Below, in pieces: positions 1-64,000 of a stretch of 64,000 nt of DNA; position 1 is the stretch's first letter, and each line of letters opens with the position of its first letter. Origin of the DNA: Pandoraea oxalativorans (GTDB lineage: Bacteria > Pseudomonadota > Gammaproteobacteria > Burkholderiales > Burkholderiaceae); assembly GCF_000972785.3 (NCBI RefSeq), contig NZ_CP011253.3, positions 1,798,001 to 1,862,000 of the forward strand, given 5' to 3'. The translations under genes were made by a program, and so were the position numbers. The notes beneath the pieces are model-generated. The model did not search any database, was not told the DNA's origin, and saw nothing but the letters and a program-made list of their open reading frames with translations.

Positions 1-39
1 TGGTCGCCGCACAGCCCGTCAGGTGCGCGGGGCGACCGG

Positions 40-45
40 TATAAT
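40..45 (+). promoter_or_regulatory. Perfect -10 hexamer (TATAAT) ahead of the XRE regulator
   Basis: TATAAT lies at 40-45 with no convincing -35 at the right distance. It falls inside the longest possible reading frame of the following gene. If it is used, translation must start downstream, which supports the TTG at 155 or the ATG at 98. Confidence 0.4.
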
Positions 46-154
46 CCCGGCACTGCCACGCGGCACGACGCGATCTGCGGTATTTCAACGCTTCGCGATG
101 GGCCGCAACGTCTCGCACGAAGGCGGTTCCACGAGGTATCCAACAGGGGGCGAT

Positions 155-1069
155 TTGACTCGAGCTGCAACGACATCCCGGGCGCCACGAGGCGCGCGCT
201 TCAATTTCCGCGCCATCGGCGAGCGCTTGCGTGCCTATCGGCTGGCAGCGGAACTACGTAGTGAGGATGTCGCCGAGCAACTCGATATCTCGCGCGCCGC
301 CATCTACAAGCTGGAGCGCGGCGAGATCGTCAAGATCGATACGCTTGAGCGGCTCGCCGCCTTGCTGGGCGTATCGCTCGCGAACCTGCTCGGGGTGGAA
401 GTCGAGTACCACGACTCGGCCGTGAGCTACTTCGAGCGCATGCGTCAGCTGGAAAGTCGTTCCGAGCGCATCGTCGCGCATTTCGATCCGATTTCGTTCC
501 TGCTGACGTCCGACGACTACGACGTCTGGTTGCGTCACATGCTCGACGAAAGCATTCCGCCGACGCTCGTCGACCGGCACTGGGAAAACACGATCGATCG
601 CGTGCTGGGCATCTTGCAGGAGCGCAAATCGAGCTTCTCGCGTCAACGTCTGGCGGTGACCAGTCTGATCGGTCTGCGCCAGATCGAGCAGTTCCTGCAT
701 CATGGGCTGGTCGGGCGACTGGGGCTGCCGCCTGGCGTGCAACTGGAGCGCAAGATGGCGGCCCGTCGCGAAGTCGCACGCATCGTCGAATTCCTCGAAG
801 CGGATACGGCGGGCGTGCAGATCGGCATCGTCAGCGACAACATGCCCAACGAGACTTTCCAGATTTTCGAAGCGCAGGGCGAGGCTTACGTTGCGGTGTC
901 GCCGTTCCGTCTCGGCGAGTTGCCGAACCTGCGTACCGGCATCGCCACCATCACCACGTCGCCCGACGGCGTGGGCATGTATCGCGCCATGATCGACCGG
1001 CTGTGGGCCGATTCCGCCAAGGGCAAAGAAGGGGCCGCATTGCTCGGCCAGTTGCTCGCGCGGTTCTGA
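155..1069 (+). CDS. XRE-family helix-turn-helix transcriptional regulator
   Basis: DNA-binding regulator of about 304 aa. A classical lambda-repressor-type HTH spans about residues 16-81 (AEQLDISRAAIYKLERGEIV in the recognition part, then the LLGVSLANLLG helix). The remaining 220 residues have no domain I can name and may sense a ligand. The frame is open from 23, but I prefer the TTG at 155: it has AGGGGG at 145-150, and a TATAAT at 40-45 lies inside the longer version. An ATG at 98 is the alternative. The gene stands alone and is followed by 200 bp before an unrelated gene. The target is unknown. Confidence 0.75.
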   Translation: MTRAATTSRAPRGARFNFRAIGERLRAYRLAAELRSEDVAEQLDISRAAIYKLERGEIVKIDTLERLAALLGVSLANLLGVEVEYHDSAVSYFERMRQLESRSERIVAHFDPISFLLTSDDYDVWLRHMLDESIPPTLVDRHWENTIDRVLGILQERKSSFSRQRLAVTSLIGLRQIEQFLHHGLVGRLGLPPGVQLERKMAARREVARIVEFLEADTAGVQIGIVSDNMPNETFQIFEAQGEAYVAVSPFRLGELPNLRTGIATITTSPDGVGMYRAMIDRLWADSAKGKEGAALLGQLLARF

Positions 1070-1086
1070 CGGTTGGCTTCACATGC

Positions 1087-1108
1087 TGATCACGCGTTGA
1101 TCACGCAT
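1087..1108. repeat. Two-copy 11-bp direct repeat (TGATCACGCGT / TGATCACGCAT)
   Basis: The two copies abut directly, so corresponding bases sit about one helical turn apart. They lie just after the XRE gene in the 209-bp gap before the next gene. They could be a regulator-binding pair or chance. No promoter is obvious next to them. Confidence 0.35.
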
Positions 1109-1278
1109 GATGCGTCGGTGACGACGGTAGTCGCGTACCGGCGCACTCTCAATAGGTGCCACAAAGCGAAGTTTTCCCACGGAATCGAAATCCGTTCCCG
1201 GTAATCCTGTCTAGTCTGCGTGCCCGAAGGTCATCCGGCCTTCCTCACCCTAATCACGTTACGAACGGGAGATGAATA

Positions 1279-3228
1279 ATGGGAACACCTTTCGGGGATT
1301 ATTCGCAGCGAGGGTCGTCGGTATCGTCTGCGCCTGTGTTGCTCTCAGGCGGGCCGCTGTCGTGCGAATGTGGTCACAGCTTCGGCTCGGACTTTGCGCG
1401 GCTCGGCGCTGCGCCGCCGGCGGCGGCGGGTTCGCTCGGCAAGGCATGGCAGACCTATCCGCAGCGCACGAGAACGGTTGAAGACAGCAGCGGTGTATCG
1501 ATCGGTCGCTGGCAAGCGTATCGCGAGATCGAGAGGGTCAGGGCCGACGATCTGATGGCCCAGCCGCTCGTCGCCGAAACCGTGAAAACGCGCATCGAAA
1601 ATTGGCACACGCTGTTTCAGCGCAGCCTCGAGCATGACATCTCGTTCGAAGACAAGCGCACCGAGGCCATGCAGCAGGTGCGCTATGGCGTTCCGCCGGA
1701 AAACAGGGCGTTCGTGCGTACCTTCGATTCAACACCGGTCGTCCGTCAGCTGGGCGAAATCGCGCACGTGAACGACGAACTTGACCGAATGACCCAGGCA
1801 ACGGGCCGACTGCCGAAGGGCCCCGCAAAGTTGATGGGGCTGCAATACCTCGCCGACATGGCGAGGATGCGCGACACCATGCTCGCGCTCACCGTCAACA
1901 TCCACGACCGGAAATTCAACGAACTGACGGCCGAGCGAAATCTGCTCATCGCGCTGAACGACATGGCGCGTGAAGCGCAACGCGAAATGTCCCGAGGCGG
2001 TGCCGATGTCCCGCTTCGACTGAAGATTCGTGGCGGTAAAGTGGTGCTCAAACCCGCAACGTCCAAATCGCGCTTTCAAAAGAATCACATTCGTGCCCGT
2101 AACGATGCAGCGCGGCTCGCGCTACTGCTCGGGTATCCGGCCGACCGGACGGTGACGTTGAACGATATTCGCGCCAGAGGACTTGGCTTGTACGAGTATT
2201 CCGCGGTGCTGGCGGATGCCAAAGCCTCGCCACCAGGGCAGACGGCGTCGTGGCTTGGTGCGCGCGCGCGGGAGATCGATCAATGGAAGCACGCCGCGCG
2301 CGAGTTGCGGGACGACCTTCGTCACACGGATGGCGGCCGGATGATCGGCGCACCGTCCGAGTCGGCGCACGACGACGCGCAGTTCGATGAGGTTGACGCA
2401 TGGCAAGACGTGTCTGAGCTGGCGGCAATCGAAGGACCGGTGCCCGTGACGACGCCAAAGCGTCTCGATACGCGTGCCTCACCGATCGGCACCTCGAATG
2501 ACGAAGTGTCGCCTGTGCCGACTGGCTCGAAGGCAACTGCCGCTAACGGTGCGCAAAAGAACTTGCGCGCGCAGCGTGCCCCGGCAGTATCCGTGACGAA
2601 ACCCGCGAAACCCACGCAACCGAAGGCTCAGCCGACCTCGCGCCGCGAACAGTTCGTCGAGCAGTTCATCGGCACCCATCAGGGACGTGCAGGGCGTTTG
2701 AGCGTCATCCTCGAACGAAGCCGGTCGGTGGAGCGACTGGCCGAACAGCCGGACGACCGGGATCCCGGGGCCCAGCGCGCACATCCTCCTGTGCGCCGCC
2801 TTTCAGGGGAGGTGGGCAGTTCGATGTCGCGGTCGGTCCGTCGCCCCGCCGGTCCCACGGTGGACTGGATCAACGAAACGCCTGAGCAAATGGCATGGCG
2901 AACGGGGGCGCGTCCGAAGACCTATCGTGCACTGCCACTCGTCGCGGACCCGTCGGATACGCAGGCGCCTGCGCTGCCCATGACACCACCCCCCCGACCT
3001 GGAATAAGTCACCTCCCGGTCGTCAAAGTAAAACCTGCCGCCATCGGTTTTCGATGGCGTCTTTTTGCGTACTCGCATCGCATTCACCGAATATCGGGCC
3101 GCGCAAACCCTCTCGGTTCGCATGCGGATTTCGCCGTATATTTTGCTTGGCGAAACCCTGCGCGCACGCGTAATAGTAAATATTTTAATTATCTGCAAGC
3201 CTTTTCAATCAATAAGTTGCGCGATTGA
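1279..3228 (+). CDS. Large unrecognised protein; frame disturbed at a C7 run near its end
   Basis: 649 aa as read. ATG at 1279 has a good GGGAGA ribosome site. The first 60 residues are rich in Ser/Gly/Ala with two cysteines. Residues about 75-380 look like a charged helical domain. Residues 380-570 are Pro/Thr/Ala/Arg-rich and probably disordered. I recognise no domain. A disordered N-terminus and helical core would fit a secreted effector, but no secretion genes are near. The last 75 codons read through a strong terminator (3039-3066) and AT-richer DNA. A C7 run at 2989-2995 explains this: with C6 the protein would end in PPDLE with TAA at 3005-3007, about 575 aa. The true 3' end is therefore probably 3007. 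Confidence 0.6.
   Translation: MGTPFGDYSQRGSSVSSAPVLLSGGPLSCECGHSFGSDFARLGAAPPAAAGSLGKAWQTYPQRTRTVEDSSGVSIGRWQAYREIERVRADDLMAQPLVAETVKTRIENWHTLFQRSLEHDISFEDKRTEAMQQVRYGVPPENRAFVRTFDSTPVVRQLGEIAHVNDELDRMTQATGRLPKGPAKLMGLQYLADMARMRDTMLALTVNIHDRKFNELTAERNLLIALNDMAREAQREMSRGGADVPLRLKIRGGKVVLKPATSKSRFQKNHIRARNDAARLALLLGYPADRTVTLNDIRARGLGLYEYSAVLADAKASPPGQTASWLGARAREIDQWKHAARELRDDLRHTDGGRMIGAPSESAHDDAQFDEVDAWQDVSELAAIEGPVPVTTPKRLDTRASPIGTSNDEVSPVPTGSKATAANGAQKNLRAQRAPAVSVTKPAKPTQPKAQPTSRREQFVEQFIGTHQGRAGRLSVILERSRSVERLAEQPDDRDPGAQRAHPPVRRLSGEVGSSMSRSVRRPAGPTVDWINETPEQMAWRTGARPKTYRALPLVADPSDTQAPALPMTPPPRPGISHLPVVKVKPAAIGFRWRLFAYSHRIHRISGRANPLGSHADFAVYFAWRNPARTRNSKYFNYLQAFSINKLRD
3039..3066 (+). terminator. 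Rho-independent terminator inside the annotated 3' end of the preceding frame
   Basis: An 8-bp stem (3039-3046 with 3052-3059, CGCCATCG/CGATGGCG) with loop GTTTT is followed by TCTTTTT. It lies 32 bp after the TAA at 3005-3007 and within the read-through reading frame. This supports 3007 as the functional end of the preceding gene. Confidence 0.8.
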
Positions 3229-3261
3229 CGCAATAATCTCTTTCTTTGCCATGTAGGGAAC

Positions 3262-3289
3262 TTGTCAGTAGAATGGCCGCGTTGTTAAT
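3262..3289 (+). promoter_or_regulatory. Predicted sigma70 promoter for the dehydrogenase operon
   Basis: TTGTCA (3262-3267) is separated by 16 bp from GTTAAT (3284-3289), about 100 bp before the first gene of the operon. The fit is moderate (5/6 and 4/6). The surrounding 3230-3390 stretch has no other feature I can support. Confidence 0.35.
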
Positions 3290-3390
3290 AGCGCTACGCG
3301 AGGTGAATAGCCTGTCAGGTTTTCTTCACGCATGGCTCGCCCCCGCTTGACTGTCATGCGTGATTCGTCCCCTACAAAACGGAGAACTCC

Positions 3391-4110
3391 ATGTCACAGG
3401 ACAAGGAACCGCGCCGGCGCTTTCTGCGCCAGGTGCTGGCGATCGTGCCTGCCACGACCCTCGCCACCGGTGCGACGCTTACGCAGTCCGCCTGCAGCAG
3501 CCAGTCCGCTGCGCCCGCCGCCTCAGGCCAGGCTTACGAACCCAAATACTTCACTGCCGACGAATGGCGTTTCGTCAATGCAGCCGTCGACCGTCTGATT
3601 CCCGCCGACGATCTCGGCCCGGGCGCATTGCAGGCCGACGTGCCGAAGTTCATCGACGGGCAGATGGAAACGCCGTTCGGTCATGGCAAGCTCTGGTACA
3701 TGCAGGGGCCGTTCCACACCGATCAGCCGCCCGAGATGGGCTACCAACTGAGCCTCGCGCCGCGCGACATCTATCGCCACGGCATTGCCGCCTGCGACGC
3801 GCACTGCAAGAAGCAGTACAACAAAGCGTTTGCCGACCTCGACCACGCGACGCAGGAAGCCGTACTCGGCGATCTGGAGCACGCGAAGATCGAATTCGAC
3901 GCAGTCCCCGCACGCACGTTCTTCTCCTACTTGCTGGCCAACACGAAGGAAGGGTTCCTCTCGGATCCGATCCATGGCGGCAACAAGGACATGGTCGGCT
4001 GGAAGCTTGTGGGTTTCCCGGGCGCGCGCGCCGACTTCATGGACTGGGTGGACCAGCCCAACGTCAAATACCCGTACGGGCCCGTGTCGATTTCCGGAAA
4101 GCGGGGCTAA
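3391..4110 (+). CDS. Gluconate 2-dehydrogenase subunit 3 family protein (small subunit), Tat-secreted
   Basis: 239 aa. It begins with a twin-arginine signal (RRRFLRQV at about 8-15) followed by a hydrophobic stretch and an SAC site near 35, so it is exported folded. The body is the small gamma subunit that accompanies GMC-type membrane-bound dehydrogenases and carries the flavoprotein through the Tat pathway. The start has a clear ACGGAGAA site. The gene ends 3 bp before the flavoprotein and 1.8 kb before a tri-heme cytochrome, the standard three-subunit order. The family oxidises gluconate, 2-ketogluconate, sorbitol or related sugars; the substrate cannot be read from this subunit. Confidence 0.88.
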   Translation: MSQDKEPRRRFLRQVLAIVPATTLATGATLTQSACSSQSAAPAASGQAYEPKYFTADEWRFVNAAVDRLIPADDLGPGALQADVPKFIDGQMETPFGHGKLWYMQGPFHTDQPPEMGYQLSLAPRDIYRHGIAACDAHCKKQYNKAFADLDHATQEAVLGDLEHAKIEFDAVPARTFFSYLLANTKEGFLSDPIHGGNKDMVGWKLVGFPGARADFMDWVDQPNVKYPYGPVSISGKRG

Positions 4111-4113
4111 CTC

Positions 4114-5889
4114 ATGGCAATCAAGAAAGATAAAGTCGACGCCGTCATCGTGGGCTTCGGCTGGACCGGGGCTATTCTCGGCCAGGAACTGACCGACGCC
4201 GGACTCAATGTCGTCGCACTCGAGCGTGGCGCGATGCGCGACACGCCCACCGACGCGCAGTACCCCAAAGTCATCGACGAACTCGAATACTCCGTGCGCG
4301 GCAAGCTCTTTCAGGAGCTTGCGCGTGAGACCGTCACGATTCGCCACACCCCTGACGATCTCGCTGTGCCGTATCGTCAAAACGGCTCGTTTCTGCTGGG
4401 CAACGGTGTGGGCGGCGCAGGCTTTCACTGGAACGGCATGCACTATCGGATCCTGCCGGAAGAGCTGAAGCTGCGCAGTCATTACGAAGAGCGCTACGGC
4501 AAGAAGTTCATCCCCGAAGGGATGACGATCCAGGACTTCGGCGTGAGCTACGAGGAACTGGAGCCGCACTTCGACTTCGCGGAAAAAGTGTTCGGCACGT
4601 CGGGCAAGGCCGGTAACCTGAACGGCAAGATCGTGCCGGGCGGCAACCCGCGCAAAGGCGCGCGCTCGAGCGAGTTCCCGACGCCGCCGCTCCAAAACAC
4701 CTACGGTGCGCAGCTCTTCGAGAAGGCTGCACGCGAAGTGGGTTTCAATCCGTACCCCGCACCGGCAGCGAATACGTCCGAGCCGTACACGAATCCTTAC
4801 GGCGTACGCCTCGGGCCGTGCAACTTCTGCGGGTTCTGCGAGAACTACGGTTGCTACATGTATTCGAAGGCATCGCCGCAGACGACCATTCTGCCGGTGC
4901 TGCTCAAGAAGCCGAATTTCGAGTTGCGCACGCATTCGTACGTCATCAAGGTCAACCTCGACAGCGACGGCAAGAAGGCGACCGGCGTGACCTACATCGA
5001 CGCGCAGGGCCGTGAAGTCGAACAGCCTGCGGATCTCGTCATCATGGCGGCGTATCAGATGCACAACGTGCGTTTGCTGCTGCTCTCGGGCATCGGCAAG
5101 CCTTACGACCCGAAGACGGGCGAGGGCGTGGTCGGCAAGAACTATGCGTACCAGATGAACGGCGCGGTGAACGTGTTGCTGCCCAAGGGCACGCAACTCA
5201 ACCCGTTCGTCGGCACGGGCGCAGGCGGCGTGTCGATGGACGACCTGAACGGCGACCAGTTCGATCACGGACCGCTCGGCTTCGTCGGCGGGGCGAGCAT
5301 TCGTCACGTTCGCTACGGTGGACGTCCGATCAAGATGACGCCGACCGTGCCGGGCACACCGGCCTGGGGCAGCAAGTGGAAGGCGGGGATCGCCGATGCG
5401 TATCAGCGTTACATGACGATCGGGATTTCCGGTTCGGTCATGTCGTATCGCGATGCGTGTCTCGACCTCGATCCGACCTACAAGGACGCCTACGGCGTGC
5501 CGCTGCTGCGCATGACGTTCGACTGGCACGACAACGAATACAACATGCTCGGCTACATGGGCGACCGGATGGAAGAAGTCGGCCGCGCGATGAATCCCGA
5601 GAAGGTGTTCCGCGCCATTCGCAAGAAGGGCACGCATTACGACACGCGGATCTATCAGAGCACGCACACGACGGGCGGCGCCATCATGGGCACGAACCCG
5701 TCGAACAGTGTGGTCAACAAGTATCTGCAAAGTTGGGACGTCTCTAACGTGTTCGTGATGGGGGCTTCGGCGTTCCCGCAGAACATGGGTTACAACCCCA
5801 CGGGCGTGGTGGCGGCGCTGGCGTACTGGTCCGCGAAGGCAATTCGCGAGCAGTACCTCAAGAACGCCGGCCCGCTGGTCCAGGCCTGA
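4114..5889 (+). CDS. GMC-family flavoprotein, gluconate/polyol 2-dehydrogenase large subunit
   Basis: 591 aa. The FAD-binding Rossmann motif GFGWTG is at residues 14-19 (VDAVIVGFGWTGAILGQEL). The C-terminal part keeps the GMC pattern (THTTGGAIMGTNP, then a FAD-contacting MGASAFPQN segment). A cysteine-rich stretch around 235-250 (CNFCGFCENYGCYMY) is typical of this subunit. The protein oxidises a sugar acid or polyol in the periplasm and passes electrons to the cytochrome encoded next. It has no signal peptide of its own and is presumably co-exported with the Tat-bearing small subunit. It is 3 bp from the upstream gene and 11 bp from the downstream gene. Confidence 0.9.
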   Translation: MAIKKDKVDAVIVGFGWTGAILGQELTDAGLNVVALERGAMRDTPTDAQYPKVIDELEYSVRGKLFQELARETVTIRHTPDDLAVPYRQNGSFLLGNGVGGAGFHWNGMHYRILPEELKLRSHYEERYGKKFIPEGMTIQDFGVSYEELEPHFDFAEKVFGTSGKAGNLNGKIVPGGNPRKGARSSEFPTPPLQNTYGAQLFEKAAREVGFNPYPAPAANTSEPYTNPYGVRLGPCNFCGFCENYGCYMYSKASPQTTILPVLLKKPNFELRTHSYVIKVNLDSDGKKATGVTYIDAQGREVEQPADLVIMAAYQMHNVRLLLLSGIGKPYDPKTGEGVVGKNYAYQMNGAVNVLLPKGTQLNPFVGTGAGGVSMDDLNGDQFDHGPLGFVGGASIRHVRYGGRPIKMTPTVPGTPAWGSKWKAGIADAYQRYMTIGISGSVMSYRDACLDLDPTYKDAYGVPLLRMTFDWHDNEYNMLGYMGDRMEEVGRAMNPEKVFRAIRKKGTHYDTRIYQSTHTTGGAIMGTNPSNSVVNKYLQSWDVSNVFVMGASAFPQNMGYNPTGVVAALAYWSAKAIREQYLKNAGPLVQA

Positions 5890-5900
5890 GGAGCGCAACC

Positions 5901-7307
5901 ATGATCCGCAAAACGATGATGAAACGCTCCGCTGGCGTGGTCGCTGCCGGTGCGCTGGCGCTCGCGGCCGTGGCCGTCTGGGCGCAGAATGCGGCCGCAC
6001 CCTCCGGCGCTGCCGTCTCCCGGGTGCCCACGCCGGCCGTGCCCGCTGTGACGGTGGAAGGCGGTAGCGCGCCGCAGACAGCAGCCGCTAACGATCCGCA
6101 GGCGCAATTGCTCAAGCAGGGCGAATATCTCGCGCGCGCCGCAGATTGCGCGGCGTGCCACACGGCGCCCAAGGGCAAACCGTTCGCAGGGGGTCTGCCG
6201 ATCGCCTCGCCTATCGGCACGATCTATTCGACGAACATCACGCCGGATAAAGACACCGGTATCGGCAATTACAGCCTCGAAGACTTCGACAAAGCGGTGC
6301 GTCACGGGATCGCGAAGAATGGCTCGACCCTATATCCCGCCATGCCGTACACGTCGTATGCGAAGGTGCGTCCGGCAGACGTGAAGGCACTGTACGCGTA
6401 CTTCATGAATGGCGTGCAGCCGGTCTCGCAGGCGAACAAGGCGACGGATATCCCGTGGCCGATGTCGATGCGCTGGCCGTTGTCGCTCTGGCGCAAGATG
6501 TTTGCCCCCGCCGTCGTGGCCGATGCAGCATCGACCGATAACGATCCGATCTCGCGCGGACGCTATCTCGTCGAAGGCCTCGCGCATTGCAGCGCCTGCC
6601 ACACGCCGCGCGGCTTCGCGTTGCAGGAGAAGGCGCTGACCGACGACAGCACGGCGTTCTTGTCGGGCGGCGTGGTCGACAACTTCCTCGCGAAGAACCT
6701 GCGCGGCGATGTCACGGACGGCCTGGGCAACTGGAGCGAAGGCGACATCACGGCGTTCCTCAAGTCGGGACGTAACGACCATTCCGCTGTTTTCGGCGGC
6801 ATGACGGACGTGGTGCAGCACAGCACCCAGCACATGAGCGACGACGATCTCGCAGCGATTGCGAAGTATCTGAAGACGCTTAAGCCGGTCGATCCGAACG
6901 CCAAGGCGCTCGCATATGACGACACCGCCGCCAAGGCGTTGCGTGTAGGGTCGGACAAGAGCAACGGTGCGCTCACGTTCCTCGACAACTGCGCTGCATG
7001 CCACCGCAGCACGGGCAAGGGCTACACGCAGACGTTCCCGACGCTCGCGCTCAGCTCGACGGTGAACTCGGTCGATCCGACCTCGCTCATCCACATCGTG
7101 TTGCGAGGGGCGGAGATGCCCTCGACGAAGTCGGCCCCGACGCACTATGCGATGCCGGGCTTCGACGACCGTCTGACCGACCAGGATGTGGCCGACGTGC
7201 TCACGTTCGTGCGGTCGAGCTGGGGCAACAAGGCCCCGGCCGTGACGGCCGCGCAAGTGGCCAAGGTGCGTAAGGACGTCGCCGCCGCGCCGCAACCGCA
7301 GCGTTGA
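5901..7307 (+). CDS. Tri-heme cytochrome c subunit of the membrane-bound dehydrogenase
   Basis: 468 aa with an N-terminal signal/anchor (about 1-29). Three CXXCH haem sites are present: CAACH at about 83-87, CSACH at 230-234 and CAACH at 364-368, each followed by the long spacing usual for this family. It takes electrons from the flavoprotein and delivers them to the ubiquinone pool at the periplasmic face. It is the third gene of the operon, 11 bp after the flavoprotein gene and ending 62 bp before a strong terminator. It has the usual subunit length and no missing haem ligand in the CXXCH motifs. Confidence 0.9.
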   Translation: MIRKTMMKRSAGVVAAGALALAAVAVWAQNAAAPSGAAVSRVPTPAVPAVTVEGGSAPQTAAANDPQAQLLKQGEYLARAADCAACHTAPKGKPFAGGLPIASPIGTIYSTNITPDKDTGIGNYSLEDFDKAVRHGIAKNGSTLYPAMPYTSYAKVRPADVKALYAYFMNGVQPVSQANKATDIPWPMSMRWPLSLWRKMFAPAVVADAASTDNDPISRGRYLVEGLAHCSACHTPRGFALQEKALTDDSTAFLSGGVVDNFLAKNLRGDVTDGLGNWSEGDITAFLKSGRNDHSAVFGGMTDVVQHSTQHMSDDDLAAIAKYLKTLKPVDPNAKALAYDDTAAKALRVGSDKSNGALTFLDNCAACHRSTGKGYTQTFPTLALSSTVNSVDPTSLIHIVLRGAEMPSTKSAPTHYAMPGFDDRLTDQDVADVLTFVRSSWGNKAPAVTAAQVAKVRKDVAAAPQPQR

Positions 7308-7368
7308 TGGCGAGGGTTGCGGCGATGTGCCGATTCACGTCGGCACAGATGCCGCGCCCGTGATGAAA

Positions 7369-7411
7369 TGAAGCCCCGCCGGGCGAGTCTGACGGCGGGG
7401 CTTCTTGTTTT
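7369..7411 (+). terminator. Rho-independent terminator of the dehydrogenase operon
   Basis: A perfect 12-bp stem (7369-7380 with 7393-7404, GAAGCCCCGCCG/CGGCGGGGCTTC) with a 12-nt loop is followed by TTGTTTT. It also shows that the next gene cannot start where its longest frame opens (7317). Confidence 0.9.
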
Positions 7412-7439
7412 AAACGCAGTTTTCGATGCGGGGGCATAC

Positions 7440-7907
7440 GTGCCGTTTATTCTTCTGGCGCTCGTCGTCATGGCGGGCATTGTGTATGGCGCAGTGCGTC
7501 TGTATGCGGCCGTCGCGCTGTACTTCGGTACGCTCGCAGCGGTGGCGACGATCGTTGTCTGCGTACTCATCGTGGTGTGGCTGGTGGTCGACGCGGTGCG
7601 ACGCTATCGTGCGCTGCATGGCGTGCGGCGTGACGGCAAGCGTCTGGTGAGCGTGTCGGGTGAGTGGGGCGAACTCACGTTAGATGCTGAACGCAAGATG
7701 GGGACGCTACGCGTGGACGGTCATGAGACACGCTTCGTGTTTTCGGATGTGACCTCCGCCCATCCGGTGAACGAGGGCGGACGTTGGTCGCTGGCGCTCG
7801 AACTCGCGCACAACGCGCAGTCGAGCTGGCGTGTACCAATGCCGGACCGCGCGCTCGCGCAACGCTGGACGAAGATTTTCCGTCTCGTGAACGCGCACCG
7901 GTTGTAA
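7440..7907 (+). CDS. Small inner-membrane protein of unknown function
   Basis: About 155 aa from GTG 7440. This start has a GGGGG site 6 bp upstream and lies downstream of the operon terminator, unlike the longer frame from 7317. Two hydrophobic helices cover residues about 2-20 and 25-50. They are followed by a soluble cytoplasmic domain with a beta-strand pattern (LVSVSGEWGELTLDAERKMG onwards) ending in an amphipathic helix. I do not recognise the family. It stands between the terminator and a convergent transporter gene, so it is probably transcribed alone or by weak read-through. Confidence 0.6.
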   Translation: MPFILLALVVMAGIVYGAVRLYAAVALYFGTLAAVATIVVCVLIVVWLVVDAVRRYRALHGVRRDGKRLVSVSGEWGELTLDAERKMGTLRVDGHETRFVFSDVTSAHPVNEGGRWSLALELAHNAQSSWRVPMPDRALAQRWTKIFRLVNAHRL

Positions 7908-7923
7908 GGCTTCGCGCGGACGC

Positions 7924-9207
7924 TTATGCGTTCGCGGGCATCGGCGGGCGCAGCGGCGGCACGACACTTTCGTCGTTGATCGGGAAGTGAAGCGCGGCGG
8001 CTACTGCACCGAGGATCGCCGTTGCGGCCCAGATCAGGTTGTAGGACCCGGTGACATCGAGCACGAATCCACCCAGCCACGCGCCGAGGAACGAGCCGAC
8101 CTGATGGCTCATGAAGCACACGCCGAAGAGCGTGCCCAGATGCCGCGTGCCGAACACCTTCGCCACCAGACCGCTGGTGAGCGGCACGGTGCCCAGCCAC
8201 GTCAGCCCCATCACGGCGGCAAAGATCACCACGCTCGTGTCGGTTTTCGGCAGCACGAAAAAGAGGGCGATGGCCGCGCCACGCACGAGATAGAGCCAGC
8301 CGAGCACATGGTGCTGACGATACCGTCCACCGAGCCACCCGCACGCCCAACTTCCGAGCATGTTGAACAGACCGATCAGCGCGAGCGCCGTCGCGCCAAG
8401 CCCGACCGGCATGTGGCACATCAGCAGATAGCCCGGCAAGTGCGTTGCGATGAAGGCGAGCTGGAAGCCGCAGGTAAAGAACCCGGGCGTCAGCAGTTGG
8501 TAGCCGCGATGCGAGCGGGCCTGCCGAAGGACCTCGCGAAGCGACATCGGCTCGCCGTCGTCCGGTTTGGCCGTTGGGGCGGGGGCGGCGCTGCCGGGTG
8601 TGCGCTTGCTGCGACGGGACATCGTCATGAACAAGCCGAGCGGCGCAGCGCAGCACAACACCAGGGCGAGTACGAAGAGCGAGGTGGAGACGCTGTACGT
8701 TTCGCGCAGCCCCTGTGCGACGGGCACGAGGGCGACCTGTCCGAGCGAGCCGCCCGCGCTGACGAGTCCCATGGCCATCGTGCGCCGCTCGGGCGTGACG
8801 GCACGGCTCACGGCGGGCAGCACCACGCCGAACGTCGTGCAACTAATGCCGAGGCCTACGAGCACGCCCAGTCCGATTACCAGCCAGACGCCCGACGGAG
8901 CGAGTGCGGCCATCGCCAGTCCGGCGGCGAAGGCGAACGCACCGAACGCGACGACCGGTGCAGGGCCATGACGGTCCGCCATCGCCCCCGCAAACGGCTG
9001 CGCGAAGCCCCAAACGAGGTTGTGCAGGGCGATAGCGAACGCGACCAGCGTGACGGGCACGCCGCGGTCGTAGGAAAACGGATTGATGAAGAGACCGAAC
9101 GTCTGGCGCGTACCCATTGCGGCACTGAGTACGAGCGCGCCGGCGAGAATGATGAGGGTGACGCGTCCCTGTAGCGACGCCGATGCGGGTGGGATGGTTT
9201 GCGACAT
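7924..9207 (-). CDS. Major facilitator superfamily transporter
   Basis: 427 aa with the hydrophobic pattern of 12 membrane helices. The MFS loop motif between helices 2 and 3 (GAMADRHGPAPVV) is present, and a charged central loop lies near residues 190-215. A large family: the arrangement resembles the oxalate/formate and cyanate type (CynX/OFA) carriers, but the substrate cannot be inferred. It has a good GAGGA ribosome site. The LysR-type gene upstream on the same strand ends 80 bp away, with a perfect palindrome at the junction, so that regulator is the likely controller. Confidence 0.85.
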   Translation of the reverse strand: MSQTIPPASASLQGRVTLIILAGALVLSAAMGTRQTFGLFINPFSYDRGVPVTLVAFAIALHNLVWGFAQPFAGAMADRHGPAPVVAFGAFAFAAGLAMAALAPSGVWLVIGLGVLVGLGISCTTFGVVLPAVSRAVTPERRTMAMGLVSAGGSLGQVALVPVAQGLRETYSVSTSLFVLALVLCCAAPLGLFMTMSRRSKRTPGSAAPAPTAKPDDGEPMSLREVLRQARSHRGYQLLTPGFFTCGFQLAFIATHLPGYLLMCHMPVGLGATALALIGLFNMLGSWACGWLGGRYRQHHVLGWLYLVRGAAIALFFVLPKTDTSVVIFAAVMGLTWLGTVPLTSGLVAKVFGTRHLGTLFGVCFMSHQVGSFLGAWLGGFVLDVTGSYNLIWAATAILGAVAAALHFPINDESVVPPLRPPMPANA

Positions 9208-9278
9208 GATGGTGAATCCTCCTCACCAAAGTGTCGCAACGATGCCTCGGTCTGGCAAAGGAGTTGTGTAAGCGTGTG

Positions 9279-9295
9279 GGTGAATTTTATTCACC
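9279..9295. promoter_or_regulatory. Perfect 17-bp palindrome between LysR gene and MFS gene
   Basis: GGTGAAT-TTT-ATTCACC overlaps the stop codon of the LysR gene (9287-9289) and lies about 70 bp upstream of the MFS start. A half-site GGTGAAT recurs at the MFS ribosome site (about 9211-9217). It could be an operator for the transporter gene. Confidence 0.45.
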
Positions 9296-10186
9296 TTGAT
9301 GGGTGCTTGCCTGGTCGATGACCCAGTCTCGGAACGCCACGCATTCGGGGTGCGGCTCGATATCGGGGGCGCTGATCAGCCAGTACGCGCCTTGAGATTG
9401 CGTGGTGACGTCGTGTGCGGGCACGAGGATGCCGTTCGCGAGATATTCGTCGACCAGCGGGCGGCGTCCTATCACGACGCCAAGGCCTGCCATGGCGGCT
9501 TCGAATGCCAGTTGGATGCTGTCGAAACTCAGTCCGCCCCGGGTATCGAAGTCGTCGATGCCTGCGCCTTCGGCCCATACCTGCCAGTCTTCGCTGGCGC
9601 TGCTCACATGAATGCGCGTCGCCTTGCGCAGGTCGATGGCGCCGTCCTCACGGGTGTGCATCGCGAAATAGGCCGGGCTGCACACGGGGACGAACCGTTC
9701 GCCGAACAGCCGGTGCCACGTATCGCTGGCGACGGGCGCGCGCGAGAGGCGGATCGCGAAGTCGAAGCCATCGGTGGGGAAGCCGACCTGGCGGCGCGAG
9801 GTGTCGACGGTGATGTCGACGCCCGGCATGCGGCGCATGAACATGTCCAGACGCGGCAGCAGCCAGCGTGAGGCGAGGGTGGGGGCGCAGGTGATGGCGA
9901 TGGCGCGTGAGGTGTCCGGGGTGGGTAAACGTCGCGTGCCGGTGAGCAGCAGCGAGAACGCCTCGGTCACGTACGCGAGATAGTCCACGCCTTCGGGCGT
10001 GAGCGTCAGCCCCTGCGGCGAGCGCGTGAAGAGCGCCACGCCCAGTGACTGCTCCAGTCCGACGATGCCGTGGCTGACCGCACTCGGGGTGAGATGCAGT
10101 TCGGCGGCAGCACGTTTGAAACTCTGATGGCGTCCCGCCGCTTCGAACAGGCGCAGCGCGGATAACGGTGGCAGACGTGGCGGCAT
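9287..10186 (-). CDS. LysR-family transcriptional regulator, GcvA-like
   Basis: 299 aa. The N-terminal winged HTH (residues about 8-65) has the GcvA-type start, LPPLSALRLFEAAGRHQSF, and the LTPSAVSHGI recognition helix. A two-lobed substrate-binding domain follows from about 90 and carries the inducer pocket. GcvA-type members regulate neighbouring amino-acid or transport genes. Here the target is probably the MFS gene that follows on the same strand. The upstream side faces a 413-bp intergenic region and the divergent LysE-type exporter gene, which is a second candidate target. Confidence 0.87.
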   Translation of the reverse strand: MPPRLPPLSALRLFEAAGRHQSFKRAAAELHLTPSAVSHGIVGLEQSLGVALFTRSPQGLTLTPEGVDYLAYVTEAFSLLLTGTRRLPTPDTSRAIAITCAPTLASRWLLPRLDMFMRRMPGVDITVDTSRRQVGFPTDGFDFAIRLSRAPVASDTWHRLFGERFVPVCSPAYFAMHTREDGAIDLRKATRIHVSSASEDWQVWAEGAGIDDFDTRGGLSFDSIQLAFEAAMAGLGVVIGRRPLVDEYLANGILVPAHDVTTQSQGAYWLISAPDIEPHPECVAFRDWVIDQASTHQGE

Positions 10187-10599
10187 GGAATGAGTGTCGA
10201 GCGTTCGAGGAGGGGCTTGGCGCGCGCTTGTGACGCATGTGACGCTTGCGGTGCCTGGGGCCTACGGCAACGGGCGATTCAGGCGGCGTCTCGCCCCCGG
10301 TCTTCGACGGCTTCGAGATTTCGTTCGGATGACGTCGATTTTCGCACGCCATTGGCGCAGGTGGTGCGTGGCGTGCGTGGCATGCATCTTCCGGTTTATC
10401 ACGCTGTCGCGTGACGTCGAGCGATAGGCCGCAGTGCGTAGCGTGGCTCAACTGTCATGGTCTGCGACCGGTACAGGCCCGTGCGGATTCGGCGAAGTGT
10501 ATCGGGTGTGCGGCGCCACGCGTGCCTATGCTGTCACACCGTGTCTTTTTCGTGTGTTCGCATGATGCGGCACTGGCGCGGCGTTTCAGATTGACGACT
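10187..10599. other. 413-bp intergenic region between divergent LysR and LysE genes
   Basis: Apart from a near-repeat of TGTGACGC around 10229-10246, I see no structured element. Several short open frames exist, but none has a convincing start site. The region presumably holds the promoters of both divergent genes. Confidence 0.5.
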
Positions 10600-11199
10600 A
10601 TGACGACCGAACAACTTCTGGCCTTCTGCGCCTTCGCTGTCATCACACTGGTGACGCCCGGACCCAACAACATGATGGTGCTCGCCTCGGGGCTCAATTA
10701 CGGCTTCGTGCGCACGCTGCCGCATCTCGCGGGTATCGCCTTCGGTTTCGCGTTGATGGTGTTCCTGACCGGGGCGGGCCTGCATACGGTTTTCGTGCGT
10801 TTGCCCGTCATCCATACGGTGCTGAAGTACGTTGGCGCGGCGTATCTGCTGTGGCTGGCGTGGCATTTGGCGCGCTCGGGGCCGATGGACGACGAACGGC
10901 GGGGGCGCGAGCGCCCGATGGGCTTTATCGGTGCCGCGGCGTTCCAGTGGGTGAACCCGAAGGCGTGGGTGATGGCCGTGGGCGCGATCAGCACGTATCT
11001 GCCCAACGCGTCGCATTTGCCCGACGTCGCTTTGCTGGCCGTGATCTACGGCATGCTCGGCGCGCCGTGCATCGGGCTGTGGGCGGGCTTCGGCGTGGCG
11101 ATGCGCCGCGTGCTGACCGACGCGCGTTCGGTGCGTATCTTCAACGGTGTGGCGGCGGCGCTGCTCGTCGCTTCGTTGTATCCGATTTTGGTCGAGTGA
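10600..11199 (+). CDS. LysE/RhtB-family amino-acid exporter
   Basis: About 199 aa from ATG 10600; the frame is open upstream to 10411, but the extra residues are not typical of the family. The family hallmark VTPGPNNMMVLASGLNYG is at about residues 17-34. Five to six hydrophobic helices follow, and a FQWVNPKAWVMAVGA segment matches the conserved second half. Members export amino acids or homoserine-type metabolites across the inner membrane. A TTG at 10591 is a possible alternative start. It is divergent from a GcvA-like LysR regulator. Confidence 0.85.
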   Translation: MTTEQLLAFCAFAVITLVTPGPNNMMVLASGLNYGFVRTLPHLAGIAFGFALMVFLTGAGLHTVFVRLPVIHTVLKYVGAAYLLWLAWHLARSGPMDDERRGRERPMGFIGAAAFQWVNPKAWVMAVGAISTYLPNASHLPDVALLAVIYGMLGAPCIGLWAGFGVAMRRVLTDARSVRIFNGVAAALLVASLYPILVE

Positions 11200-11319
11200 C
11201 GCCCGGCACGGCGGGTATGGGCGGCGTCTGTGGCATGGCAAGGAAGCAGGGGATTGACGGAATTCCGTCGTTATACTGACTGTTCTTGCGTACCCTTCCC
11301 CCAAATGTGAGGTATCGCC

Positions 11320-12396
11320 ATGCCCCGTATTGTCAGGACGTTGCCTTGTCTCGTTGCTGCGGCAACGCTCGCCTTGTCTCCACTCTCGTCGCTGGCCTGC
11401 ACCCGTGTGGTGTATCTCGGTGCGAACGACGACGTCATTACTGCCCGCTCGATGGATTGGAAGCAGGACGTCGCGACCAATCTGTATGTGTTGCCCCGGG
11501 GCATCGCACGCACGGGCGAAGCCGGCCCGAATTCTATCCGCTGGACGGCGAAGTACGGCAGTGTCGTGGCGACCGGTTACGACGTGTCGACGACCGATGG
11601 CGTCAACGAGAAGGGCTTGTCCGCGCAACTGTTGTGGCTCGTGGAGTCGCAATATCCGAAGTTCGGCAAGGATTCCAAACCGGGTTTGACGATTGCCGCA
11701 TGGGCGCAATACGTCCTGGACAATTTCGCGACGGTCGCCGAGGCTGTCTCGGCGTTGGAGAAGGAGCCGTTCACGGTCGTGACGGATAACGTGCCGGGCG
11801 AGGACCGGCTCACGACGTTGCATCTGTCGATGTCGGACAAGACAGGCGACAGCGCTATCGTCGAATACATCAATGGCAAGCAGGTGATTCATCACGGCAA
11901 GCAGTATCAGGTGATGACGAACTCGCCGACGTTCGACGAGCAGCTTGCGCTCAATGCGTACTGGACGCAGATCGGCGGCACGACGTTCCTGCCGGGGACC
12001 AACCGCGCATCGGACCGATTCGCGCGGGCGTCGTTTTACATCAACGCCATACCGAAGAGCGAAGACCCGGTGCAGGCGCTGGCGAGTGTGTTCGGCGTGA
12101 TTCGCAATGCGTCGGTTCCGTTCGGCATTACGACGCCGGGGCAGCCGAATATCTCGTCGACGCGGTGGCGAACGGTCGTCGATCACAAGCGCATGCTCTA
12201 TTTCTTCGAGTCTGCGCTCACGCCGAATACGTTCTGGGTGGATCTCAATAAGGTCGACTTTTCGGCGGGTGCGCCGGTCTTGCGCCTCGATCTCGGGAAA
12301 GACCAGCGCAACACATTCAGCGGCGAAGTTTCCGCGAGTTTCAAAGCCGCGCCGCCGTTCGCGTTCCTTGGGCTGAAGACGGCGAAGACGGGGTGA
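11320..12396 (+). CDS. Choloylglycine hydrolase / penicillin V acylase-like N-terminal nucleophile amidase
   Basis: 358 aa: signal peptide (1-26), then Cys27, which becomes the N-terminal nucleophile after cleavage at LA/C. Numbering from Cys1, the key residues of the family fall exactly in place: Arg17 and Asp20 (ITARSMDW) and Asn175 (VMTNSPTFDEQ). An SDRFARASF motif in the later arginine region is also present. The enzyme is probably periplasmic and hydrolyses amide bonds of acyl-amides. Gram-negative homologues can act on penicillin V or on long-chain acyl-homoserine lactones. The natural substrate here is unknown. The gene is a single unit about 120 bp after the exporter gene. Confidence 0.87.
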   Translation: MPRIVRTLPCLVAAATLALSPLSSLACTRVVYLGANDDVITARSMDWKQDVATNLYVLPRGIARTGEAGPNSIRWTAKYGSVVATGYDVSTTDGVNEKGLSAQLLWLVESQYPKFGKDSKPGLTIAAWAQYVLDNFATVAEAVSALEKEPFTVVTDNVPGEDRLTTLHLSMSDKTGDSAIVEYINGKQVIHHGKQYQVMTNSPTFDEQLALNAYWTQIGGTTFLPGTNRASDRFARASFYINAIPKSEDPVQALASVFGVIRNASVPFGITTPGQPNISSTRWRTVVDHKRMLYFFESALTPNTFWVDLNKVDFSAGAPVLRLDLGKDQRNTFSGEVSASFKAAPPFAFLGLKTAKTG

Positions 12397-12544
12397 AATC
12401 CACTTTCATGCGCACGCGTTGGCGCAGCGAGAAGGGAGTAAAGTAGCAGCGCCGAGCTCGCGCTTCCCCCCGACGCTCTGGCGCCGGAATTCCCGCTAGG
12501 GAGGGAACCTCATTTGAGGTCTTCGTTGGCCGACGCGAACCGAA

Positions 12545-12940
12545 ATGGAAAAGCGGAATCTTTTCACGACGTTGAGGAAGTGGGCGCGCGCAATCAAGCG
12601 CGACGCTCACGTGCTGTATCTGGCTGCACGGGACCCTCGTGTTCCCTGGTACGCGAAGGTGTTGGCGCTGTTCGTGGCCGGTTACGCACTCTCGCCCATC
12701 GATCTGATCCCGGACTTCATCCCTGTGATTGGGCTATTGGACGACGCCATCATCGTCCCGCTGGGTATTTTGATCGTGATAAAGCTCATCCCGTCGGACG
12801 TCGTTGCGGAGCACCGGGCCACAGCGGCGGCAGCGAGTGAAAGGCCGGTAAGTCGCATCGCGGCGGTGGTGATCGGTACCTTGTGGCTAGGGTTATTCGG
12901 TGTAGCCGCCTGGATGACCTACCGTTACTTCGCCGCGTGA
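12545..12940 (+). CDS. YkvA/DUF1232 family small membrane protein
   Basis: 131 aa. The DUF1232 core YALSPIDLIPDFIPVIGLLDD is at about residues 46-66, followed by a hydrophobic stretch and a second C-terminal helix (about 104-125). The family is widespread and its function unknown. ATG 12545 was taken because it immediately precedes the conserved domain. The gene is convergent with ssrA, with one bidirectional terminator between them. Confidence 0.85.
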   Translation: MEKRNLFTTLRKWARAIKRDAHVLYLAARDPRVPWYAKVLALFVAGYALSPIDLIPDFIPVIGLLDDAIIVPLGILIVIKLIPSDVVAEHRATAAAASERPVSRIAAVVIGTLWLGLFGVAAWMTYRYFAA

Positions 12941-12998
12941 TCTTGCGTACCGTTTACGTGCCGTTTTCAAGACAACTAGCGACAACGACGCAGAAATG

Positions 12999-13024
12999 AA
13001 AAACGGGCCCGAAGGCCCGTTTTT
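12999..13024. terminator. Bidirectional terminator shared by ykvA-like gene and ssrA
   Basis: AAAAACGGGCC, loop CGAA-type, GGCCCGTTTTT: the stem is flanked by A-run and T-run, so it works on both strands. It lies 59 bp after the ykvA-like stop and 45 bp beyond the tmRNA 3' end. Confidence 0.88.
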
Positions 13025-13068
13025 ACTTGGGGTTGACCGTCTTTCGTTGTCGTCGACGATCAGAATAT

Positions 13069-13438
13069 TGGTGGAGCCGGCGGGGATCGAACCCGCGTCC
13101 GCAAGCACTCTACGACCAGTTCTACATACTTAGTTCTGTCATTTGATTTAACTGTTTTGTCGCGGACGAACACGCTACGCAACAGCGATTCACTAAATTT
13201 TCGACCTTGGCGTCGTGACGCCACCAAGGCTTAACTGACGTATATGACCTCTGGCGGTATTGCTACCGGTCTTGCGACACTAGTCCGTCAGTGAACTAGG
13301 CAGAGGACGGCGGCCCTTAGGCTGCCAGTGCGAACGATTCGTCGTTTGCAGTTACGTTTTTCCCATTGATTAACGAGGTGACGGGTCCTCGGTATGCCCT
13401 GCATCGCTTTATACCCACGTCGAAACCATGTCGGCCCC
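13069..13438 (-). ncRNA. ssrA: Transfer-messenger RNA (tmRNA)
   Basis: 370 nt on the minus strand. The 5' end GGGGCCGACATGGTTTCGAC and the 3' end, with TTCGATCCCCGCCGGCTCC plus encoded CCA, form the tRNA-like half. The internal reading frame gives the tag ANDESFALAA followed by TAA (about 13346 down to 13314), which marks stalled products for ClpXP-type proteolysis. It rescues stalled ribosomes together with SmpB, whose gene is not in this window. A terminator follows at 12999-13024. Confidence 0.97.
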
Positions 13439-13468
13439 AGTGGAAAGGTCAATTATGACACAAATGCC

Positions 13469-16400
13469 TCACTTGAGTGCGAAGTCCACCCGGGTGGTGG
13501 CTCCCTTGTCCTTGATGCCGTCCGCATTCAGCTTCGGCGCCACCACAAACAGCCGGTCAGAAGCGATCTTGCCATCCAGCCACGACCGCACCCGCTGTGC
13601 GCGCCGCTCGGCCAGCGCCCGCAGTTCGTCGTCGCCTACCTTGACGTTCGTCTCCATGAGCTTTTCCATCTCGTCATCCGGCAGCGACTTGGTCAGTCCG
13701 ATCATGTTGCGCGGTTTCGCGAAGTCGGCCGCCTTGTAGGCCGCCGTGAGGTACTTGCTGCGTTCCTCCGGCGTTACCGTCACGCTGTCGACGTCGATGC
13801 TCTCGCCCTTGCCGACCATCGCCTTGACCTTCTGCGCCTTGATGGCGCGCTCGACCGCGACGCTACGCAGGCCGTCGGTATCCTTGGCAGGATCTACGCG
13901 ACCTACGATGTCCAGCTTCAGCGCTTCGCGATCGTTCAGCGCCTTGACCAGCGTTTCGAGACGCTTTTCGTCGGCAGGCGACAGACGCGCACTGCCCGGG
14001 GCGAATTCAACGTACCCCAGCTCCTGATCGCCACCGCCGAAGGCGGACGCCAATAAGCTGAACGGTGCCGTGACCGCCTTGACGATCAGATTCACGAACG
14101 CTCGGAAAATCACCCCGCCGAGGCTGAACTGCGGATCGTCCAGCGAGCCGGAAATCGGAATATCGACGTCGATTTCACCACGCGAGTTCTTGAGCAACGA
14201 CACCGCCAGGCGCACCGGCAGATTGGTCGCCGTCGGGCTGTCCACATGGTCGCCGAACGTCAACTGGTCGATGAAGATGTGGTTGTTCGCGGTGAGCTTC
14301 GCCTGATCGAGCAGATAGTGCACGTCGACCGTGAGCTTGCCCTTTTCGATGGGGTAACCCGCGTATTTCGTGGAGTACGGCGTGAGGTTGGTCAGTTCGA
14401 TGCCGTCCGCTTTCGCCCCGAGATCCACGAACGCCATCGGCGCCAGCGGGTTGATCTTGCCGTTGATATTGATCGGCGCGTTGCGGTTCACCTTGCCCTG
14501 CAACGCGACTTCGGCCGGCTCAGTGGTGGCGGTGCCAAAAGCGCCGATCCGTCCGCCGATATCCGTCAGGTTGGCCGTGTAGTTCGGCTTGACGAAGTTG
14601 TCCGTGAAGTTGATGTTGCCGCCTTGCAGCGTGATACGTCCGATGTGGACGTCCGCAGGTAGCGCCTTGCCCGTTCCGTAGCCGGGGCCGCGTTCGGCCG
14701 TCGTCTTGCCAGGCGATTGCTCCTTCTTCTCGACCTCCGTCGGCTGCCCGGCTTCTACCGCCGAGGCCGCCGCATCGAGCGGGGGCTTCGCTGCGGACGC
14801 CGCATCCAGCGGTATGCCTTCGTTCGCGCGCGTGAGCGAGCGGGGCGCCTGGTTGTTGCCCACCACGTCGGCCAAATTCAGGCGGCCGTTCGCATTGATG
14901 ATCAGACGCGCGTAAAAGCGCGACAGCGCAATGCTGCCCAACTGGACGTTCGGTTTGCCGCTGCCCACCGCCAGATTGATCTGCTGCACCGCCAGCGCAT
15001 TCCAGCGCACGAAGTCGTCTGTCGTCACCTTGTCGAGCAGGCGTACGTTGCCGAGTGTGGCATCGCCGCGATACGTCACTTGCGGTGACTCGCCCTTCAT
15101 CACGAAAGTGGCGCGTCCATTGCTGGAGAGCAGGGCGCTCGCGATGCTCGCGTTCAGTTCGTCGCTCATGTACGAATCGAACGCCGCCAGATCGAGCTGC
15201 TGGGTTTTGACCTGAAGATCGCCGGACAACGGCTGCGGCGTGACGTTACCCGTCGCGTTGAGCGAGCCCTTTTTGTTCAGCGTGCCGTTCACCTCAAGCT
15301 GCAACGGCTTGGTCATGTCTTGCGACACGCCGTGGACCTTGATGTTGAGCGGGGCGAACTTCGCATTGATCGGACGGCCTTTGACCGCGCGATCCTCAAA
15401 CCCGATGCTCGCGTTATCGACCGAGACGTTGCCGACCTTCCACTGCCATCCGCCCGCAGCTTGCGTGTTCGATGCAGCGGCTTTGGCAGACGTACGTCGA
15501 CCGCGTTCGGCGCCGACACGGGCATTGATCCTGCTGCCGCTGCTTGCGGACGCCTTCGGCTGGCCGTCGCCGGTCAGCGCCAGCAGGTTGATCTTGCCGT
15601 CCTTGTCGCGGCGTGCCGCTACGTCCAGGCCACTGAGCGTCACTTCGTCCACGACCGCCTGACGGGCACCAAGGTCGAAGTGCGAGAGCTTCGCCTGTGC
15701 CTTGGCCAGCTTCACCGGGGCGTCGCCCTTTTGACCCGTCAGCCACTCGATTTTTTCCAGTGTTGCCGTAGCAGGCGCGATCTGCACATTGGGCTGCTTG
15801 TCGGGGGCAAACGCGGCATTGAACGTTGCTTGCGCACCGACTGTGCCGCTCTTCAGGTCGCCTGCGAGCGCGCCTTGCGCAAACGGCAGCAGCGGTGCAA
15901 GCGCGATCGACTGTGCGTCCAATTCGCCGCTGGCGTTATACGCAGGCAGGCTGAACTGACCGTGGGCCTTGAGCGAGCCACCGCTTTGGATACCTAGCGA
16001 CGCATCGTAAGTTGCGGGGTCCTTACCCAGCGTAGAAAACTGTTTCACCCCGAGCTGTACGTTCTCCAGCGCAATGCTCGCGGGCTTTGCGCCGCGCTCA
16101 TCGGTGAAACGTAGCTTGCTGTTGACCAGCGAAACCTCGCCGACGAGTAAGTCGAGCGGCAAGGGTTGCGCTGCGGCAGCCGCCTTCGCCTGCGCGGCTT
16201 CAGCGGCCGACGCGGGCGTGGCGGGGCGTGCCGTTTGTTCGGCAGCGACCTTCGGTGCGGACCTGGCGGCTTCGCTCGCCTTGGGCGATGCCGCCGCTTC
16301 GTCGACCGCTTTGCCGACAGCCTTCAGCACTGGCCGTTGCGGCAGCAGGGCTTTTGCGACGTTGATCGACCCGTCCCTCTCCAGCGTGACACGCTGGTCA

Positions 16401-17456
16401 AGTCCATCGATCCGCACGCTGTCGACGTGATAGATGTTGCTCAACGGCTCGACCTTGCCCAGCTTGACGTCGATTTGTTTGATCGCAACGAGCGGTGAGC
16501 CGTCAGCCTCGTTGATCACCGCGTCAGCCAACCCCGCAGTTCCCGTCAGGACTATGTGGTTGCCGTCCTTGTCTCGGGTAAAGCGCAGTTTCAGATCGGT
16601 ACTGACCGCGCCGCTCTTGATCTGCGCGGGAACGGTCATGGGCGAGTAACCGAGGTACTTCGGCACGTCGAGCCGGTCGAGCTTGATGTCGACGGTCGAC
16701 TCCAGCGAGTCGGCAAACGGTTTGGTCTGCCCGGAGATATGCAGCGGTGAGCCGTCGATGGATGCCTGCAACAGCGGCTGTACGAAGATATCGGTGTCGG
16801 CCGGCAGGTTGGCAATGAATGGCACGCCGACCTGCAGATTGTCGACAACGTGCTTTTCGTTCTGATACGCATCGTCGATGCGAATCGTGCCGTTCTTGAT
16901 CTGCACATTGTTCAGTGCAAAGCGCGCAGGCTTCGAGGGTTCGGGCGAGGGCGGTCCCGATGTCGCGCGATCGACGATGTCCGAGAAATTGAACCGCTGC
17001 GGCGCGGTGCGCACGATGTTCACGACGGGCGTGTCGACGTACAACTCGCCGATCACCGGCGCAAAGCGGAACAGCGAGCTCCATGAGGCGTTCACACGCA
17101 ATTCACCGATATCGACGAACGGCTGGCCGGGTGTCTTGTCGCCGATATGCACCTGATGCAGATCGAGGCGCAACGTGTATGGATTGAAACTGACGTCGCC
17201 GACGCTCACCGGCCGTTCGAGATAGGCGGAGAGTTTGTCGACGGCGTAATGCTTGAGCACGGCCGGCACAGTGAAGTAGCCGACGACGCCAAACACGGCA
17301 ATGATCCCCCGCGGCCCACAGTCCGGTCTTGCGCGCGCGGCGGCGCACGTCCGGGTCGCGTCCAAGCGCTTGTGCGCGTGCGAGGCCTTGCTGCAGGCGG
17401 GTGCCGCCTGCGGGGGAATTTTTTGAGGATTCGCGATCGTTCGCTTGCTCGGCCAT
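13469..17456 (-). CDS. AsmA-like DUF748 protein, interrupted by a single-base frameshift near its start
   Basis: A very large envelope protein (about 1,328 aa if corrected). An N-terminal membrane helix (IIAVFGVVGYFTVPAVLKHY) is followed by long repeated beta-rich DUF748/AsmA-like segments and a C-terminal region resembling an OmpA-type peptidoglycan-binding fold. Such proteins are thought to move phospholipids or assist outer-membrane assembly. The start ATG at 17456 (MAEQANDRES, GGGAGA site) is in a different frame from the body. The frames join at a run of five C on the plus strand, 17296-17300. With four, the sequence reads KTGLWAAGIIAVFGVV continuously. As given, the body is open only from TTG 17365. 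Either a real frameshift mutation or an assembly error. Confidence 0.8.
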
Positions 17457-17573
17457 GCGGTCTCCCGTAAGTAGCCTGTGAAGCATACGCAACGCCATCG
17501 GGGCGCGGCGGGACATTCCCAGGACGCGCCGTGCGTGTCGCGACGGCGTCCTGGCGGGCGATGGTTGGGTGGC

Positions 17574-18296
17574 TTACGCCAGCGACATCACCAGCGGGGC
17601 GATCGCACCCGCGCGTTCGACGACGGCATCCGCCTGCCACTGAGCAGGCGCGAGCGAGTCGCCGCAATAACCGTAGGCCGCCGCAATCGTCGCCATTCCG
17701 GCGGCCTTGCCAGCCTGCACATCGCGGAGGTCGTCGCCAACGTACACGATATGGGCAGGCGCAATGCCAATACACTCGGCTGCGTAGAGCAGGGGCGCAG
17801 GGTGCGGCTTGCTATGCGGTGTCGTGTCACCCGAGACAACGCAGGCTGCGCCGTCCGCGAGTCCGATCAGCTTGACTAGCGGATTCGTCAGGCGCGCGGC
17901 CTTGTTCGTCACAATGCCCCACGGCATGCCACGTTCGCTCAGGGTAGCGAGCAAGCCCGGAATGCCTTCGAACAAGCGGCTTTGCACGCACAACCCGGCT
18001 TCGTAGTTGGCAAGGAATGCGTCTCTCAGGCCCGGGAAGGCGGCATCGTCGGGGGTTACGCCGAATGCACTGCCAATTAATCCGCGCGCACCATGGGACG
18101 CTTGCAGTCGAAGCGTCTCGTAAGGGCCTGGCGGCAGACCCCGATCGGTACGCACCTTGTTGACCGCAGCGACGAGATCGGGGGCCGTGTCGGCGAGTGT
18201 GCCGTCCAGATCGAACAGGACAGCGCGAATCTCGCCGTGCAGCCGCGTTGACGCGGCGTCGAGAGAGGAGGGGGCGCGGGCGGGGGGCTCGAACAT
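17574..18296 (-). CDS. gph: Phosphoglycolate phosphatase (HAD superfamily)
   Basis: 240 aa. HAD motif I is at about residues 28-34 (FDLDGTLAD), motif II/III at GIVTNK (about 127-132) and the SKPHPAPL region, and motif IV at VYVGDDLRDVQAGKAAG (about 184-200). It removes phosphate from 2-phosphoglycolate, a by-product of DNA repair of 3'-phosphoglycolate ends. The family is hard to split by sequence, but its position directly after ubiG (1 bp between stop and start, likely translational coupling) is the usual proteobacterial arrangement and supports gph. Confidence 0.88.
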   Translation of the reverse strand: MFEPPARAPSSLDAASTRLHGEIRAVLFDLDGTLADTAPDLVAAVNKVRTDRGLPPGPYETLRLQASHGARGLIGSAFGVTPDDAAFPGLRDAFLANYEAGLCVQSRLFEGIPGLLATLSERGMPWGIVTNKAARLTNPLVKLIGLADGAACVVSGDTTPHSKPHPAPLLYAAECIGIAPAHIVYVGDDLRDVQAGKAAGMATIAAAYGYCGDSLAPAQWQADAVVERAGAIAPLVMSLA

Positions 18297-18297
18297 A

Positions 18298-18993
18298 TCA
18301 GGCGTCGCGTATGCAGGCGACCAGGTAGTTGACGTCGGTATCGCGATTGATCGCGTAGCGTTTGCTGATCGGATTGTAGGTCATGCCACGCATGTCGCGG
18401 ATTGTCAGGCCGCTCGCACGGGTAAACGACGCCAGCTCCGACGGGCGGATGAACTTGGCGTAATCGTGCGTGCCGCGCGGCAGCATCCGCAGTACGTACT
18501 CTGCACCGACCACGGCGAGCAGCCATGCCTTCGGGTTGCGATTGAGCGTGGAAAAGAACACATGACCGCCCGGTTTCACAAGCGTTGCGCACGCAGCGAC
18601 GATCGATGCCGGTGACGGCACGTGTTCGAGCATTTCCATGCAGGTCACCACGTCATACGTACCCGCGTCACGCGCAGCGAGCGCTTCGGCGGCGATTTCT
18701 TCGTACTCGATGGACAGGCCTGCTTCGAGGCTATGCAAATCGGCAACCCCGAGCGCCTTTTTCGACAAATCGATGCCTTTGACGCGCGCACCCTGACGCG
18801 CCATCGATTCCGACAGAATGCCGCCACCACAGCCGATGTCGAGCACGCGCTTGCCCTGCAACTGGACGTGCTGTTCGATCCAGTCGAGGCGCAACGGGTT
18901 GATCTCGTGCAGCGGCTTGAATTCGCTGTGCGGATCCCACCAGCGGTGGGCCAATTCACTGAATTTATTGAGTTCTTGCGGGTCGGCGTTCAT
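18298..18993 (-). CDS. ubiG: Bifunctional ubiquinone O-methyltransferase UbiG
   Basis: 231 aa. It methylates both the 3-demethylubiquinol and 2-polyprenyl-6-hydroxyphenol intermediates of ubiquinone synthesis with SAM. The family start ([19 protein letters not shown]) begins at residue 3, and the SAM-binding glycine motif [13 protein letters not shown] is at about 49-61. ATG 18993 was chosen because it immediately precedes the conserved start; the frame is open further upstream to 19131. It is followed directly by gph, probably as one transcript. Confidence 0.95.
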
Positions 18994-19093
18994 CACTTGC
19001 TCATAGACGTTGACGGCTCGGGCAGGCGGAATGCCGAGTGGCTGAGCGTGCCCTCCATGCCGGTTGGTCGGCGGGCGCCGTCGAGATGGAGGA

Positions 19094-19124
19094 AGTATAA
19101 CGAAGTGAGTGCGCCCATGTCCAA
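19094..19124 (-). promoter_or_regulatory. Possible promoter of ubiG-gph
   Basis: On the minus strand, TTGGAC (19124-19119) and TATACT (19099-19094) are separated by 19 bp, about 100 bp before the ubiG start. The spacing is longer than optimal, so this is a weak prediction. Confidence 0.28.
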
Positions 19125-19220
19125 AGCGCAAGGCGTGGCGGGGCCGGGCGGTCAGCGGTGCGGCGGAGATTTGCGCCGGGCCGGGGTGACGCCCGATGGC
19201 CCTGACGATCCGATTTGAGC

Positions 19221-20354
19221 TCAGGCTGCGGCCGGCAGGTTCGCCAATACCGCGTGCGGATCGTGGTAGACGAGTCCCAGCGCGTCGGTCACCCCGCGGT
19301 TCGTCACCATACCGCGCGCGACGTTCAGTCCGGCCAGCAAATGCGGATCGGCGCGCATGGCGGCCACGGCCCCGTGATCGGCCAGTTGCAGAATGAATGG
19401 AAGTGTCACGTTGTTCAGGGCAAAAGTCGACGTGCGCGGCACGCCCCCCGGCATGTTGGCGACGCAGTAGTGCACCACGCCTTCGACCACGTAGACCGGG
19501 TCCGCATGCGTGGTCGCGTGCGACGTCTCACAGCAACCGCCCTGATCGATGGCGACGTCCACGATCACGGCACCCTTGCGCATCAGACCCAGCATCGCCC
19601 GGGTGATGAGCTTGGGGGCGGCGGCGCCTGGGATCAGGACGCCACCGATGACCAGGTCGGCATCGCGCAAATGCGTTTCGATTGCGTGCTGCGTCGAATA
19701 GACCGTTTGCACACGTCCCCCGAACTGGGCACTCAGCCGCCGCAACGCGTCGACCGATTTGTCGATGACCGTGACCTGCGCCCCGATGCCGACGGCCACG
19801 GTCGCAGCATTCGTACCCACGACACCGCCGCCGAGAATGACGACCTTGCCCGCCTCGACGCCGGGCACACCCGAGAGCAGCAAGCCAAGCCCGCCATGCG
19901 TCTTTTCGAGCGCAGTTGCGCCAGCCTGGATGGACATGCGGCCCGCGACTTCGGACATGGGCGCAAGCAGCGGCAGGCCGCCATTTGCGGACGTCACGGT
20001 TTCGTACGCGATGCACGTCGCGCCGCTCTTGATCAAATCGTTGGTTTGCTCGGGATCGGGGGCGAGGTGGAGATACGTGAAGAGCGTGTGATGAGGCCGC
20101 AATCTGGCGCGCTCGACAGCCTGCGGCTCCTTGACCTTGACGATGAGTTCGGCGCGATCGAAGACGTCGACAGCGTTGGCAGCGATGCGGGCCCCTGCGG
20201 TGGCGTAGGCCGTGTCGTCCATCCCGATGCCTTCGCCGGCCTGCGTCTCGATCCACACCTCGTGCCCGCGTGCCACCACTTCGCGTACGGCTGCGGGCGT
20301 CATGCCTACGCGATACTCGTGGTTCTTGATCTCCTTGGGTACACCGATCTTCAT
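19221..20354 (-). CDS. ald: Alanine dehydrogenase
   Basis: 377 aa. It converts L-alanine to pyruvate and ammonia with NAD+. It opens with the family signature [20 protein letters not shown] and has the substrate Lys/His region ([18 protein letters not shown]). The NAD-binding Rossmann motif ([22 protein letters not shown]) lies at about 168-189. ATG 20354 follows an AAGGAG site; the longer open frame to 20429 crosses the dadA terminator. It lies downstream of dadA on the same strand but is separated by that terminator. The pair therefore handles L- and D-alanine to pyruvate. Confidence 0.95.
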
Positions 20355-20417
20355 GATGCGTCTCCTTTGTTGTGATGTGACTACGAACAGCGAATTCGAC
20401 AACACGTGATGCCCAAA

Positions 20418-20442
20418 CAAAAACGGCACCCGAAGGTGCCGT
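20418..20442 (-). terminator. Terminator of dadA
   Basis: On the minus strand ACGGCACC-TTCG-GGTGCCGT is followed by TTTTTGTTT, 9 bp beyond the dadA stop. It separates dadA from ald. Confidence 0.85.
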
Positions 20443-20450
20443 CTGGAAGG

Positions 20451-21737
20451 TCAGGCGAAGGCCGGTTCGGCCTGCGCGTGGGACGCGCCACTGTAGCGCG
20501 CCACCGATAGATCGTCGGCCAGAATGGCCGGGCGGCGTCCCGACATCAGGTCGGCCAGCAGTTGGCCCGAACCGCACGACATCGTCCAGCCGAGCGTGCC
20601 GTGTCCCGTGTTCAGGAACAGGTTACGCAGCGCTGTCGCGCCGACGATCGGCGTGCCGTCCGGTGTCATCGGGCGCAGGCCTGTCCAGAAAGACGCTTCC
20701 GCCGTGTTGCCGGCACCCGGGTACAGATCGTTCACGACCATCTCCAGCGTGGCGCGCCGCGCCGGGTTAAGGCGCTTGTTGTAACCCACGACTTCTGCCA
20801 TGCCGCCGACGCGGATACGGTCGTCGAAGCGCGTCACCGCGATCTTGTAGGTTTCATCCAGGATGGTGGAAACCGGGGCGCGCGATGCGTCGACGATCGG
20901 TACGGTAATCGAGTAGCCCTTGAGCGGATACACCGGAATATCGACGATCCCGCGCAGGAACGGCGTGGAGTACGAACCGAGCGCAACGACATAGGCGTCC
21001 GCACGTTGCAGCGAACCGGCGCACACCACGCCATCGATCTTGTCGCCGACGACGTTCAGGCCGTCGACCGGCATGTTGTAGCGGAATTTCACGCCTAGCG
21101 CTTCAGCCATGGCCGCCAGACGCGTCGTGAACATCTGGCAGTCGCCGGTTTCGTCGTTCGGCAGGCGCAGGCCGCCGGTCAGCTTGTGCGACACCGCTGC
21201 CAGTGCCGGTTCTGCGCTCGCGAGCGCCTTGCTGTCCAGGAGTTCGAACGGCACGCCGGCCTCTTCGAGTACAGCGATATCGCGCGCCGCGTTCTCGAGT
21301 TGATCTTCGGTCCGGAACAATTGGAGCGTGCCTGCCTGACGGCCCTCGTAAGCGATGCCGGTCTCTGCGCGCAGTTCACGGAAACAGTCGCGGCTGTACT
21401 CGGCGATCCGCACCATGCGTTCCTTGTTGACGGAATAGCGCTCGGGCGTGCAATTGCGCAGCATCTGATAGAGCCACTTCAATTGCGTGAGCGTGCCGTC
21501 CGGACGAATGGCGAGCGGGGCGTGTTTCTGGAATAGCCACTTGACGGCTTTTGCCGGAATCCCCGGTGCGGCCCACGGGGACGCGTATCCGGGCGAAATC
21601 TGACCAGCGTTGCCGAAGCTGGTTTCGAGCGCCGGTCCTGCCTGACGGTCGAGCACCGTGACGTCATGCCCGGCCTTTGCCAGGTAGTAGGCGCTCGTTA
21701 CGCCGATGACGCCGCTGCCGAGAACGATGACCTTCAT
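20451..21737 (-). CDS. dadA: D-amino acid dehydrogenase, FAD-dependent
   Basis: 428 aa, the normal length. It oxidatively deaminates D-amino acids (mainly D-alanine) at the membrane, feeding electrons to the respiratory chain. The FAD dinucleotide motif [17 protein letters not shown] is at residues 7-23. The DadA-type segments [20 protein letters not shown] (40-59) and the C-terminal [20 protein letters not shown] are intact. It is transcribed divergently from an Lrp/AsnC-type regulator 104 bp away, which is the usual arrangement for DadA control. Confidence 0.95.
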
Positions 21738-21821
21738 TGCGTTGACTCCTGTAAAACCATAGTTATGCAGTAATAATTCGCATGCTATTCTCGCAATCGT
21801 AGGTTTAGTTAATGTATATGG

Positions 21822-21833
21822 CCTGAATTCAGG
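21822..21833. promoter_or_regulatory. CCTGAATTCAGG palindrome in the dadA/lrp intergenic region
   Basis: A perfect 12-bp palindrome that overlaps the ribosome site of the Lrp-type gene. The 104-bp gap around it is unusually AT-rich for this genome, as expected for Lrp-family binding. A role as autoregulatory site is inference. Confidence 0.35.
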
Positions 21834-21841
21834 AAAAAATC

Positions 21842-22330
21842 ATGAGAGTTCAGCAGCAATCCGTCCGAACACTGGACCGGCTCGACCGACGCATCCTGAC
21901 GTTGCTCCAACAGGACGGCCGAATGTCGATGAAGGACCTGTCGGAGCAGGTTGGTCTGTCCATCACGCCATGTATCGAGCGCGTGAAACGCATGGAGCGG
22001 GACGGCGTGATCATGGGCTACTTCGCCCGCGTCAATCCGGCGGCGCTGGGCGCGGCACTGCTGGTGTTCGTCGAAATCACGCTCGACCATAAATCCGGCA
22101 ACATGTTCGACCAGTTCCGCAGGGAAGTGCTGCGCATTCCGGAGGTCATGGAGTGCCACCTGATTTCGGGGGATTTCGACTATCTGATCAAGGCGCGTAT
22201 CCGCGAGATGTCCGAGTATCGGAAGTTGCTGGGCGACATTCTTCTTCAACTGCCCGGGGCCGTGCAGTCGAAAAGTTACGTTGTCATGGAGGAAATCAAG
22301 GAAACGCTCACCGTTCATGTCGACGAGTGA
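21842..22330 (+). CDS. Lrp/AsnC-family transcriptional regulator, probable activator of dadA
   Basis: 162 aa. An AsnC-type HTH (LDRLDRRILTLLQQDGRMS, then LSEQVGLSITPCIERVKRME, about residues 10-55) is followed by the RAM ligand-binding domain ending in SYVVMEEIKETL. It resembles the Lrp/BkdR subgroup, which senses small amino acids. The gene is divergent from dadA and convergent with the radical SAM gene, 10 bp away. Control of dadA in response to alanine is inferred from position and family. Confidence 0.88.
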   Translation: MRVQQQSVRTLDRLDRRILTLLQQDGRMSMKDLSEQVGLSITPCIERVKRMERDGVIMGYFARVNPAALGAALLVFVEITLDHKSGNMFDQFRREVLRIPEVMECHLISGDFDYLIKARIREMSEYRKLLGDILLQLPGAVQSKSYVVMEEIKETLTVHVDE

Positions 22331-22339
22331 GGGGGGCGG

Positions 22340-23518
22340 CTAAAAAAGTGGCATCTGCGGATCTGCCGTATTCGCCGGTCCGCTGGTGACGGCTTGCCGG
22401 TCAGGACGCGCGCGACGACTGTAATTCGGCCCATTCCCGTCACTGGCCTGTGGGGGCAGTTCCGGGACGCAGAACTGATCGTTTCTCAATGGCGGTCTGG
22501 CCTGATTGAGTCCCAACTTGCGTGCGGTCAGGTGAAAGCGCTGCCGAATCAGTTCGGCGTGTAATCCGGTGCCTTTCATCCGTGTACCGAACTCCGAGCT
22601 GTTGTGCTTTCCGTCACGCACTTGCTCGATCAGGCTCATAACGTGGCGAGCCCGCAACGGGTAATTGGCTTCCAGCCATTCAACGAAGACGTCGTGCACT
22701 TCTCTGGGAAGTCGCAACATCACGTATGCCGCGTAGGTTGCGCCGGCATCGGCTGCAGTCGTCAGCACTCGCTCGATATCGAAATCGGTCAGCGCAGGCA
22801 CGATCGGCGCGACGATGACGCCTGTCGGAATACCGGCATCCGTCAGCTTGCGGATGGCGTCGATGCGTCGCGACGGCGTGTTCGCGCGCGGTTCCATCTT
22901 GCGGGCGATATCCGCATCTAGCGTTCCCACCGAAATGAAGACCCGTGCCAGACCGCGCGCGGCCATGCGCGAAAGAATGTCGATGTCGCGCGTGACGAGC
23001 GCCGATTTGGTGGTGATGCCGACAGGGTGCCCAAAACGCTCCAGCACTTCCAGGACGCTGCGCGTGATCCCGTATTCCCGCTCGATTGGCTGATAGGGAT
23101 CCGTGTTTGCGCCAAGCGCAAGCAATGCGGGTTGGTAACCGCGCTTGCGCAACTCGGCGTCAAGACGCTCTGCCGCATTGTGTTTCGCGTACAAACGGGT
23201 CTCGAAGTCAAGGCCCGGAGAGAGTCCCAGGTAGGCGTGCGTGGGGCGCGCAAAGCAATAGGTGCAGCCGTGCTCACATCCACGGTAGGGATTGATCGAG
23301 CGATCGAACGGAATGTCCGCCGAGGTGTTACGGGAGATGATCGTTCGCGCATTTTCCAGTGCGACCTGGGTCACGAATTTGACTTCGCATTCTTGGGCAG
23401 CGTCTGATTCATGACGGGTTTCATCGCTCTCGCGCCGGAACGCCGAAAAGCGCGATTCGAGATTGGCGGTGGCGCCTCGGCCCTTGCGCGACGGGGGCGG
23501 CGCGAATGAGGATGCCAT
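22340..23518 (-). CDS. PA0069-family radical SAM protein, SOS-controlled
   Basis: 392 aa. The radical SAM cluster motif CEHGCTYC (about residues 81-88) lies within NPYRGCEHGCTYCFARPTHA. This places it in the PA0069 group of COG1533, related to spore photoproduct lyase. The reaction is not established. ATG 23518 has an AGGAG site. A near-consensus LexA box lies 68-87 bp upstream with a TATAAT overlapping its edge. From memory, PA0069 of Pseudomonas aeruginosa is a LexA-regulon gene, so this control seems conserved and points to a DNA-damage role. The C-terminal 70 residues are low in conservation and may be disordered. Confidence 0.88.
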   Translation of the reverse strand: MASSFAPPPSRKGRGATANLESRFSAFRRESDETRHESDAAQECEVKFVTQVALENARTIISRNTSADIPFDRSINPYRGCEHGCTYCFARPTHAYLGLSPGLDFETRLYAKHNAAERLDAELRKRGYQPALLALGANTDPYQPIEREYGITRSVLEVLERFGHPVGITTKSALVTRDIDILSRMAARGLARVFISVGTLDADIARKMEPRANTPSRRIDAIRKLTDAGIPTGVIVAPIVPALTDFDIERVLTTAADAGATYAAYVMLRLPREVHDVFVEWLEANYPLRARHVMSLIEQVRDGKHNSSEFGTRMKGTGLHAELIRQRFHLTARKLGLNQARPPLRNDQFCVPELPPQASDGNGPNYSRRARPDRQAVTSGPANTADPQMPLF

Positions 23519-23581
23519 GACTCATCTCCTGAATTAGCTGTCCCTGTCGCGGCCGTCGGACGGCAGCAGGGAATGCTTGTC

Positions 23582-23605
23582 ATTATACTGTGTTTTTATA
23601 CAGTA
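23582..23605. promoter_or_regulatory. LexA box with overlapping minus-strand TATAAT
   Basis: TACTGT-GTTTTTAT-ACAGTA at 23586-23605 matches the CTGT-N8-ACAG SOS operator with extended arms. On the minus strand a TATAAT (23587-23582) overlaps its edge and serves the radical SAM gene. On the plus strand a AAAGGAG site and ATG (23624) follow within 20 bp, so the box might also control a short plus-strand frame. Confidence 0.85.
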
Positions 23606-23737
23606 TTGAGGCAAAGGAGAAACATGAAGACTGGGGTGAATCGGGTGAGCGGCATCCCGCTGGCACTGGTCGGACCTGCGGCGCTGACGATCCAGGCCGC
23701 AGCGATAGGGTGGGCTGTTTGGGAGGCTTGGCTGAAC

Positions 23738-24673
23738 CTATGTGTGACTGCCGGGCGTGACCGGAGGGATAAAGGGCGCGATCGCCCGTGCGATGTCGTC
23801 GAGGGCGGCGTTGTCCGGGGTCGGACGCTGACGCGCCAGATGAATGGCGCGCAGGGTCAACAGCGAGTAAAGCGTTGCATGATTGCCGCCCATGGCTGCG
23901 AGCGCTTCGACGTGGCGGGCAACGATATTGGCGTCGCCGCGCGACACCGGTCCGGCAAGCGCGCCCGGGAGCCCGCGTTCGCGCGCAGCGTTGAGCGTGC
24001 CCATGACCAGCGGCCACATAGCATCTTGCGCATCGCCCTCGGGCATGCCGATGGACTTCCAGAGGTGAGTCGCCTCGTCGAGCAGGCAGAGCAGAAAGCT
24101 GGCGGCATAGTTGGCGCCCGCGTGGTATCGCATGCGCTCGCCCGCGGGGATCGACAACGGGCGGCAGCCCATATCGCCCGCGAGACGCTGAAGAATGTCG
24201 TTCAGCGGCGCTTCGGCCTCGATGGTGATCGCACATCCCTGCAAGCGGGTCGCATCGTCGTCGAGTCCGGCGAAAAGAAAAAGCGGATGAAAGCCGCCAA
24301 TTTGTGCGCCGTGGCGCGTCGCGGGCGTAAGCAGCCCGACATCGGATGCGCCGCTGCAATGCACCAGTGCCTGGCCCGCTCGCGGCGTGAGGTGCGCAGC
24401 GCAAGTCGCTATGGCGTCGTCAGGCACCGTCAGGAAGACCAGATCGGCGCGCGAAAAGACGTCGCTCATGGTCTCCGACCGTTCGAAGGCGCGGGCCTCA
24501 CAATCAGGCAAGGCCGTCGCAATGCGGCTCGAACTGTCGATATGCCGGCTAGCAACGATCGTCACTTCGTATCCGGCTCGGGTTGCGGCTTGCGCGAGCG
24601 CACGAGCCACACGCCCGGCACCGATGAAGCCCAGCGTCGGCCGATGGGAAGGGGCGGTGGGAGTGGGCGTCAC
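23738..24673 (-). CDS. Rossmann-like / DUF2520 domain protein
   Basis: 311 aa. An N-terminal NAD(P)-binding Rossmann domain has the motif GFIGAGRVARALAQAATRAG (residues about 15-34) and VFLTVPDDAI. A C-terminal helical DUF2520 domain (from about 155) contains AGANYAASFLLCLLDEA. The layout resembles 6-phosphogluconate dehydrogenase or ketopantoate reductase-like enzymes. No reaction is established. It is followed on the same strand by other small genes in the opposite order (TM2, META), with about 10-bp gaps, so these may form one transcript from upstream. Confidence 0.85.
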   Translation of the reverse strand: MTPTPTAPSHRPTLGFIGAGRVARALAQAATRAGYEVTIVASRHIDSSSRIATALPDCEARAFERSETMSDVFSRADLVFLTVPDDAIATCAAHLTPRAGQALVHCSGASDVGLLTPATRHGAQIGGFHPLFLFAGLDDDATRLQGCAITIEAEAPLNDILQRLAGDMGCRPLSIPAGERMRYHAGANYAASFLLCLLDEATHLWKSIGMPEGDAQDAMWPLVMGTLNAARERGLPGALAGPVSRGDANIVARHVEALAAMGGNHATLYSLLTLRAIHLARQRPTPDNAALDDIARAIAPFIPPVTPGSHT

Positions 24674-24682
24674 GATCGGTTT

Positions 24683-25132
24683 TTACTGCGACAAGCGGTT
24701 CGGCGTGTCGTGGATCTCAAAGTAGGTTTGAAATGCAACGGCCAAACCGACCATCATCAGCATGGCGCCCACAAACAGCGACACGCTGACGATGATGACC
24801 GCGATCCAGCCCGACCGCGACTTGTTCGAGACGTGGGTGTTGAACTGCGCGTTCCAGCGCTCGTCTGGACGCAAGCCGTAGACAATCGCGGCGAGAAACG
24901 CCGAAAAAAGCGAAATGGCGCCCAGAATCGTGAGTATCCATCCGGAAACGGAATGCAGTTCGCTCGTGACCAGAAGTCCCCAGCCGGCTACGCCGCATGC
25001 CGAACCCACAATGTGGGCCCAGCCGAAGCGGTCTCGCACGCCATACAGATAGAAGCGATGCAGGCCGAGCGTGCCGAACAGCATGGCGAGACCGGCGGTC
25101 AGGGTTTTGGACTTGTAAGCGACTGCGTTCAT
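24683..25132 (-). CDS. TM2-domain membrane protein
   Basis: 149 aa. The N-terminal TM2 pattern (KTLTAGLAMLFGTLGLHRFYLYG, residues about 9-31) is followed by three more hydrophobic helices; the last covers about 110-135. TM2 proteins are small inner-membrane proteins with no settled function. The gap to the META/DUF4377 gene upstream is 9 bp and to the DUF2520 gene downstream is 9 bp, which suggests co-transcription. Confidence 0.85.
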   Translation of the reverse strand: MNAVAYKSKTLTAGLAMLFGTLGLHRFYLYGVRDRFGWAHIVGSACGVAGWGLLVTSELHSVSGWILTILGAISLFSAFLAAIVYGLRPDERWNAQFNTHVSNKSRSGWIAVIIVSVSLFVGAMLMMVGLAVAFQTYFEIHDTPNRLSQ

Positions 25133-25141
25133 TTGGAATGG

Positions 25142-25954
25142 TTATCGAGCAGGCGTTTCCCGAATGACTTCGACGAGCGTCCAGCGCATGCTCGACGCGT
25201 CAGCGGGCGGATTGGTGACAGGTTCGCCGTGAATTTTCACGCGGTATTCTACGCCGGGCTTCCACTCGAAGCCATCGATGTGGGCATACCAGAGTTCCCA
25301 TTGCGATTTGCCGGAGTCGTCGGGGGCGCGCACACGCAAGCACTTGCGCGGTGCCACGCCGACACAGTCCGCCATCTGCGAATCGACATCGAGAATGCGA
25401 TCTTCCGTCGCCGCCGTGCCGCTCGCACCAGCCACCGTGCGGTTGAGCAACGTTTGGGATGCATAGGTGAGTGTCGGTCCGTTCGGTGCGCTCAGAATCA
25501 ATTGCGTGTCGCGGCGCTCGAAGCGCGTCATGCTGGCGAGCGTCTTGAGGTAGCGGTCTTCGAAAGCCATCGAATCCGGGCAGGCCATGCGTGTTGCTGC
25601 CGGGGTTTGGATGCTGAGTTGTCCCTTGCCGGGGCCGATCGTGTATTGCCCAAAGATGCGATTACAGCCGCCGGTGCCGGAGTAAGCCCCCTTGTCGTTG
25701 AACGTCAGATTGATGGCGCGGCCTTCCGGCAGGTTCGGCGCGTCGCTCGTGCCTTCCCATTTCATCAACTGCCAGGTGCCGAGAATGTCGGCAGGGGCGG
25801 TCGCTGCTGCGGCGTTATCCGGCGTACCCGATGCGGGATTGGCACCTCCTCCGGACGGCGCCGCACAACCGGCCAGCATGGCGGCAGGCACGAGGAGCGT
25901 GACCAGATACGAAGTCAACGAGGGGGGCAGAAACGAGAGTAGGCGTTGAGTCAT
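25142..25954 (-). CDS. META and DUF4377 domain lipoprotein
   Basis: 270 aa from ATG 25954. A lipoprotein signal has the lipobox LAGC at about residues 27-30. A META/HslJ-type domain (ILGTWQLMKWEG ... GCNRIFGQYTIGPGKGQLSI) covers about 55-160, and a DUF4377 domain (LRVRAPDDSGKSQWELWYAH to the end) follows. HslJ-like proteins are linked to stress or drug tolerance in other bacteria. The frame is open further upstream to 26128, but only the inner ATG gives a lipoprotein signal. Confidence 0.87.
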   Translation of the reverse strand: MTQRLLSFLPPSLTSYLVTLLVPAAMLAGCAAPSGGGANPASGTPDNAAAATAPADILGTWQLMKWEGTSDAPNLPEGRAINLTFNDKGAYSGTGGCNRIFGQYTIGPGKGQLSIQTPAATRMACPDSMAFEDRYLKTLASMTRFERRDTQLILSAPNGPTLTYASQTLLNRTVAGASGTAATEDRILDVDSQMADCVGVAPRKCLRVRAPDDSGKSQWELWYAHIDGFEWKPGVEYRVKIHGEPVTNPPADASSMRWTLVEVIRETPAR

Positions 25955-26137
25955 GATGTTGTTTGGGCGTAGTTGCGAAGAGGGCAGGGACGGCGAAAAC
26001 GTCGCGCTGAACGTGGGGCAATGTGTTATGGCGGTGCCGTGAGTACCATTCATCGTTGACCGGGCAGGCTTGGGGTCAGTTCCTTGCGTAGGTCTGACGA
26101 TATTTCCCATTGGTGTGAAATGTGTCATCGCGGGACC

Positions 26138-27286
26138 TCATGGCTTTCGGTACGTGATTCGATATATTGCGCCGGCATGGTCGTCGCTGATCAGGAGCGA
26201 TCCGTCCGGCAGGGTCAGCAGATCGACGGGGCGACCCCACACGGCGTCACCGTCACCCAACCATCCCTGCGCAAAAACTTCCTGCTTGCTGACGTTGCCT
26301 TTCGCATCCAGAACCACGCGAACGACCCGGTATCCCACTTTGCTGCTCCGATTCCACGAACCGTGCTCAGCAATAAAGATACTGCCGCGATAATCGTCCG
26401 GGAACTGCTTGCCTGTGTAGAAGCGCATGCCGAGGGCGGCTACGTGGGCACCCAGTTTGGCCATGGGAGGCGAAAAAGTGCGGCACGCCTTTTCGCGGCC
26501 GAAGTCGGGGGCGGGGACATCACCGGCGTGGCAGTACGGAAACCCAAGATGCTCCCCTGTGCGCGTTAACCGGTTGAGTTCGTCGTCGGGAACGTCGTCG
26601 CCGAGCATATCGCGACCGTTGTCGGTGAACCATAACGCATTGGTGCCGGGCTGCCAGTCGAACCCCACTGTGTTGCGCACGCCGCGGGCGACGACCCGCC
26701 AGTCCGTACCGTCGGGCTTCATGCTGCCGATCATCGCGTAACGATTCTCGTCGCGCTTGCAGACATTGCAGGGTGCGCCGACGCTAACGTAGAGACGCTG
26801 GTCCGGGCCGAAGGCGATATATCGCCAGCCCTGGTGGCTTTCGGTGGGAAGTTTGTCGTAGACGACGGTGGGTTTGCCTGGGTTGTCGAGATGGTTTTCG
26901 ATGTCATCGAGTCTGACGATGTGCGACACGGCCGATATATAGAGAGCGCCATTGCGCATCGCGACGCCGACGGGCATGTTCAGGCCTGACGCCACTGTGC
27001 GGACCTTGGCCGCGTAGGCGCGCGATGGATCGAGCGTAATGGCGTAAACGTTGCCCTGCGCCCGGCTTCCGACAAACAACGTGCCTCTCGAACCTAACGC
27101 CATGCCTCGAGCCCCGGGCACCTGGTCGGAAAGGACTTCGACGTAGAAGCCTTGAGGTAGCGAGAGGCGCTCGATGGGAAGGGCGTCGCGCGCCGTCGCC
27201 AGTTGCGGGGCGCACGTCAGCGCGGTGCTTACCAGGACGGCTACGCGTGTCACGGCAAAACACGTGGCGAACTTCGTCGCAGTCAT
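26138..27286 (-). CDS. PQQ-dependent sugar dehydrogenase-type beta-propeller, secreted
   Basis: About 382 aa from ATG 27286, which begins a signal peptide (cleavage near ATARD). The body is a soluble glucose/sorbosone dehydrogenase-type beta-propeller, with GLNMPVGVAMRNGALYIS, a RNTVGFDWQPGTNALWFTDNG segment and a C-terminal GRPVDLLTLPDGSLLISDDH. This family oxidises aldose sugars or related compounds using PQQ, although many members are uncharacterised. A CNVC pair (residues about 171-174) is unusual. It stands alone, divergent from rpsP. Confidence 0.82.
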   Translation of the reverse strand: MTATKFATCFAVTRVAVLVSTALTCAPQLATARDALPIERLSLPQGFYVEVLSDQVPGARGMALGSRGTLFVGSRAQGNVYAITLDPSRAYAAKVRTVASGLNMPVGVAMRNGALYISAVSHIVRLDDIENHLDNPGKPTVVYDKLPTESHQGWRYIAFGPDQRLYVSVGAPCNVCKRDENRYAMIGSMKPDGTDWRVVARGVRNTVGFDWQPGTNALWFTDNGRDMLGDDVPDDELNRLTRTGEHLGFPYCHAGDVPAPDFGREKACRTFSPPMAKLGAHVAALGMRFYTGKQFPDDYRGSIFIAEHGSWNRSSKVGYRVVRVVLDAKGNVSKQEVFAQGWLGDGDAVWGRPVDLLTLPDGSLLISDDHAGAIYRITYRKP

Positions 27287-27538
27287 CCGGGTGCCCCGAG
27301 CTACGCCGACATGGGAGGTCGCAACGAATTGAGGCGTTTCATGGGTTTGAGGGGTTGGACCGATCAGGCGAACAACCCGGCGAACCTCCCGCGCGGCAAT
27401 CTGCGCGTGCCGTGGCAGGCGGAATGGGAATGAGTATCCATCGGGAAATCGTCGCATGCAGGGCTCGCTTCACACCAAGGATGCGTGCATTGTAGACCAG
27501 CGGTTATCGGGCGCTGGCGCCGGCGCACAAGCCCCCTA

Positions 27539-27556
27539 ATATAGGCGTGCCTATAT
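27539..27556. promoter_or_regulatory. Inverted repeat ATATAGGC-GT-GCCTATAT upstream of rpsP
   Basis: Perfect 8-bp arms with a 2-bp centre, flanked by CCCC and GGGG, between the divergent rpsP and sugar dehydrogenase genes and about 30 bp above the rpsP -35. It is a regulator-binding candidate; no regulator is known. Confidence 0.4.
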
Positions 27557-27584
27557 GGGGTGTACTTTCCCTTTGGCGAAGTGT

Positions 27585-27613
27585 TTGTTTTGACGAGGGT
27601 TTTGCGCTATAAT
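27585..27613 (+). promoter_or_regulatory. Predicted promoter of the rpsP operon
   Basis: TTGTTT (27585-27590), a 17-bp spacer and a perfect TATAAT (27608-27613), about 46 bp before rpsP. Confidence 0.55.
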
Positions 27614-27658
27614 CACGCGTTTTCTGTCCGAACACTTCTGGATTCACAAGGATTTAAT

Positions 27659-27910
27659 ATGGTCGTTATCCGCCTGGCTCGCGGCGGCGCGAAGAAGCGC
27701 CCGTTCTACAACATCGTTGCAACCGACTCGCGTAACCGTCGCGATGGCCGCTTCATCGAGCGTATTGGCTTCTACAACCCGGTCGCTGCCGAAGGCACGG
27801 AAGGTCTGCGCATCGCTCAAGACCGTCTGACGTACTGGCAAGGCGTTGGCGCACAACTGTCGCCGACCGTGGCTCGTCTGATCAAGCAAGGCGCCAAGGC
27901 TGCTGCCTAA
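27659..27910 (+). CDS. rpsP: 30S ribosomal protein S16
   Basis: 83 aa, the normal size. The conserved N-terminus [20 protein letters not shown] and the [12 protein letters not shown] motif identify S16, which stabilises 16S rRNA during 30S assembly. ATG 27659 follows AAGGAT. First gene of rpsP-rimM-trmD-rplS, the conserved proteobacterial order. Confidence 0.97.
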
Positions 27911-28037
27911 GCTTTCAGATAGTCGAGTGGTACGCATTGCTGTCAGTTTGCCGATGGCATGAGAATTGAACGGCGGTGCATGCTCTAGAGCAATCTGGGG
28001 CACGCATCGCCGTGTGTTCGTCACAAGGTTGGATTGC

Positions 28038-28679
28038 ATGGTTCGTTCCGCACGTGAGCGTGTACCGCTGAAAATCGGTGCAGAAGCGCGTCGCGCCTCC
28101 GGTATGCGCGCCGAGCAGGTGCTCGCCCCGGTAACCGAGGTGCCCGACGATCTCGTCGAGCTGGGTTATATCGGCGATGCCTACGGGATTCGCGGCTGGA
28201 TCAAGGTGCAGCCGCACACGGGTGACGGCGAAGGTCTGTTATCCGCAGATTGCTGGTATTTCCGTCGTCCCGGCGAGTCGGCCTACACCAAGGCCAGCGT
28301 GCTGCACAGCCGGGGGCATTCGGGAACGGTTGTCGCGCAATTGTGCGGCAGCGAGAGCCGGACATCCGCTGAGGCGCTCAAAGGCCTTCAGGTCTGGGTA
28401 CCGCGCAGTGCATTCCCATCGGCCGGCGAAGACGAGTTTTACTGGGTCGACTTGATCGGCGCCCAGGTGACGAATTTGCAGGATGAGTCGCTCGGCAAGG
28501 TTGTCGGTTTGCTGGACAACGGCGTACACACCGTTTTGCGCGTGATGTACGACGTGCCCGCTACCGATGGCAATCCGGCGAAGACCGCTGAGCGGTTGAT
28601 CCCGTTTGTTGGCCAGTACGTACAGACCGTCGACACCGAGGCGGGACGCATTGTGGCTGACTGGGGTCTCGATTATTGA
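28038..28679 (+). CDS. rimM: Ribosome maturation factor RimM
   Basis: 213 aa. The N-terminal RimM beta-barrel starts at about residue 40 (LVELGYIGDAYGIRGWIKVQ), and a PRC-barrel domain follows (DEFYWVDLIGAQVTN, about 134-148). It binds S19 and helps mature the 30S head. The first 35 residues are an extra basic N-terminal stretch; ATG 28038 has an AAGG site, but a shorter start (inner ATG at residue 23) cannot be excluded. Second gene of the rpsP operon. Confidence 0.94.
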   Translation: MVRSARERVPLKIGAEARRASGMRAEQVLAPVTEVPDDLVELGYIGDAYGIRGWIKVQPHTGDGEGLLSADCWYFRRPGESAYTKASVLHSRGHSGTVVAQLCGSESRTSAEALKGLQVWVPRSAFPSAGEDEFYWVDLIGAQVTNLQDESLGKVVGLLDNGVHTVLRVMYDVPATDGNPAKTAERLIPFVGQYVQTVDTEAGRIVADWGLDY

Positions 28680-28739
28680 GATACCGATTGACCGCCTGGT
28701 CGTTATTGCGTCCGGGCACCTCTGGACGGAACCGGTCTG

Positions 28740-29510
28740 ATGCAGTTTGACGTCGTCACGCTCTTTCCCGAGATGTTTCGGGCACTGACCGACTGGGGCG
28801 TCACCAGCCGGGCGCTGAAGCAGTCGCGCTACGGTCTGCGGTTTTGGAATCCGCGTGACTTCACGCATAACAATTACCGCACGATCGACGATCGCCCTTA
28901 CGGCGGTGGTCCGGGCATGGTGATGCTGGCCAAGCCGCTGGATGATGCGATTGCCGCCGCAAAGGCCGCTCAGGCGCAGGCTGGCGTGCCGCGCGGTCGC
29001 GTATTGCTGATGTCGCCGCAAGGTAAGCCGTTGACGCATCGTCGAGTGGTCGAGTTGCGTGAGCAGGAACAAGGCTTGATTCTGCTCTGCGGCCGTTATG
29101 AGGCGATCGATCAGCGCTTGATCGATCGCGTTGTCGACGAGGAAGTCAGCGTCGGCGATTTTGTGCTGTCGGGTGGGGAGTTGCCTGCCATGGCACTGAT
29201 GGATTCGCTGATCCGGTTGCTGCCGGGTGCGCTGAACGACGACCAGTCGGCAGAGCAAGACAGCTTTGTGAATGGCTTGCTGGATTGCCCGCACTACACG
29301 CGGCCTGAAGAATACGAGGGCGTGCGCGTGCCCGATGTGCTGTTGGGCGGGCATCACGCAGAGATTGAAAAGTGGCGACGCCGTGAGGCGTTGGCCAATA
29401 CATGGCACAAGCGTCCCGATCTGATCGAGAGTGCGCGTGCCAACGGATTGCTCAGCCGTGCCGACGAGGCGTGGCTGACAAGCCTGCGGGCCGATACGTC
29501 GGCCAAGTAG
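28740..29510 (+). CDS. trmD: tRNA (guanine-37-N1)-methyltransferase
   Basis: 256 aa. It methylates G37 next to the anticodon with SAM, preventing +1 frameshifting. It opens with [13 protein letters not shown]. The trefoil-knot SAM site is represented by [12 protein letters not shown] (about 117-128) and [16 protein letters not shown] (about 140-155). Between rimM and rplS in the usual order, with about 60 bp to the preceding gene. Confidence 0.96.
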
Positions 29511-29613
29511 GCAGCGGATGTCGTCATGGGGACGGCATTCGGTTTGAACCCATCCTCTGTCGGGGCCGGCTCGCCGGTATATAACGCCGACACGATGGCA
29601 CAAGGAGTGGTAA

Positions 29614-30003
29614 ATGAATCTGATCGCTAAGATCGAGCAGGAAGAAATCGCGCGTTTGACCGCGAACAAAACGATCCCCGAATTCGCCCCGGGCGACACC
29701 GTGATCGTTAACGTGAACGTGGTTGAAGGTACCCGCAAGCGTGTTCAGGCTTACGAAGGCGTTGTGATCGCCAAGCGTAACCGTGGTCTGAACTCGGGCT
29801 TCATCGTTCGTAAGATTTCGTCGGGTGAAGGCGTTGAGCGTACGTTCCAGACGTACTCGCCGCTGATCGCCAGCATCGAAGTCAAGCGTCGTGGTGACGT
29901 TCGTCGCGCTAAGCTGTACTACCTGCGTGAGCGTTCGGGTAAGTCGGCACGTATCAAGGAAAAGCTCACGTTCAAGAGCAAGACCGTCGCTGCTGCCGAG
30001 TAA
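29614..30003 (+). CDS. rplS: 50S ribosomal protein L19
   Basis: 129 aa. The L19 pattern [20 protein letters not shown] (about 22-41) and the [20 protein letters not shown] segment are intact. L19 sits at the 30S-50S interface. It follows AAGGAGTGGTAA. Last gene of the operon, with a terminator 60 bp downstream. Confidence 0.97.
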
Positions 30004-30061
30004 GTCGGACGCCGCTTCGCCTGGCGACCTCGTGGCCGGGCGCAGCAAAGCCGCATGGAAA

Positions 30062-30085
30062 AAGCACCCCTCGGGGTGCTTTTTT
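30062..30085 (+). terminator. Terminator of the rpsP-rplS operon
   Basis: Stem GCACCC/GGGTGC (30064-30069 with 30074-30079) with a CTCG loop is followed by six T. Confidence 0.88.
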
Positions 30086-30234
30086 CGTTTCAGCGCGGCG
30101 CGTCGATTCAAATGCGGCGCTGCGTCATAACGCCGGTATGCCGCGAATTGCCGGGGGAATGGCATTTTCTTCGTGCGCACGCATTTTGCGCATCCTCGCT
30201 AAAATAGCGAAATTCTTCATCTCCAAAGGTCTAC

Positions 30235-30918
30235 GTGGCGCCACCTCTCATCCTGCATCCTGAAGCCTTACCCATCGTCTCGACGGGGGAAGGGGAGCCG
30301 GTGCCGGCAGAGCGGTTGACCCCCTCGGCGTTACGCGACCGTCTTGCCCGACCGCCAATCTGGACGCCCGAGTCGGGTGTCGGCGATCTGGTGCCCCCCA
30401 CGATGTTCACGCCAAGAGCCGCGGCAGTGCTGGTGCCATTGGTAATGCACCCGCACGGCACCACCGTGTTGCTCACGAAGCGCACGCAGCATTTGAGTAC
30501 GCACGCCGGCCAAGTCAGTTTTCCGGGCGGGAGCCGCGAACCGGACGATCCGACGCCGATTGCGACCGCGTTGCGCGAATCGCGCGAGGAAATCGGGCTG
30601 GACGCCGGTGCCGTCGAGGTCATCGGCAGCTTGCCGGATTATGTGACGGGTACGGGATTTCGCGTCGCGCCGGTCGTCGGCCTGGTCAAGCCGCCATTCG
30701 ATCTGGTCGCAGATACGGGCGAGGTGGACGAAATCTTCGAAGTGCCGCTCGATTTCCTGATGAATCCTGCCCACCATCAGATTCGCGTCTTCAACTACCA
30801 GGTCGGCGAGCGTCGTTTTTATGCGATGCCCTATCCGAAGGCAGCAGGCGGCGAGTATTTCATCTGGGGCGCGACGGCGGGTATGCTCAGAAATTTCTAT
30901 CGACTTCTGCGGGCCTAA
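30235..30918 (+). CDS. CoA pyrophosphatase, Nudix family (NudL-like)
   Basis: 227 aa from GTG 30235 (AAAGG site). The family-specific stretch LLTKRTQHLSTHAGQVSFPGG (about 79-99) runs into a Nudix box, G...ALRESREEIGL (about 99-122), with the catalytic glutamates present. It cleaves CoA to 4'-phosphopantetheine and adenosine 3',5'-bisphosphate. Placed between rplS and a CobD/CbiB-like gene as in related Burkholderiales. It has a short triple repeat right after its stop. Confidence 0.9.
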   Translation: MAPPLILHPEALPIVSTGEGEPVPAERLTPSALRDRLARPPIWTPESGVGDLVPPTMFTPRAAAVLVPLVMHPHGTTVLLTKRTQHLSTHAGQVSFPGGSREPDDPTPIATALRESREEIGLDAGAVEVIGSLPDYVTGTGFRVAPVVGLVKPPFDLVADTGEVDEIFEVPLDFLMNPAHHQIRVFNYQVGERRFYAMPYPKAAGGEYFIWGATAGMLRNFYRLLRA

Positions 30919-30921
30919 CTA

Positions 30922-30957
30922 CGGACCCACCCGCGGACCCACCTGCGGACCTGACTG
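30922..30957. repeat. Three 12-bp tandem repeats after the Nudix gene
   Basis: CGGACCCACCCG, CGGACCCACCTG and CGGACCTGACTG lie back to back, starting 4 bp after the stop codon. The units differ by one to a few bases. It may vary in copy number between strains. Confidence 0.6.
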
Positions 30958-31101
30958 CGGGCGTCGTGCGAAAGTCGATTCGATTCTGCAGATTGCCTGC
31001 TTGAATTGACAGGCAAGTGCGTCGCGAAGGCACGCGGGGCGGGCATTTGCGAGAAGCTGTGCTATCGTTACACCATTCCGTCCGGTGATCTGATCGCACG
31101 C

Positions 31102-32040
31102 ATGACATTCTTCTCGGTACTCCTCGCGCTGATCTTTGAGCAGGTGCGTGCCCTCTCCACGCAAAACCCGATCTACAACCTGATCCGCTCTCATGCGACC
31201 CATACCTCGCAGTCGTTCGACGCTGGGCAGCCACGCCATGGTGTCCTCGCGTGGCTGGTCGTCGTAGTGCCATTCGTCCTGGTTGTCGGCGTCGTCTATT
31301 ACCTGCTCATGCGGGTCAATATTTTCCTTGGCTTCGCCTGGAACGTGCTCATCGTCTACCTGACGATGGGGTTTCGGCAGTTCAGCCACTATTTCACCGA
31401 TATCCATGTCGCGTTGAATAACGACAACGTCAACGAAGCGCGCGAAATTTTGCGTCAATGGATTGGCATCGACACCGTCGATATGCCGGTGGACGAGATT
31501 GTGCGTCACACGCTGCTGCATGCTGTGATTGCCTCGCATCGTCACGTGTTCGGTGTGTTTTTCTGGTTCCTGATGCCTGTGGGCCCGGCCGGAGCGGTGC
31601 TGTATCGTCTCGCCGAATATCTCTCGCGCCGCTGGACGGAAGCGGCACCCGACCGTAGCCCGGCCTTCGGTGCGTTTGCGCGCAAGGCGTTCTATGTGAT
31701 CGACTGGGTGCCGGCGCGTCTGACGGCCATCGGCTTCGCGATTGTCGGTAACTTCGAGGATGCCATCTACGCGTGGCGTCACTATGCCAAGCAGTGGCCG
31801 AACGAGAACGAAGGCATTTTGCTGGCGGCAGGTAGCGGTGCGCTCGGCGCACGATTGACTGGCCCGCTCGCGGAGGTCTCCAGTGTCGATGCACTCAACC
31901 AGGGGGATGACGCCGTTCTGCCGGTCGGCGGCGAATGCACGCCGCGGACCTTGCAGGCGGCCGTTGGACTGGTCTGGCGAGCCGTGTTGCTGTGGATGCT
32001 GTTGTTGCTTCTGCTGACGCTCGCAGTATGGCTGGGCTGA
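31102..32040 (+). CDS. CobD/CbiB-family integral membrane protein
   Basis: About 312 aa from ATG 31102. Four or five hydrophobic helices, with a family segment TDIHVALNNDNVNEAREILRQWIG (about 95-118) and HAVIASHRHVFGVFFWFLMPVGPAGAVLYR (139-168). True CobD/CbiB makes adenosylcobinamide phosphate. No other cobalamin gene is near, and this stand-alone betaproteobacterial version is regularly beside the Nudix gene, so a B12 role is unproven. A terminator follows 51 bp after the stop. Confidence 0.85.
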   Translation: MTFFSVLLALIFEQVRALSTQNPIYNLIRSHATHTSQSFDAGQPRHGVLAWLVVVVPFVLVVGVVYYLLMRVNIFLGFAWNVLIVYLTMGFRQFSHYFTDIHVALNNDNVNEAREILRQWIGIDTVDMPVDEIVRHTLLHAVIASHRHVFGVFFWFLMPVGPAGAVLYRLAEYLSRRWTEAAPDRSPAFGAFARKAFYVIDWVPARLTAIGFAIVGNFEDAIYAWRHYAKQWPNENEGILLAAGSGALGARLTGPLAEVSSVDALNQGDDAVLPVGGECTPRTLQAAVGLVWRAVLLWMLLLLLLTLAVWLG

Positions 32041-32090
32041 TTGCGGCGATTGCGCTGACGGTTGGGCGCGAATCGCGATAGCGCAAAAGA

Positions 32091-32116
32091 AAACCCCGCA
32101 AAGACGGGGTTTTTTG
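32091..32116 (+). terminator. Terminator after the CobD/CbiB-like gene
   Basis: AAACCCCG (32091-32098) pairs with CGGGGTTT (32105-32112) across a 6-nt loop and runs into T6. It lies between convergent genes (rsgA follows on the minus strand). Confidence 0.88.
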
Positions 32117-32150
32117 TTGCTGCGAGGACGACGTGCGTCGGCACGCCGTC

Positions 32151-33092
32151 CTAATAGGGGATCTGCTGCTCCGACTCGTGAACGAGTTGCGCATAGAGCG
32201 CGTGACGCTGACGAGAAATGCGCCCGTGCTCCACGGCTTCGAGAATCGCACAGCCCGGTTCTTTCAAGTGATGGCAGTTGTAGAACCGGCACCCGGTGAG
32301 CAGCGGACGAAACTCGGGAAATGCACGTTCAAGCGCCCCTTCCTTCAGGTGATGCAACCCAAACTCCTGAAACCCCGGCGAGTCGATCAGTAATCCGCCT
32401 TCGGGTAGATGGAAGATCCGCGTGAACGTCGTCGTGTGCTTACCCGAGTTCAACACCGTGGAGATTTCGCGCGTCGCAGCGTCTGCATTGGGGACGACGA
32501 GGTTCACCAGACTCGACTTCCCCATGCCGGACTGGCCGAGCAGCAACGACGACTGATGGGCCAGCCGTGGCAAGAGTAGCGCGGTAGCGGCGTCGGGGGC
32601 AGCGCGAACGGAGAGTTCGAGCACTTCGTAGCCAAGCGCGCGATACGGCGCAAGACGTTCCCGCGCGGCGGGCAGTGCCGCCGTGACGTCGGTCTTGTTC
32701 AGCACGATAAGCGGACGCAATTCGTTCGCCTCGGCCGCCACGAGCGCGCGCCCGAGCAGGTCTTCGCTGAAATAGGGCTCCGTCGCCAGCATGATCACCA
32801 ACTGGTCGATGTTGGCCGCAAACAACTTGCTTTTGAACTGGTCCGAGCGGTAGAGCAGATTGCGACGCGGCAGAATCTCCTCGATGACACCTTGATCGCC
32901 CGTGCGCGCCCACGCCACCTCATCACCGACGGCGATCTCGCTCTTCTTGCCGCGCGGGAAACACAGCACCGTTTCCCCATCGTCGGCTTCGACAACGTAG
33001 TGGCGGCCGTGCGCTGCGGCAACACGGCCGTGGCGTCGTTCCTGCGTCGTCGTCTCGATGGGCGCAGCCTTACCTTTCACGCCGCGCTTCAT
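32151..33092 (-). CDS. rsgA: Ribosome small-subunit-dependent GTPase A
   Basis: 313 aa. An N-terminal OB fold is followed by the circularly permuted GTPase order: NKTDV (G4) comes before the P-loop [13 protein letters not shown] and the G3 [10 protein letters not shown]. The C-terminal zinc site [14 protein letters not shown] is complete. It acts late in 30S maturation. The start overlaps the stop of the upstream M48 protease gene by 4 bp (ATGA), so the two are translationally coupled. Confidence 0.95.
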
Positions 33093-34336
33093 GCATGCCC
33101 CAGCAAACGGTCGATGCGTTGCGACGCCGGAGGATGCGAGTAGTAAAACGCTGTGTAGACGGGGTCTGGCGTGAGCGTCGATGCGTTGTCCTGATACAGC
33201 TTCACGAGGGCATTGACCAGATCGCCTGCTTGCGTTTGGCTCGCGGCGAAGGCGTCCGCCTCGAACTCATGCTTGCGCGACGTCAGGCTGTTCAGCGGAC
33301 TGGCAAAGAATCCGAATACAGGCAACACAAGGAAAAACAGCACAAGCGCGAGCGCATTGTTGCTGCCGGTCATCGACGGCATGACGCCCAGTTCGGTGTA
33401 GAACCATGTGCGTCCGATCAGCCAGCCGAGTAGCGCCAGGAAGGCAAGCGACAACGCGAAAGCGACGACCAGGCGCTTGGTGATGTGACGACGCTTGAAG
33501 TGCCCCAGTTCGTGCGCGAGGACGGCTTCGATTTCGGCGGGCGAGAGACGCTCGATCAGCGTGTCGAAGAAAACGATGCGCTTGGCGCGGCCAAAGCCGC
33601 TGAAATAGGCGTTGCCGTGCGCGGAACGCTTCGAGCCGTCCATCACAAAAAGACCGCGTGCAGCAAAACCGCAGCGCTGCATCAGCCCTTCGATACGTTG
33701 AGCCAGTGAGGCATCGGACAGCGGTTCGAATTTATTGAATATCGGCGCGATCACGTGAGGGAAGATGAACTGGACGAACAAATTGAACGCAACCCAGACA
33801 ACCCACGTGTACAGCCACCACAAGGGGCCGGCGCGGTCCATCAGCCACAGCACCACGAACAGTAGCGGCAATCCCAGCGCCACACCCACAGCGGTGCCCT
33901 TGACCATATCCGCAATGAACAGCCCGAGCGACATACGGTTGAAGCCGAAACGTTGCTCGATGACGAATTGACGAATGTAGGTGAAGGGCAGGTCGACGAT
34001 GCCCGAGATGAGCAGCACGGCCGCGATCAGGGCGATTTGACCGACGTAGCCTTCGCCAAGCCATTCGGAGATGCCGATGTGCAGCAGATTCAGTCCGCCG
34101 AGCAATGTAAAGGCGACCAGCAGCACCGCCTGCGCGAAGATCTCCGCCATGCCGAGGCGCGTGCGGGCGACGGTGTAATCGGCCGCACGCTGATGATCGG
34201 TCAGCGTGATCGTATCGGCGAAGCGCTCGGGGACGGCGGCCCGATGCGCGACCACGTAGCGGACTTGCCGGGCCGCCAGCCAGAGCTTGGTCATGACCAT
34301 CGCCAGCAGGAAGATCACGAAGAGATAAGTGAACAT
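33089..34336 (-). CDS. M48-family integral membrane metalloprotease (Ste24-like)
   Basis: About 416 aa. Several N-terminal membrane helices form the CAAX prenyl protease N-terminal part. The zinc motif HELGH ([10 protein letters not shown], at about residues 280-289) and a downstream EADAFA glutamate complete the catalytic set. ATG 34336 begins the first membrane helix ([14 protein letters not shown]). The family clears abnormal membrane proteins; the natural substrate is unknown. The gene is divergent from orn (about 100 bp) and overlaps rsgA by 4 bp. Confidence 0.9.
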
Positions 34337-34438
34337 GCGCTTAAGAAGAATCTGAAGTATGCGAGAATTATAAGTTCTTTCGACCGGCGGGGCGCCGTGC
34401 CGGTCGCCATCCGATGCGATTTCCAGAGTCTTCCGATC

Positions 34439-35056
34439 ATGTCCTCCATTCCATCCCAAAATCCCACGCCTGCCGACGCGGAGAAGACGCTCGCGCGCGC
34501 CGAATTCAATTTGGTCTGGCTCGACATGGAAATGACCGGTTTGCAGCCTGATAGCGACCGCATTATCGAAGTGGCGGTCGTTGTCACCGACTCGGCGCTG
34601 ACGCGTCGTATCGAGGGCCCGGTCTTCGCCATCCACCAATCGGACGCCGTGCTCGACGGCATGGACGACTGGAACAAGTCGACCCATGGCCGCTCGGGAC
34701 TGATCGATCGTGTGAAGGCATCACCTGTGGACGAGGCGTCCGCCGAGACGCAACTGATCGAGTTTCTGAATCAGTATGTGCCGCCGAACAAGTCGCCGAT
34801 GTGCGGCAATTCGATTTGCCAGGATCGTCGTTTCATGGCGCGCTACATGCCCAAGCTCGAAGCGTTTTTCCACTACCGGAATCTGGACGTCAGCACGCTC
34901 AAGGAACTGTGCCGCCGCTGGGAGCCCTCGGTGTACAAGGGCTTCACCAAGCGTGCCGCGCATACGGCGCTGGCGGACATTCACGAGTCGATCGACGAAC
35001 TCGTGTACTACCGCGAGCACTTCCTGAAGACGTCGGTGCCCGGCGCTTCGGCCTGA
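34439..35056 (+). CDS. orn: Oligoribonuclease
   Basis: 205 aa from ATG 34439. A DEDDh exonuclease: the motif I acidic pair in [11 protein letters not shown] (about 25-35) and the final [15 protein letters not shown] with its catalytic histidine and aspartate are intact. It degrades 2-5-nt RNA, including pGpG, so it also completes c-di-GMP turnover (a GGDEF cyclase is 9 kb away). Start is at the ATG before [10 protein letters not shown]; the longer open frame overlaps the divergent protease gene. Confidence 0.95.
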
Positions 35057-35076
35057 TTGGTGCAGTATCCAGACAC

Positions 35077-35108
35077 AAACGCCAGCGAATTCGCTGGCGT
35101 TTTGTTTT
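35077..35108 (+). terminator. Terminator of orn
   Basis: The perfect palindrome ACGCCAGCGAATTCGCTGGCGT (35079-35100) is followed by TTTGTTTT. It lies between convergent genes. Confidence 0.88.
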
Positions 35109-35153
35109 GACTCGCAGAAAGAAGGGGGAGGTCGCTCTGGCAGATTCCGCCGA

Positions 35154-35774
35154 TCAAGCGGATTTCGGCGCTCGAATCGCGTTCTTGGGGCGGAAAGCCT
35201 TGCAGACGGATTCGTTCGTCTCGATGTACGGACCGCCGATCAGATCGATGCAGTAGGGCACGGCTGCAAAGATGCCGGGGACGATCGACTTGCCATCGGC
35301 GTCGCGCAGACCTTCGAGCGTTTCCTTGATCGACTTCGGCTGACCAGGGAGATTGACGATGAGCGCGGCACGATCCGCCGTCTCACGAATCACGGCCACC
35401 TGACGGGACAGAATCGCCGTCGGCACAAAGCGCAGGCTGATCTGACGCATCTGTTCGCCGAATCCCGGCATTTCTTTGGTGCCCGCGCGCAACGTCGCTT
35501 CCGGCGTGACGTCGCGTCGCGCCGGACCCGTCCCTCCGGTGGTGAGCACCAGATCGCACTGCATCGTGTCGACGAGCTCGATCAACGTGGCGGTGATGCC
35601 CTCGGCATCGTCGGGGATCAGGCGTGTCTCGGTCACCCAGGGCGAGGTGAGCGCGCTGCCCAGCCAAGCCTGAAGGGCCGGAATGCCCTGATCCTCATAC
35701 GTGCCCTGGCTCGCCCGATCGCTAATCGAGACGAGACCTACGCGAAGTTCGTCCGGATGTGAGCGGGCGACCAT
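35154..35774 (-). CDS. mog: Molybdopterin adenylyltransferase
   Basis: 206 aa. It activates molybdopterin with ATP before molybdenum insertion. The MogA/MoaB fold is identified by LTTGGTGPARRDVTPEAT (about 80-97) and the early VSISDRASQGTYEDQG segment. ATG 35774 shares one base with the stop of the upstream yjgA-like gene (TGATG), so the two are coupled. A TTG at 35777 is the only longer start. The gene is convergent with orn. Confidence 0.92.
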   Translation of the reverse strand: MVARSHPDELRVGLVSISDRASQGTYEDQGIPALQAWLGSALTSPWVTETRLIPDDAEGITATLIELVDTMQCDLVLTTGGTGPARRDVTPEATLRAGTKEMPGFGEQMRQISLRFVPTAILSRQVAVIRETADRAALIVNLPGQPKSIKETLEGLRDADGKSIVPGIFAAVPYCIDLIGGPYIETNESVCKAFRPKNAIRAPKSA

Positions 35775-36379
35775 CAATAATCCTCACGGGTTGGGAATTC
35801 CGGCAGATCGTTTTCGGCATCGTCCGAAGTTTCGGCCGCAGTCGATCCCGTGCCGAGCAGATCCTTGAGGACCTGGAACAGTTCGCGGAAGGCCTTAGGC
35901 GGTTTTTGCGCTGCCTGTTCACGGCGCGCATTGCGAATGAGCGTGCGAAGCTGCTGGCCATCGGCATCCGGGTGCTGGGTAAGCAGCTCGGTCAGTGCCT
36001 CGTCCTTGGCCAGCAAGCGTTCGCGCCAGCGTTCCAGGGCGTGCAGTTTGGCCGTTTCCGCCTTCGAGACGCCCTTGATCACGTCGAGCGCGCGTTGAAT
36101 GGCCTCGATTTCCTGCTCATCGAGCGTGCGCATTTGCTTGCCCACGTACTGCATTTGACGGCGTCGGCCTTCGTGGGCGGTGATCGTGCGGCAGTCCCGG
36201 ACGGCGCGTCCGAGGTTTTCGGGCATCGGCACGCGCGCGAGCGCGTCCTTGGCCAGGTTGACCAGTTCTTCACCCAGATCCTGCAGGGCATGCGACTCGC
36301 GCTTGCGCTGGGATTTGCTCGGGCCTTCGTCGGAAAGCTCGCTGTGGGCGATACGGTTAAAGCGATGAATGTGCGTCAT
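35774..36379 (-). CDS. yjgA: DUF615/YjgA family ribosome-associated protein
   Basis: 201 aa from ATG 36379. It carries the family features PSKSQRKRESHALQDLGEELV (about 20-40), a basic helical middle and the conserved GVSKAETAKLHALERWRERLL stretch. YjgA (DarP) associates with 50S precursors in Escherichia coli. The C-terminal 30 residues are acidic. It is followed directly by mog (1-bp overlap) and is divergent from pmbA, with about 115 bp between starts. Confidence 0.92.
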   Translation of the reverse strand: MTHIHRFNRIAHSELSDEGPSKSQRKRESHALQDLGEELVNLAKDALARVPMPENLGRAVRDCRTITAHEGRRRQMQYVGKQMRTLDEQEIEAIQRALDVIKGVSKAETAKLHALERWRERLLAKDEALTELLTQHPDADGQQLRTLIRNARREQAAQKPPKAFRELFQVLKDLLGTGSTAAETSDDAENDLPEFPTREDY

Positions 36380-36494
36380 AGGCGCTATTGTAACGCGACG
36401 CGCGGCGTCCAAATAGTTGCCGGACCTCTGCACGACGGCGTGCAACTCGCGCTAAGATGGCGATTCCTATTTAGCCACTGACCCAATCGCGCCG

Positions 36495-37853
36495 ATGTCC
36501 CAAGCGACCCAGCACTTCACGCATACCCAGGATCAACTCAAGGAAATCGTCAGCGACGTGTTGCAGTACGCCCGTTCGCTCGGCGCAACGGACGCTGCGG
36601 CGGAGATCTCCGAGGGCGACGGTCTGTCGGTCTCGGTGCGGCGCGGCAAGGTCGAAACCATCGAACGCAATCGCGACAAGCTGGTCGGCGTGACGGTTTT
36701 CATCGGCCAGCGCCGTGGTAACGCGAGCACGTCCGATTTCTCCCGCAAGGCGCTGCACGACACGGTCGATGCGGCCTACAACATCGCCCGTTTCACGGCG
36801 GAAGACGACTGCGCGGGGCTTGCGGAGTCCGAACTGCTTGAAATGCATCCGCAGGAACTGTCGCTCTTCCATCCGTGGGATATCACCGCCGACGAAGCGG
36901 TCGAGCTGGCCCGGCGCGCCGAGAAAGCGGCGCTCGACGTCAGCCCGTTGATCAAGAATTCCGAGGGCGCGGGTGTTTCCGCCCAGCATTCCCAATTCCT
37001 GCTCGGTACGACCCGCGGTTTCCTCGCCGGCTACCCGTATTCGCGCCATTACCTGTCCGTTTCGCCTATCGCGGGTTCGGGCAGCCATATGCAGCGCGAC
37101 GACTGGTATTCGTCGAAGCGCGCGGCCGGCGACCTGGCGTCGCCCGAGGCCGTCGGCCAATACGCGGCTGAGCGCGCACTGGCGCGCCTGCACGCTCGCA
37201 AGCTGTCGACGCGCAAGTGCGCGGTGCTGTTCGAAGCGCCGCTGGCGGCCGGGCTGCTCGGCGCATTCGTGCAAGGCGTCAGTGGCGGTGCGCTGTATCG
37301 CAAGGCGACGTTCCTCGTCGACACGTTGGGTAAGCCGGTGTTTGCCGATCACGTCGGTATCCATGAAGACCCGCACGTCCCGCGCGCCATGGGCAGCGCG
37401 CCGTACGACGAAGAGGGCGTCAAAACGCGTGCTCGCGACGTAGTCAGCGACGGCGTGGTGCAAGGCTACTTTCTGTCGACCTATTCGGCCCGAAAGCTCG
37501 GCATGCAGACGACGGGTAACGCAGGCGGGTCGCATAACCTGCGCATGTACAGCAAGCTCACGGCGCCGACGGACGACTTCCGCGCCATGCTGCGCAAGCT
37601 CGGCACCGGCCTGCTGGTGACCGAACTGATGGGGCAGGGCGTGAACTACGTGACGGGCGACTATTCGCGCGGCGCCTCCGGTTTCTGGGTCGAGAACGGG
37701 GAGATTCAGTACCCGGTCGAGGAAATTACGCTCGCAGGCAACCTGAACGACATGTTCCGACAGATCGTAGCCATCGGCGCGGACACGCTGGTGCGCGGCA
37801 CGAAGGAGGTCGGGTCAATCCTGATTGAACAAATGACCATCGCCGGTCATTGA
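36495..37853 (+). CDS. pmbA: Metalloprotease TldE/PmbA
   Basis: 452 aa, full length. It carries the PmbA pattern, including GTTRGFLAGYPYSRHYLSVS, RDVVSDGVVQGYFLSTYSARKLGMQTTGNAGG and the final GASGFWVENGEIQYPVEEIT. It lacks the HEXXXH metal motif of TldD, as expected for the TldE partner. TldD/TldE proteases process small peptides such as microcins and antitoxins. The partner tldD is not in the window. It is divergent from yjgA, the standard neighbour in proteobacteria. Confidence 0.94.
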   Translation: MSQATQHFTHTQDQLKEIVSDVLQYARSLGATDAAAEISEGDGLSVSVRRGKVETIERNRDKLVGVTVFIGQRRGNASTSDFSRKALHDTVDAAYNIARFTAEDDCAGLAESELLEMHPQELSLFHPWDITADEAVELARRAEKAALDVSPLIKNSEGAGVSAQHSQFLLGTTRGFLAGYPYSRHYLSVSPIAGSGSHMQRDDWYSSKRAAGDLASPEAVGQYAAERALARLHARKLSTRKCAVLFEAPLAAGLLGAFVQGVSGGALYRKATFLVDTLGKPVFADHVGIHEDPHVPRAMGSAPYDEEGVKTRARDVVSDGVVQGYFLSTYSARKLGMQTTGNAGGSHNLRMYSKLTAPTDDFRAMLRKLGTGLLVTELMGQGVNYVTGDYSRGASGFWVENGEIQYPVEEITLAGNLNDMFRQIVAIGADTLVRGTKEVGSILIEQMTIAGH

Positions 37854-37870
37854 TGCTGCCAAAATCCGTT

Positions 37871-37904
37871 ATGGCGCCACAAACGCGTTGCATTTGTGCG
37901 CCAT
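37871..37904. repeat. Imperfect inverted repeat after pmbA
   Basis: ATGGCG(C)CACAAA at 37871-37883 is matched by TTTGTGCGCCAT at 37893-37904, a 12-bp stem with one bulged base. There is no T-tract, so it is probably a 3'-end stabilising hairpin or weak terminator. Confidence 0.45.
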
Positions 37905-37965
37905 TGCGGGGTAAATGCTCAATTATCGTGTCCGTCGCAAGCCGTTTGCGATATCCTTAGGGGTT

Positions 37966-37987
37966 TTCTTAAGCCGTGGCTTAAGAA
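37966..37987. promoter_or_regulatory. Strong palindromic operator upstream of livJ
   Basis: TTCTTAAGCC-GT-GGCTTAAGAA has perfect 10-bp arms. It sits 85-106 bp before the livJ start, near the expected promoter. The long perfect symmetry indicates a dimeric regulator. Which protein binds is unknown. Confidence 0.6.
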
Positions 37988-38010
37988 CGGACACGGTAGT
38001 TAGGGTAATG

Positions 38011-38031
38011 GGCGCGCTCATAAGGCGCGCC
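38011..38031 (+). promoter_or_regulatory. Leader hairpin in the livJ 5' region
   Basis: GGCGCGC (38011-38017) pairs with GCGCGCC (38025-38031) across the loop TCATAAG, 41 bp before the livJ ATG. It could act as an attenuator or mRNA stabiliser. Confidence 0.45.
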
Positions 38032-38071
38032 TTCTCATAACTAGAGACTAGGTATTGGAGGAAGAGGACTC

Positions 38072-39223
38072 ATGAAAAGCACCATGACCAAGTTGCTGAG
38101 CGCACTTGTCGCGACGGGGATGGTGGCTGCGGCCCACGCAGCCGATCTGAAGATCGGTGTGGCCGAAGCACTGTCGGGTGGCGCTGCGCAATACGGCGCG
38201 GCCATCAAGAACGGTTTCCAGCTTGCCGCTGACGAAATCAATGCCGCAGGTGGCATCAACGGCAACAAGCTCGTGCTTCAGATCGAAGACGAGCAGGGCA
38301 AAAAGGAAGAGGCGATCAACGTCTTCAAGAAGCTGATCTTCCAGGACAAGGTGCTCATGGTCTTCGGCCCGACGCTGTCGAACTCGGCGCAGGCAGCCGA
38401 TCCGATCGCGCAAGCCGGCAAGACGGTTGCGTTCGGTACCTCCAACACGGCTGACGGCATTACCTCCATCGGCGATTTCATCTTCCGCAATTCGGTGACC
38501 GAAGCCGACGTGCTGCCGGAGACCATCAAGGTCGCGGCCAAGCACACGGGCATCAAGAAGGTTGCCGTGCTGTACGGTAACGACGATGTCTTTACCAAGA
38601 GCGGTTACGACAACTTCAAGAAGGCGCTCGAAGACCTGAAGATCCCGGTCACGACGACCGAAACGTTCGCCAAGGGCGACGTGGACTTCAAGGCTCAGCT
38701 CACGAAGATCAAGGCCTCGAACCCGGACGCCATCGTGCTGTCGGCGCTGATCGCCGAAGGCGCGCCGATCATGGTGCAAGCCCGTCAATTGGGTATCAAT
38801 GTACCGTTCATCGGCGGCAACGGCATGAACTCGGTCAAGATCTTCGATCTGGCCAAGGGCAGCTCGGATGGCCTGTGGGTGGGTAGCCCGTGGTCGATCG
38901 AGAACAACACGCCGGCCAACACGAAGTTCATCGCTGCCTACAAGGCGAAGTACAACGTGGCACCGGATCAGTTCGCCGCACAGTCGTACGACGCGATGTA
39001 CATCGCTGCCGGCGCGATCAAGAACGTGAAGATCTCCGGCAACCTCGACGCAGACCGTAAGGCACTGCGCGATGCGCTGCCGAAGGTCACGCATGATGGC
39101 GCAACCGGCAAGTTCGCGTTCCGTCAGGCAACGGGCAAGGGCGGCAAGCCGGCTGGCTACGATGCACAACAAGCGCCGATCGTCAGCGTGACGAAGGGCG
39201 GCAAGTACGTCATCGAGAAGTAA
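38072..39223 (+). CDS. livJ: Branched-chain amino-acid ABC transporter, periplasmic binding protein
   Basis: 383 aa. A signal peptide (about 1-23, ending AAHAAD) precedes a two-lobed type I binding protein with the family start LKIGVAEALSGGAAQYGAAIKNG and GINGNKLVLQIEDEQGKKEEA. It captures leucine, isoleucine, valine or related ligands in the periplasm for the LivHMGF pump encoded downstream. A GGAGGAAGAG ribosome site gives strong translation. The 127-bp gap to livH contains a hairpin that may allow higher livJ mRNA. Confidence 0.93.
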   Translation: MKSTMTKLLSALVATGMVAAAHAADLKIGVAEALSGGAAQYGAAIKNGFQLAADEINAAGGINGNKLVLQIEDEQGKKEEAINVFKKLIFQDKVLMVFGPTLSNSAQAADPIAQAGKTVAFGTSNTADGITSIGDFIFRNSVTEADVLPETIKVAAKHTGIKKVAVLYGNDDVFTKSGYDNFKKALEDLKIPVTTTETFAKGDVDFKAQLTKIKASNPDAIVLSALIAEGAPIMVQARQLGINVPFIGGNGMNSVKIFDLAKGSSDGLWVGSPWSIENNTPANTKFIAAYKAKYNVAPDQFAAQSYDAMYIAAGAIKNVKISGNLDADRKALRDALPKVTHDGATGKFAFRQATGKGGKPAGYDAQQAPIVSVTKGGKYVIEK

Positions 39224-39250
39224 GCCCGGCAGTACTTGAAGAAGTCCGCA

Positions 39251-39280
39251 TGGGCGTAGGGCCGAAAGGCGCTACGCCCA
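39251..39280 (+). repeat. Intercistronic hairpin between livJ and livH
   Basis: TGGGCGTAG (39251-39259) pairs with CTACGCCCA (39272-39280), and an inner GCC/GGC extends the stem. No T-run follows, so it is not a normal terminator. Such structures protect the upstream binding-protein mRNA, giving an excess over membrane subunits. Confidence 0.65.
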
Positions 39281-39350
39281 TCGGCGTTTCTGGTACACGT
39301 CGCCCCCCCTCGCGACGCGTGCCTCCGTCCCTCAGGCTGGAATACACACC

Positions 39351-40232
39351 ATGCTGGAACAGCAACTCGTCAACGCGCTCTCCCTCGGGTGCGTGTACGC
39401 CTTGTTCGCGCTCGGGTTCACCCTCGTGTTCGGCATCCTCGGCGTTATCAATCTCTCGCACGGCGCGGTCTTCATGGTCGGCGCCTACGCGGCGCTGCAA
39501 GCCGTCGTGCATCTGCATCTGCCGCTGTGGGCGGCCATTGTGACGGCCGTGATCGTGTCGGGCCTGCTCGGCCTGGTCATCGACGTGCTCGTGCTCAAAC
39601 CGCTGCGCAAGCGCGGTGCGCCTCACCTGATTCCGATGATTGCCACCATTGGCGTGGGCATTTTGCTCAACAACGGAGTGCAGGGCATCTTCGGCGCAGA
39701 GAACCTGCGCTTCCCGTACGACGTCGTCTCGCAGGACACCCTGACCGTGGCGGGCGTCCACATGACGGTGCTCGAACTTGCGATCATCTTCATCTCGTTC
39801 GCGCTGATGGCCGTGCTCATCACCACGATCAAGAAGACGCAGCTCGGACGTGCGCTACGCGCGATCGCCGAGTCGCCCAAGGCGGCGTACCTGCTCGGCA
39901 TCAACGTCGAAGGGCTGTTCCTCGCCACGTCGTTCGCCGCAGCGGGGCTGGGCGGTATGGCCGGTGTGCTGATCGGCCTGTACTCCAACGCTGTGTTCCC
40001 GCTCATGGGGCAACCCATGCTGCACAAGGGCATTGCGGTGATCATTCTTGGCGGCATGGGCGATATTCGCGGCGCGATGATTGGCGGCTTGTTCCTCGGT
40101 TTTGCCGAAGTGTTGTCGGTGGCTTACATCGGCTCGAACATGCGCGACGCCGTGGCGTTCGGCCTCTTGTTCCTGATCCTGCTGGTGCGTCCGCAGGGGT
40201 TGTTCGGCAAAGTGCTCGAACGCAAAGCGTAA
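39351..40232 (+). CDS. livH: Branched-chain amino-acid ABC transporter permease LivH
   Basis: 293 aa with about eight hydrophobic helices. The family's start (QQLVNALSLGCVYALFALGFTLVFGILGVINLSHGA) and the EAA-like loop RAIAESPKAAYLLGINVEGL (about 164-183) are clear. It forms the membrane channel with LivM. It lies in the livJHMGF order, 13 bp before livM. Confidence 0.94.
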   Translation: MLEQQLVNALSLGCVYALFALGFTLVFGILGVINLSHGAVFMVGAYAALQAVVHLHLPLWAAIVTAVIVSGLLGLVIDVLVLKPLRKRGAPHLIPMIATIGVGILLNNGVQGIFGAENLRFPYDVVSQDTLTVAGVHMTVLELAIIFISFALMAVLITTIKKTQLGRALRAIAESPKAAYLLGINVEGLFLATSFAAAGLGGMAGVLIGLYSNAVFPLMGQPMLHKGIAVIILGGMGDIRGAMIGGLFLGFAEVLSVAYIGSNMRDAVAFGLLFLILLVRPQGLFGKVLERKA

Positions 40233-40245
40233 TCACGGGGGCGCA

Positions 40246-41121
40246 ATGGACTGGTTCAATAATTTCTGGGCGGTATATAGCAATCTGGTGCTGACTCTCG
40301 GCACCAATGCGCTGCTGGCCCTGTCGATTTATCTCACGCTGTCGTGCGGCATGCTGGCGATGGCCAACGCCGCGTTCATGGGAATCGGAGCGTACACCGC
40401 AGCCTTGCTGACGATGAACTACGAGACGCCGTTTGCGGTGTCGTTGGCGGGCGGCATGGCCGCACCTGCGCTGGTTGCATTCATCATCGGCAAGCCGACG
40501 CTGCGTCTGTCGGGTGTGTATCTGGCGATGGCGACGCTCGGTTTCGGCGAAGTCGTGCGTGTGCTCATCCTCAACACGGAAGATCTGACGGGCGGTGCGC
40601 TCGGTCTGAACGGCATTCCGCAACTCACGCAGTGGTGGCATGTGGCCGGCGCGGTGGTGATCGCGCTTGCCGTGCTGTGGCGTCTGCGTCGCTCCAAGGT
40701 TGGCCGTGCGTTCGAGGCAATCAAGGAAGACGAGACGGCCGCAGGGCTGATGGGCATCAACGTGACGGGTTACAAGATGCTGGCGTTCGTGCTCGGCGCG
40801 GTGCTGGCCGGTCTTGCCGGTGCCCTCAATGCGCATCTGACGTTCTTCATCGGACCGAACGAATTCGGGTTCGATCGCGGCGTCGAGATTCTGACGATGG
40901 CGATCCTCGGCGGCATCAATGGCCTTGTGGGGCCGGTGCTCGGCAGCACGATTCTGACGCTTCTGCCCGAACTGCTGCGCGCATTCAACGACTTCCGTCT
41001 GGTGGTCAACGGCCTGATTCTGGTGCTGATCGTGTTGTTCCTGCCCAAGGGCATCTGGGATCCGGTGCGTTTTCGCCGTTGGTTCCGTGCCGGCAAGACG
41101 CGTTCGGCGTCTTCCACGTAA
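40246..41121 (+). CDS. livM: Branched-chain amino-acid ABC transporter permease LivM
   Basis: 291 aa, polytopic. It has the LivM hallmark ALSIYLTLSCGMLAMANAAFMGIGAY (about 25-50), the TLGFGEVVRVLILNTEDLTGGALGLNGIP segment (about 97-125) and the EAA-like loop AFEAIKEDETAAGLMGIN. Partner of LivH, 13 bp away on one side and 18 bp from livG on the other. Confidence 0.94.
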   Translation: MDWFNNFWAVYSNLVLTLGTNALLALSIYLTLSCGMLAMANAAFMGIGAYTAALLTMNYETPFAVSLAGGMAAPALVAFIIGKPTLRLSGVYLAMATLGFGEVVRVLILNTEDLTGGALGLNGIPQLTQWWHVAGAVVIALAVLWRLRRSKVGRAFEAIKEDETAAGLMGINVTGYKMLAFVLGAVLAGLAGALNAHLTFFIGPNEFGFDRGVEILTMAILGGINGLVGPVLGSTILTLLPELLRAFNDFRLVVNGLILVLIVLFLPKGIWDPVRFRRWFRAGKTRSASST

Positions 41122-41139
41122 GCGGACGGGGAACACGAC

Positions 41140-41936
41140 ATGCTTAAGCTTTCCAATATTTCCAAGCGATTCGGCGGTCTGCACGTGCTGCAGGACGTCA
41201 ATATCGAGGTGCCGCAGGGCACCATCTTCGGCCTGATCGGCCCGAACGGTGCGGGCAAGACGACTGTCTTCAACCTGATCACGGGCTTGTTGCAGCCTAC
41301 CGGCGGCAGCATCACGTTCAACGGTGAGAGTCTGGTCGGCGAAAAGCCGCACCGGATCACGCAGCGTGGTATTGCCCGCACGTTCCAGAACATCCGCATC
41401 TTCAAAGAGATGACGCTGATCGAGAACGTGGTGGTCGGCATGCACCGTCACCTCTCGTATGGTCCGGCGGGCTTGCTGCTCTCGTTGCCGGGCTTCCGCG
41501 ACATGGAGAAGCGCTCTCGCGAGCGTGCCCATGAACTGCTGTCGTGGGTCAAGCTCGACCACAAGGCGTACGACATTGCCGACAATCTTTCGTACGGCGA
41601 TCAGCGCAAGCTCGAACTGGCGCGAGCGCTGGCGACCGAGCCCAAGCTGCTGCTGCTCGACGAACCGGTTGCGGGCATGAACACCGGCGAGAAAGTCGAT
41701 CTCATGAGCGAGATCGAGAACATCAAGGCACGCGGTTACACGATCTTCATGATCGAGCACGACATGCGTTTCGTGATGGGCTTGTGCGAGCGTATCGCGG
41801 TGCTGAACTTCGGACGCATCATCGCCGAAGGCAAGCCGGACGAGATCAAGAACAACCCGCAGGTTATCGAAGCCTATCTGGGCCGCGATGACGACGACGA
41901 TGCGGCTGCGTTGGCGGCTGGCGCGGAGGACAAGGC

Positions 41937-41940
<4 letters not shown>
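41140..41940 (+). CDS. livG: Branched-chain amino-acid ABC transporter ATPase LivG
   Basis: 266 aa. Walker A is GPNGAGKTT (about 33-41). The signature is LSYGDQRKLELARAL (about 150-164), the LivG variant of LSGGQ. Walker B follows in LLLLDEPVAGMN, with the switch histidine in FMIEHDMRFV. The C-terminal 15 residues are acidic and Ala-rich. Its stop overlaps the livF start by 4 bp (ATGA), indicating translational coupling. Confidence 0.95.
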
Positions 41941-42650
<710 letters not shown>

Positions 42651-42717
42651 CGACCGCATAAGGCAAGTCTGAAGAATCTCGTCATGTTTAACGAGTTCGT
42701 CACGAAGAAGCAAAAGG

Positions 42718-42754
42718 CGCCGATGGATCTTTAACGATTCATCGGCGTTTTTTT
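42718..42754 (+). terminator. Terminator of the liv operon
   Basis: CGCCGATG (42718-42725) pairs with CATCGGCG (42740-42747), and the stem extends inward. It is followed by seven T. Confidence 0.9.
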
Positions 42755-42760
42755 GTGCCG

Positions 42761-43168
42761 TCACCCGCTTTGACTCAGCATGAGGGACAACTGCCGATTG
42801 AACAGCGATTCCGGAATGCTCGTGAAGTACCCGGCGGCCATCGCGGCCTCAATGAGCTGTGTGCGGTTGGTCACCTGGAATGCTCTGCGCAGGGCGTCGA
42901 TGTGTGACTCGACGGTTCTCGGAGAGAGGGTTACATACCTATCCCCATCGAAGGTAAGGCATTCTTCGACGCGTTCACCTGCGGTGACACCTGTGTGCCC
43001 GATGAAATACTGCGCACGTTTTGCGAGGTGTTTCCATACTGTGCCTTGCGTACGATGTCCGTCGTACGTGGGGAACCGCAGAAATATTGGGGCCGTGGAG
43101 CGTAAATTGAGGCGCTTGCCTCGAGAAGAACAGGTCGCCCGGCGGGCCGCGCCGATGAATATGTCCAT
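42761..43168 (-). pseudogene. Degenerate LuxR-type HTH gene
   Basis: From ATG 43168 the frame gives about 135 aa. Only the last part is recognisable: LSPRTVESHIDALRRAFQVTNRTQLIEAA is the second half of a LuxR-type HTH with its dimer helix. The first half of the HTH is too short: between GERVEECLTFDGDRYV and LSPRTV about six residues of the usual scanning helix are missing. The preceding 80 residues are rich in Arg/Cys and match nothing I know. Probably a remnant of a regulator after an internal deletion. Intact function is possible but less likely. Confidence 0.45.
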
Positions 43169-43312
43169 GATTCTCAGCCGTTGGCATGGGGCGGAATTTG
43201 GTGCATGCTTCCCGAATCTCCAGTCCTGATCTCTCGACGGATGCACCGGACCGGAGTGCGCCTTTCGAATATCACACCACGACAACGACCCGCGAGGGAG
43301 CAAGGGGCCTTC

Positions 43313-44752
43313 ATGGACGGCTTTCTGATGGAGCGTGCATCGCGAGGGCAACGGGCGTTTGCTGGCTGTCTGGCGATCGCCATCCTCGCCGCCTTGATAC
43401 TCGCGGCACCGCAAGCCACGGCTGTGCTACCCGCCGTCGCGCCGTTCCTGCCGATGTGCGGGCTAACGGTGTTCACGACGGCCACGATTGTGGCGTACTT
43501 GCTCTGCGGACAGTTCCACGTGACGCGTCTGCCCGTCTTCGGCTTGCTCGCAGGCGCTTACGCCTTCACGGCGCTCACCGTCGCCATGCAGTTGCTTACT
43601 TTTCCAGGCCTCTTCGCGCCGAGCGGGCTATTGGGCGCAAGGCCAACGACCTCCGGGTGGATCTGGGTCTTCTGGCACGCTGGTTTTCCTACGCTGGTCC
43701 TGATCGCCATGATCTCGCGACGGCTGTTCGCGCCCCAATCCATCACGCAATTGCCCTCACCGGGTAAGGGCATCGGCATCTACGTCGGCATGCCGCTTGC
43801 TGTGGGCGTCCTGCTTTGTCTGGTGGCATTGACCGTCCCGCTCCCGCCCGCGCTCTCGCCTGCCACGTCCCCCGGCGATTTCTCCAGCGGTGTCGTTGGT
43901 ATCGTGCTGCTGGTGCTGAACCTCGTTGCGCTCGGGGCCGTGCTGGGCATCGGAAGGTTGCGCACGGTGCTCGACCTCTGGGTGGCGCTTGCTGTGCTCG
44001 CCTGTGTGACGGATACGGTACTTAGCCTGATGAGTACGGTTCGCTTCTCACTAGGTTGGTATCTCGCGCGCTTTTTCAGCATGTCGGCGCCGGGCCTGCT
44101 GGTCTGCGTGCTCGTGTGGGAAGTGACGCGGCTGTATCGCGAACTTACCCGGGCCCACCTGCGCCTCATCGAATACAGCAATCGTGACGCGCTGACCGGC
44201 ATCTACAATCGCCGGTATTTCAACGACCGGTTTCCCAGCGATTACGAGCAGGCGCGCCGCGCGGGCCGACCGCTATCGCTGCTGATGATCGACGTCGACC
44301 ATTTCAAGCGCTACAACGACGCCTACGGTCACCCGGTGGGCGACGAGTGTCTTGAGCACGTCGCGCTTGCGCTGATGCGGGCGACGCATCGGCCCGCCGA
44401 TCTCGTCGCCCGCTACGGCGGCGAGGAGTTCGTTATCGTGCTGCCCGATACGGACGAGCGTGGCGCGCTGTTCGTGGCGACACGGGTCACGCAGAGCGTA
44501 CGAGCGTTGGCGAAGCCCGGCCCGGGGCCGCAAGGCTATGTCACCGTCAGCGTCGGATGCGCAACCCACGTACCGCAGCAAGGGAACGCCGAAGACACGC
44601 CCGACCGGTTGATTGCGCTAGCGGACGATGCACTCTACGCAGCCAAGCGCCTTGGTCGCGACCGTGTTGAGGTGGCACAGGGAGTGCCGGCTGATAGTGA
44701 AGACGTTGGCGGCGCCGCCGCCGATGCGTCGCATGCCAACCTGAGTGCGTGA
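43313..44752 (+). CDS. MASE4-type membrane diguanylate cyclase (GGDEF)
   Basis: About 479 aa from ATG 43313 (AAGGGG site). Seven to eight N-terminal hydrophobic helices (about 18-290) form a MASE4-like sensor. The GGDEF domain follows (about 310-455), with the active-site motif RYGGEEF and an inhibitory RxxD site (RPAD) five residues before it. It should synthesise c-di-GMP with product feedback control. The C-terminal 25 residues are acidic and Ala-rich. It is divergent from the decayed LuxR-type gene and convergent with folA. Confidence 0.9.
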   Translation: MDGFLMERASRGQRAFAGCLAIAILAALILAAPQATAVLPAVAPFLPMCGLTVFTTATIVAYLLCGQFHVTRLPVFGLLAGAYAFTALTVAMQLLTFPGLFAPSGLLGARPTTSGWIWVFWHAGFPTLVLIAMISRRLFAPQSITQLPSPGKGIGIYVGMPLAVGVLLCLVALTVPLPPALSPATSPGDFSSGVVGIVLLVLNLVALGAVLGIGRLRTVLDLWVALAVLACVTDTVLSLMSTVRFSLGWYLARFFSMSAPGLLVCVLVWEVTRLYRELTRAHLRLIEYSNRDALTGIYNRRYFNDRFPSDYEQARRAGRPLSLLMIDVDHFKRYNDAYGHPVGDECLEHVALALMRATHRPADLVARYGGEEFVIVLPDTDERGALFVATRVTQSVRALAKPGPGPQGYVTVSVGCATHVPQQGNAEDTPDRLIALADDALYAAKRLGRDRVEVAQGVPADSEDVGGAAADASHANLSA

Positions 44753-44808
44753 ACTAGTGCGTGGGCAGGTGTCTGAGCCGATCGGCACAGACACCGGAGC
44801 GAGCTGCG

Positions 44809-45297
44809 TCAGACGCGCTCGTAGGTCACGATCGAATAGTCGAAATCGTTCGGGGCAGGGGAATGGTGCGTTTCGCGTGCCGTCTCACGCCATTGGGCGG
44901 CCGGGAGGTCGGGGAAATGCGCATCGCCCTCGAACGCTTTGGCGATCTCCGTCACGACGACCTTGTCGGCACTGGCAAGCGATTCGGCATAAAGCTGCGC
45001 ACCGCCGATCAGACAAATTTCCTCCGCACCGACGCACAGCCGCATGGCGTCCACCAGCGAGCCAGCGACTTCGCAGCCGTCGATTTTCAGGTCGGGATTG
45101 CGAGAAACCACAATGTTGCGACGTCCGGGCAGCGGACGGCCGATCGAGTCGAACGTCTTGCGTCCCATGACGATGGGCTTGCCCAGCGTGGTGCGCTTGA
45201 AGTGCGCAAGGTCCTCAGGCAGACGCCACGGCAACTGATTGTCACGCCCGATCACGCCATTCTCGGCGCGGGCGACCACAAGCGTCAGAATCGTCAT
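44809..45297 (-). CDS. folA: Dihydrofolate reductase
   Basis: 162 aa. It reduces dihydrofolate, regenerated after thymidylate synthesis. The active-site start [32 protein letters not shown] (about 6-37), with its catalytic acidic residue and the [17 protein letters not shown] segment, is intact. ATG 45297 overlaps the thyA stop by 4 bp, so thyA-folA is one coupled unit. Confidence 0.96.
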
Positions 45298-46088
45298 ACG
45301 GCCACCGGCGCCTTGATGTGCGGATGCGCTTCGTATCCCGCGATATGGAAGTCCTCGAACTTGTAATCGAAGATCGAATCGGGCTTGCGCGCGATCTCCA
45401 GTTTCGGTAGCGGGAACGGCGTGCGCGCGAGCTGCGTCCGCACTTGTTCGAGGTGATTGTTATACAGATGGCAGTCGCCACCGGTCCAGACGAAGTCGCC
45501 CACATCCAGGCCCGTTTGCTGCGCCACCATGTGCGTCAACAATGCGTAGCTGGCGATGTTGAAAGGCACGCCGAGGAAGATGTCCGCACTACGCTGATAG
45601 AGCTGGCAGGACAACTTGCCGTCGGCAACGTAGAACTGGAAGAACGCATGGCACGGGGGCAGCGCCATACGTGGAATCTCGCCGACGTTCCATGCGGACA
45701 CGATCAGGCGGCGCGAATCCGGTGTCGAGCGGATCTGGTCCACGATCTGCGTAATCTGGTCGATGTGACCGCCATCGGGTGTCGGCCACGAGCGCCATTG
45801 CGCGCCGTAGACGGGGCCGAGTTCACCCTCGGCATCCGCCCATTCGTTCCAGATGGAGACACCGTTTTCCTGCAAATAGCGCACGTTGGTGCTGCCTTGC
45901 AGGAACCACAACAGTTCGTGCACGATCGATTTGATGTGCACTTTTTTCGTGGTGACGAGCGGGAACCCTTCCTGCAGGTCGAAGCGCATCTGATAGCCGA
46001 ACACCGAGCGCGTGCCCGTGCCCGTGCGGTCGGTCTTGTCTGTGCCATGTTCGAGTACATGGCGCATGAAGTCTAGGTACTGTTTCAT
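45294..46088 (-). CDS. thyA: Thymidylate synthase
   Basis: 264 aa, the E. coli length. It methylates dUMP with methylene-tetrahydrofolate. The catalytic cysteine is in [14 protein letters not shown], followed by [25 protein letters not shown] and the C-terminal [18 protein letters not shown]. Start ATG 46088 gives the canonical [15 protein letters not shown]. Overlaps folA by 4 bp. Confidence 0.97.
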
Positions 46089-46147
46089 AGGCCCATCCGT
46101 TTTGCGGGATTTTACCAGCCTCCGAGTGACGATGTGCTTGCCTGCCC

Positions 46148-47245
46148 TCAGGCGGTGGCGAATGCGACCGGATGCTGCACCGTCAGGCGCAGTCCGACAC
46201 GCTCGCCGGTCTCGTGCGCCAGTTCGCCGTCGACGCGCGCGACCACTTCGATGCCGGACGCGAGACGCAGCGTGTACAACTGATCGGCCCCGCGAAATGC
46301 ACGACGCACAAGTATGGCTTCGAATGGACTGGCAGGGTCGTGGGCAATGTCGTCTGCGCGAAGCAGTACATCGACACTCACGGGATAGGTATCGCGGGCG
46401 GCGCTTCGGATCAGCTTGTCGGCAAGCGTGGGCGAGACGGGGATTTCCCCGATTTCAAGCGAGATGCCCCCGCCATCGGCGTTGCCGCGGAAGGTGCCGG
46501 GAATGAGCGCGCCACGCCCGATAAAGTCTGCGACGACGCGATTGGCCGGGGACCGCCAGAGCTCACGTGCCGCAGACCACTGCGCGATGGCACCCGCGTG
46601 CATGACGCCGATGCGGTCGGCCATCGCGAAGGCTTCGTGCTGATCGTGCGTGACGAGAATCGCCGTCGCGCCGCTGGCACGAATGATCTCCCGAACCTCC
46701 ACCGCCAGACGCTCGCGCAGGTCGAGATCGAGGTTTGAGAAAGGCTCGTCGAGGAGGAGCAACGCAGGCGCGGGCGCCAGCGCACGGGCAAGCGCGACGC
46801 GTTGTTGTTGCCCCCCGGACAGTTCATGCGGGTACTTCTTTAGCGTGCCCGCCAGACCGACCCGCTCGGCCAGCATCTCGACGCGAGCCTGGCGCTCCCC
46901 CCGCGCCATGCGGCTAATGCCAAAGCCGATGTTTTGCGCGACGTTCAGGTGCGGAAACAACGCGTAGTCCTGGAACACCACGCCGACATGACGCCGCTCA
47001 GGCGGCTCGCACAACTGTGCGTTGGCGACTTCGTGACCGTCAAGCACGATCCGCCCGCCTGCCAGCGGCTCGAAACCGCACACCGCACGAAGCACGGTCG
47101 TCTTCCCGCATCCCGATGGCCCCAGCAGGCAGCCGATCTCACCGCGGGCCAAGGACAGCGACAGATCGCGGACCGCAATATGCGTCTGGCCTGTGGTGTC
47201 GTAACTAACCGAGATGTGGTCGAGCAGCAGATAAGGCAGTGGCAT
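46148..47245 (-). CDS. ABC transporter ATP-binding protein, Fe(III)/spermidine class (FbpC-like)
   Basis: About 365 aa from ATG 47245; the frame is open to 47320, but the conserved domain starts just after 47245. Walker [10 protein letters not shown], signature [15 protein letters not shown] and Walker [13 protein letters not shown] are complete. A C-terminal TOBE-like regulatory region follows from about residue 240. Together with the divergent fused permease this is the FbpBC type used for ferric iron. No periplasmic binding protein gene is adjacent, so it must come from elsewhere. Divergent start, about 300 bp from the permease. Confidence 0.87.
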
Positions 47246-47372
47246 TGGTGTCGGAACGAACGTAGGTCGGGGGATTGGGTCGCGGAGGAAATCAGGTGCG
47301 CGAACGGCGGCTTTACGCAAAGTGCGGGCACTTTCCGCGAGTGGCCGCGTCAGAGTCGCAGTTGCGAATGCG

Positions 47373-47397
47373 TATAATTTACAACGAAATTACAACG
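47373..47397. promoter_or_regulatory. TATAAT with overlapping inverted and direct repeats in the divergent ABC promoter
   Basis: TATAAT (47373-47378) is overlapped by TAATTT-ACAACG-AAATTA (47375-47392) and by two TTACAACG copies spaced 11 bp apart (47379-47386, 47390-47397). This looks like an operator that blocks a plus-strand promoter for the permease gene. It does not match the Fur consensus. Confidence 0.5.
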
Positions 47398-47544
47398 CTT
47401 TAGACCGGAGAATAACTCGCGGTTCCCTCAGGCAATACGTACTTTGAGTAATCTGGGGCTTGAGGACGACGGCCGACGACGCAGATTCGTTTTCCATTTT
47501 CCACACATTCACCGCTTTTCCAGATCCTGATCCCGACCTTTTCC

Positions 47545-49344
47545 ATGTCATCGACGCCCCAGTCACGCGCCGCCACCGATTCTGTTCCTCCCGACTTGTC
47601 TTCTGGCCGGTTGTCCGGAGATTCGCCTGCATTGGCCACTCCGGTCGCCAGCGCCGCTGTGGTGCAAGCACAGACGGCGTCGTCCGGCGGATCGTCGCAC
47701 CTCGGGGGGGCTAGACGAGGCTGGCGCTCTGCGAGTGTCTTCGGCTGGCGGCTCGTGGCTTGGATTCCCGCGCTGATCGTGCTTGTGCCAATGTTCGGCA
47801 TCGTGGCGGCGCTGGGGGCGGGCGATGCCGACACGCGCGCCGTGCTTGCCCATATGCTCGACACGGTGTTGCCTGAATACGCGCTCAACTCACTACGCAT
47901 CTCGCTGGCCGTGAGCGGTGGGGTGTTACTGATGGGCGTCGGTACGGCGTGGCTTGTGGTTCACTATGCATTTCCCGGCCGTCGGGTGCTTGAGTGGGCG
48001 CTGATTCTGCCGCTGGCCATGCCCGCCTATGTCACCGCCTACGCATATACCGATTTCCTTCAATTCGCCGGGCCGGTGCAAAGCGCGCTTCGTCGAGCGC
48101 TGGCCGTCGATCGCGTGACGTGGTTTCCCGAGATTCGCTCGTGGTACGGCGCGGCATGGGTCTTCGCGGGAGCGTTCTATCCGTACGTCTATCTGTTGGC
48201 GCGTACGGCGTTTGCGGAACACAGCCAGCGCTTCTTTGAGGCGGCACGTACGCTGGGGTGCACACCGTTGCAAGCGTTCTTTCGCGTGGCGTTGCCGCTA
48301 GCGCGTCCGGCGCTGGTGGCGGGCGTCGCACTCGTGCTCATGGAGACGCTCGCCGACTACGGCGCTGTGGCTTACTTCGGGGTGCCGACGTTCACGACGG
48401 GCATCTACCGCGCGTGGCTGTCGATGGGCGACCGCGTCGCGGCGGCTCAACTGTCGGCATGCCTGCTATTCGCCGTTTTGCTCTTGCTGACGGCAGAAGC
48501 GCGTAGCCGAACGCGACTGCGGTATTACGGGGCACCGGGGCGTGCGCCGACGACGTCACGCCGAACGGCGCTGCGCGGATGGCGTGGCGCTCTGGTTGCC
48601 GCTGGTTGCGCCCTGCCGTTGATCGTGGGCTTTGCACTGCCGGCGATCATCATGCTGCGCCTGGCTGTCTCGGAATTGGATCAGGTGCCTTGGCCGCGCT
48701 ATGGTGAGTGGGTCTACAACACCGTGCGGTTGGCGGCGGTGGCGGCGGTGGTCGCGTGCGCGTTCGCCATCGTGCTTGGCTACGCCCAGCGACTTGCGCC
48801 CGGACGTATCACACGTATTGCCGTACGCCTCGTAGGGGTAGGCTACGCGATCCCCGGGGCGGTTATTGCGCTGGGTATTCTCACTCCTGTGCTGCATCTC
48901 GACACATGGATGGGGAACGCGCTCGGGGCAAACGGGCTGGTATTGGCCGGCACGGGCGGCGTCTTGATCTACGCTTACCTTGTACGCTTCCTGCCTGCGG
49001 CGCTGCAAAGCGTCGATGCGGGATTCGCCCGTATCGCACCCAATCTCGACGCCAGTGCGCGCAGTCTCGGGGTGGGCGGATGGGCGATGCTGCGTCGCGT
49101 GCATTTGCCGCTGTTGCGAGGCAGCGTACTGACGGCAGCCCTGCTGGTGTTCGTCGACGTCATGAAGGAACTACCGGCCACGCTTGCGTTGCGGCCGTTC
49201 AACATGGATACGCTCGCCGTGGTCACCAGCCGTCTCGCCGCCGACGAACGGCTCGCCGAAGCCGCCGTCCCGGCGCTGACCCTGGTGCTGGTGGGGCTGC
49301 TACCGGTGTTGGTGCTGGCACGGGCCATTGCCCGGCGTGCCTGA
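47545..49344 (+). CDS. Fe(III)-type ABC transporter permease, fused two-domain (FbpB-like)
   Basis: 599 aa. A disordered, Ser/Ala-rich N-terminus (about 1-60) precedes 12 predicted helices in two permease modules. Each module carries an EAA-type loop (EAARTLGCTPLQAFFRVALPLARPA at about 232-256; DASARSLGVGGWAMLRRVHLPLLRG at about 508-532) for docking the ATPase. This is the FbpB/ThiP-like architecture. The start may lie further in, because the first 60 residues are not conserved in the family. It is divergent from the ATPase gene. Its solute-binding protein is missing here. Confidence 0.87.
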   Translation: MSSTPQSRAATDSVPPDLSSGRLSGDSPALATPVASAAVVQAQTASSGGSSHLGGARRGWRSASVFGWRLVAWIPALIVLVPMFGIVAALGAGDADTRAVLAHMLDTVLPEYALNSLRISLAVSGGVLLMGVGTAWLVVHYAFPGRRVLEWALILPLAMPAYVTAYAYTDFLQFAGPVQSALRRALAVDRVTWFPEIRSWYGAAWVFAGAFYPYVYLLARTAFAEHSQRFFEAARTLGCTPLQAFFRVALPLARPALVAGVALVLMETLADYGAVAYFGVPTFTTGIYRAWLSMGDRVAAAQLSACLLFAVLLLLTAEARSRTRLRYYGAPGRAPTTSRRTALRGWRGALVAAGCALPLIVGFALPAIIMLRLAVSELDQVPWPRYGEWVYNTVRLAAVAAVVACAFAIVLGYAQRLAPGRITRIAVRLVGVGYAIPGAVIALGILTPVLHLDTWMGNALGANGLVLAGTGGVLIYAYLVRFLPAALQSVDAGFARIAPNLDASARSLGVGGWAMLRRVHLPLLRGSVLTAALLVFVDVMKELPATLALRPFNMDTLAVVTSRLAADERLAEAAVPALTLVLVGLLPVLVLARAIARRA

Positions 49345-50000
49345 GGGGCGACCGGTCCGCTGGTTTCTTCACGCAAACTGCCGCGTCGACAACCGTGGCA
49401 GAACGATGATCCGCCGTGCGTTTTATCGAATCTAGAGACGTTTCACAGTTGCCGCCCCGATAGCGCCGCACTATAGTCGAATCATCCCGGCAACTCAGCC
49501 GGGATGATTGAGCGTCAACAAAAATGATTGCGATCGTCATTTGCAAATGTTGGCTGTTCATGGCCTTGGCGTTGGCACCACCGCCCACGGCCGCACCGCT
49601 CAACACGGCTGACGGCGGCTGGAGTGCCGTGTTGCTGACCGGAGCGATGCGCTAGGCGGTTGTCCTGGGAGGGACCGACGCGAGGACATTTCACCGGACG
49701 CAAGGCGTCCGATGGTGGCGTGCAACCTTTTGGTCCCCGGTGGGTTCTGTGTCATTGACGTCACGCCCGTTTTGCATGCCCGATACTCCTTCCCCCAGAG
49801 ACGTTGCGCATTCTATTGGACGCTTCGACTTCGCCTTGATAGCGCCGACGGCATAGGTTGGCGTAGGCAGACGTAGATTGATGGACGTTGGGCGCCGGAC
49901 AAGTTGTTGTTTTCCGGTGTCGTCAGGGGCGGCTCCGAGTGGCGTTTTTGTCACCCGCGCCGCAGAATCGCTGGCAATGCAGTGCCTTCGGGAGACCGGC
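49345..50000. other. 656-bp intergenic region with one strong inverted repeat
   Basis: Between the permease stop and the LysR gene. The inverted repeat AATCATCCCGGC-AACTCA-GCCGGGATGATT (49480-49509, 12-bp arms) is the only strong structure; no T-run follows. A 43-codon frame begins at ATG 49524 and ends at TAG 49653-49655. It has a hydrophobic N-terminus (MIAIVICKCWLFMALALA) but no clear ribosome site. I see no other gene. Confidence 0.5.
49480..49509. repeat. 12-bp perfect inverted repeat in the intergenic region
   Basis: AATCATCCCGGC and GCCGGGATGATT are separated by AACTCA. It lies 136 bp after the permease stop. It may be an operator or a transcript 3' end. Confidence 0.5.
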
Positions 50001-50975
50001 ATGGCGCTATGGCGGATCGATCTTGTCTCATTGCGGCTGTTTGTCGCTGTTTGTGAAGAGAGCAGCATTGCCCGGGCGGCCGAGCGTGAGTTCATCGCGC
50101 CCTCGGCCGTCAGCAAACGGATCAACGATCTCGAGTCGCTGGTCGGATCGGCGCTCCTCCAACGCCACAAGTGGGGGGTGCGGGCGACGCCGGCGGGCGA
50201 GGCGCTGCTGCATCACGCACGCAACGTACTGCGCAGTCTGGAGAAGATGCAGGGGGACCTGTCCGAGTACACAAGTGGCGTACGCGGCCACATCCGCATC
50301 TTCGCCAACGTTTCCTCGATTGTCGAAACATTACCCGACGAACTGGGCGCATTTCTGCGTCGCCACGAAGGCGTGAAGGTCGATCTCGAAGAACATACAA
50401 GCGCGCAAGTGGTGCGCGGTGTGGCGGACGGGGCGACCGACATCGGTATCTGCTGGGACGCGGTCGACACGCGCGAGGTCGAGGTCTTCCCGTATCGCCA
50501 CGATCAGATCGTCACGGTACTGCACCGGGATCATCCGCTCGCCTGCGCCGAGCAGCTCGCGTTCATCGAAACCCTCGACTTCGATCAGATCGGCGTGCAT
50601 CCGGATAGCGCGATGTACACCGTCTTCAGACGCCTTGCCGCCGAACAGGGCAAGACGGTCAAGTTCCGAATCCATGTTTCAACGTTCGAAGCGGTGTGTC
50701 GTATGGTGAGGGCCCAACTTGGCCTGGCGATCGCGCCGCGCGAGGCGGTTGGCATCTATTCGCAGGTGCCGGACGGAGAAGCGTTGCGTATCGTACCGCT
50801 GACAGATCCCTGGGCCGAGCGGCGGCTGGTTGTCTGCGTCCGCCGGTACGATGCGCTGCCCGTTGCGTCGCGCATGCTGGTCGACCACCTGTGCGCACGT
50901 AACGTAACGGGAACATCGGGGGGAACGCAGGGAACGGACGATTGCGGACGCGCGGACGGGGCGGAGAACGCCTGA
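50001..50975 (+). CDS. LysR-family regulator of the CoA-transferase/hydro-lyase locus
   Basis: About 324 aa from ATG 50001 (GGGAG site); the longer frame to 49878 adds unconserved residues. A winged HTH (LVSLRLFVAVCEESSIARAAE, then IAPSAVSKRINDLE) covers residues about 8-66, and a LysR substrate-binding domain runs from about 90 to 300. The HTH has the AbgR/CrgA-like style. It is the first gene of a same-strand group with the binding protein, hydro-lyase, CoA-transferase and racemase, so it is probably their regulator. The last 25 residues are low-complexity. Confidence 0.87.
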   Translation: MALWRIDLVSLRLFVAVCEESSIARAAEREFIAPSAVSKRINDLESLVGSALLQRHKWGVRATPAGEALLHHARNVLRSLEKMQGDLSEYTSGVRGHIRIFANVSSIVETLPDELGAFLRRHEGVKVDLEEHTSAQVVRGVADGATDIGICWDAVDTREVEVFPYRHDQIVTVLHRDHPLACAEQLAFIETLDFDQIGVHPDSAMYTVFRRLAAEQGKTVKFRIHVSTFEAVCRMVRAQLGLAIAPREAVGIYSQVPDGEALRIVPLTDPWAERRLVVCVRRYDALPVASRMLVDHLCARNVTGTSGGTQGTDDCGRADGAENA

Positions 50976-51198
50976 ACAGCCGCGCGACGACGACGTGCCC
51001 GACGGTGGAGGCAAGCCCTCGCCAGACCGTGCCAAAAAGGGATGTCGACGCGGCAAACATCGTGAACCGCGATGTCTGGCATGCCGAAACACCTCTTGCC
51101 GTCGCCTCTGGGCCGACGGATGCTCTGGGAGCCGATAGCGATTCCGGCCGACGAGCCGGGGCGCGCCGTATCTCGCATTGTGCGGGAGGAGACACGCG

Positions 51199-52275
51199 AT
51201 GACACATGCCGAAGCGCGCCGTGTGCGCGAAGCCGTGGGACGTCTGATTCTCGTTCTCACGCTGATGGCGTTGGCCCTCATAGCACTCAGCCTGAGCGGG
51301 GGAGCCTCCGCTGCACCGGCGCAACCCCTCGAAAAACCGAAGATCACCATCGCCGTGGGCGGAAAGCCCGGCCTCTACTACTTGCCCCTGACGATTGCCG
51401 AACAACTGGGCTACTTCAAGGACGAAGGCCTCGACGTCACGATCGACGACTTCGCCGGGGGGGCCAAAGCGCTACAGGCGGTCGTTGGCGGTAGCGCCGA
51501 TGTCGGCACGGGGGCGTTCGAACACACACTGCTCATGCAGACCAAGGGACTGACTTACCAGGCGTTCGTTGTGCTGGGGGCTGCGCCGCAACTGGTCCTT
51601 GGCGTCGTCAAGTCCAAGGCGGGCGAAGTGAAGTCCGTGAAGGATCTGAAAGGAATGCGGGTTGGCGTCAGCGCACCAGGATCGAGTACGCATATGTTGG
51701 TGAGTGTCGCCCTGACCAAAGCGGGTCTCAAACCCACCGACGTCTCGATAGTGGGAGTGGGCAGCAATGCGACGGTGGTCGCGGCGGCCCGCAACGGGCA
51801 GGTCGATGCCGTTTCCAACGTAGATCCGATGATGACGTTGTTGCAGGAGTCGGGCGACGTGAAGGTACTCATCGACACGCGTACGCAAGCGGGCACCCGC
51901 GCAATGTTCGGCGGTCCGATGCCCGCGGCGGTGATGTACGCGCCGCAGAGCTTCATCCAGAAGAACCCGCGTACGGTGCAGGCATTGGCCAACGCGATCG
52001 TACGTGCGGACAAATGGCTGCAACATGCATCGGCGAAAGAATTGCTCAAGACGGTGCCGGAACCCTATCTCCTCGGTGACAAGACGCTTTATCTGAAGGC
52101 GTTCGCGAATTGTCGTGAAGCCTTTTCCCAGGACGGCATGATGCTCGCCGATGGTCCGGCGACCGCATTGAAAGCGCTGGCGTCGTTCACGCCGGAGGTC
52201 AAGCCGTCGCAGATCCGGTTAGGCGACACCTGGACCAACACGTTCGCTACGCAGGCGAATCGCCAATATCCCTGA
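51199..52275 (+). CDS. NMT1/THI5-like (taurine/aliphatic-acid type) ABC substrate-binding protein, orphan
   Basis: About 358 aa from ATG 51199, preceded by GGAGGAG. A signal/anchor (about 15-40, ending ASAAPA) precedes a type II periplasmic binding fold: KITIAVGGKPGLYYLPLTIAEQLGYFKDEGLDV (about 48-80), AGGAKALQAVVGGSADVGTGAFEH and KDLKGMRVGVSAPGSSTHM. This family binds sulfonates, nitrate, pyrimidine precursors or aromatic and aliphatic acids. No ABC permease or ATPase is adjacent. Its place between the LysR gene and the hydro-lyase gene suggests it captures the substrate of the pathway. Confidence 0.85.
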   Translation: MTHAEARRVREAVGRLILVLTLMALALIALSLSGGASAAPAQPLEKPKITIAVGGKPGLYYLPLTIAEQLGYFKDEGLDVTIDDFAGGAKALQAVVGGSADVGTGAFEHTLLMQTKGLTYQAFVVLGAAPQLVLGVVKSKAGEVKSVKDLKGMRVGVSAPGSSTHMLVSVALTKAGLKPTDVSIVGVGSNATVVAAARNGQVDAVSNVDPMMTLLQESGDVKVLIDTRTQAGTRAMFGGPMPAAVMYAPQSFIQKNPRTVQALANAIVRADKWLQHASAKELLKTVPEPYLLGDKTLYLKAFANCREAFSQDGMMLADGPATALKALASFTPEVKPSQIRLGDTWTNTFATQANRQYP

Positions 52276-52403
52276 GCGCTATCCGACGAACGTGCGTTTG
52301 GACGAAATGACTTCACTTTTTCCACGCTGCCGCATGCTGCGTCGGCACGTAACTTGCGATCGAAATGGGTGAACCCATGCGGGAACATTCGAGGAGCGAT
52401 CTC

Positions 52404-54449
52404 ATGCAAGCCACCGTGCAACTGAACGGCCGTGTGCTGTGGTTGAGCGCCAGCGCCGAAGCCATCACCCGTCAATTGGCGGGGGAAACACTCACGCGAT
52501 CCGAAGCCGGCTCGCTGCGCGACCAGATTTCCACCGACGAAATGACACCGGCACGTGCTTGTCTGGCGTTTGACGAATCGCTTGGCGACTACGTCTACGT
52601 AGGGTTGCGATGCCATGACGATTCGAGCGATGCAGCAGGCGTGTTTCCTGTCACGCAGAAGGCGGTGCGCGAAGGCGGTTTTGCGTTGTCCGTGGCAGGC
52701 CTGCGACGTGGCAAGGGGTCGTCGCGTGAAGCCAGCCCGTTCGCGGAACGGTGCGCCGGCATCCGCATCGTGATCGCCGAGAGCTTCGAGCGCATTTATG
52801 CACAGAACTGTCAGAACCTCGGTCTGCTGATGTCGACCGATCTGACGTTGGCTGAGCGCTTGCAGGACGGCGAGACAATCCCCATCGAAGCGTTTCTCGA
52901 AGATTGCGATCCACTGGCCGAGGCCATCGTGCGTAGCGGTGGGCTATTCGGCTATACGCAGCGAAGGTTGTCCGGAGCTATCGTACCGCCGCAGCCTGCG
53001 CACGCCCCCGGCGCGATGACTTACGGAGAAAAGATCATTGCGCGAGCGATGGGGATCCCGCGTGTAAGGGCGGGGGACGCGGTGTTCGTGCCTGCAGACT
53101 GGCGCTTCTCTCATGAATACGTGACGCCGATGGCGGTGAGTTTCCTGCGCCACGCCTATGGCGACGAGATACCTGCGCTGCGCGACGTCGCTTCGGTACT
53201 GTGCTTTGAAGATCATCTGACGCACCTCGATGCCGTTTCCGCCGATGGCAGTCGGCCCCCGCAAATCGTGGACGCCGCGCGACGTCTCGGCACAGTCCAG
53301 CGCGAGTTTTGCGCCCGGCATGGGGTGCGTCTGCACGGCCGTGCCGCAGCCGGTGGTTCGGAGGGCATCTGCCACGCGTTGATGCTCGAACGCTATGCGC
53401 TGCCGGGGCAGGTAATCGTCGGCACCGATTCGCACACACCGCATTGCGGCGCCATCGGTGCGTTCGCCTTCGGTGTCGGGGCGACCGAAATGGCCAATGC
53501 GTGGCTTACCGGGGACGCACGACTCGCCGTGCCCGGTACGTGCCTCGTGCATCTGCGCTCGCGATTGCCTGCGGGCGTCGGCGCGAAAGATCTGGCTTTG
53601 CACCTGCTGCATCTGCCTTACATTCGCGACGGACGCGCCATCGGACAGATCGTAGAGTTCGCCGGTGAAGCCGTTGCGCACCTGTCGACCGACGAGCGCG
53701 CGACGCTCACCAACATGGTGGCCGAAATTGGCGGACTCACCGGACTGGTGGTGCCGGACGCGGAGACTGTCCGCTACCTGCGCGAGCGGCGTGGCATCGA
53801 TTTCACGCTTGATGCGTGGATGGAAAGTGATCCGCAAGCATCGTACGCCCATGTCATCGAGATCGATTGCGCGTCGCTTAGCGCGATGGTGGCGAGTCCC
53901 GGCGATCCGGGTAACGGTATTGCGCTGGCAGATTTGTCGACGGAGGTGGCCATCGATATCGCTTACGGCGGGTCGTGCACCGGCAGCAAGCGAGACGATT
54001 TACGGGCCTGTCATGACGTGCTTGCCTGGGGGTTGACGCAAGGGCATCGCGTTGCAGACGGCGTGCGCTTCTACCTGCAATATGGCAGCGAAGACGTGCG
54101 CGCATGGTGCGAGGCGCAAGGGTATGCGGACGTTTTCAAGGCGGCAGGTGTGACGATGCTCTCGCCCGGCTGCGGCGCATGCGTCAATGCCGGACCGGGC
54201 GTTTCCAAAACGTCGAACGAGGTGGTCATCAGCGCACAGAATCGCAATTTCCCCGGGCGTTCGGGCCCCGGGCAGATGTGGCTCGGCAGCCCGGCTACCG
54301 TGGCTGCGAGCGCTTTGGCGGGCTATATCGTGGGTTTCGATCAGTTACAACGCGATGGATTTGCGTCTCATCCGGTCTCTCACCCCGCCGCGCTTGCCGC
54401 GCCGGGCCGTGGGGACGGCGGGGCGTCGCACGCGGGCAGGGGAGGGTAG
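52404..54449 (+). CDS. Aconitase-family hydro-lyase, LeuD-type swivel fused in front of LeuC-type catalytic domains
   Basis: About 681 aa from ATG 52404 (GAGGAG site); ATG 52365 is a weaker alternative. The swivel domain comes first (AGLRRGKGSSREASPFAERCAG, about 96-117, with the substrate-binding serine loop). The catalytic part follows from about residue 210: GTDSHTPHCGAIGAFAFGVGATE (340-362), GGSCTGSKRDD with Cys525, and SPGCGACVNAG with Cys590 and Cys593. These are the three 4Fe-4S ligands. Such enzymes move or add water on 2-hydroxy-dicarboxylates, such as isopropylmalate, citramalate or dimethylmalate. Normally two proteins in bacteria, here one chain. It is 3 bp before a CoA-transferase gene. 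Confidence 0.87.
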   Translation: MQATVQLNGRVLWLSASAEAITRQLAGETLTRSEAGSLRDQISTDEMTPARACLAFDESLGDYVYVGLRCHDDSSDAAGVFPVTQKAVREGGFALSVAGLRRGKGSSREASPFAERCAGIRIVIAESFERIYAQNCQNLGLLMSTDLTLAERLQDGETIPIEAFLEDCDPLAEAIVRSGGLFGYTQRRLSGAIVPPQPAHAPGAMTYGEKIIARAMGIPRVRAGDAVFVPADWRFSHEYVTPMAVSFLRHAYGDEIPALRDVASVLCFEDHLTHLDAVSADGSRPPQIVDAARRLGTVQREFCARHGVRLHGRAAAGGSEGICHALMLERYALPGQVIVGTDSHTPHCGAIGAFAFGVGATEMANAWLTGDARLAVPGTCLVHLRSRLPAGVGAKDLALHLLHLPYIRDGRAIGQIVEFAGEAVAHLSTDERATLTNMVAEIGGLTGLVVPDAETVRYLRERRGIDFTLDAWMESDPQASYAHVIEIDCASLSAMVASPGDPGNGIALADLSTEVAIDIAYGGSCTGSKRDDLRACHDVLAWGLTQGHRVADGVRFYLQYGSEDVRAWCEAQGYADVFKAAGVTMLSPGCGACVNAGPGVSKTSNEVVISAQNRNFPGRSGPGQMWLGSPATVAASALAGYIVGFDQLQRDGFASHPVSHPAALAAPGRGDGGASHAGRGG

Positions 54450-54452
54450 CCG

Positions 54453-55745
54453 ATGCCGGATGTCACCTCTGCGGCACCGATGCCGTTACAAGGCATTCGT
54501 GTCGTGGAATTCTCACACATGGTCATGGGGCCGGCCTGCGGCATGGTGCTGGGCGACCTCGGGGCCGATGTCATCAAAGTGGAGCCGATAGGCGGCGACG
54601 CCACGCGTCATCTGCTGGGGACCGGTGCGGGATTTTTCCGCGCCTTCAATCGCAACAAGCGGAGTCTGGTCGTGGATGTCACGCGGCCCGAAGGGCGAGA
54701 GCTGATACTTCGACTCATCAGTACGTCGGATGTGGTGACGGAGAATTTCAAGCCCGGGCGGATGCGGCAAATCGGACTGGATTACGCCACGTTGTCACGG
54801 CTGAATCCGGCGCTGATCTATGTTTCGCTGAAGGGATTTCTGCCGGGGCCCTACGCTACGCGCACCGCGTTGGACGAGGTCGTGCAGATGATGGCGGGAC
54901 TTGCGTACATGACGGGACCGCCGGGCCAACCGTTGCGTGCGGGGACATCGGTCAACGACATCATGGGCGGTGTGTTCGGTGCACTGGCTGCGTTGGCTGC
55001 ACTCTACGAGCGAAAGACCACGGGGCGCGGGCAGGAAGTGCAGGGCGCGCTCTTCGAGAATTGCGTACTGCTTGCGGCGCAGCACATGCAACAGTACGCA
55101 GTGACGGGCGTGGCACCCGATCCGATGCCGGCGCGCGTGTCCGCGTGGGGTATTTACGACGTCTTTGCTGCGCGCGACGGCGTGCAGATCTTCCTCGCCG
55201 TCGTCAGCGATACGCAGTGGCGCATTTTCTGCGACCTCTTCGGCCGTCACGATCTGGCAGACGACCCGCGACTGTCCACGAACAATGACCGCGTGAGGGC
55301 ACGCGACTGGTTGCTCCCGTTGTTGCGTGAAATGATGCAAGGTTTCGACGCCAGCTATCTGGCTGCGGCGTTCGAGCGTCACGGATTGCCTTTTGCGCCG
55401 ATCGTGCAGCCTGCCGCGCTGTTCGACGACCCGCATTTGCTCGCCAGCGGCGGCTTGGGCGACCTGACGACGGAAACGGGTGAGCAAACGCAAGTGCCGT
55501 TGCTGCCGATCACGATGGCGGGGCAACGGTTGCCCGCACGCCGTGCGTTGCCGGTGGCGGGTGAGCACACAAGCGAAATTCTGAGAGATTTGGGATATCC
55601 CGATCACCAGATCGAGCGTCTGTTGAGCGAGGGGGTGGTGGCGGGACCGGAGGACGGATCGACGCCGGACGATGCATCCGGCGCGGGCGATACCGCCGGT
55701 CCCGTTTTTTGGAAGGACAGCCCAGGTCAACGCGGAACGCGCTGA
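54453..55745 (+). CDS. CaiB/BaiF class III CoA-transferase
   Basis: 430 aa. The family fold is recognisable from GIRVVEFSHMVMGPACGMVLGDLGADVIKVE (about 14-44) through LIYVSLKGFLPGPY (about 121-134). The catalytic aspartate is Asp169 in SVNDIMGG, the same number as in formyl-CoA transferase. It moves CoA between carboxylic acids, activating a substrate without ATP. Three bp after the hydro-lyase gene and 100 bp before a racemase of the same superfamily. The last 40 residues are disordered. The acid substrate is not known. Confidence 0.88.
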   Translation: MPDVTSAAPMPLQGIRVVEFSHMVMGPACGMVLGDLGADVIKVEPIGGDATRHLLGTGAGFFRAFNRNKRSLVVDVTRPEGRELILRLISTSDVVTENFKPGRMRQIGLDYATLSRLNPALIYVSLKGFLPGPYATRTALDEVVQMMAGLAYMTGPPGQPLRAGTSVNDIMGGVFGALAALAALYERKTTGRGQEVQGALFENCVLLAAQHMQQYAVTGVAPDPMPARVSAWGIYDVFAARDGVQIFLAVVSDTQWRIFCDLFGRHDLADDPRLSTNNDRVRARDWLLPLLREMMQGFDASYLAAAFERHGLPFAPIVQPAALFDDPHLLASGGLGDLTTETGEQTQVPLLPITMAGQRLPARRALPVAGEHTSEILRDLGYPDHQIERLLSEGVVAGPEDGSTPDDASGAGDTAGPVFWKDSPGQRGTR

Positions 55746-55848
55746 AATAAGAGTTTTCCGAAGGAGGTCGGCGTGTTGTCTGCTTGCGGGCACCGGGTAG
55801 GGCGCGGTACGGTATGAACGTCTACCGCCAACACGCCACCCCACCGTC

Positions 55849-56967
55849 ATGACCGAACCGCTCGACGCCGCCCACGCCCGCCAAACGTCTACTTCGTCTG
55901 CTTCGTCGTCTTCGTCACCAGTCCCGTCGCAGTCCCAACAGCTCGATAAGCCGCTATCGGGCGTGACAGTGCTCGACCTCACGCGTCTGCTGCCAGGTCC
56001 GCTCGCCGGGTTGCGTCTTGCGCAAATGGGGGCGCACGTCATCAAGATCGAAGACAAGGGCGCAGGTGACTACGCCCGGGAAATGATGCTGGCCGATGAC
56101 GAATCGCCCCCCAGCGCCTTCTGGCGACTGCTCAATCGCGGTAAGACTGTCGAACGTCTCGATCTCAAAAGCGACGCGGATCGGAAGACCTTCCTCGATC
56201 ACGTTGCCCACGCCGATGTACTGCTTGAGGGGTTTCGCCCGGGCGTGATGGCGCGTCTGGGCTTCGGCTACGAGGCGCTGGCACGTGTGCGGCCATCGCT
56301 GGTGATGGCGTCGATTTCCGGTTATGGCCAGCAAGGGTCGATGGCGCAAGCCGCCGGGCACGACATCAACTACATCGGGTACGCGGGCGTCCTCGATCAG
56401 CTTTGCGATGCGCAGGACGCGCCCATCGTCCCCAACTTTCAGATCGGCGACCTGTACGGCGGCGCTCAGGCTGCCGTTCAGGAAGTGCTGGCCGCGCTGG
56501 TCGCCGCACAGCGCATCGGGCACGGGCGATGGCTGGACATTTCGATGACGCATGAGGTGTTCCGCTCGAACGTCGTGCCGGCGGTGGCGATGCATCGTCG
56601 GGGGCACGTCTCGCGCGCCGGAAAGGATCTCCTCAACGGGGGTGTGCCCTGCTATCAGGTCTATCGCACGAAGGACGGCCGGTACATGGCGGTCGGTGCG
56701 CTCGAACTGAAGTTCTGGGAATCGCTGTGCGATGTGCTTGGCCGCAGCGACTGGAAGGCCCGGCATTGGACGCTTGGACAGGAGGTTGGGGGAGACGATG
56801 CACTCGCATTGCGTGCAGAGTTGGCGGTGGTGTTTGCTGCCGCAACGCAAGCCGACTGGGTCGCGCGTTTCGCCGATGCCGATTGCTGCGTGACGCCGGT
56901 GCTCCGGCTGGAGGAGGCGATGATGCATCCGCTGTTTGCGCAATTGCGCGACGCGCTGCTGCCATGA
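55849..56967 (+). CDS. Alpha-methylacyl-CoA racemase family protein
   Basis: 372 aa. The first 35 residues are Ser/Thr-rich and low-complexity. A class III CoA-transferase fold follows. The catalytic residues of bacterial MCR (His126, Asp156, Glu241) all align with a constant offset of 45: His171 in AGHDINYIGYAG, Asp201 in IGDLYGG and Glu286 in VGALELKFW. It should epimerise the alpha-methyl centre of 2-methylacyl-CoA esters rather than transfer CoA. Same strand as the transferase gene and 100 bp downstream, so probably part of the same pathway. It ends about 130 bp before a lipoprotein gene. Confidence 0.88.
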   Translation: MTEPLDAAHARQTSTSSASSSSSPVPSQSQQLDKPLSGVTVLDLTRLLPGPLAGLRLAQMGAHVIKIEDKGAGDYAREMMLADDESPPSAFWRLLNRGKTVERLDLKSDADRKTFLDHVAHADVLLEGFRPGVMARLGFGYEALARVRPSLVMASISGYGQQGSMAQAAGHDINYIGYAGVLDQLCDAQDAPIVPNFQIGDLYGGAQAAVQEVLAALVAAQRIGHGRWLDISMTHEVFRSNVVPAVAMHRRGHVSRAGKDLLNGGVPCYQVYRTKDGRYMAVGALELKFWESLCDVLGRSDWKARHWTLGQEVGGDDALALRAELAVVFAAATQADWVARFADADCCVTPVLRLEEAMMHPLFAQLRDALLP

Positions 56968-57100
56968 GATCGATTGTCGCCAGCCGGATGGCTCGACGCT
57001 TGCAGGCGCGTTACCGAATGTCACAATTTTTCGACGTCGGGAGACGCGAAGTCCGCAGGCCCATCGCGTAGAGTCGTTGCTGATCGAGAACGACACGCCC

Positions 57101-57895
57101 ATGACCCGACGGTTCGACTTGCCCCATCCACCGACGCCGACTTTCCGACCCGCGCGACGACGTTTGGCGGCGACCGCCATTCTCTGTGCCGTGTCGACGA
57201 CCGCGACCCTGACCGGATGCGTGTCGTATCAGGACGCCCCTCTGGATCGCGGAAAGGTCCGCTCGACGTCGATGACGACGGCGGATCTCGCGCAAACGGA
57301 TATCAATCGCATGGCGACGCTGGGCATGCGGGCGAATCTTGAGAGTTTGTATCTTCTGGCCGACAAGCTCTATAAGCGCAATCCCCGCGAATGGCGCAAG
57401 GGTGGCGCGGCGACGCAAACCGAAGCCATGGCGCAGCTGCGTGCCGCGATTGAGGGGCGTCGCGCACTGGCGGATCTGAAAGACTTGCGCGATGTTCGCG
57501 CCCTGTCGTTGTCGCTGGATCCGACATTCACCGGCGACCGTGTGGCGGCCTTCGTTTTCAGTCTCTCGGACACGATCGTCACGGCGCATGGCGGCACGAC
57601 CGTGTTCTATCTGAGCGACGGACTCGATGCGCAGCGTATCTACAACGCGGCGCGCAACGTGGAGATCGCGGCGTGGCTGCTGGGGAGTCGCCGGGACATG
57701 GCTGGCAAGCCGTTGCTGTTGGCCAATGAAATGGCCGACGTGCGCAACGTGAGCTTCGAGCGGGAGTTCGGCAAGATCATCGGGCGGCTGGATCTGTTGG
57801 CCGAGATGCTCGACGAGAAGTATCGACGGGCAGGGATCGGCTACGTGCAGAACTTGCTGGGCGCGCAGTTCCTCCAGTTTTTGCCTGTGCGTTGA
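57101..57895 (+). CDS. Lipoprotein of unknown function
   Basis: 264 aa from ATG 57101. The start is chosen because it gives a lipoprotein signal with lipobox LTGC (about 37-40). The mature part is mostly helical, with a MRANLESLYLLADKLYKRNPREWRKG segment (about 75-100) and an internal ATQTEAMAQLRAAIEGRRA region. I do not recognise its family. Overlap with the racemase region is avoided by this start. It is likely attached to the inner leaflet of the outer membrane or to the periplasmic face. Confidence 0.7.
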   Translation: MTRRFDLPHPPTPTFRPARRRLAATAILCAVSTTATLTGCVSYQDAPLDRGKVRSTSMTTADLAQTDINRMATLGMRANLESLYLLADKLYKRNPREWRKGGAATQTEAMAQLRAAIEGRRALADLKDLRDVRALSLSLDPTFTGDRVAAFVFSLSDTIVTAHGGTTVFYLSDGLDAQRIYNAARNVEIAAWLLGSRRDMAGKPLLLANEMADVRNVSFEREFGKIIGRLDLLAEMLDEKYRRAGIGYVQNLLGAQFLQFLPVR

Positions 57896-58032
57896 TGTGC
57901 GCTGACGTGAGTCGATATGCGATGGCGAGCAGGTGAGCTTCGTCGGTGCAGGCGAGCGGCGCAGGGTGGCCGCAGAATCTACCGAGGCCAGGATGCGGCG
58001 GTGTTACGGATAAAGCGCGAAAAATGCACGGA

Positions 58033-58052
58033 TGCTGTATATTTGCACAGTG
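58033..58052 (+). promoter_or_regulatory. LexA box of dinB
   Basis: CTGT-ATATTTGC-ACAG (58035-58050) is the SOS operator pattern. It overlaps the first possible ATG of the dinB frame (58032), which forces the true start downstream. Confidence 0.85.
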
Positions 58053-58067
58053 TTTTCGCCTGCCACC

Positions 58068-59198
58068 GTGACCGCCTCTCAGCGCAAGATCATCCATTGC
58101 GACGCCGATTGTTTCTACGCCTCCGTCGAGATGCGGGACGACCCGTCGTTGCGCGGCATACCACTGGCCGTCGGCGGCCAGCCGGATCAGCGCGGTGTGG
58201 TCGCGACGTGCAATTACGAAGCGCGTGCCTTTGGGGTGCGTTCGGCCATGCCGTCCGCGCAGGCCGTCAAATTGTGTCCCGACTTGCGCATCATCCCGCC
58301 GTCGATGCATCGGTATCAGGAGGCGTCGAAGCGGATCATGGCGATCTATCGCGATTACACCGATCTGGTCGAGCCGTTGTCGCTCGACGAGGCGTACCTC
58401 GACGTTACCGACAGTGAACACTGCGGGGGTTCGGCCACATTGATTGCGCGTGAGATTCGTGCGCGTACTGCGGATGAAGTCGGGTTGACCGTGTCGGCTG
58501 GCGTCGCACCCAACAAGTTCATCGCCAAAATCGCCAGCGATTGGCGTAAGCCTGACGGCATGTTCGTCGTGAAGCCTGCCGAGGTCGATGCTTTCGTCGC
58601 CATACTACCGGTCGAGCGTCTGTTTGGCGTGGGCAAGGTGACGGCGGAAAAGTTACGGGCGCTGGGCGTCGATTCCTGCGGTGATCTGCGCAGCCACTCG
58701 ATGGCCGATCTGACCGAACGCTTTGGCGTGTTCGGGCAGCGGCTGTTCGAGCGCTGTCGCGGTATCGACACCCGGGAGGTCAGCCCGGATCGCGAGCGAA
58801 AATCGATCAGCGTCGAGACGACTTACACACGTGACCTGCGCACACTCGCGGAGTGCGAAACGGCGCTGGAACCACTGCTTCATCAGTTGTCCGAGCGAAT
58901 CGGACGCGCGCGCCGCAGCGAGCCGTTGGCGATCGCGAAGGTCTTCGTGAAGATTCGATTTGCCGATTTTTCGCGGACGACCGCTGAGGCTGGCGCGTTG
59001 GGTGTCGATCCGGTGCAATGCCGCGAGCTGCTGGCAGAAGCGGTGGGGCGCAAGCGGCGTGCGGTGCGATTGATGGGGGTCGGGGTGCGTTTGCTCGAAG
59101 CGCAGGCGACACGTCAGTTGCGCCTGTTTGACGACTGGGATGACGGAGCGTCCCGCACATCGCCCGCATCAGGTGATAATGCACCATCGGAAACTTAG
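58068..59198 (+). CDS. dinB: DNA polymerase IV (Y-family)
   Basis: About 376 aa from GTG 58068, chosen because the LexA box covers the upstream ATG 58032. GTG 58050 is another possibility. The catalytic start RKIIHCDADCFYASVEMRDDP and the palm motif SLDEAYLDVT (about 105-114) are complete. The C-terminal QLRLFD is a beta-clamp-binding motif. A translesion polymerase, error-prone, induced by DNA damage. It is one of two LexA-box genes in the window. The gap to the MgtC gene downstream is 25 bp. Confidence 0.93.
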   Translation: MTASQRKIIHCDADCFYASVEMRDDPSLRGIPLAVGGQPDQRGVVATCNYEARAFGVRSAMPSAQAVKLCPDLRIIPPSMHRYQEASKRIMAIYRDYTDLVEPLSLDEAYLDVTDSEHCGGSATLIAREIRARTADEVGLTVSAGVAPNKFIAKIASDWRKPDGMFVVKPAEVDAFVAILPVERLFGVGKVTAEKLRALGVDSCGDLRSHSMADLTERFGVFGQRLFERCRGIDTREVSPDRERKSISVETTYTRDLRTLAECETALEPLLHQLSERIGRARRSEPLAIAKVFVKIRFADFSRTTAEAGALGVDPVQCRELLAEAVGRKRRAVRLMGVGVRLLEAQATRQLRLFDDWDDGASRTSPASGDNAPSET

Positions 59199-59223
59199 AT
59201 CGCGTAGACGAGCGAGGTGAGGG

Positions 59224-59733
59224 ATGGCGGAGATCATCGAGGTCACATTGCGGCTCACAGCGGCATTGATTCTTGGCGGACTGGTCGGGCTCAATCGCAA
59301 TTTGCACCACAAGTCGGTCGGTTTGCGAACGCTCGCCATTGTGTCGTTCGGGTCAGCGTTATTCGTGCTCGCGGTCGTGCCGTTTCCAGGCACGGCACTG
59401 CCTTATGACAGCTCCTCCGTGAGCCGGGTCGTACAGGGCATTGTGGCGGGGATCGGGTTCCTTGGTGCCGGCTGCATCATCCGGCCGAATCACGGCGCTT
59501 CCGTGCACGGCTTCACCACGGCGGCAGCGCTGTGGAGTACCACGGGCATCGGCATCATCTGCGGGCTCGGCCGCTGGCATATCGCACTCGCCGCAATGGT
59601 GTTGTTACTTATCGTGCTGGCACTCGGCGGGCGTATCGAATCGCTCGCGCACCGTTGGCTGGGGCACGACGACCCCACGACGGGTTCGCCTGACGAGGAC
59701 GCGTCGGCGCGGCATGGGCACGACGGCAAGTGA
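59224..59733 (+). CDS. MgtC/SapB family membrane protein
   Basis: 169 aa. Four to five hydrophobic helices carry the family signature AALILGGLVGLNRNLHHKSVGLRTLAIVS (about 14-42) and a GIVAGIGFLGAGCIIRPN segment (about 74-91). The C-terminus is acidic and His-rich (about 145-169). MgtC-type proteins are linked to growth in low magnesium and to virulence, with an ATP-synthase or cell-wall connection. It lies 25 bp after dinB on the same strand. Confidence 0.9.
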   Translation: MAEIIEVTLRLTAALILGGLVGLNRNLHHKSVGLRTLAIVSFGSALFVLAVVPFPGTALPYDSSSVSRVVQGIVAGIGFLGAGCIIRPNHGASVHGFTTAAALWSTTGIGIICGLGRWHIALAAMVLLLIVLALGGRIESLAHRWLGHDDPTTGSPDEDASARHGHDGK

Positions 59734-59815
59734 CATCTACGCAGTTGATGCTGAAGACACACATCGCGGCCTCCTCGCCCTCGACGTCATGGGCAAATTC
59801 CTGCGGATACCGAAG

Positions 59816-59838
59816 AAAAATGCCCGCCGAAGCGGGCA
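59816..59838 (-). terminator. Minus-strand terminator after the structured RNA candidate
   Basis: TGCCCGC-TTCG-GCGGGCA followed by TTTTT on the minus strand (59838-59816). The 188-bp stretch between it and the lipoprotein stop at 60026 folds strongly. Confidence 0.82.
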
Positions 59839-59990
59839 AATGACGTTGTCGCAGTACCCCCAAAAGGACGTAAGAGGGCGATTTCATTTTGGTCGCCGGA
59901 CCATCTTTCGCCAATCGGGGCTTGCCCGATTAGGGAAAGCACGTTCGGGTGACTACGTAATCGACGCCCGCTCTTGCGACTAATTTTCTT
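59839..59990 (-). ncRNA. Candidate structured non-coding RNA
   Basis: Minus-strand region without a gene. An outer helix (GTCGCA 59848-59853 with TGCGAC 59975-59980), a second helix (AAGAG...GGCG 59872-59880 with CGCC..CTCTT 59965-59975), an open middle, and a long terminal hairpin (AATCGGG 59913-59919 with CCCGATT 59925-59931, flanked by CTTTC/GAAAG) form a rod with a central bubble. A strong terminator follows. The shape recalls 6S RNA, and both TCGCAAG.GCGGGC and ACTGCGAC.ACG pieces resemble E. coli 6S. I cannot confirm the identity. It could instead be the 3' tail of the lipoprotein mRNA. Confidence 0.4.
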
Positions 59991-60025
59991 CCGAGCGTTT
60001 GAAGCATGAAGCCGCGTGCGTTGCG

Positions 60026-60490
60026 TCATTGAAGCGCGCGCAACTCTGTCGCCCGGGCACGGGCCACCCGCAAACCGTCGGCTTGCAGGGAGAGCGTGGC
60101 CGCGTCGGCTTGCTGTGCGGCATCTGTCGGGGAGGTGTACGTCACGATGGCCGCCTGACGTTCGCGATGGAATCGCTGGGTAATCGGGGCGCATTCGGTG
60201 GCGGCTTCGTCGGCCAGGCGAATCGGGTCGGGGACCAGATTCACGTAGCGTGCGACGTGGCCATACAGACAGGTGCGGTACTGATCCGCAGCCGCGTCCG
60301 CGGCGGCCAGATGACGCTCGCGCAACGTGGCCGAATCGATAGCCGCGGGGCGTTGTGCCGACGAGGTGTTCGCGTTCGCGTGAGGGCTCGAGGGGGCGGC
60401 ACAAGCCGTGAGCATCGCGACGACGGCAAGGGAACACAGCACCGGGGCGGCGCGGCGGGGAAAAGCCAAAATCGGAAACTTCCGAGTCAT
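60026..60490 (-). CDS. Small lipoprotein of unknown function
   Basis: 154 aa. Signal peptide with lipobox LTAC (about 27-30), followed by a helical, Ala-rich mature part with paired cysteines (CLYGHVAR at about 74, CAPITQRF at about 100). No family is recognised. It has no close neighbour on its strand other than the structured region downstream. Divergent from phrB with about 90 bp between starts. Confidence 0.72.
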   Translation of the reverse strand: MTRKFPILAFPRRAAPVLCSLAVVAMLTACAAPSSPHANANTSSAQRPAAIDSATLRERHLAAADAAADQYRTCLYGHVARYVNLVPDPIRLADEAATECAPITQRFHRERQAAIVTYTSPTDAAQQADAATLSLQADGLRVARARATELRALQ

Positions 60491-60581
60491 GAGGTAATCG
60501 AGGCCGATGGCGTAAAGTCCGCGATCTCGCTATGGTAAGGGATTTGACGGATCCGGCGCGTCGTTGTGGCGCTACTCAGAC

Positions 60582-62078
60582 ATGAGCGAATTTCAAAAAG
60601 GGCTGGTATGGCTGCGGCGCGATCTGCGCTGTAACGATAACGCTACGCTGGCACAGGCGCTTGCGACATGCGGTGAAGTGTCCGTGGTGTTCGTCTTCGA
60701 TACGACGATTCTCGGCGGATTACCGCGAGACGACCGACGCGTCGCGTTCATTCACGACAGCGTGAGCGAATTGGCGCAGACGTTGGCGGGCTTGGGGGGC
60801 GGGCTGATCGTCCGGCATGGCGACCCGACCGAGGAGATTCCCGCGCTGGCGAAGTCGCTCGGCGTGCAGGTCGTCTTCACCGGGCGGGATTACGAGCCGG
60901 ACGCTGTCAAACGGGACCGTTCGGTCGCACGCTCGCTGGAGGCGCTGGACATTGCCTTCGAGACGGTTAAGGACCAGGTGATTTTCGACACGAGCGAGAT
61001 TCTGACGGCGCAGGGTGAGCCGTACAGTGTCTTCACACCGTACTCGCGCGCCTGGTTGAAGCAGTTGCGCCCGGTCGACCTGGCACCGCACGGCCGGAAG
61101 GCGGATTGGCTCAGGCTTGCGAAGCCGTCGCATGGGGCTGGAGAGGTGCCGTCGATGGCATCGCTGGGCTTTGAAGTGCCCGACGCGCGCCGGATGGCCC
61201 TTGCTGCGGGCGAGTCCGGCGCCAAGCAGTTGCTGGACGATTTCCTGCCGCGCATGACGCACTATCACGAACGGCGCGATTACCCCGGGCTGCGCGGTCC
61301 GAGCTATCTGTCCGTGCATCTGCGCTTCGGTACGGTGTCGATCCGGACCTTAGTGCGGGAGGCACACGCCGCGATGCTCAAGGGTGGGGACGCAGGCAAT
61401 GGCGCGAAAACATGGCTGAGCGAGCTGATCTGGCGCGAGTTTTATTTCATGATCCTGCATCATCACCCGGAAGTCGTCGGCCACGCGTTCAAACCCGCAT
61501 ACGACGCCATCGAGTGGGCCACGGGGGACGCGGCGGATGCCGACTTCGAGGCGTGGTGCGAGGGCCGTACGGGCTATCCGCTGGTCGACGCGGCCATGCG
61601 TCAGATCAACCAGACCGGCTATATGCACAACCGGCTGCGCATGGTGACGGCCAGCTTTCTGGTCAAGGATCTCGGCATCGACTGGCGCCGTGGCGAGGCG
61701 TATTTCGCGCGTCAGTTGAACGATTTCGATTTGTCCGCGAACAATGGCGGATGGCAATGGGCCGCTTCCACCGGGTGCGACGCCCAACCGTACTTCCGCA
61801 TCTTCAATCCGATTACCCAGTCCGAAAAGTTCGACCCGCAGGGGCGCTTCATCCGGAAGTACGTGCCCGAACTGGCGCATCTGTCCGACAAGGCCATCCA
61901 TGCACCCTGGCGCGCCGATGCGCAGACGCTGGCCGACGCGAAGGTGACGCTCGGACGCGATTACCCCCAACCGGTGGTGGCCCACGACCTCGCCCGCAAG
62001 GAGACGCTGGCGCGATATGCGGTCGTCAAGACGCCAGCGGTCTCTTCCCGGCCGGCGAATAGTGACGATGAGGATTAA
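60582..62078 (+). CDS. phrB: Deoxyribodipyrimidine photolyase, class I
   Basis: 498 aa from ATG 60582. An N-terminal antenna-binding domain (GLVWLRRDLRCNDNATLAQAL) is followed by the FAD-binding helical domain with the FAD segment NDFDLSANNGGWQWAASTGCDAQPYFRIFNP (about 385-415). It repairs cyclobutane pyrimidine dimers using blue light. All conserved Trp residues of the FAD pocket region appear present. The downstream 300 bp contain no gene and end in a strong terminator. Confidence 0.94.
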   Translation: MSEFQKGLVWLRRDLRCNDNATLAQALATCGEVSVVFVFDTTILGGLPRDDRRVAFIHDSVSELAQTLAGLGGGLIVRHGDPTEEIPALAKSLGVQVVFTGRDYEPDAVKRDRSVARSLEALDIAFETVKDQVIFDTSEILTAQGEPYSVFTPYSRAWLKQLRPVDLAPHGRKADWLRLAKPSHGAGEVPSMASLGFEVPDARRMALAAGESGAKQLLDDFLPRMTHYHERRDYPGLRGPSYLSVHLRFGTVSIRTLVREAHAAMLKGGDAGNGAKTWLSELIWREFYFMILHHHPEVVGHAFKPAYDAIEWATGDAADADFEAWCEGRTGYPLVDAAMRQINQTGYMHNRLRMVTASFLVKDLGIDWRRGEAYFARQLNDFDLSANNGGWQWAASTGCDAQPYFRIFNPITQSEKFDPQGRFIRKYVPELAHLSDKAIHAPWRADAQTLADAKVTLGRDYPQPVVAHDLARKETLARYAVVKTPAVSSRPANSDDED

Positions 62079-62354
62079 GTCCCCGGTTTACCCCGATACG
62101 TGTATACCCCGGTCAACTTTTTCCGTTATCGGCCGTTTATACGGTTATGGCACGCAAGAGGCCTGGGCTTCGGTATCGGTTCGCAACGTCGGGGGGCGTT
62201 AGTGGGCGTCAGGGAGGAAGCAGTAAAACAATAGCGATGTGCTCACAATGCTCTGAAACGAGCAAGGGCAGGCCAAAACCACACGGGGAAGCTTGGAGAA
62301 AATCCTTCGCCGCACAGACGGTAGCTTCGAACCACGGGGTTCGCGTTGAGCGAG
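62079..62354 (+). other. Gene-free 276-bp region before a strong terminator
   Basis: Between phrB and the terminator. No credible ORF. GGCCTG (62160-62165) can pair with CAGGCC (62269-62274), and several small hairpins occur, for example CGAACC/GGTTCG near 62330. A purine-rich GTCAGGGAGGAAGCAG (62208-62223) recalls, but does not match, the 4.5S RNA loop. It is either the phrB 3' UTR or an unrecognised small RNA. Confidence 0.35.
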
Positions 62355-62387
62355 TGCCCGGAACGTCAGCGTTCCGGGTATTTTTTT
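62355..62387 (+). terminator. Terminator downstream of phrB region
   Basis: CCCGGAACG (62357-62365) pairs with CGTTCCGGG (62370-62378) around TCAG, followed by TA and seven T. It ends at the urea transporter's 3' end on the opposite strand. Confidence 0.9.
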
Positions 62388-63333
62388 ATGCGCCGCCTGC
62401 GCGTCGACCCGGCCGATCCCTGGCCGTCACACCCAGAACGATCCACACGGCCAGATTGAACGGCAACGTGAAGTACGGCCATCCGCGTGGCGTGAGCCAA
62501 CTGCCCAGAATCACGCAAATCACGGCCGCGAGCGCGGCACCGGTGAGTCGCATTGTGAGGCGGCGTCCGAAAACGCCAAGACCCAGCGCGGCGAGGAAAG
62601 CGTTGATGCCGACACCGCTCGCCTGAGCTGCCATTGACGGCCAGCGCGAAGCCAGCGTGACCAAAAGCACCCAGACGGTCACCCCGGTAGCCAGCGCCCA
62701 CACGGTCGCGCGGGCATTCCAGAGCGCCAGCACGTACCAGGTCAGCAAACCCAGCACCAGCGGCGCAACGAAGACGACCTGTCCCACGGAGCAGAACACG
62801 AAGCTCGGCGAGCCCATGTCGCAAGCGAGCGAACGTGTCCGTGGCGAGAGTTCGAGCCACGGCAACATGGCCCAGGAAAGGGCCATGACGGCCACGAACG
62901 GCCCCGTCAGTGCCGGAAGTTCGCGTCGGACGAGGGCGGCCGTTGCCACGACGGTCAGGGCGACGCAAAGGGCCAGCCACGCGGCAAATATCGCGTCCGG
63001 CTGCCACAGGGCGCCAAAGGCGACCCCTGTCAGCGCGCCGTTGTAGCCAAACAACCCCGTGTGACGTTGCGCGTGCGGCAAGCGCATCGCGACGGCGACG
63101 CCGGATGCCGTGACGCTCGCGGCCAGTCCGGTCACGGCGGCAGCCGGATCCGAGAGGGTCAGCAGGGCCAGCAGCAGAGCACCGATACCGGCCGACGGGA
63201 TGAAATAGATTTGGGCGAAGTTGGCCATCGTTCCACGCAGTTCGCCCATCAACCCATGCGGTTGAGCAGTCGGCGAGGGCGTAGTCATCGAAGAAGGCGA
63301 TGCCGGAACGGATGGTGGATGAGACAGGGACAT
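62386..63333 (-). CDS. Urea transporter
   Basis: About 315 aa from ATG 63333; inner ATG 63288 and outer ATG 63408 are alternatives, and none has a strong ribosome site. The family pattern is clear: AQIYFIPSAGIGALLLALLTLSDPAAA, LFGYNGALTGVAFGALW and the C-terminal YFTLPFNLAVWIVLG. About ten hydrophobic helices form a two-fold urea channel. No urease genes lie in the window. The 3' end abuts the terminator coming from the phrB side. Confidence 0.88.
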   Translation of the reverse strand: MSLSHPPSVPASPSSMTTPSPTAQPHGLMGELRGTMANFAQIYFIPSAGIGALLLALLTLSDPAAAVTGLAASVTASGVAVAMRLPHAQRHTGLFGYNGALTGVAFGALWQPDAIFAAWLALCVALTVVATAALVRRELPALTGPFVAVMALSWAMLPWLELSPRTRSLACDMGSPSFVFCSVGQVVFVAPLVLGLLTWYVLALWNARATVWALATGVTVWVLLVTLASRWPSMAAQASGVGINAFLAALGLGVFGRRLTMRLTGAALAAVICVILGSWLTPRGWPYFTLPFNLAVWIVLGVTARDRPGRRAGGA

Positions 63334-63548
63334 GAGGGTGACGATGGATCGGGCGAGTCGGATGACGAGCGCGTAATCGACCACTGTGCGTCGCGTCATA
63401 GCGGACAAGCGGACATAGCGCAGCGCTGAGCCTAGGGCGCGAGGTTACGCCGAACCCCGATATTCAGGTGCGTCAACGCCTTATAGTCGGTATTGCAGAT
63501 TTCAAGGGGCTGGGGCCGAGGGGCGTTTTGACCGTTGCCCGCCGAAAT

Positions 63549-63581
63549 GCAAAAAGCCCGCGCTTGGCGGCGCGGGCTTTT
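63549..63581 (-). terminator. Terminator of glnS
   Basis: On the minus strand AAAGCCCGCGC (63580-63570) pairs with GCGCGGGCTTT (63563-63553), followed by TTTTTG. It begins 25 bp after the glnS stop at 63605. Confidence 0.9.
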
Positions 63582-63604
63582 GCGGACGACGGGGCAGGGC
63601 TGAC

Positions 63605-64000
63605 TTACTTGCCGCCGCCCTTGGCTGGCTTGACGGCCCAGCTGTCCTTGAGCGAGACGATACGGTTGAAGACCGGCTTGCCCGGGGCCGAATCGTGACG
63701 GTCGGCCACGAAATAACCGTGACGCTCGAACTGCACGCGATCGTCCGGTGCAAAGTTCAGCATGCCGGGTTCGACGTAGGCTTGCGTCACGCGCTTGGCG
63801 TTCGGGTTGAGGGCGTCGAGGAAGTTCTTTTCCCCGGCATCCGGATTCGGATCGAGGAACAGACGGTCGTAGATGCGCACTTCCGCCGCCAGCGCGTGCG
63901 ACGCGCTGACCCAGTGGATGTTGCCCTTGACCTTGTAGGTGTCTGCGCCCGGCGTACCCGAACGGCTGTCTTCGAAGTAGTTGCAATGCACGGCCGTGAC
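63605..64000 (-). CDS. glnS: Glutamine-tRNA ligase, C-terminal part (cut by the window edge)
   Basis: The last 130 residues of the reading frame, continuing beyond the right edge. The stretch YKVKGNIHWVSASHALAAEVRIYDRLFLDPNPD and KRVTQAYVEPGML is the anticodon-binding beta-barrel end of bacterial GlnRS. The enzyme charges tRNA-Gln with glutamine. The stop is TAA at 63607-63605. The C-terminus ends in a short Lys/Gly tail. Confidence 0.92.
   Translation of the reverse strand, partial: VTAVHCNYFEDSRSGTPGADTYKVKGNIHWVSASHALAAEVRIYDRLFLDPNPDAGEKNFLDALNPNAKRVTQAYVEPGMLNFAPDDRVQFERHGYFVADRHDSAPGKPVFNRIVSLKDSWAVKPAKGGGK

Follow-up and report, generated by a model that had tools for sequence, protein, structure and literature searches.

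A five-gene Pandoraea locus as a candidate system for the degradation of 2-substituted malates

We present here a five-gene locus of Pandoraea oxalativorans that we consider, with moderate confidence, to be the Pandoraea version of an apparently undescribed 2-alkyl- or 2-arylmalate degradation system recurring in Burkholderiaceae. The locus lies in a window of 64,000 nucleotides, the whole stretch analyzed (contig NZ_CP011253.3, positions 1,798,001 to 1,862,000). What we observe is the genes themselves, how well they are conserved, and related transferases that are linked or fused to a lyase; all the reactions, as well as the substrate, the CoA donor, and the identity of the Pandoraea lyase, are inferred. 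The substrates would be 2-substituted malates, HOOC-C(OH)(R)-CH2-COOH, and a LysR-type regulator would sense the substrate or an intermediate. The aconitase-family enzyme (ACN) would hydrate an R-maleate or isomerize a 3-R-malate to the 2-R-malate, in the manner of IPM isomerase and 3-benzylmalate dehydratase; a class III CoA-transferase (CaiBA) would move CoA from a donor, e.g., succinyl-CoA, onto the carboxylate next to the CH2 group; and an HMG-CoA-lyase-type enzyme (HMGL) would cleave the ester, giving a 2-oxo acid (R-CO-COOH) together with acetyl-CoA. In most Pandoraea the lyase would be encoded elsewhere, e.g., as the HMG-CoA lyase at C1:420546, and in relatives it is adjacent or fused.

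The locus contains five plus-strand genes, encoding a LysR-type regulator (50001-50975; Pfam HTH_1 and LysR_substrate; a longer open reading frame [ORF] starts at 49878), an NMT1/SsuA-type periplasmic binding protein (51199-52275; Pfam NMT1; ORF from 51178), the one-chain aconitase-family hydro-lyase or isomerase ACN (52404-54449; Pfam Aconitase and Aconitase_C; ORF from 52365), CaiBA with Asp169 (54453-55745; PF02515/CoA_transf_3, 372 bits), and CaiBB, an AMACR-like protein with H171, D201, and E286 (55849-56967; Pfam CoA_transf_3). The ORFs and Pfam matches agree for all five with the families and single strand proposed in an earlier note on this DNA, and a residue check found the ACN cluster cysteines, the transferase aspartate, and the racemase His/Asp/Glu set that it had listed. 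No NCBIfam model reached its cut-off with any of the five proteins (judged on the best 25 models where there were more). The ORF list and Pfam place no HMGL gene among the locus genes, as the same note had said of CitE- and HMG-CoA-lyase-type genes. The ORF caller, which relies on codon usage, missed some genes, and ORFs were also forced from tblastn matches.

The ACN gene is present in 29 of 32 Pandoraea genomes, and two further genomes hold only remnants. The order NMT1-ACN-CaiB is retained in 26 of the 29 loci with the gene, which argues against chance. In G011 and G020, ACN has been lost, leaving differing remnants, while CaiBA and the AMACR-like gene persist, so retention of the complete set is not a strict requirement. 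NMT1 is missing between LysR and ACN in two deep-branching Pandoraea loci (G023 and G030), which weakens the earlier account; in G025 only some 0.4 kb of contig precedes ACN, and that stretch holds no NMT1 match. The NMT1 protein has a signal-peptide-like N-terminus by inspection, and its cognate permease is not beside the gene. Upstream lie ABC genes (46151-47320, minus strand, and 47545-49341, plus strand) for a PhnT2/PotA-like ATPase and a phosphonate/molybdate-type permease, all below cut-offs; they were rejected as partners of NMT1, since they stay in loci without it (L123 and L124).

The separate losses of ACN in G011 and G020, the two loci without NMT1, a paralogous LysR-ACN-MFS locus without CaiB in the same genome, and the absence of ACN from most opened HMGL-CaiB loci would all suit a loose neighborhood with no pathway common to its genes, ACN acting in one route (as in loci of the LysR-ACN-MFS type) and CaiBA-CaiBB in another. 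We regard this as rather unlikely, given that LysR-ACN-CaiBA is retained over most of the genus and that ACN recurs with CaiBA and HMGL in separated lineages, once overlapping the gene of a fusion protein.

The catalytic residues of CaiBB align with those of the solved racemases MCR and FAR and are present in every one of the 26 rows checked, one of which is the window protein. Of the 29 Pandoraea genomes with ACN, 28, among them deep-branching ones, have its gene shortly downstream of ACN-CaiBA as judged by coordinates. Both observations would accommodate a route from 3-methylmalate or 2,3-dimethylmalate, in which the AMACR-like protein would epimerize an alpha-methyl CoA ester that is then cleaved to give a 2-oxo acid and propionyl-CoA. 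We find that route improbable: CaiBB homologues occur in 139 of 349 family genomes (109 of 317 outside Pandoraea), nine non-Pandoraea CaiBB loci that were opened and queried with the window's LysR, NMT1, ACN, and CaiBA hold no match to any of these four beside the gene, the locus in G028 (P. terrae-like) lacks CaiBB, and G011 and G020 keep CaiBB without an intact ACN. Because the family is so widespread and the window genes do not stand beside it in these nine loci, the epimerization step of the earlier note has no independent support, and the AMACR-like protein was rejected as a proven pathway enzyme. It may act on the CoA ester by inverting an alpha carbon, or it may simply be a neighbor.

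The 2-substituted-malate reading is favored by the gene families with their intact catalytic residues and by the retention of ACN and of the gene order in Pandoraea. Asp169 of CaiBA lies in the motif VNDIMGG, and the motifs ALDEVVQMM and SVNDIMGG are common to CaiBA and to HMGL-linked and HMGL-fused transferases; against the reading, the closest curated transferase model, succinate--glutarate CoA-transferase, stays far below its cut-off (274.9 against 750 bits). We opened 20 HMGL loci of other Burkholderiaceae, picked by choice and not at random out of 94 genomes from an HMGL search; a CaiBA relative, 58-63% identical, adjoins the HMGL gene in all 20, and among the matches listed 19 have a LysR to which the window's is 40-47% identical. 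Further loci (20 and 9) and genome sets of 40 and 24 were likewise chosen. Among the matches listed, ACN (at least 48% identity) occurs in only 3 of the 20 loci (L131, L132, and L133), so the HMGL-CaiB pair mostly stands without it. Loci of the form LysR-HMGL-CaiB-HPPD-MFS-ACN, in which HPPD is 4-hydroxyphenylpyruvate dioxygenase, were found in Paraburkholderia panacisoli (L012, its HPPD by tblastn alone) and on pPT365 of Paraburkholderia terrae. Roseomonas mucosa, which belongs to a different class, encodes a natural HMGL::CaiB fusion protein whose gene overlaps the ACN gene. In the ACN tree, linkage to CaiBA and HMGL appears at several separated places, with close homologues in 9 of 116 rows; L161 and three rows with distant homologues add to it. 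All four lyases scanned from such loci exceeded the cut-off for the HMGL subfamily. Of the 317 family genomes outside Pandoraea, 55 have both ACN (E<=1e-150) and the module HMGL (E<=1e-110), 25 ACN only, 37 HMGL only, and 200 neither, a statistic that ignores phylogeny and genome size. The earlier note's logic of hydro-lyase, CoA activation, and C-C lyase thus gains support from the unbroken transferase-lyase adjacency and the Roseomonas fusion overlapping ACN. Of the five-gene co-occurrence that it had proposed looking for in other Burkholderiales, the full set was seen together in Pandoraea only; the linkage of hydro-lyase, transferase, and HMGL does recur elsewhere.

Within Pandoraea, the module HMGL was found in just 2 of 32 genomes: in G029 it and the window-type ACN are on separate contigs, and in G011 that ACN is lost. 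The lyase is thus not seen in any Pandoraea locus itself. The earlier note had proposed seeking a lyase gene elsewhere; a candidate is the best match to the module HMGL in the P. oxalativorans genome, the HMG-CoA lyase at C1:420546 (40% identity). PF03328 finds two further genes, and CitE was rejected as the linked lyase. The first, RipC/Ccl-like at 177.7 bits (below the cut-off of 375) and the only such gene found, is 0.97 Mb away, behind a different CaiB and with a CCS-type transporter upstream; the second, at C1:5249425, has neighbors that by inspection resemble a homoprotocatechuate cluster.

ACN joins small- and large-subunit domains in a single chain with the swivel domain first, according to Pfam and NCBIfam, and none of the best 25 of 26 NCBIfam models exceeded its cut-off. 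With numbering from the ORF start at 52365, the cluster cysteines are C538, C603, and C606; an alignment of 19 rows shows no variation at these positions, and the three cluster columns are Cys in all 116 rows of the family alignment, which holds 111 different sequences, some rows being the same strain or identical. The swivel domain carries GKGSSRE, with Arg in 116 of 116 rows and each of the two Ser in 114. Among solved folds, AcnB gave the highest TM-score by query length (0.66). The fold, together with Acidobacteriota copies in a different and, on inspection, housekeeping-looking context, could make ACN simply an additional aconitase of tricarboxylate or citrate-type metabolism; its specific linkage to CoA-transferase and HMGL and a LeuA-ACN-dehydrogenase cassette in Streptomyces make this very improbable. 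Family members without CaiB or HMGL nearby (Acidobacteriota/Holophagaceae rows, and Comamonadaceae with TctC and RraA) indicate that the family is not single-function. We know of no measured activity for any member. Databases name such proteins 3-isopropylmalate or 2,3-dimethylmalate dehydratase.

Clues to R come from relatives. HPPD occurs in 4 of the 20 opened lyase loci, and three genomes have a second HPPD copy. Ten of 34 genomes have an arylpyruvate-type oxidoreductase (IOR) close to ACN paralogues, and the IOR-linked ACNs fall in the other deep clade of the ACN tree, four of the genomes being in the tree (L161, L162, L163, and L171) and the other six assigned from identity alone (51-55%); the same clade takes in L049 and L074, two named Variovorax loci that have IOR. 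The tree was built by a quick method, and its labels were set by identity thresholds. In Streptomyces KN37, a family member is flanked on one side by a LeuA-family gene and on the other by one for an isopropylmalate-type dehydrogenase, an arrangement that suggests an alkylmalate-isomerase context. The HPPD and oxidoreductase neighbors point to aromatic 2-oxo acids in those relatives. A narrower and rather doubtful reading is that HMGL-CaiB-ACN catabolizes plant 2-benzylmalates (2-benzylmalate, eucomate, which is 2-(4-hydroxybenzyl)malate, and piscidate-like acids). ACN would then isomerize benzylmalates in the direction opposite to that of the Hph homologation pathway, arylmalate-CoA would yield acetyl-CoA and an arylpyruvate, and the latter would be consumed by an enzyme dedicated to it, either a second HPPD or an indolepyruvate-type oxidoreductase; the lyase-less Pandoraea branch would borrow its lyase from elsewhere in the genome. 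To our knowledge, no bacterial genes are known for plant 2-benzylmalate catabolism, and among the papers listed in our literature search none gave bacterial catabolic genes for 2-substituted malates. Searches combining the gene names of the system gave no match, and those for Pandoraea with itaconate found nothing.

The earlier note had named C5 and C6 substrates (mesaconate, citraconate, itaconate, and dimethylmalate), which are possible and, given the HPPD and IOR neighbors in some relatives, not specifically supported. Their C5 form, also unlikely in our estimate, would take citraconate or another methylmaleate to (R)-citramalate and (R)-citramalyl-CoA, and an HMG-CoA-lyase-type enzyme would release acetyl-CoA and pyruvate. 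The chemistry is identical with R = methyl, and the R-citramalyl-CoA lyase of Chloroflexus is itself an HMGL-family enzyme. The route is a special case of the 2-substituted-malate reading, and the likelihoods of the two overlap. In the accessible text of PMC9875883, P. putida carrying PA0878-PA0883 did not metabolize (R)-citramalate or citraconate, so that cluster, as described there, does not cover the route. Against R = methyl, no data single it out, and HPPD or arylpyruvate oxidoreductase in several relatives' loci would be needless for pyruvate. HMG (meglutol) was rejected as a substrate of the whole set on a chemical argument, its hydroxyl being beta to both carboxylates and not aconitase-type.

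If correct, the 2-substituted-malate reading would assign a pathway to a recurrent set that carries only the annotations "aconitase family protein," "CaiB/BaiF CoA-transferase," and "hydroxymethylglutaryl-CoA lyase." It would also explain how 2-substituted malates (plant examples are orchid 2R-benzylmalate esters and eucomic acid) are opened by bacteria, and one-chain, swivel-first proteins of the aconitase family would acquire a role. The natural HMGL::CaiB fusion would allow both steps to be assayed at once.

Among known systems, aconitase B (1l5j) has the same swivel-first order and matches the fold of ACN over 722 columns; ACN is shorter (694 versus 862 residues), is without the HEAT-like domain, and is linked to CaiB and HMGL. 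DmdAB, the 2,3-dimethylmalate dehydratase of nicotinate fermentation, is likewise an aconitase-family dehydratase of an alkylmalate but has two separate subunits and a CoA-independent lyase; some Pandoraea proteins carry its name in databases. The (R)-citramalate route of Chloroflexus also acts on a 2-alkylmalate with a CaiB-type transferase (succinyl-CoA:D-citramalate CoA-transferase) and an HMGL-family lyase (R-citramalyl-CoA lyase), a likeness by description, but belongs to a CO2-fixation cycle and has no aconitase-family partner that we know of. The itaconate cluster Ict-Ich-Ccl (RipABC) likewise uses a CoA-transferase for activation and cleaves a C-C bond of a branched dicarboxylyl-CoA; there, CoA activation precedes hydration, whereas the Fe-S hydro-lyase of the window would act on the free acid, and its lyase is CitE-like, whereas that linked to window-type transferases is HMGL-like. 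By Pfam and NCBIfam, neither a MaoC-type hydratase (Ich) nor a CitE-type lyase (Ccl) is among the five locus genes. HphA-HphCD-HphB of cyanobacteria, likened here by description, contains an isomerase interconverting 2- and 3-substituted malates from arylpyruvates, HphCD being described in the accessible text as a 3-benzylmalate dehydratase (PMC12961565). The Streptomyces KN37 cassette has an isomerase gene related to the window ACN (41%). Both cassettes are biosynthetic, with synthase and dehydrogenase in place of transferase and lyase; the five locus genes include neither a LeuA-type synthase nor an IPMDH-type dehydrogenase, both of which are annotated next to the Streptomyces relative. The HMGL-CaiB(-HPPD)-MFS-ACN module of Burkholderiaceae differs from the window locus in having an HMGL gene and shares with it LysR (40-47%), CaiBA (58-63%), and common motifs.

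The five open reading frames (ORFs) of the locus lie on the forward strand of the window (G000:C1:1798001-1862000, in a 6.5-Mb Pandoraea genome): a LysR regulator (50001 to 50975), an NMT1-type binding protein (NMT1; 51199 to 52275), an aconitase-family protein (ACN; 52404 to 54449), a class III CoA-transferase (CaiBA; 54453 to 55745), and an AMACR-like "racemase" (CaiBB; 55849 to 56967). ORF positions and Pfam assignments agree with the coordinates and families of the earlier note, and the active-site residues it named are present: ACN has three cluster cysteines (C538, C603, and C606 in alignments, numbered from the ORF start at 52365), CaiBA has Asp169, and CaiBB has the complete His/Asp/Glu set (H171, D201, and E286). 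The five-gene locus is confirmed, and the pathway proposed for it, in which a branched dicarboxylate is taken up, hydrated, CoA activated, and epimerized, is partly supported. ACN and CaiBA are separated by 3 bases and CaiBA and CaiBB by 103, with larger gaps upstream of ACN. ACN is a single chain with the swivel domain first; its closest protein cluster (97%) carries the database name Pandoraea sputorum/Pandoraea. The best fold matches by E value are the large subunits of homoaconitase and IPM isomerase, which cover the second part, and aconitase B has the top TM-score by query length (0.66) against the structure model (mean pLDDT, 83). No cognate permease adjoins NMT1. Divergent genes for an ABC ATPase and a double permease, phosphonate/molybdate-like (46151 to 49341), adjoin the locus in the opened Pandoraea loci, with no binding-protein gene of its own recognized between this pair and the five genes. 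The window also holds a tmRNA gene (13069 to 13438, reverse strand; tag ANDESFALAA).

The five-gene finding widens to a larger system, of which relatives show the lyase, the transporter, and the downstream enzymes. ACN relatives were gathered from species genomes (best 80 loci). Those in Burkholderia (L010), Paraburkholderia (L012), Ramlibacter (L056), and a Burkholderiales MAG (L030) stand with a LysR regulator (41 to 45% identity to that of the window), a CoA-transferase (58 to 61% identity to CaiBA), and a lyase of the hydroxymethylglutaryl-CoA lyase subfamily (HMGL). ACN (E ≤ 1e-150) was found in 111 of 349 family genomes and the module HMGL (E ≤ 1e-110) in 94; at the same threshold ACN is rare in a wider order-level draw (5/250, own genome counted). 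The 317 non-Pandoraea family genomes comprise 55 with both ACN and HMGL, 25 with ACN alone, 37 with HMGL alone, and 200 with neither (Fisher P = 2.6e-18, uncorrected for phylogeny and genome size). A CaiBA relative (58 to 63%) adjoins HMGL in all 20 lyase loci opened by choice, related LysR genes are present in 19 (among the rows listed), MFS or TctC-type transporter genes in many, and ACN in only 3 (L131, L132, and L133). The annotated order on Paraburkholderia terrae plasmid pPT365 is LysR, HMGL, CaiB, hppD, MFS, and aconitase family. On Roseomonas mucosa plasmid p1-AD3, HMGL and CaiB are naturally fused in one protein of 751 residues (L179:6749-9004), the gene for which has a 4-base overlap with the start of ACN; its transferase half contains the motifs ALDEVVQMM and SVNDIMGG, as does CaiBA, and two other own-genome CaiB proteins compared contain neither. 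Linkage to close CaiBA and HMGL homologues marks 9 rows of a 116-row ACN tree (quick method), and further linked rows are L161 (52% lyase) and three with more distant CaiB/HMGL; the CaiBA- and HMGL-linked rows sit at separated places in both Burkholderiales clades.

4-Hydroxyphenylpyruvate dioxygenase (HPPD, gene hpd) is encoded beside the lyase-transferase pair in L012 (TIGR01263, 391 bits; cutoff, 277), L129, L130, L132, L135, L170, and pPT365; of the 20 opened HMGL loci, 4 carry it. The locus hpd is a second copy in G341, G359, and G426, where the other copy (58% identity) lies elsewhere in the genome, and the sole copy in G264; the sole other hpd match in G323 is at 44%. L171 encodes a fused indolepyruvate:ferredoxin oxidoreductase (IOR; PRK13029, 1940 bits). 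Of the 34 ACN-bearing genomes searched, 10 have IOR no more than 10 kb from an ACN gene, against an expectation of about 0.4 from a crude model of uniform placement, and another IOR copy lies within 3 kb of hpd in 12 of the 21 genomes covered by both searches. HPPD and IOR both consume arylpyruvates, and cleavage of a 2-(arylmethyl)malyl-CoA by HMGL would yield just such an arylpyruvate together with acetyl-CoA. The IOR evidence is indirect for the window because those IOR-linked ACNs placed in the tree fall in the other deep clade.

Plant sources are described for acids of the benzylmalate type, with 2R-benzylmalate derivatives in an orchid (PMC6385127) and eucomic acid, 2-hydroxy-2-(4-hydroxybenzyl)butanedioic acid (PMC3213623). 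The routes surfacing in the literature search were those of itaconate, mesaconate, methylsuccinate, and (S)-citramalate; a Pseudomonas putida carrying the PA0878-PA0883 cluster is described as not metabolizing (R)-citramalate or citraconate (PMC9875883). Bacterial catabolism of 2-alkyl- or 2-arylmalates was not found among the matches listed, which leave subscription journals mostly uncovered and its absence unproven.

Against the linkage of HMGL and ACN in relatives stands the rarity of this lyase in Pandoraea, where only 2 of 32 genomes have the module lyase: G029, on a different contig from its window-type locus, and G011, which has lost ACN. The cleaving enzyme that the earlier note suggested seeking elsewhere has three candidates in the own genome: at C1:420546 a canonical HMG-CoA lyase, at C1:862092 a second, HMGL-like gene that neighbors another CaiB, and at C1:2823023 a RipC-like CitE. 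The RipC-like CitE gene lies close to genes for LysR, a CCS-type transporter, and CaiB (L121:5647-10327), a grouping that is a candidate for an (S)-citramalate or malate-type locus.

Window-type ACN (66 to 100%) is present in 29 of the 32 Pandoraea genomes, and the order NMT1-ACN-CaiBA is intact in 26 of these. In G023 and G030, LysR is immediately upstream of ACN without NMT1 between, and in G025 (L007 in the tree, same contig) the contig has no NMT1 match and stops some 0.4 kb before the ACN match; the ACNs of all three form the sister group to the remaining Pandoraea ACNs. NMT1 was either gained after the G023 and G030 lineages split off or lost in them. G011 and G020 keep the order thyA-ABC-LysR-NMT1-CaiBA-CaiBB-dinB with a 62-residue ACN remnant each (L191:7958-8143 and L192:11854-12021); because one remnant is internal and the other C-terminal, ACN was probably lost twice, independently. 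G018 (1.2 Mb) has no ACN. The ACN frame of G027 is split in two (L127:9674-11757), by a frameshift or an assembly error. A second ACN (51 to 56%) occurs in 31 of the 32 genomes, in the order LysR-ACN-MFS in L001, L039, L041, L043, and L118 and with different neighbors in L165 and L166.

By coordinates, 28 of the 29 genomes have CaiBB closely downstream of ACN and CaiBA; in P. terrae-like G028 the other genes of the locus are present and CaiBB is unmatched genome-wide at E ≤ 1e-90. The same P. terrae-like genome has two thyA matches side by side, one partial (90%) and the other divergent (65%) (L126:11874-13328). CaiBB homologues occur in 139 of the 349 family genomes, 109 of them non-Pandoraea. 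Nine opened non-Pandoraea CaiBB loci had no adjoining match to the window LysR, NMT1, ACN, or CaiBA (HMGL was not queried), and the neighbors in the four of these loci with listed genes look housekeeping on inspection. CaiBB may be a Pandoraea recruit to the locus or an ordinary AMACR that lies there by chance.

One-chain aconitase-family genes also occur in other contexts. In Acidobacteriota loci, including L044, L046, and L050, the gene has a conserved neighborhood of inositol-monophosphatase (Pfam) and, on inspection, ferredoxin-like, RecO-like, and GlyQ-like genes, and its role there may be a housekeeping one. Further cleavage routes are possible in the ACN family, given a PrpB/isocitrate-lyase-type protein (299 bits, below the cutoff of 354) by MFS and ACN in Trinickia and the order ACN-TctC-RraA on three Comamonadaceae plasmids (L181:8965-12441, L182:8992-12530, and L185:8977-12478). 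RraA-family proteins can be pyruvate aldolases, and RraA is perhaps another such route. Streptomyces sp. KN37 has an ACN relative (41% identity) inside an NRPS/PKS cluster (L183:7704-11972), between LeuA-family and isocitrate/isopropylmalate-family dehydrogenase genes; the three genes look like an amino acid or acyl homologation cassette. HphCD is described as a 3-benzylmalate dehydratase, an isomerase (PMC12961565), and the arrangement in KN37 is that of alkylmalate isomerization in homologation pathways.
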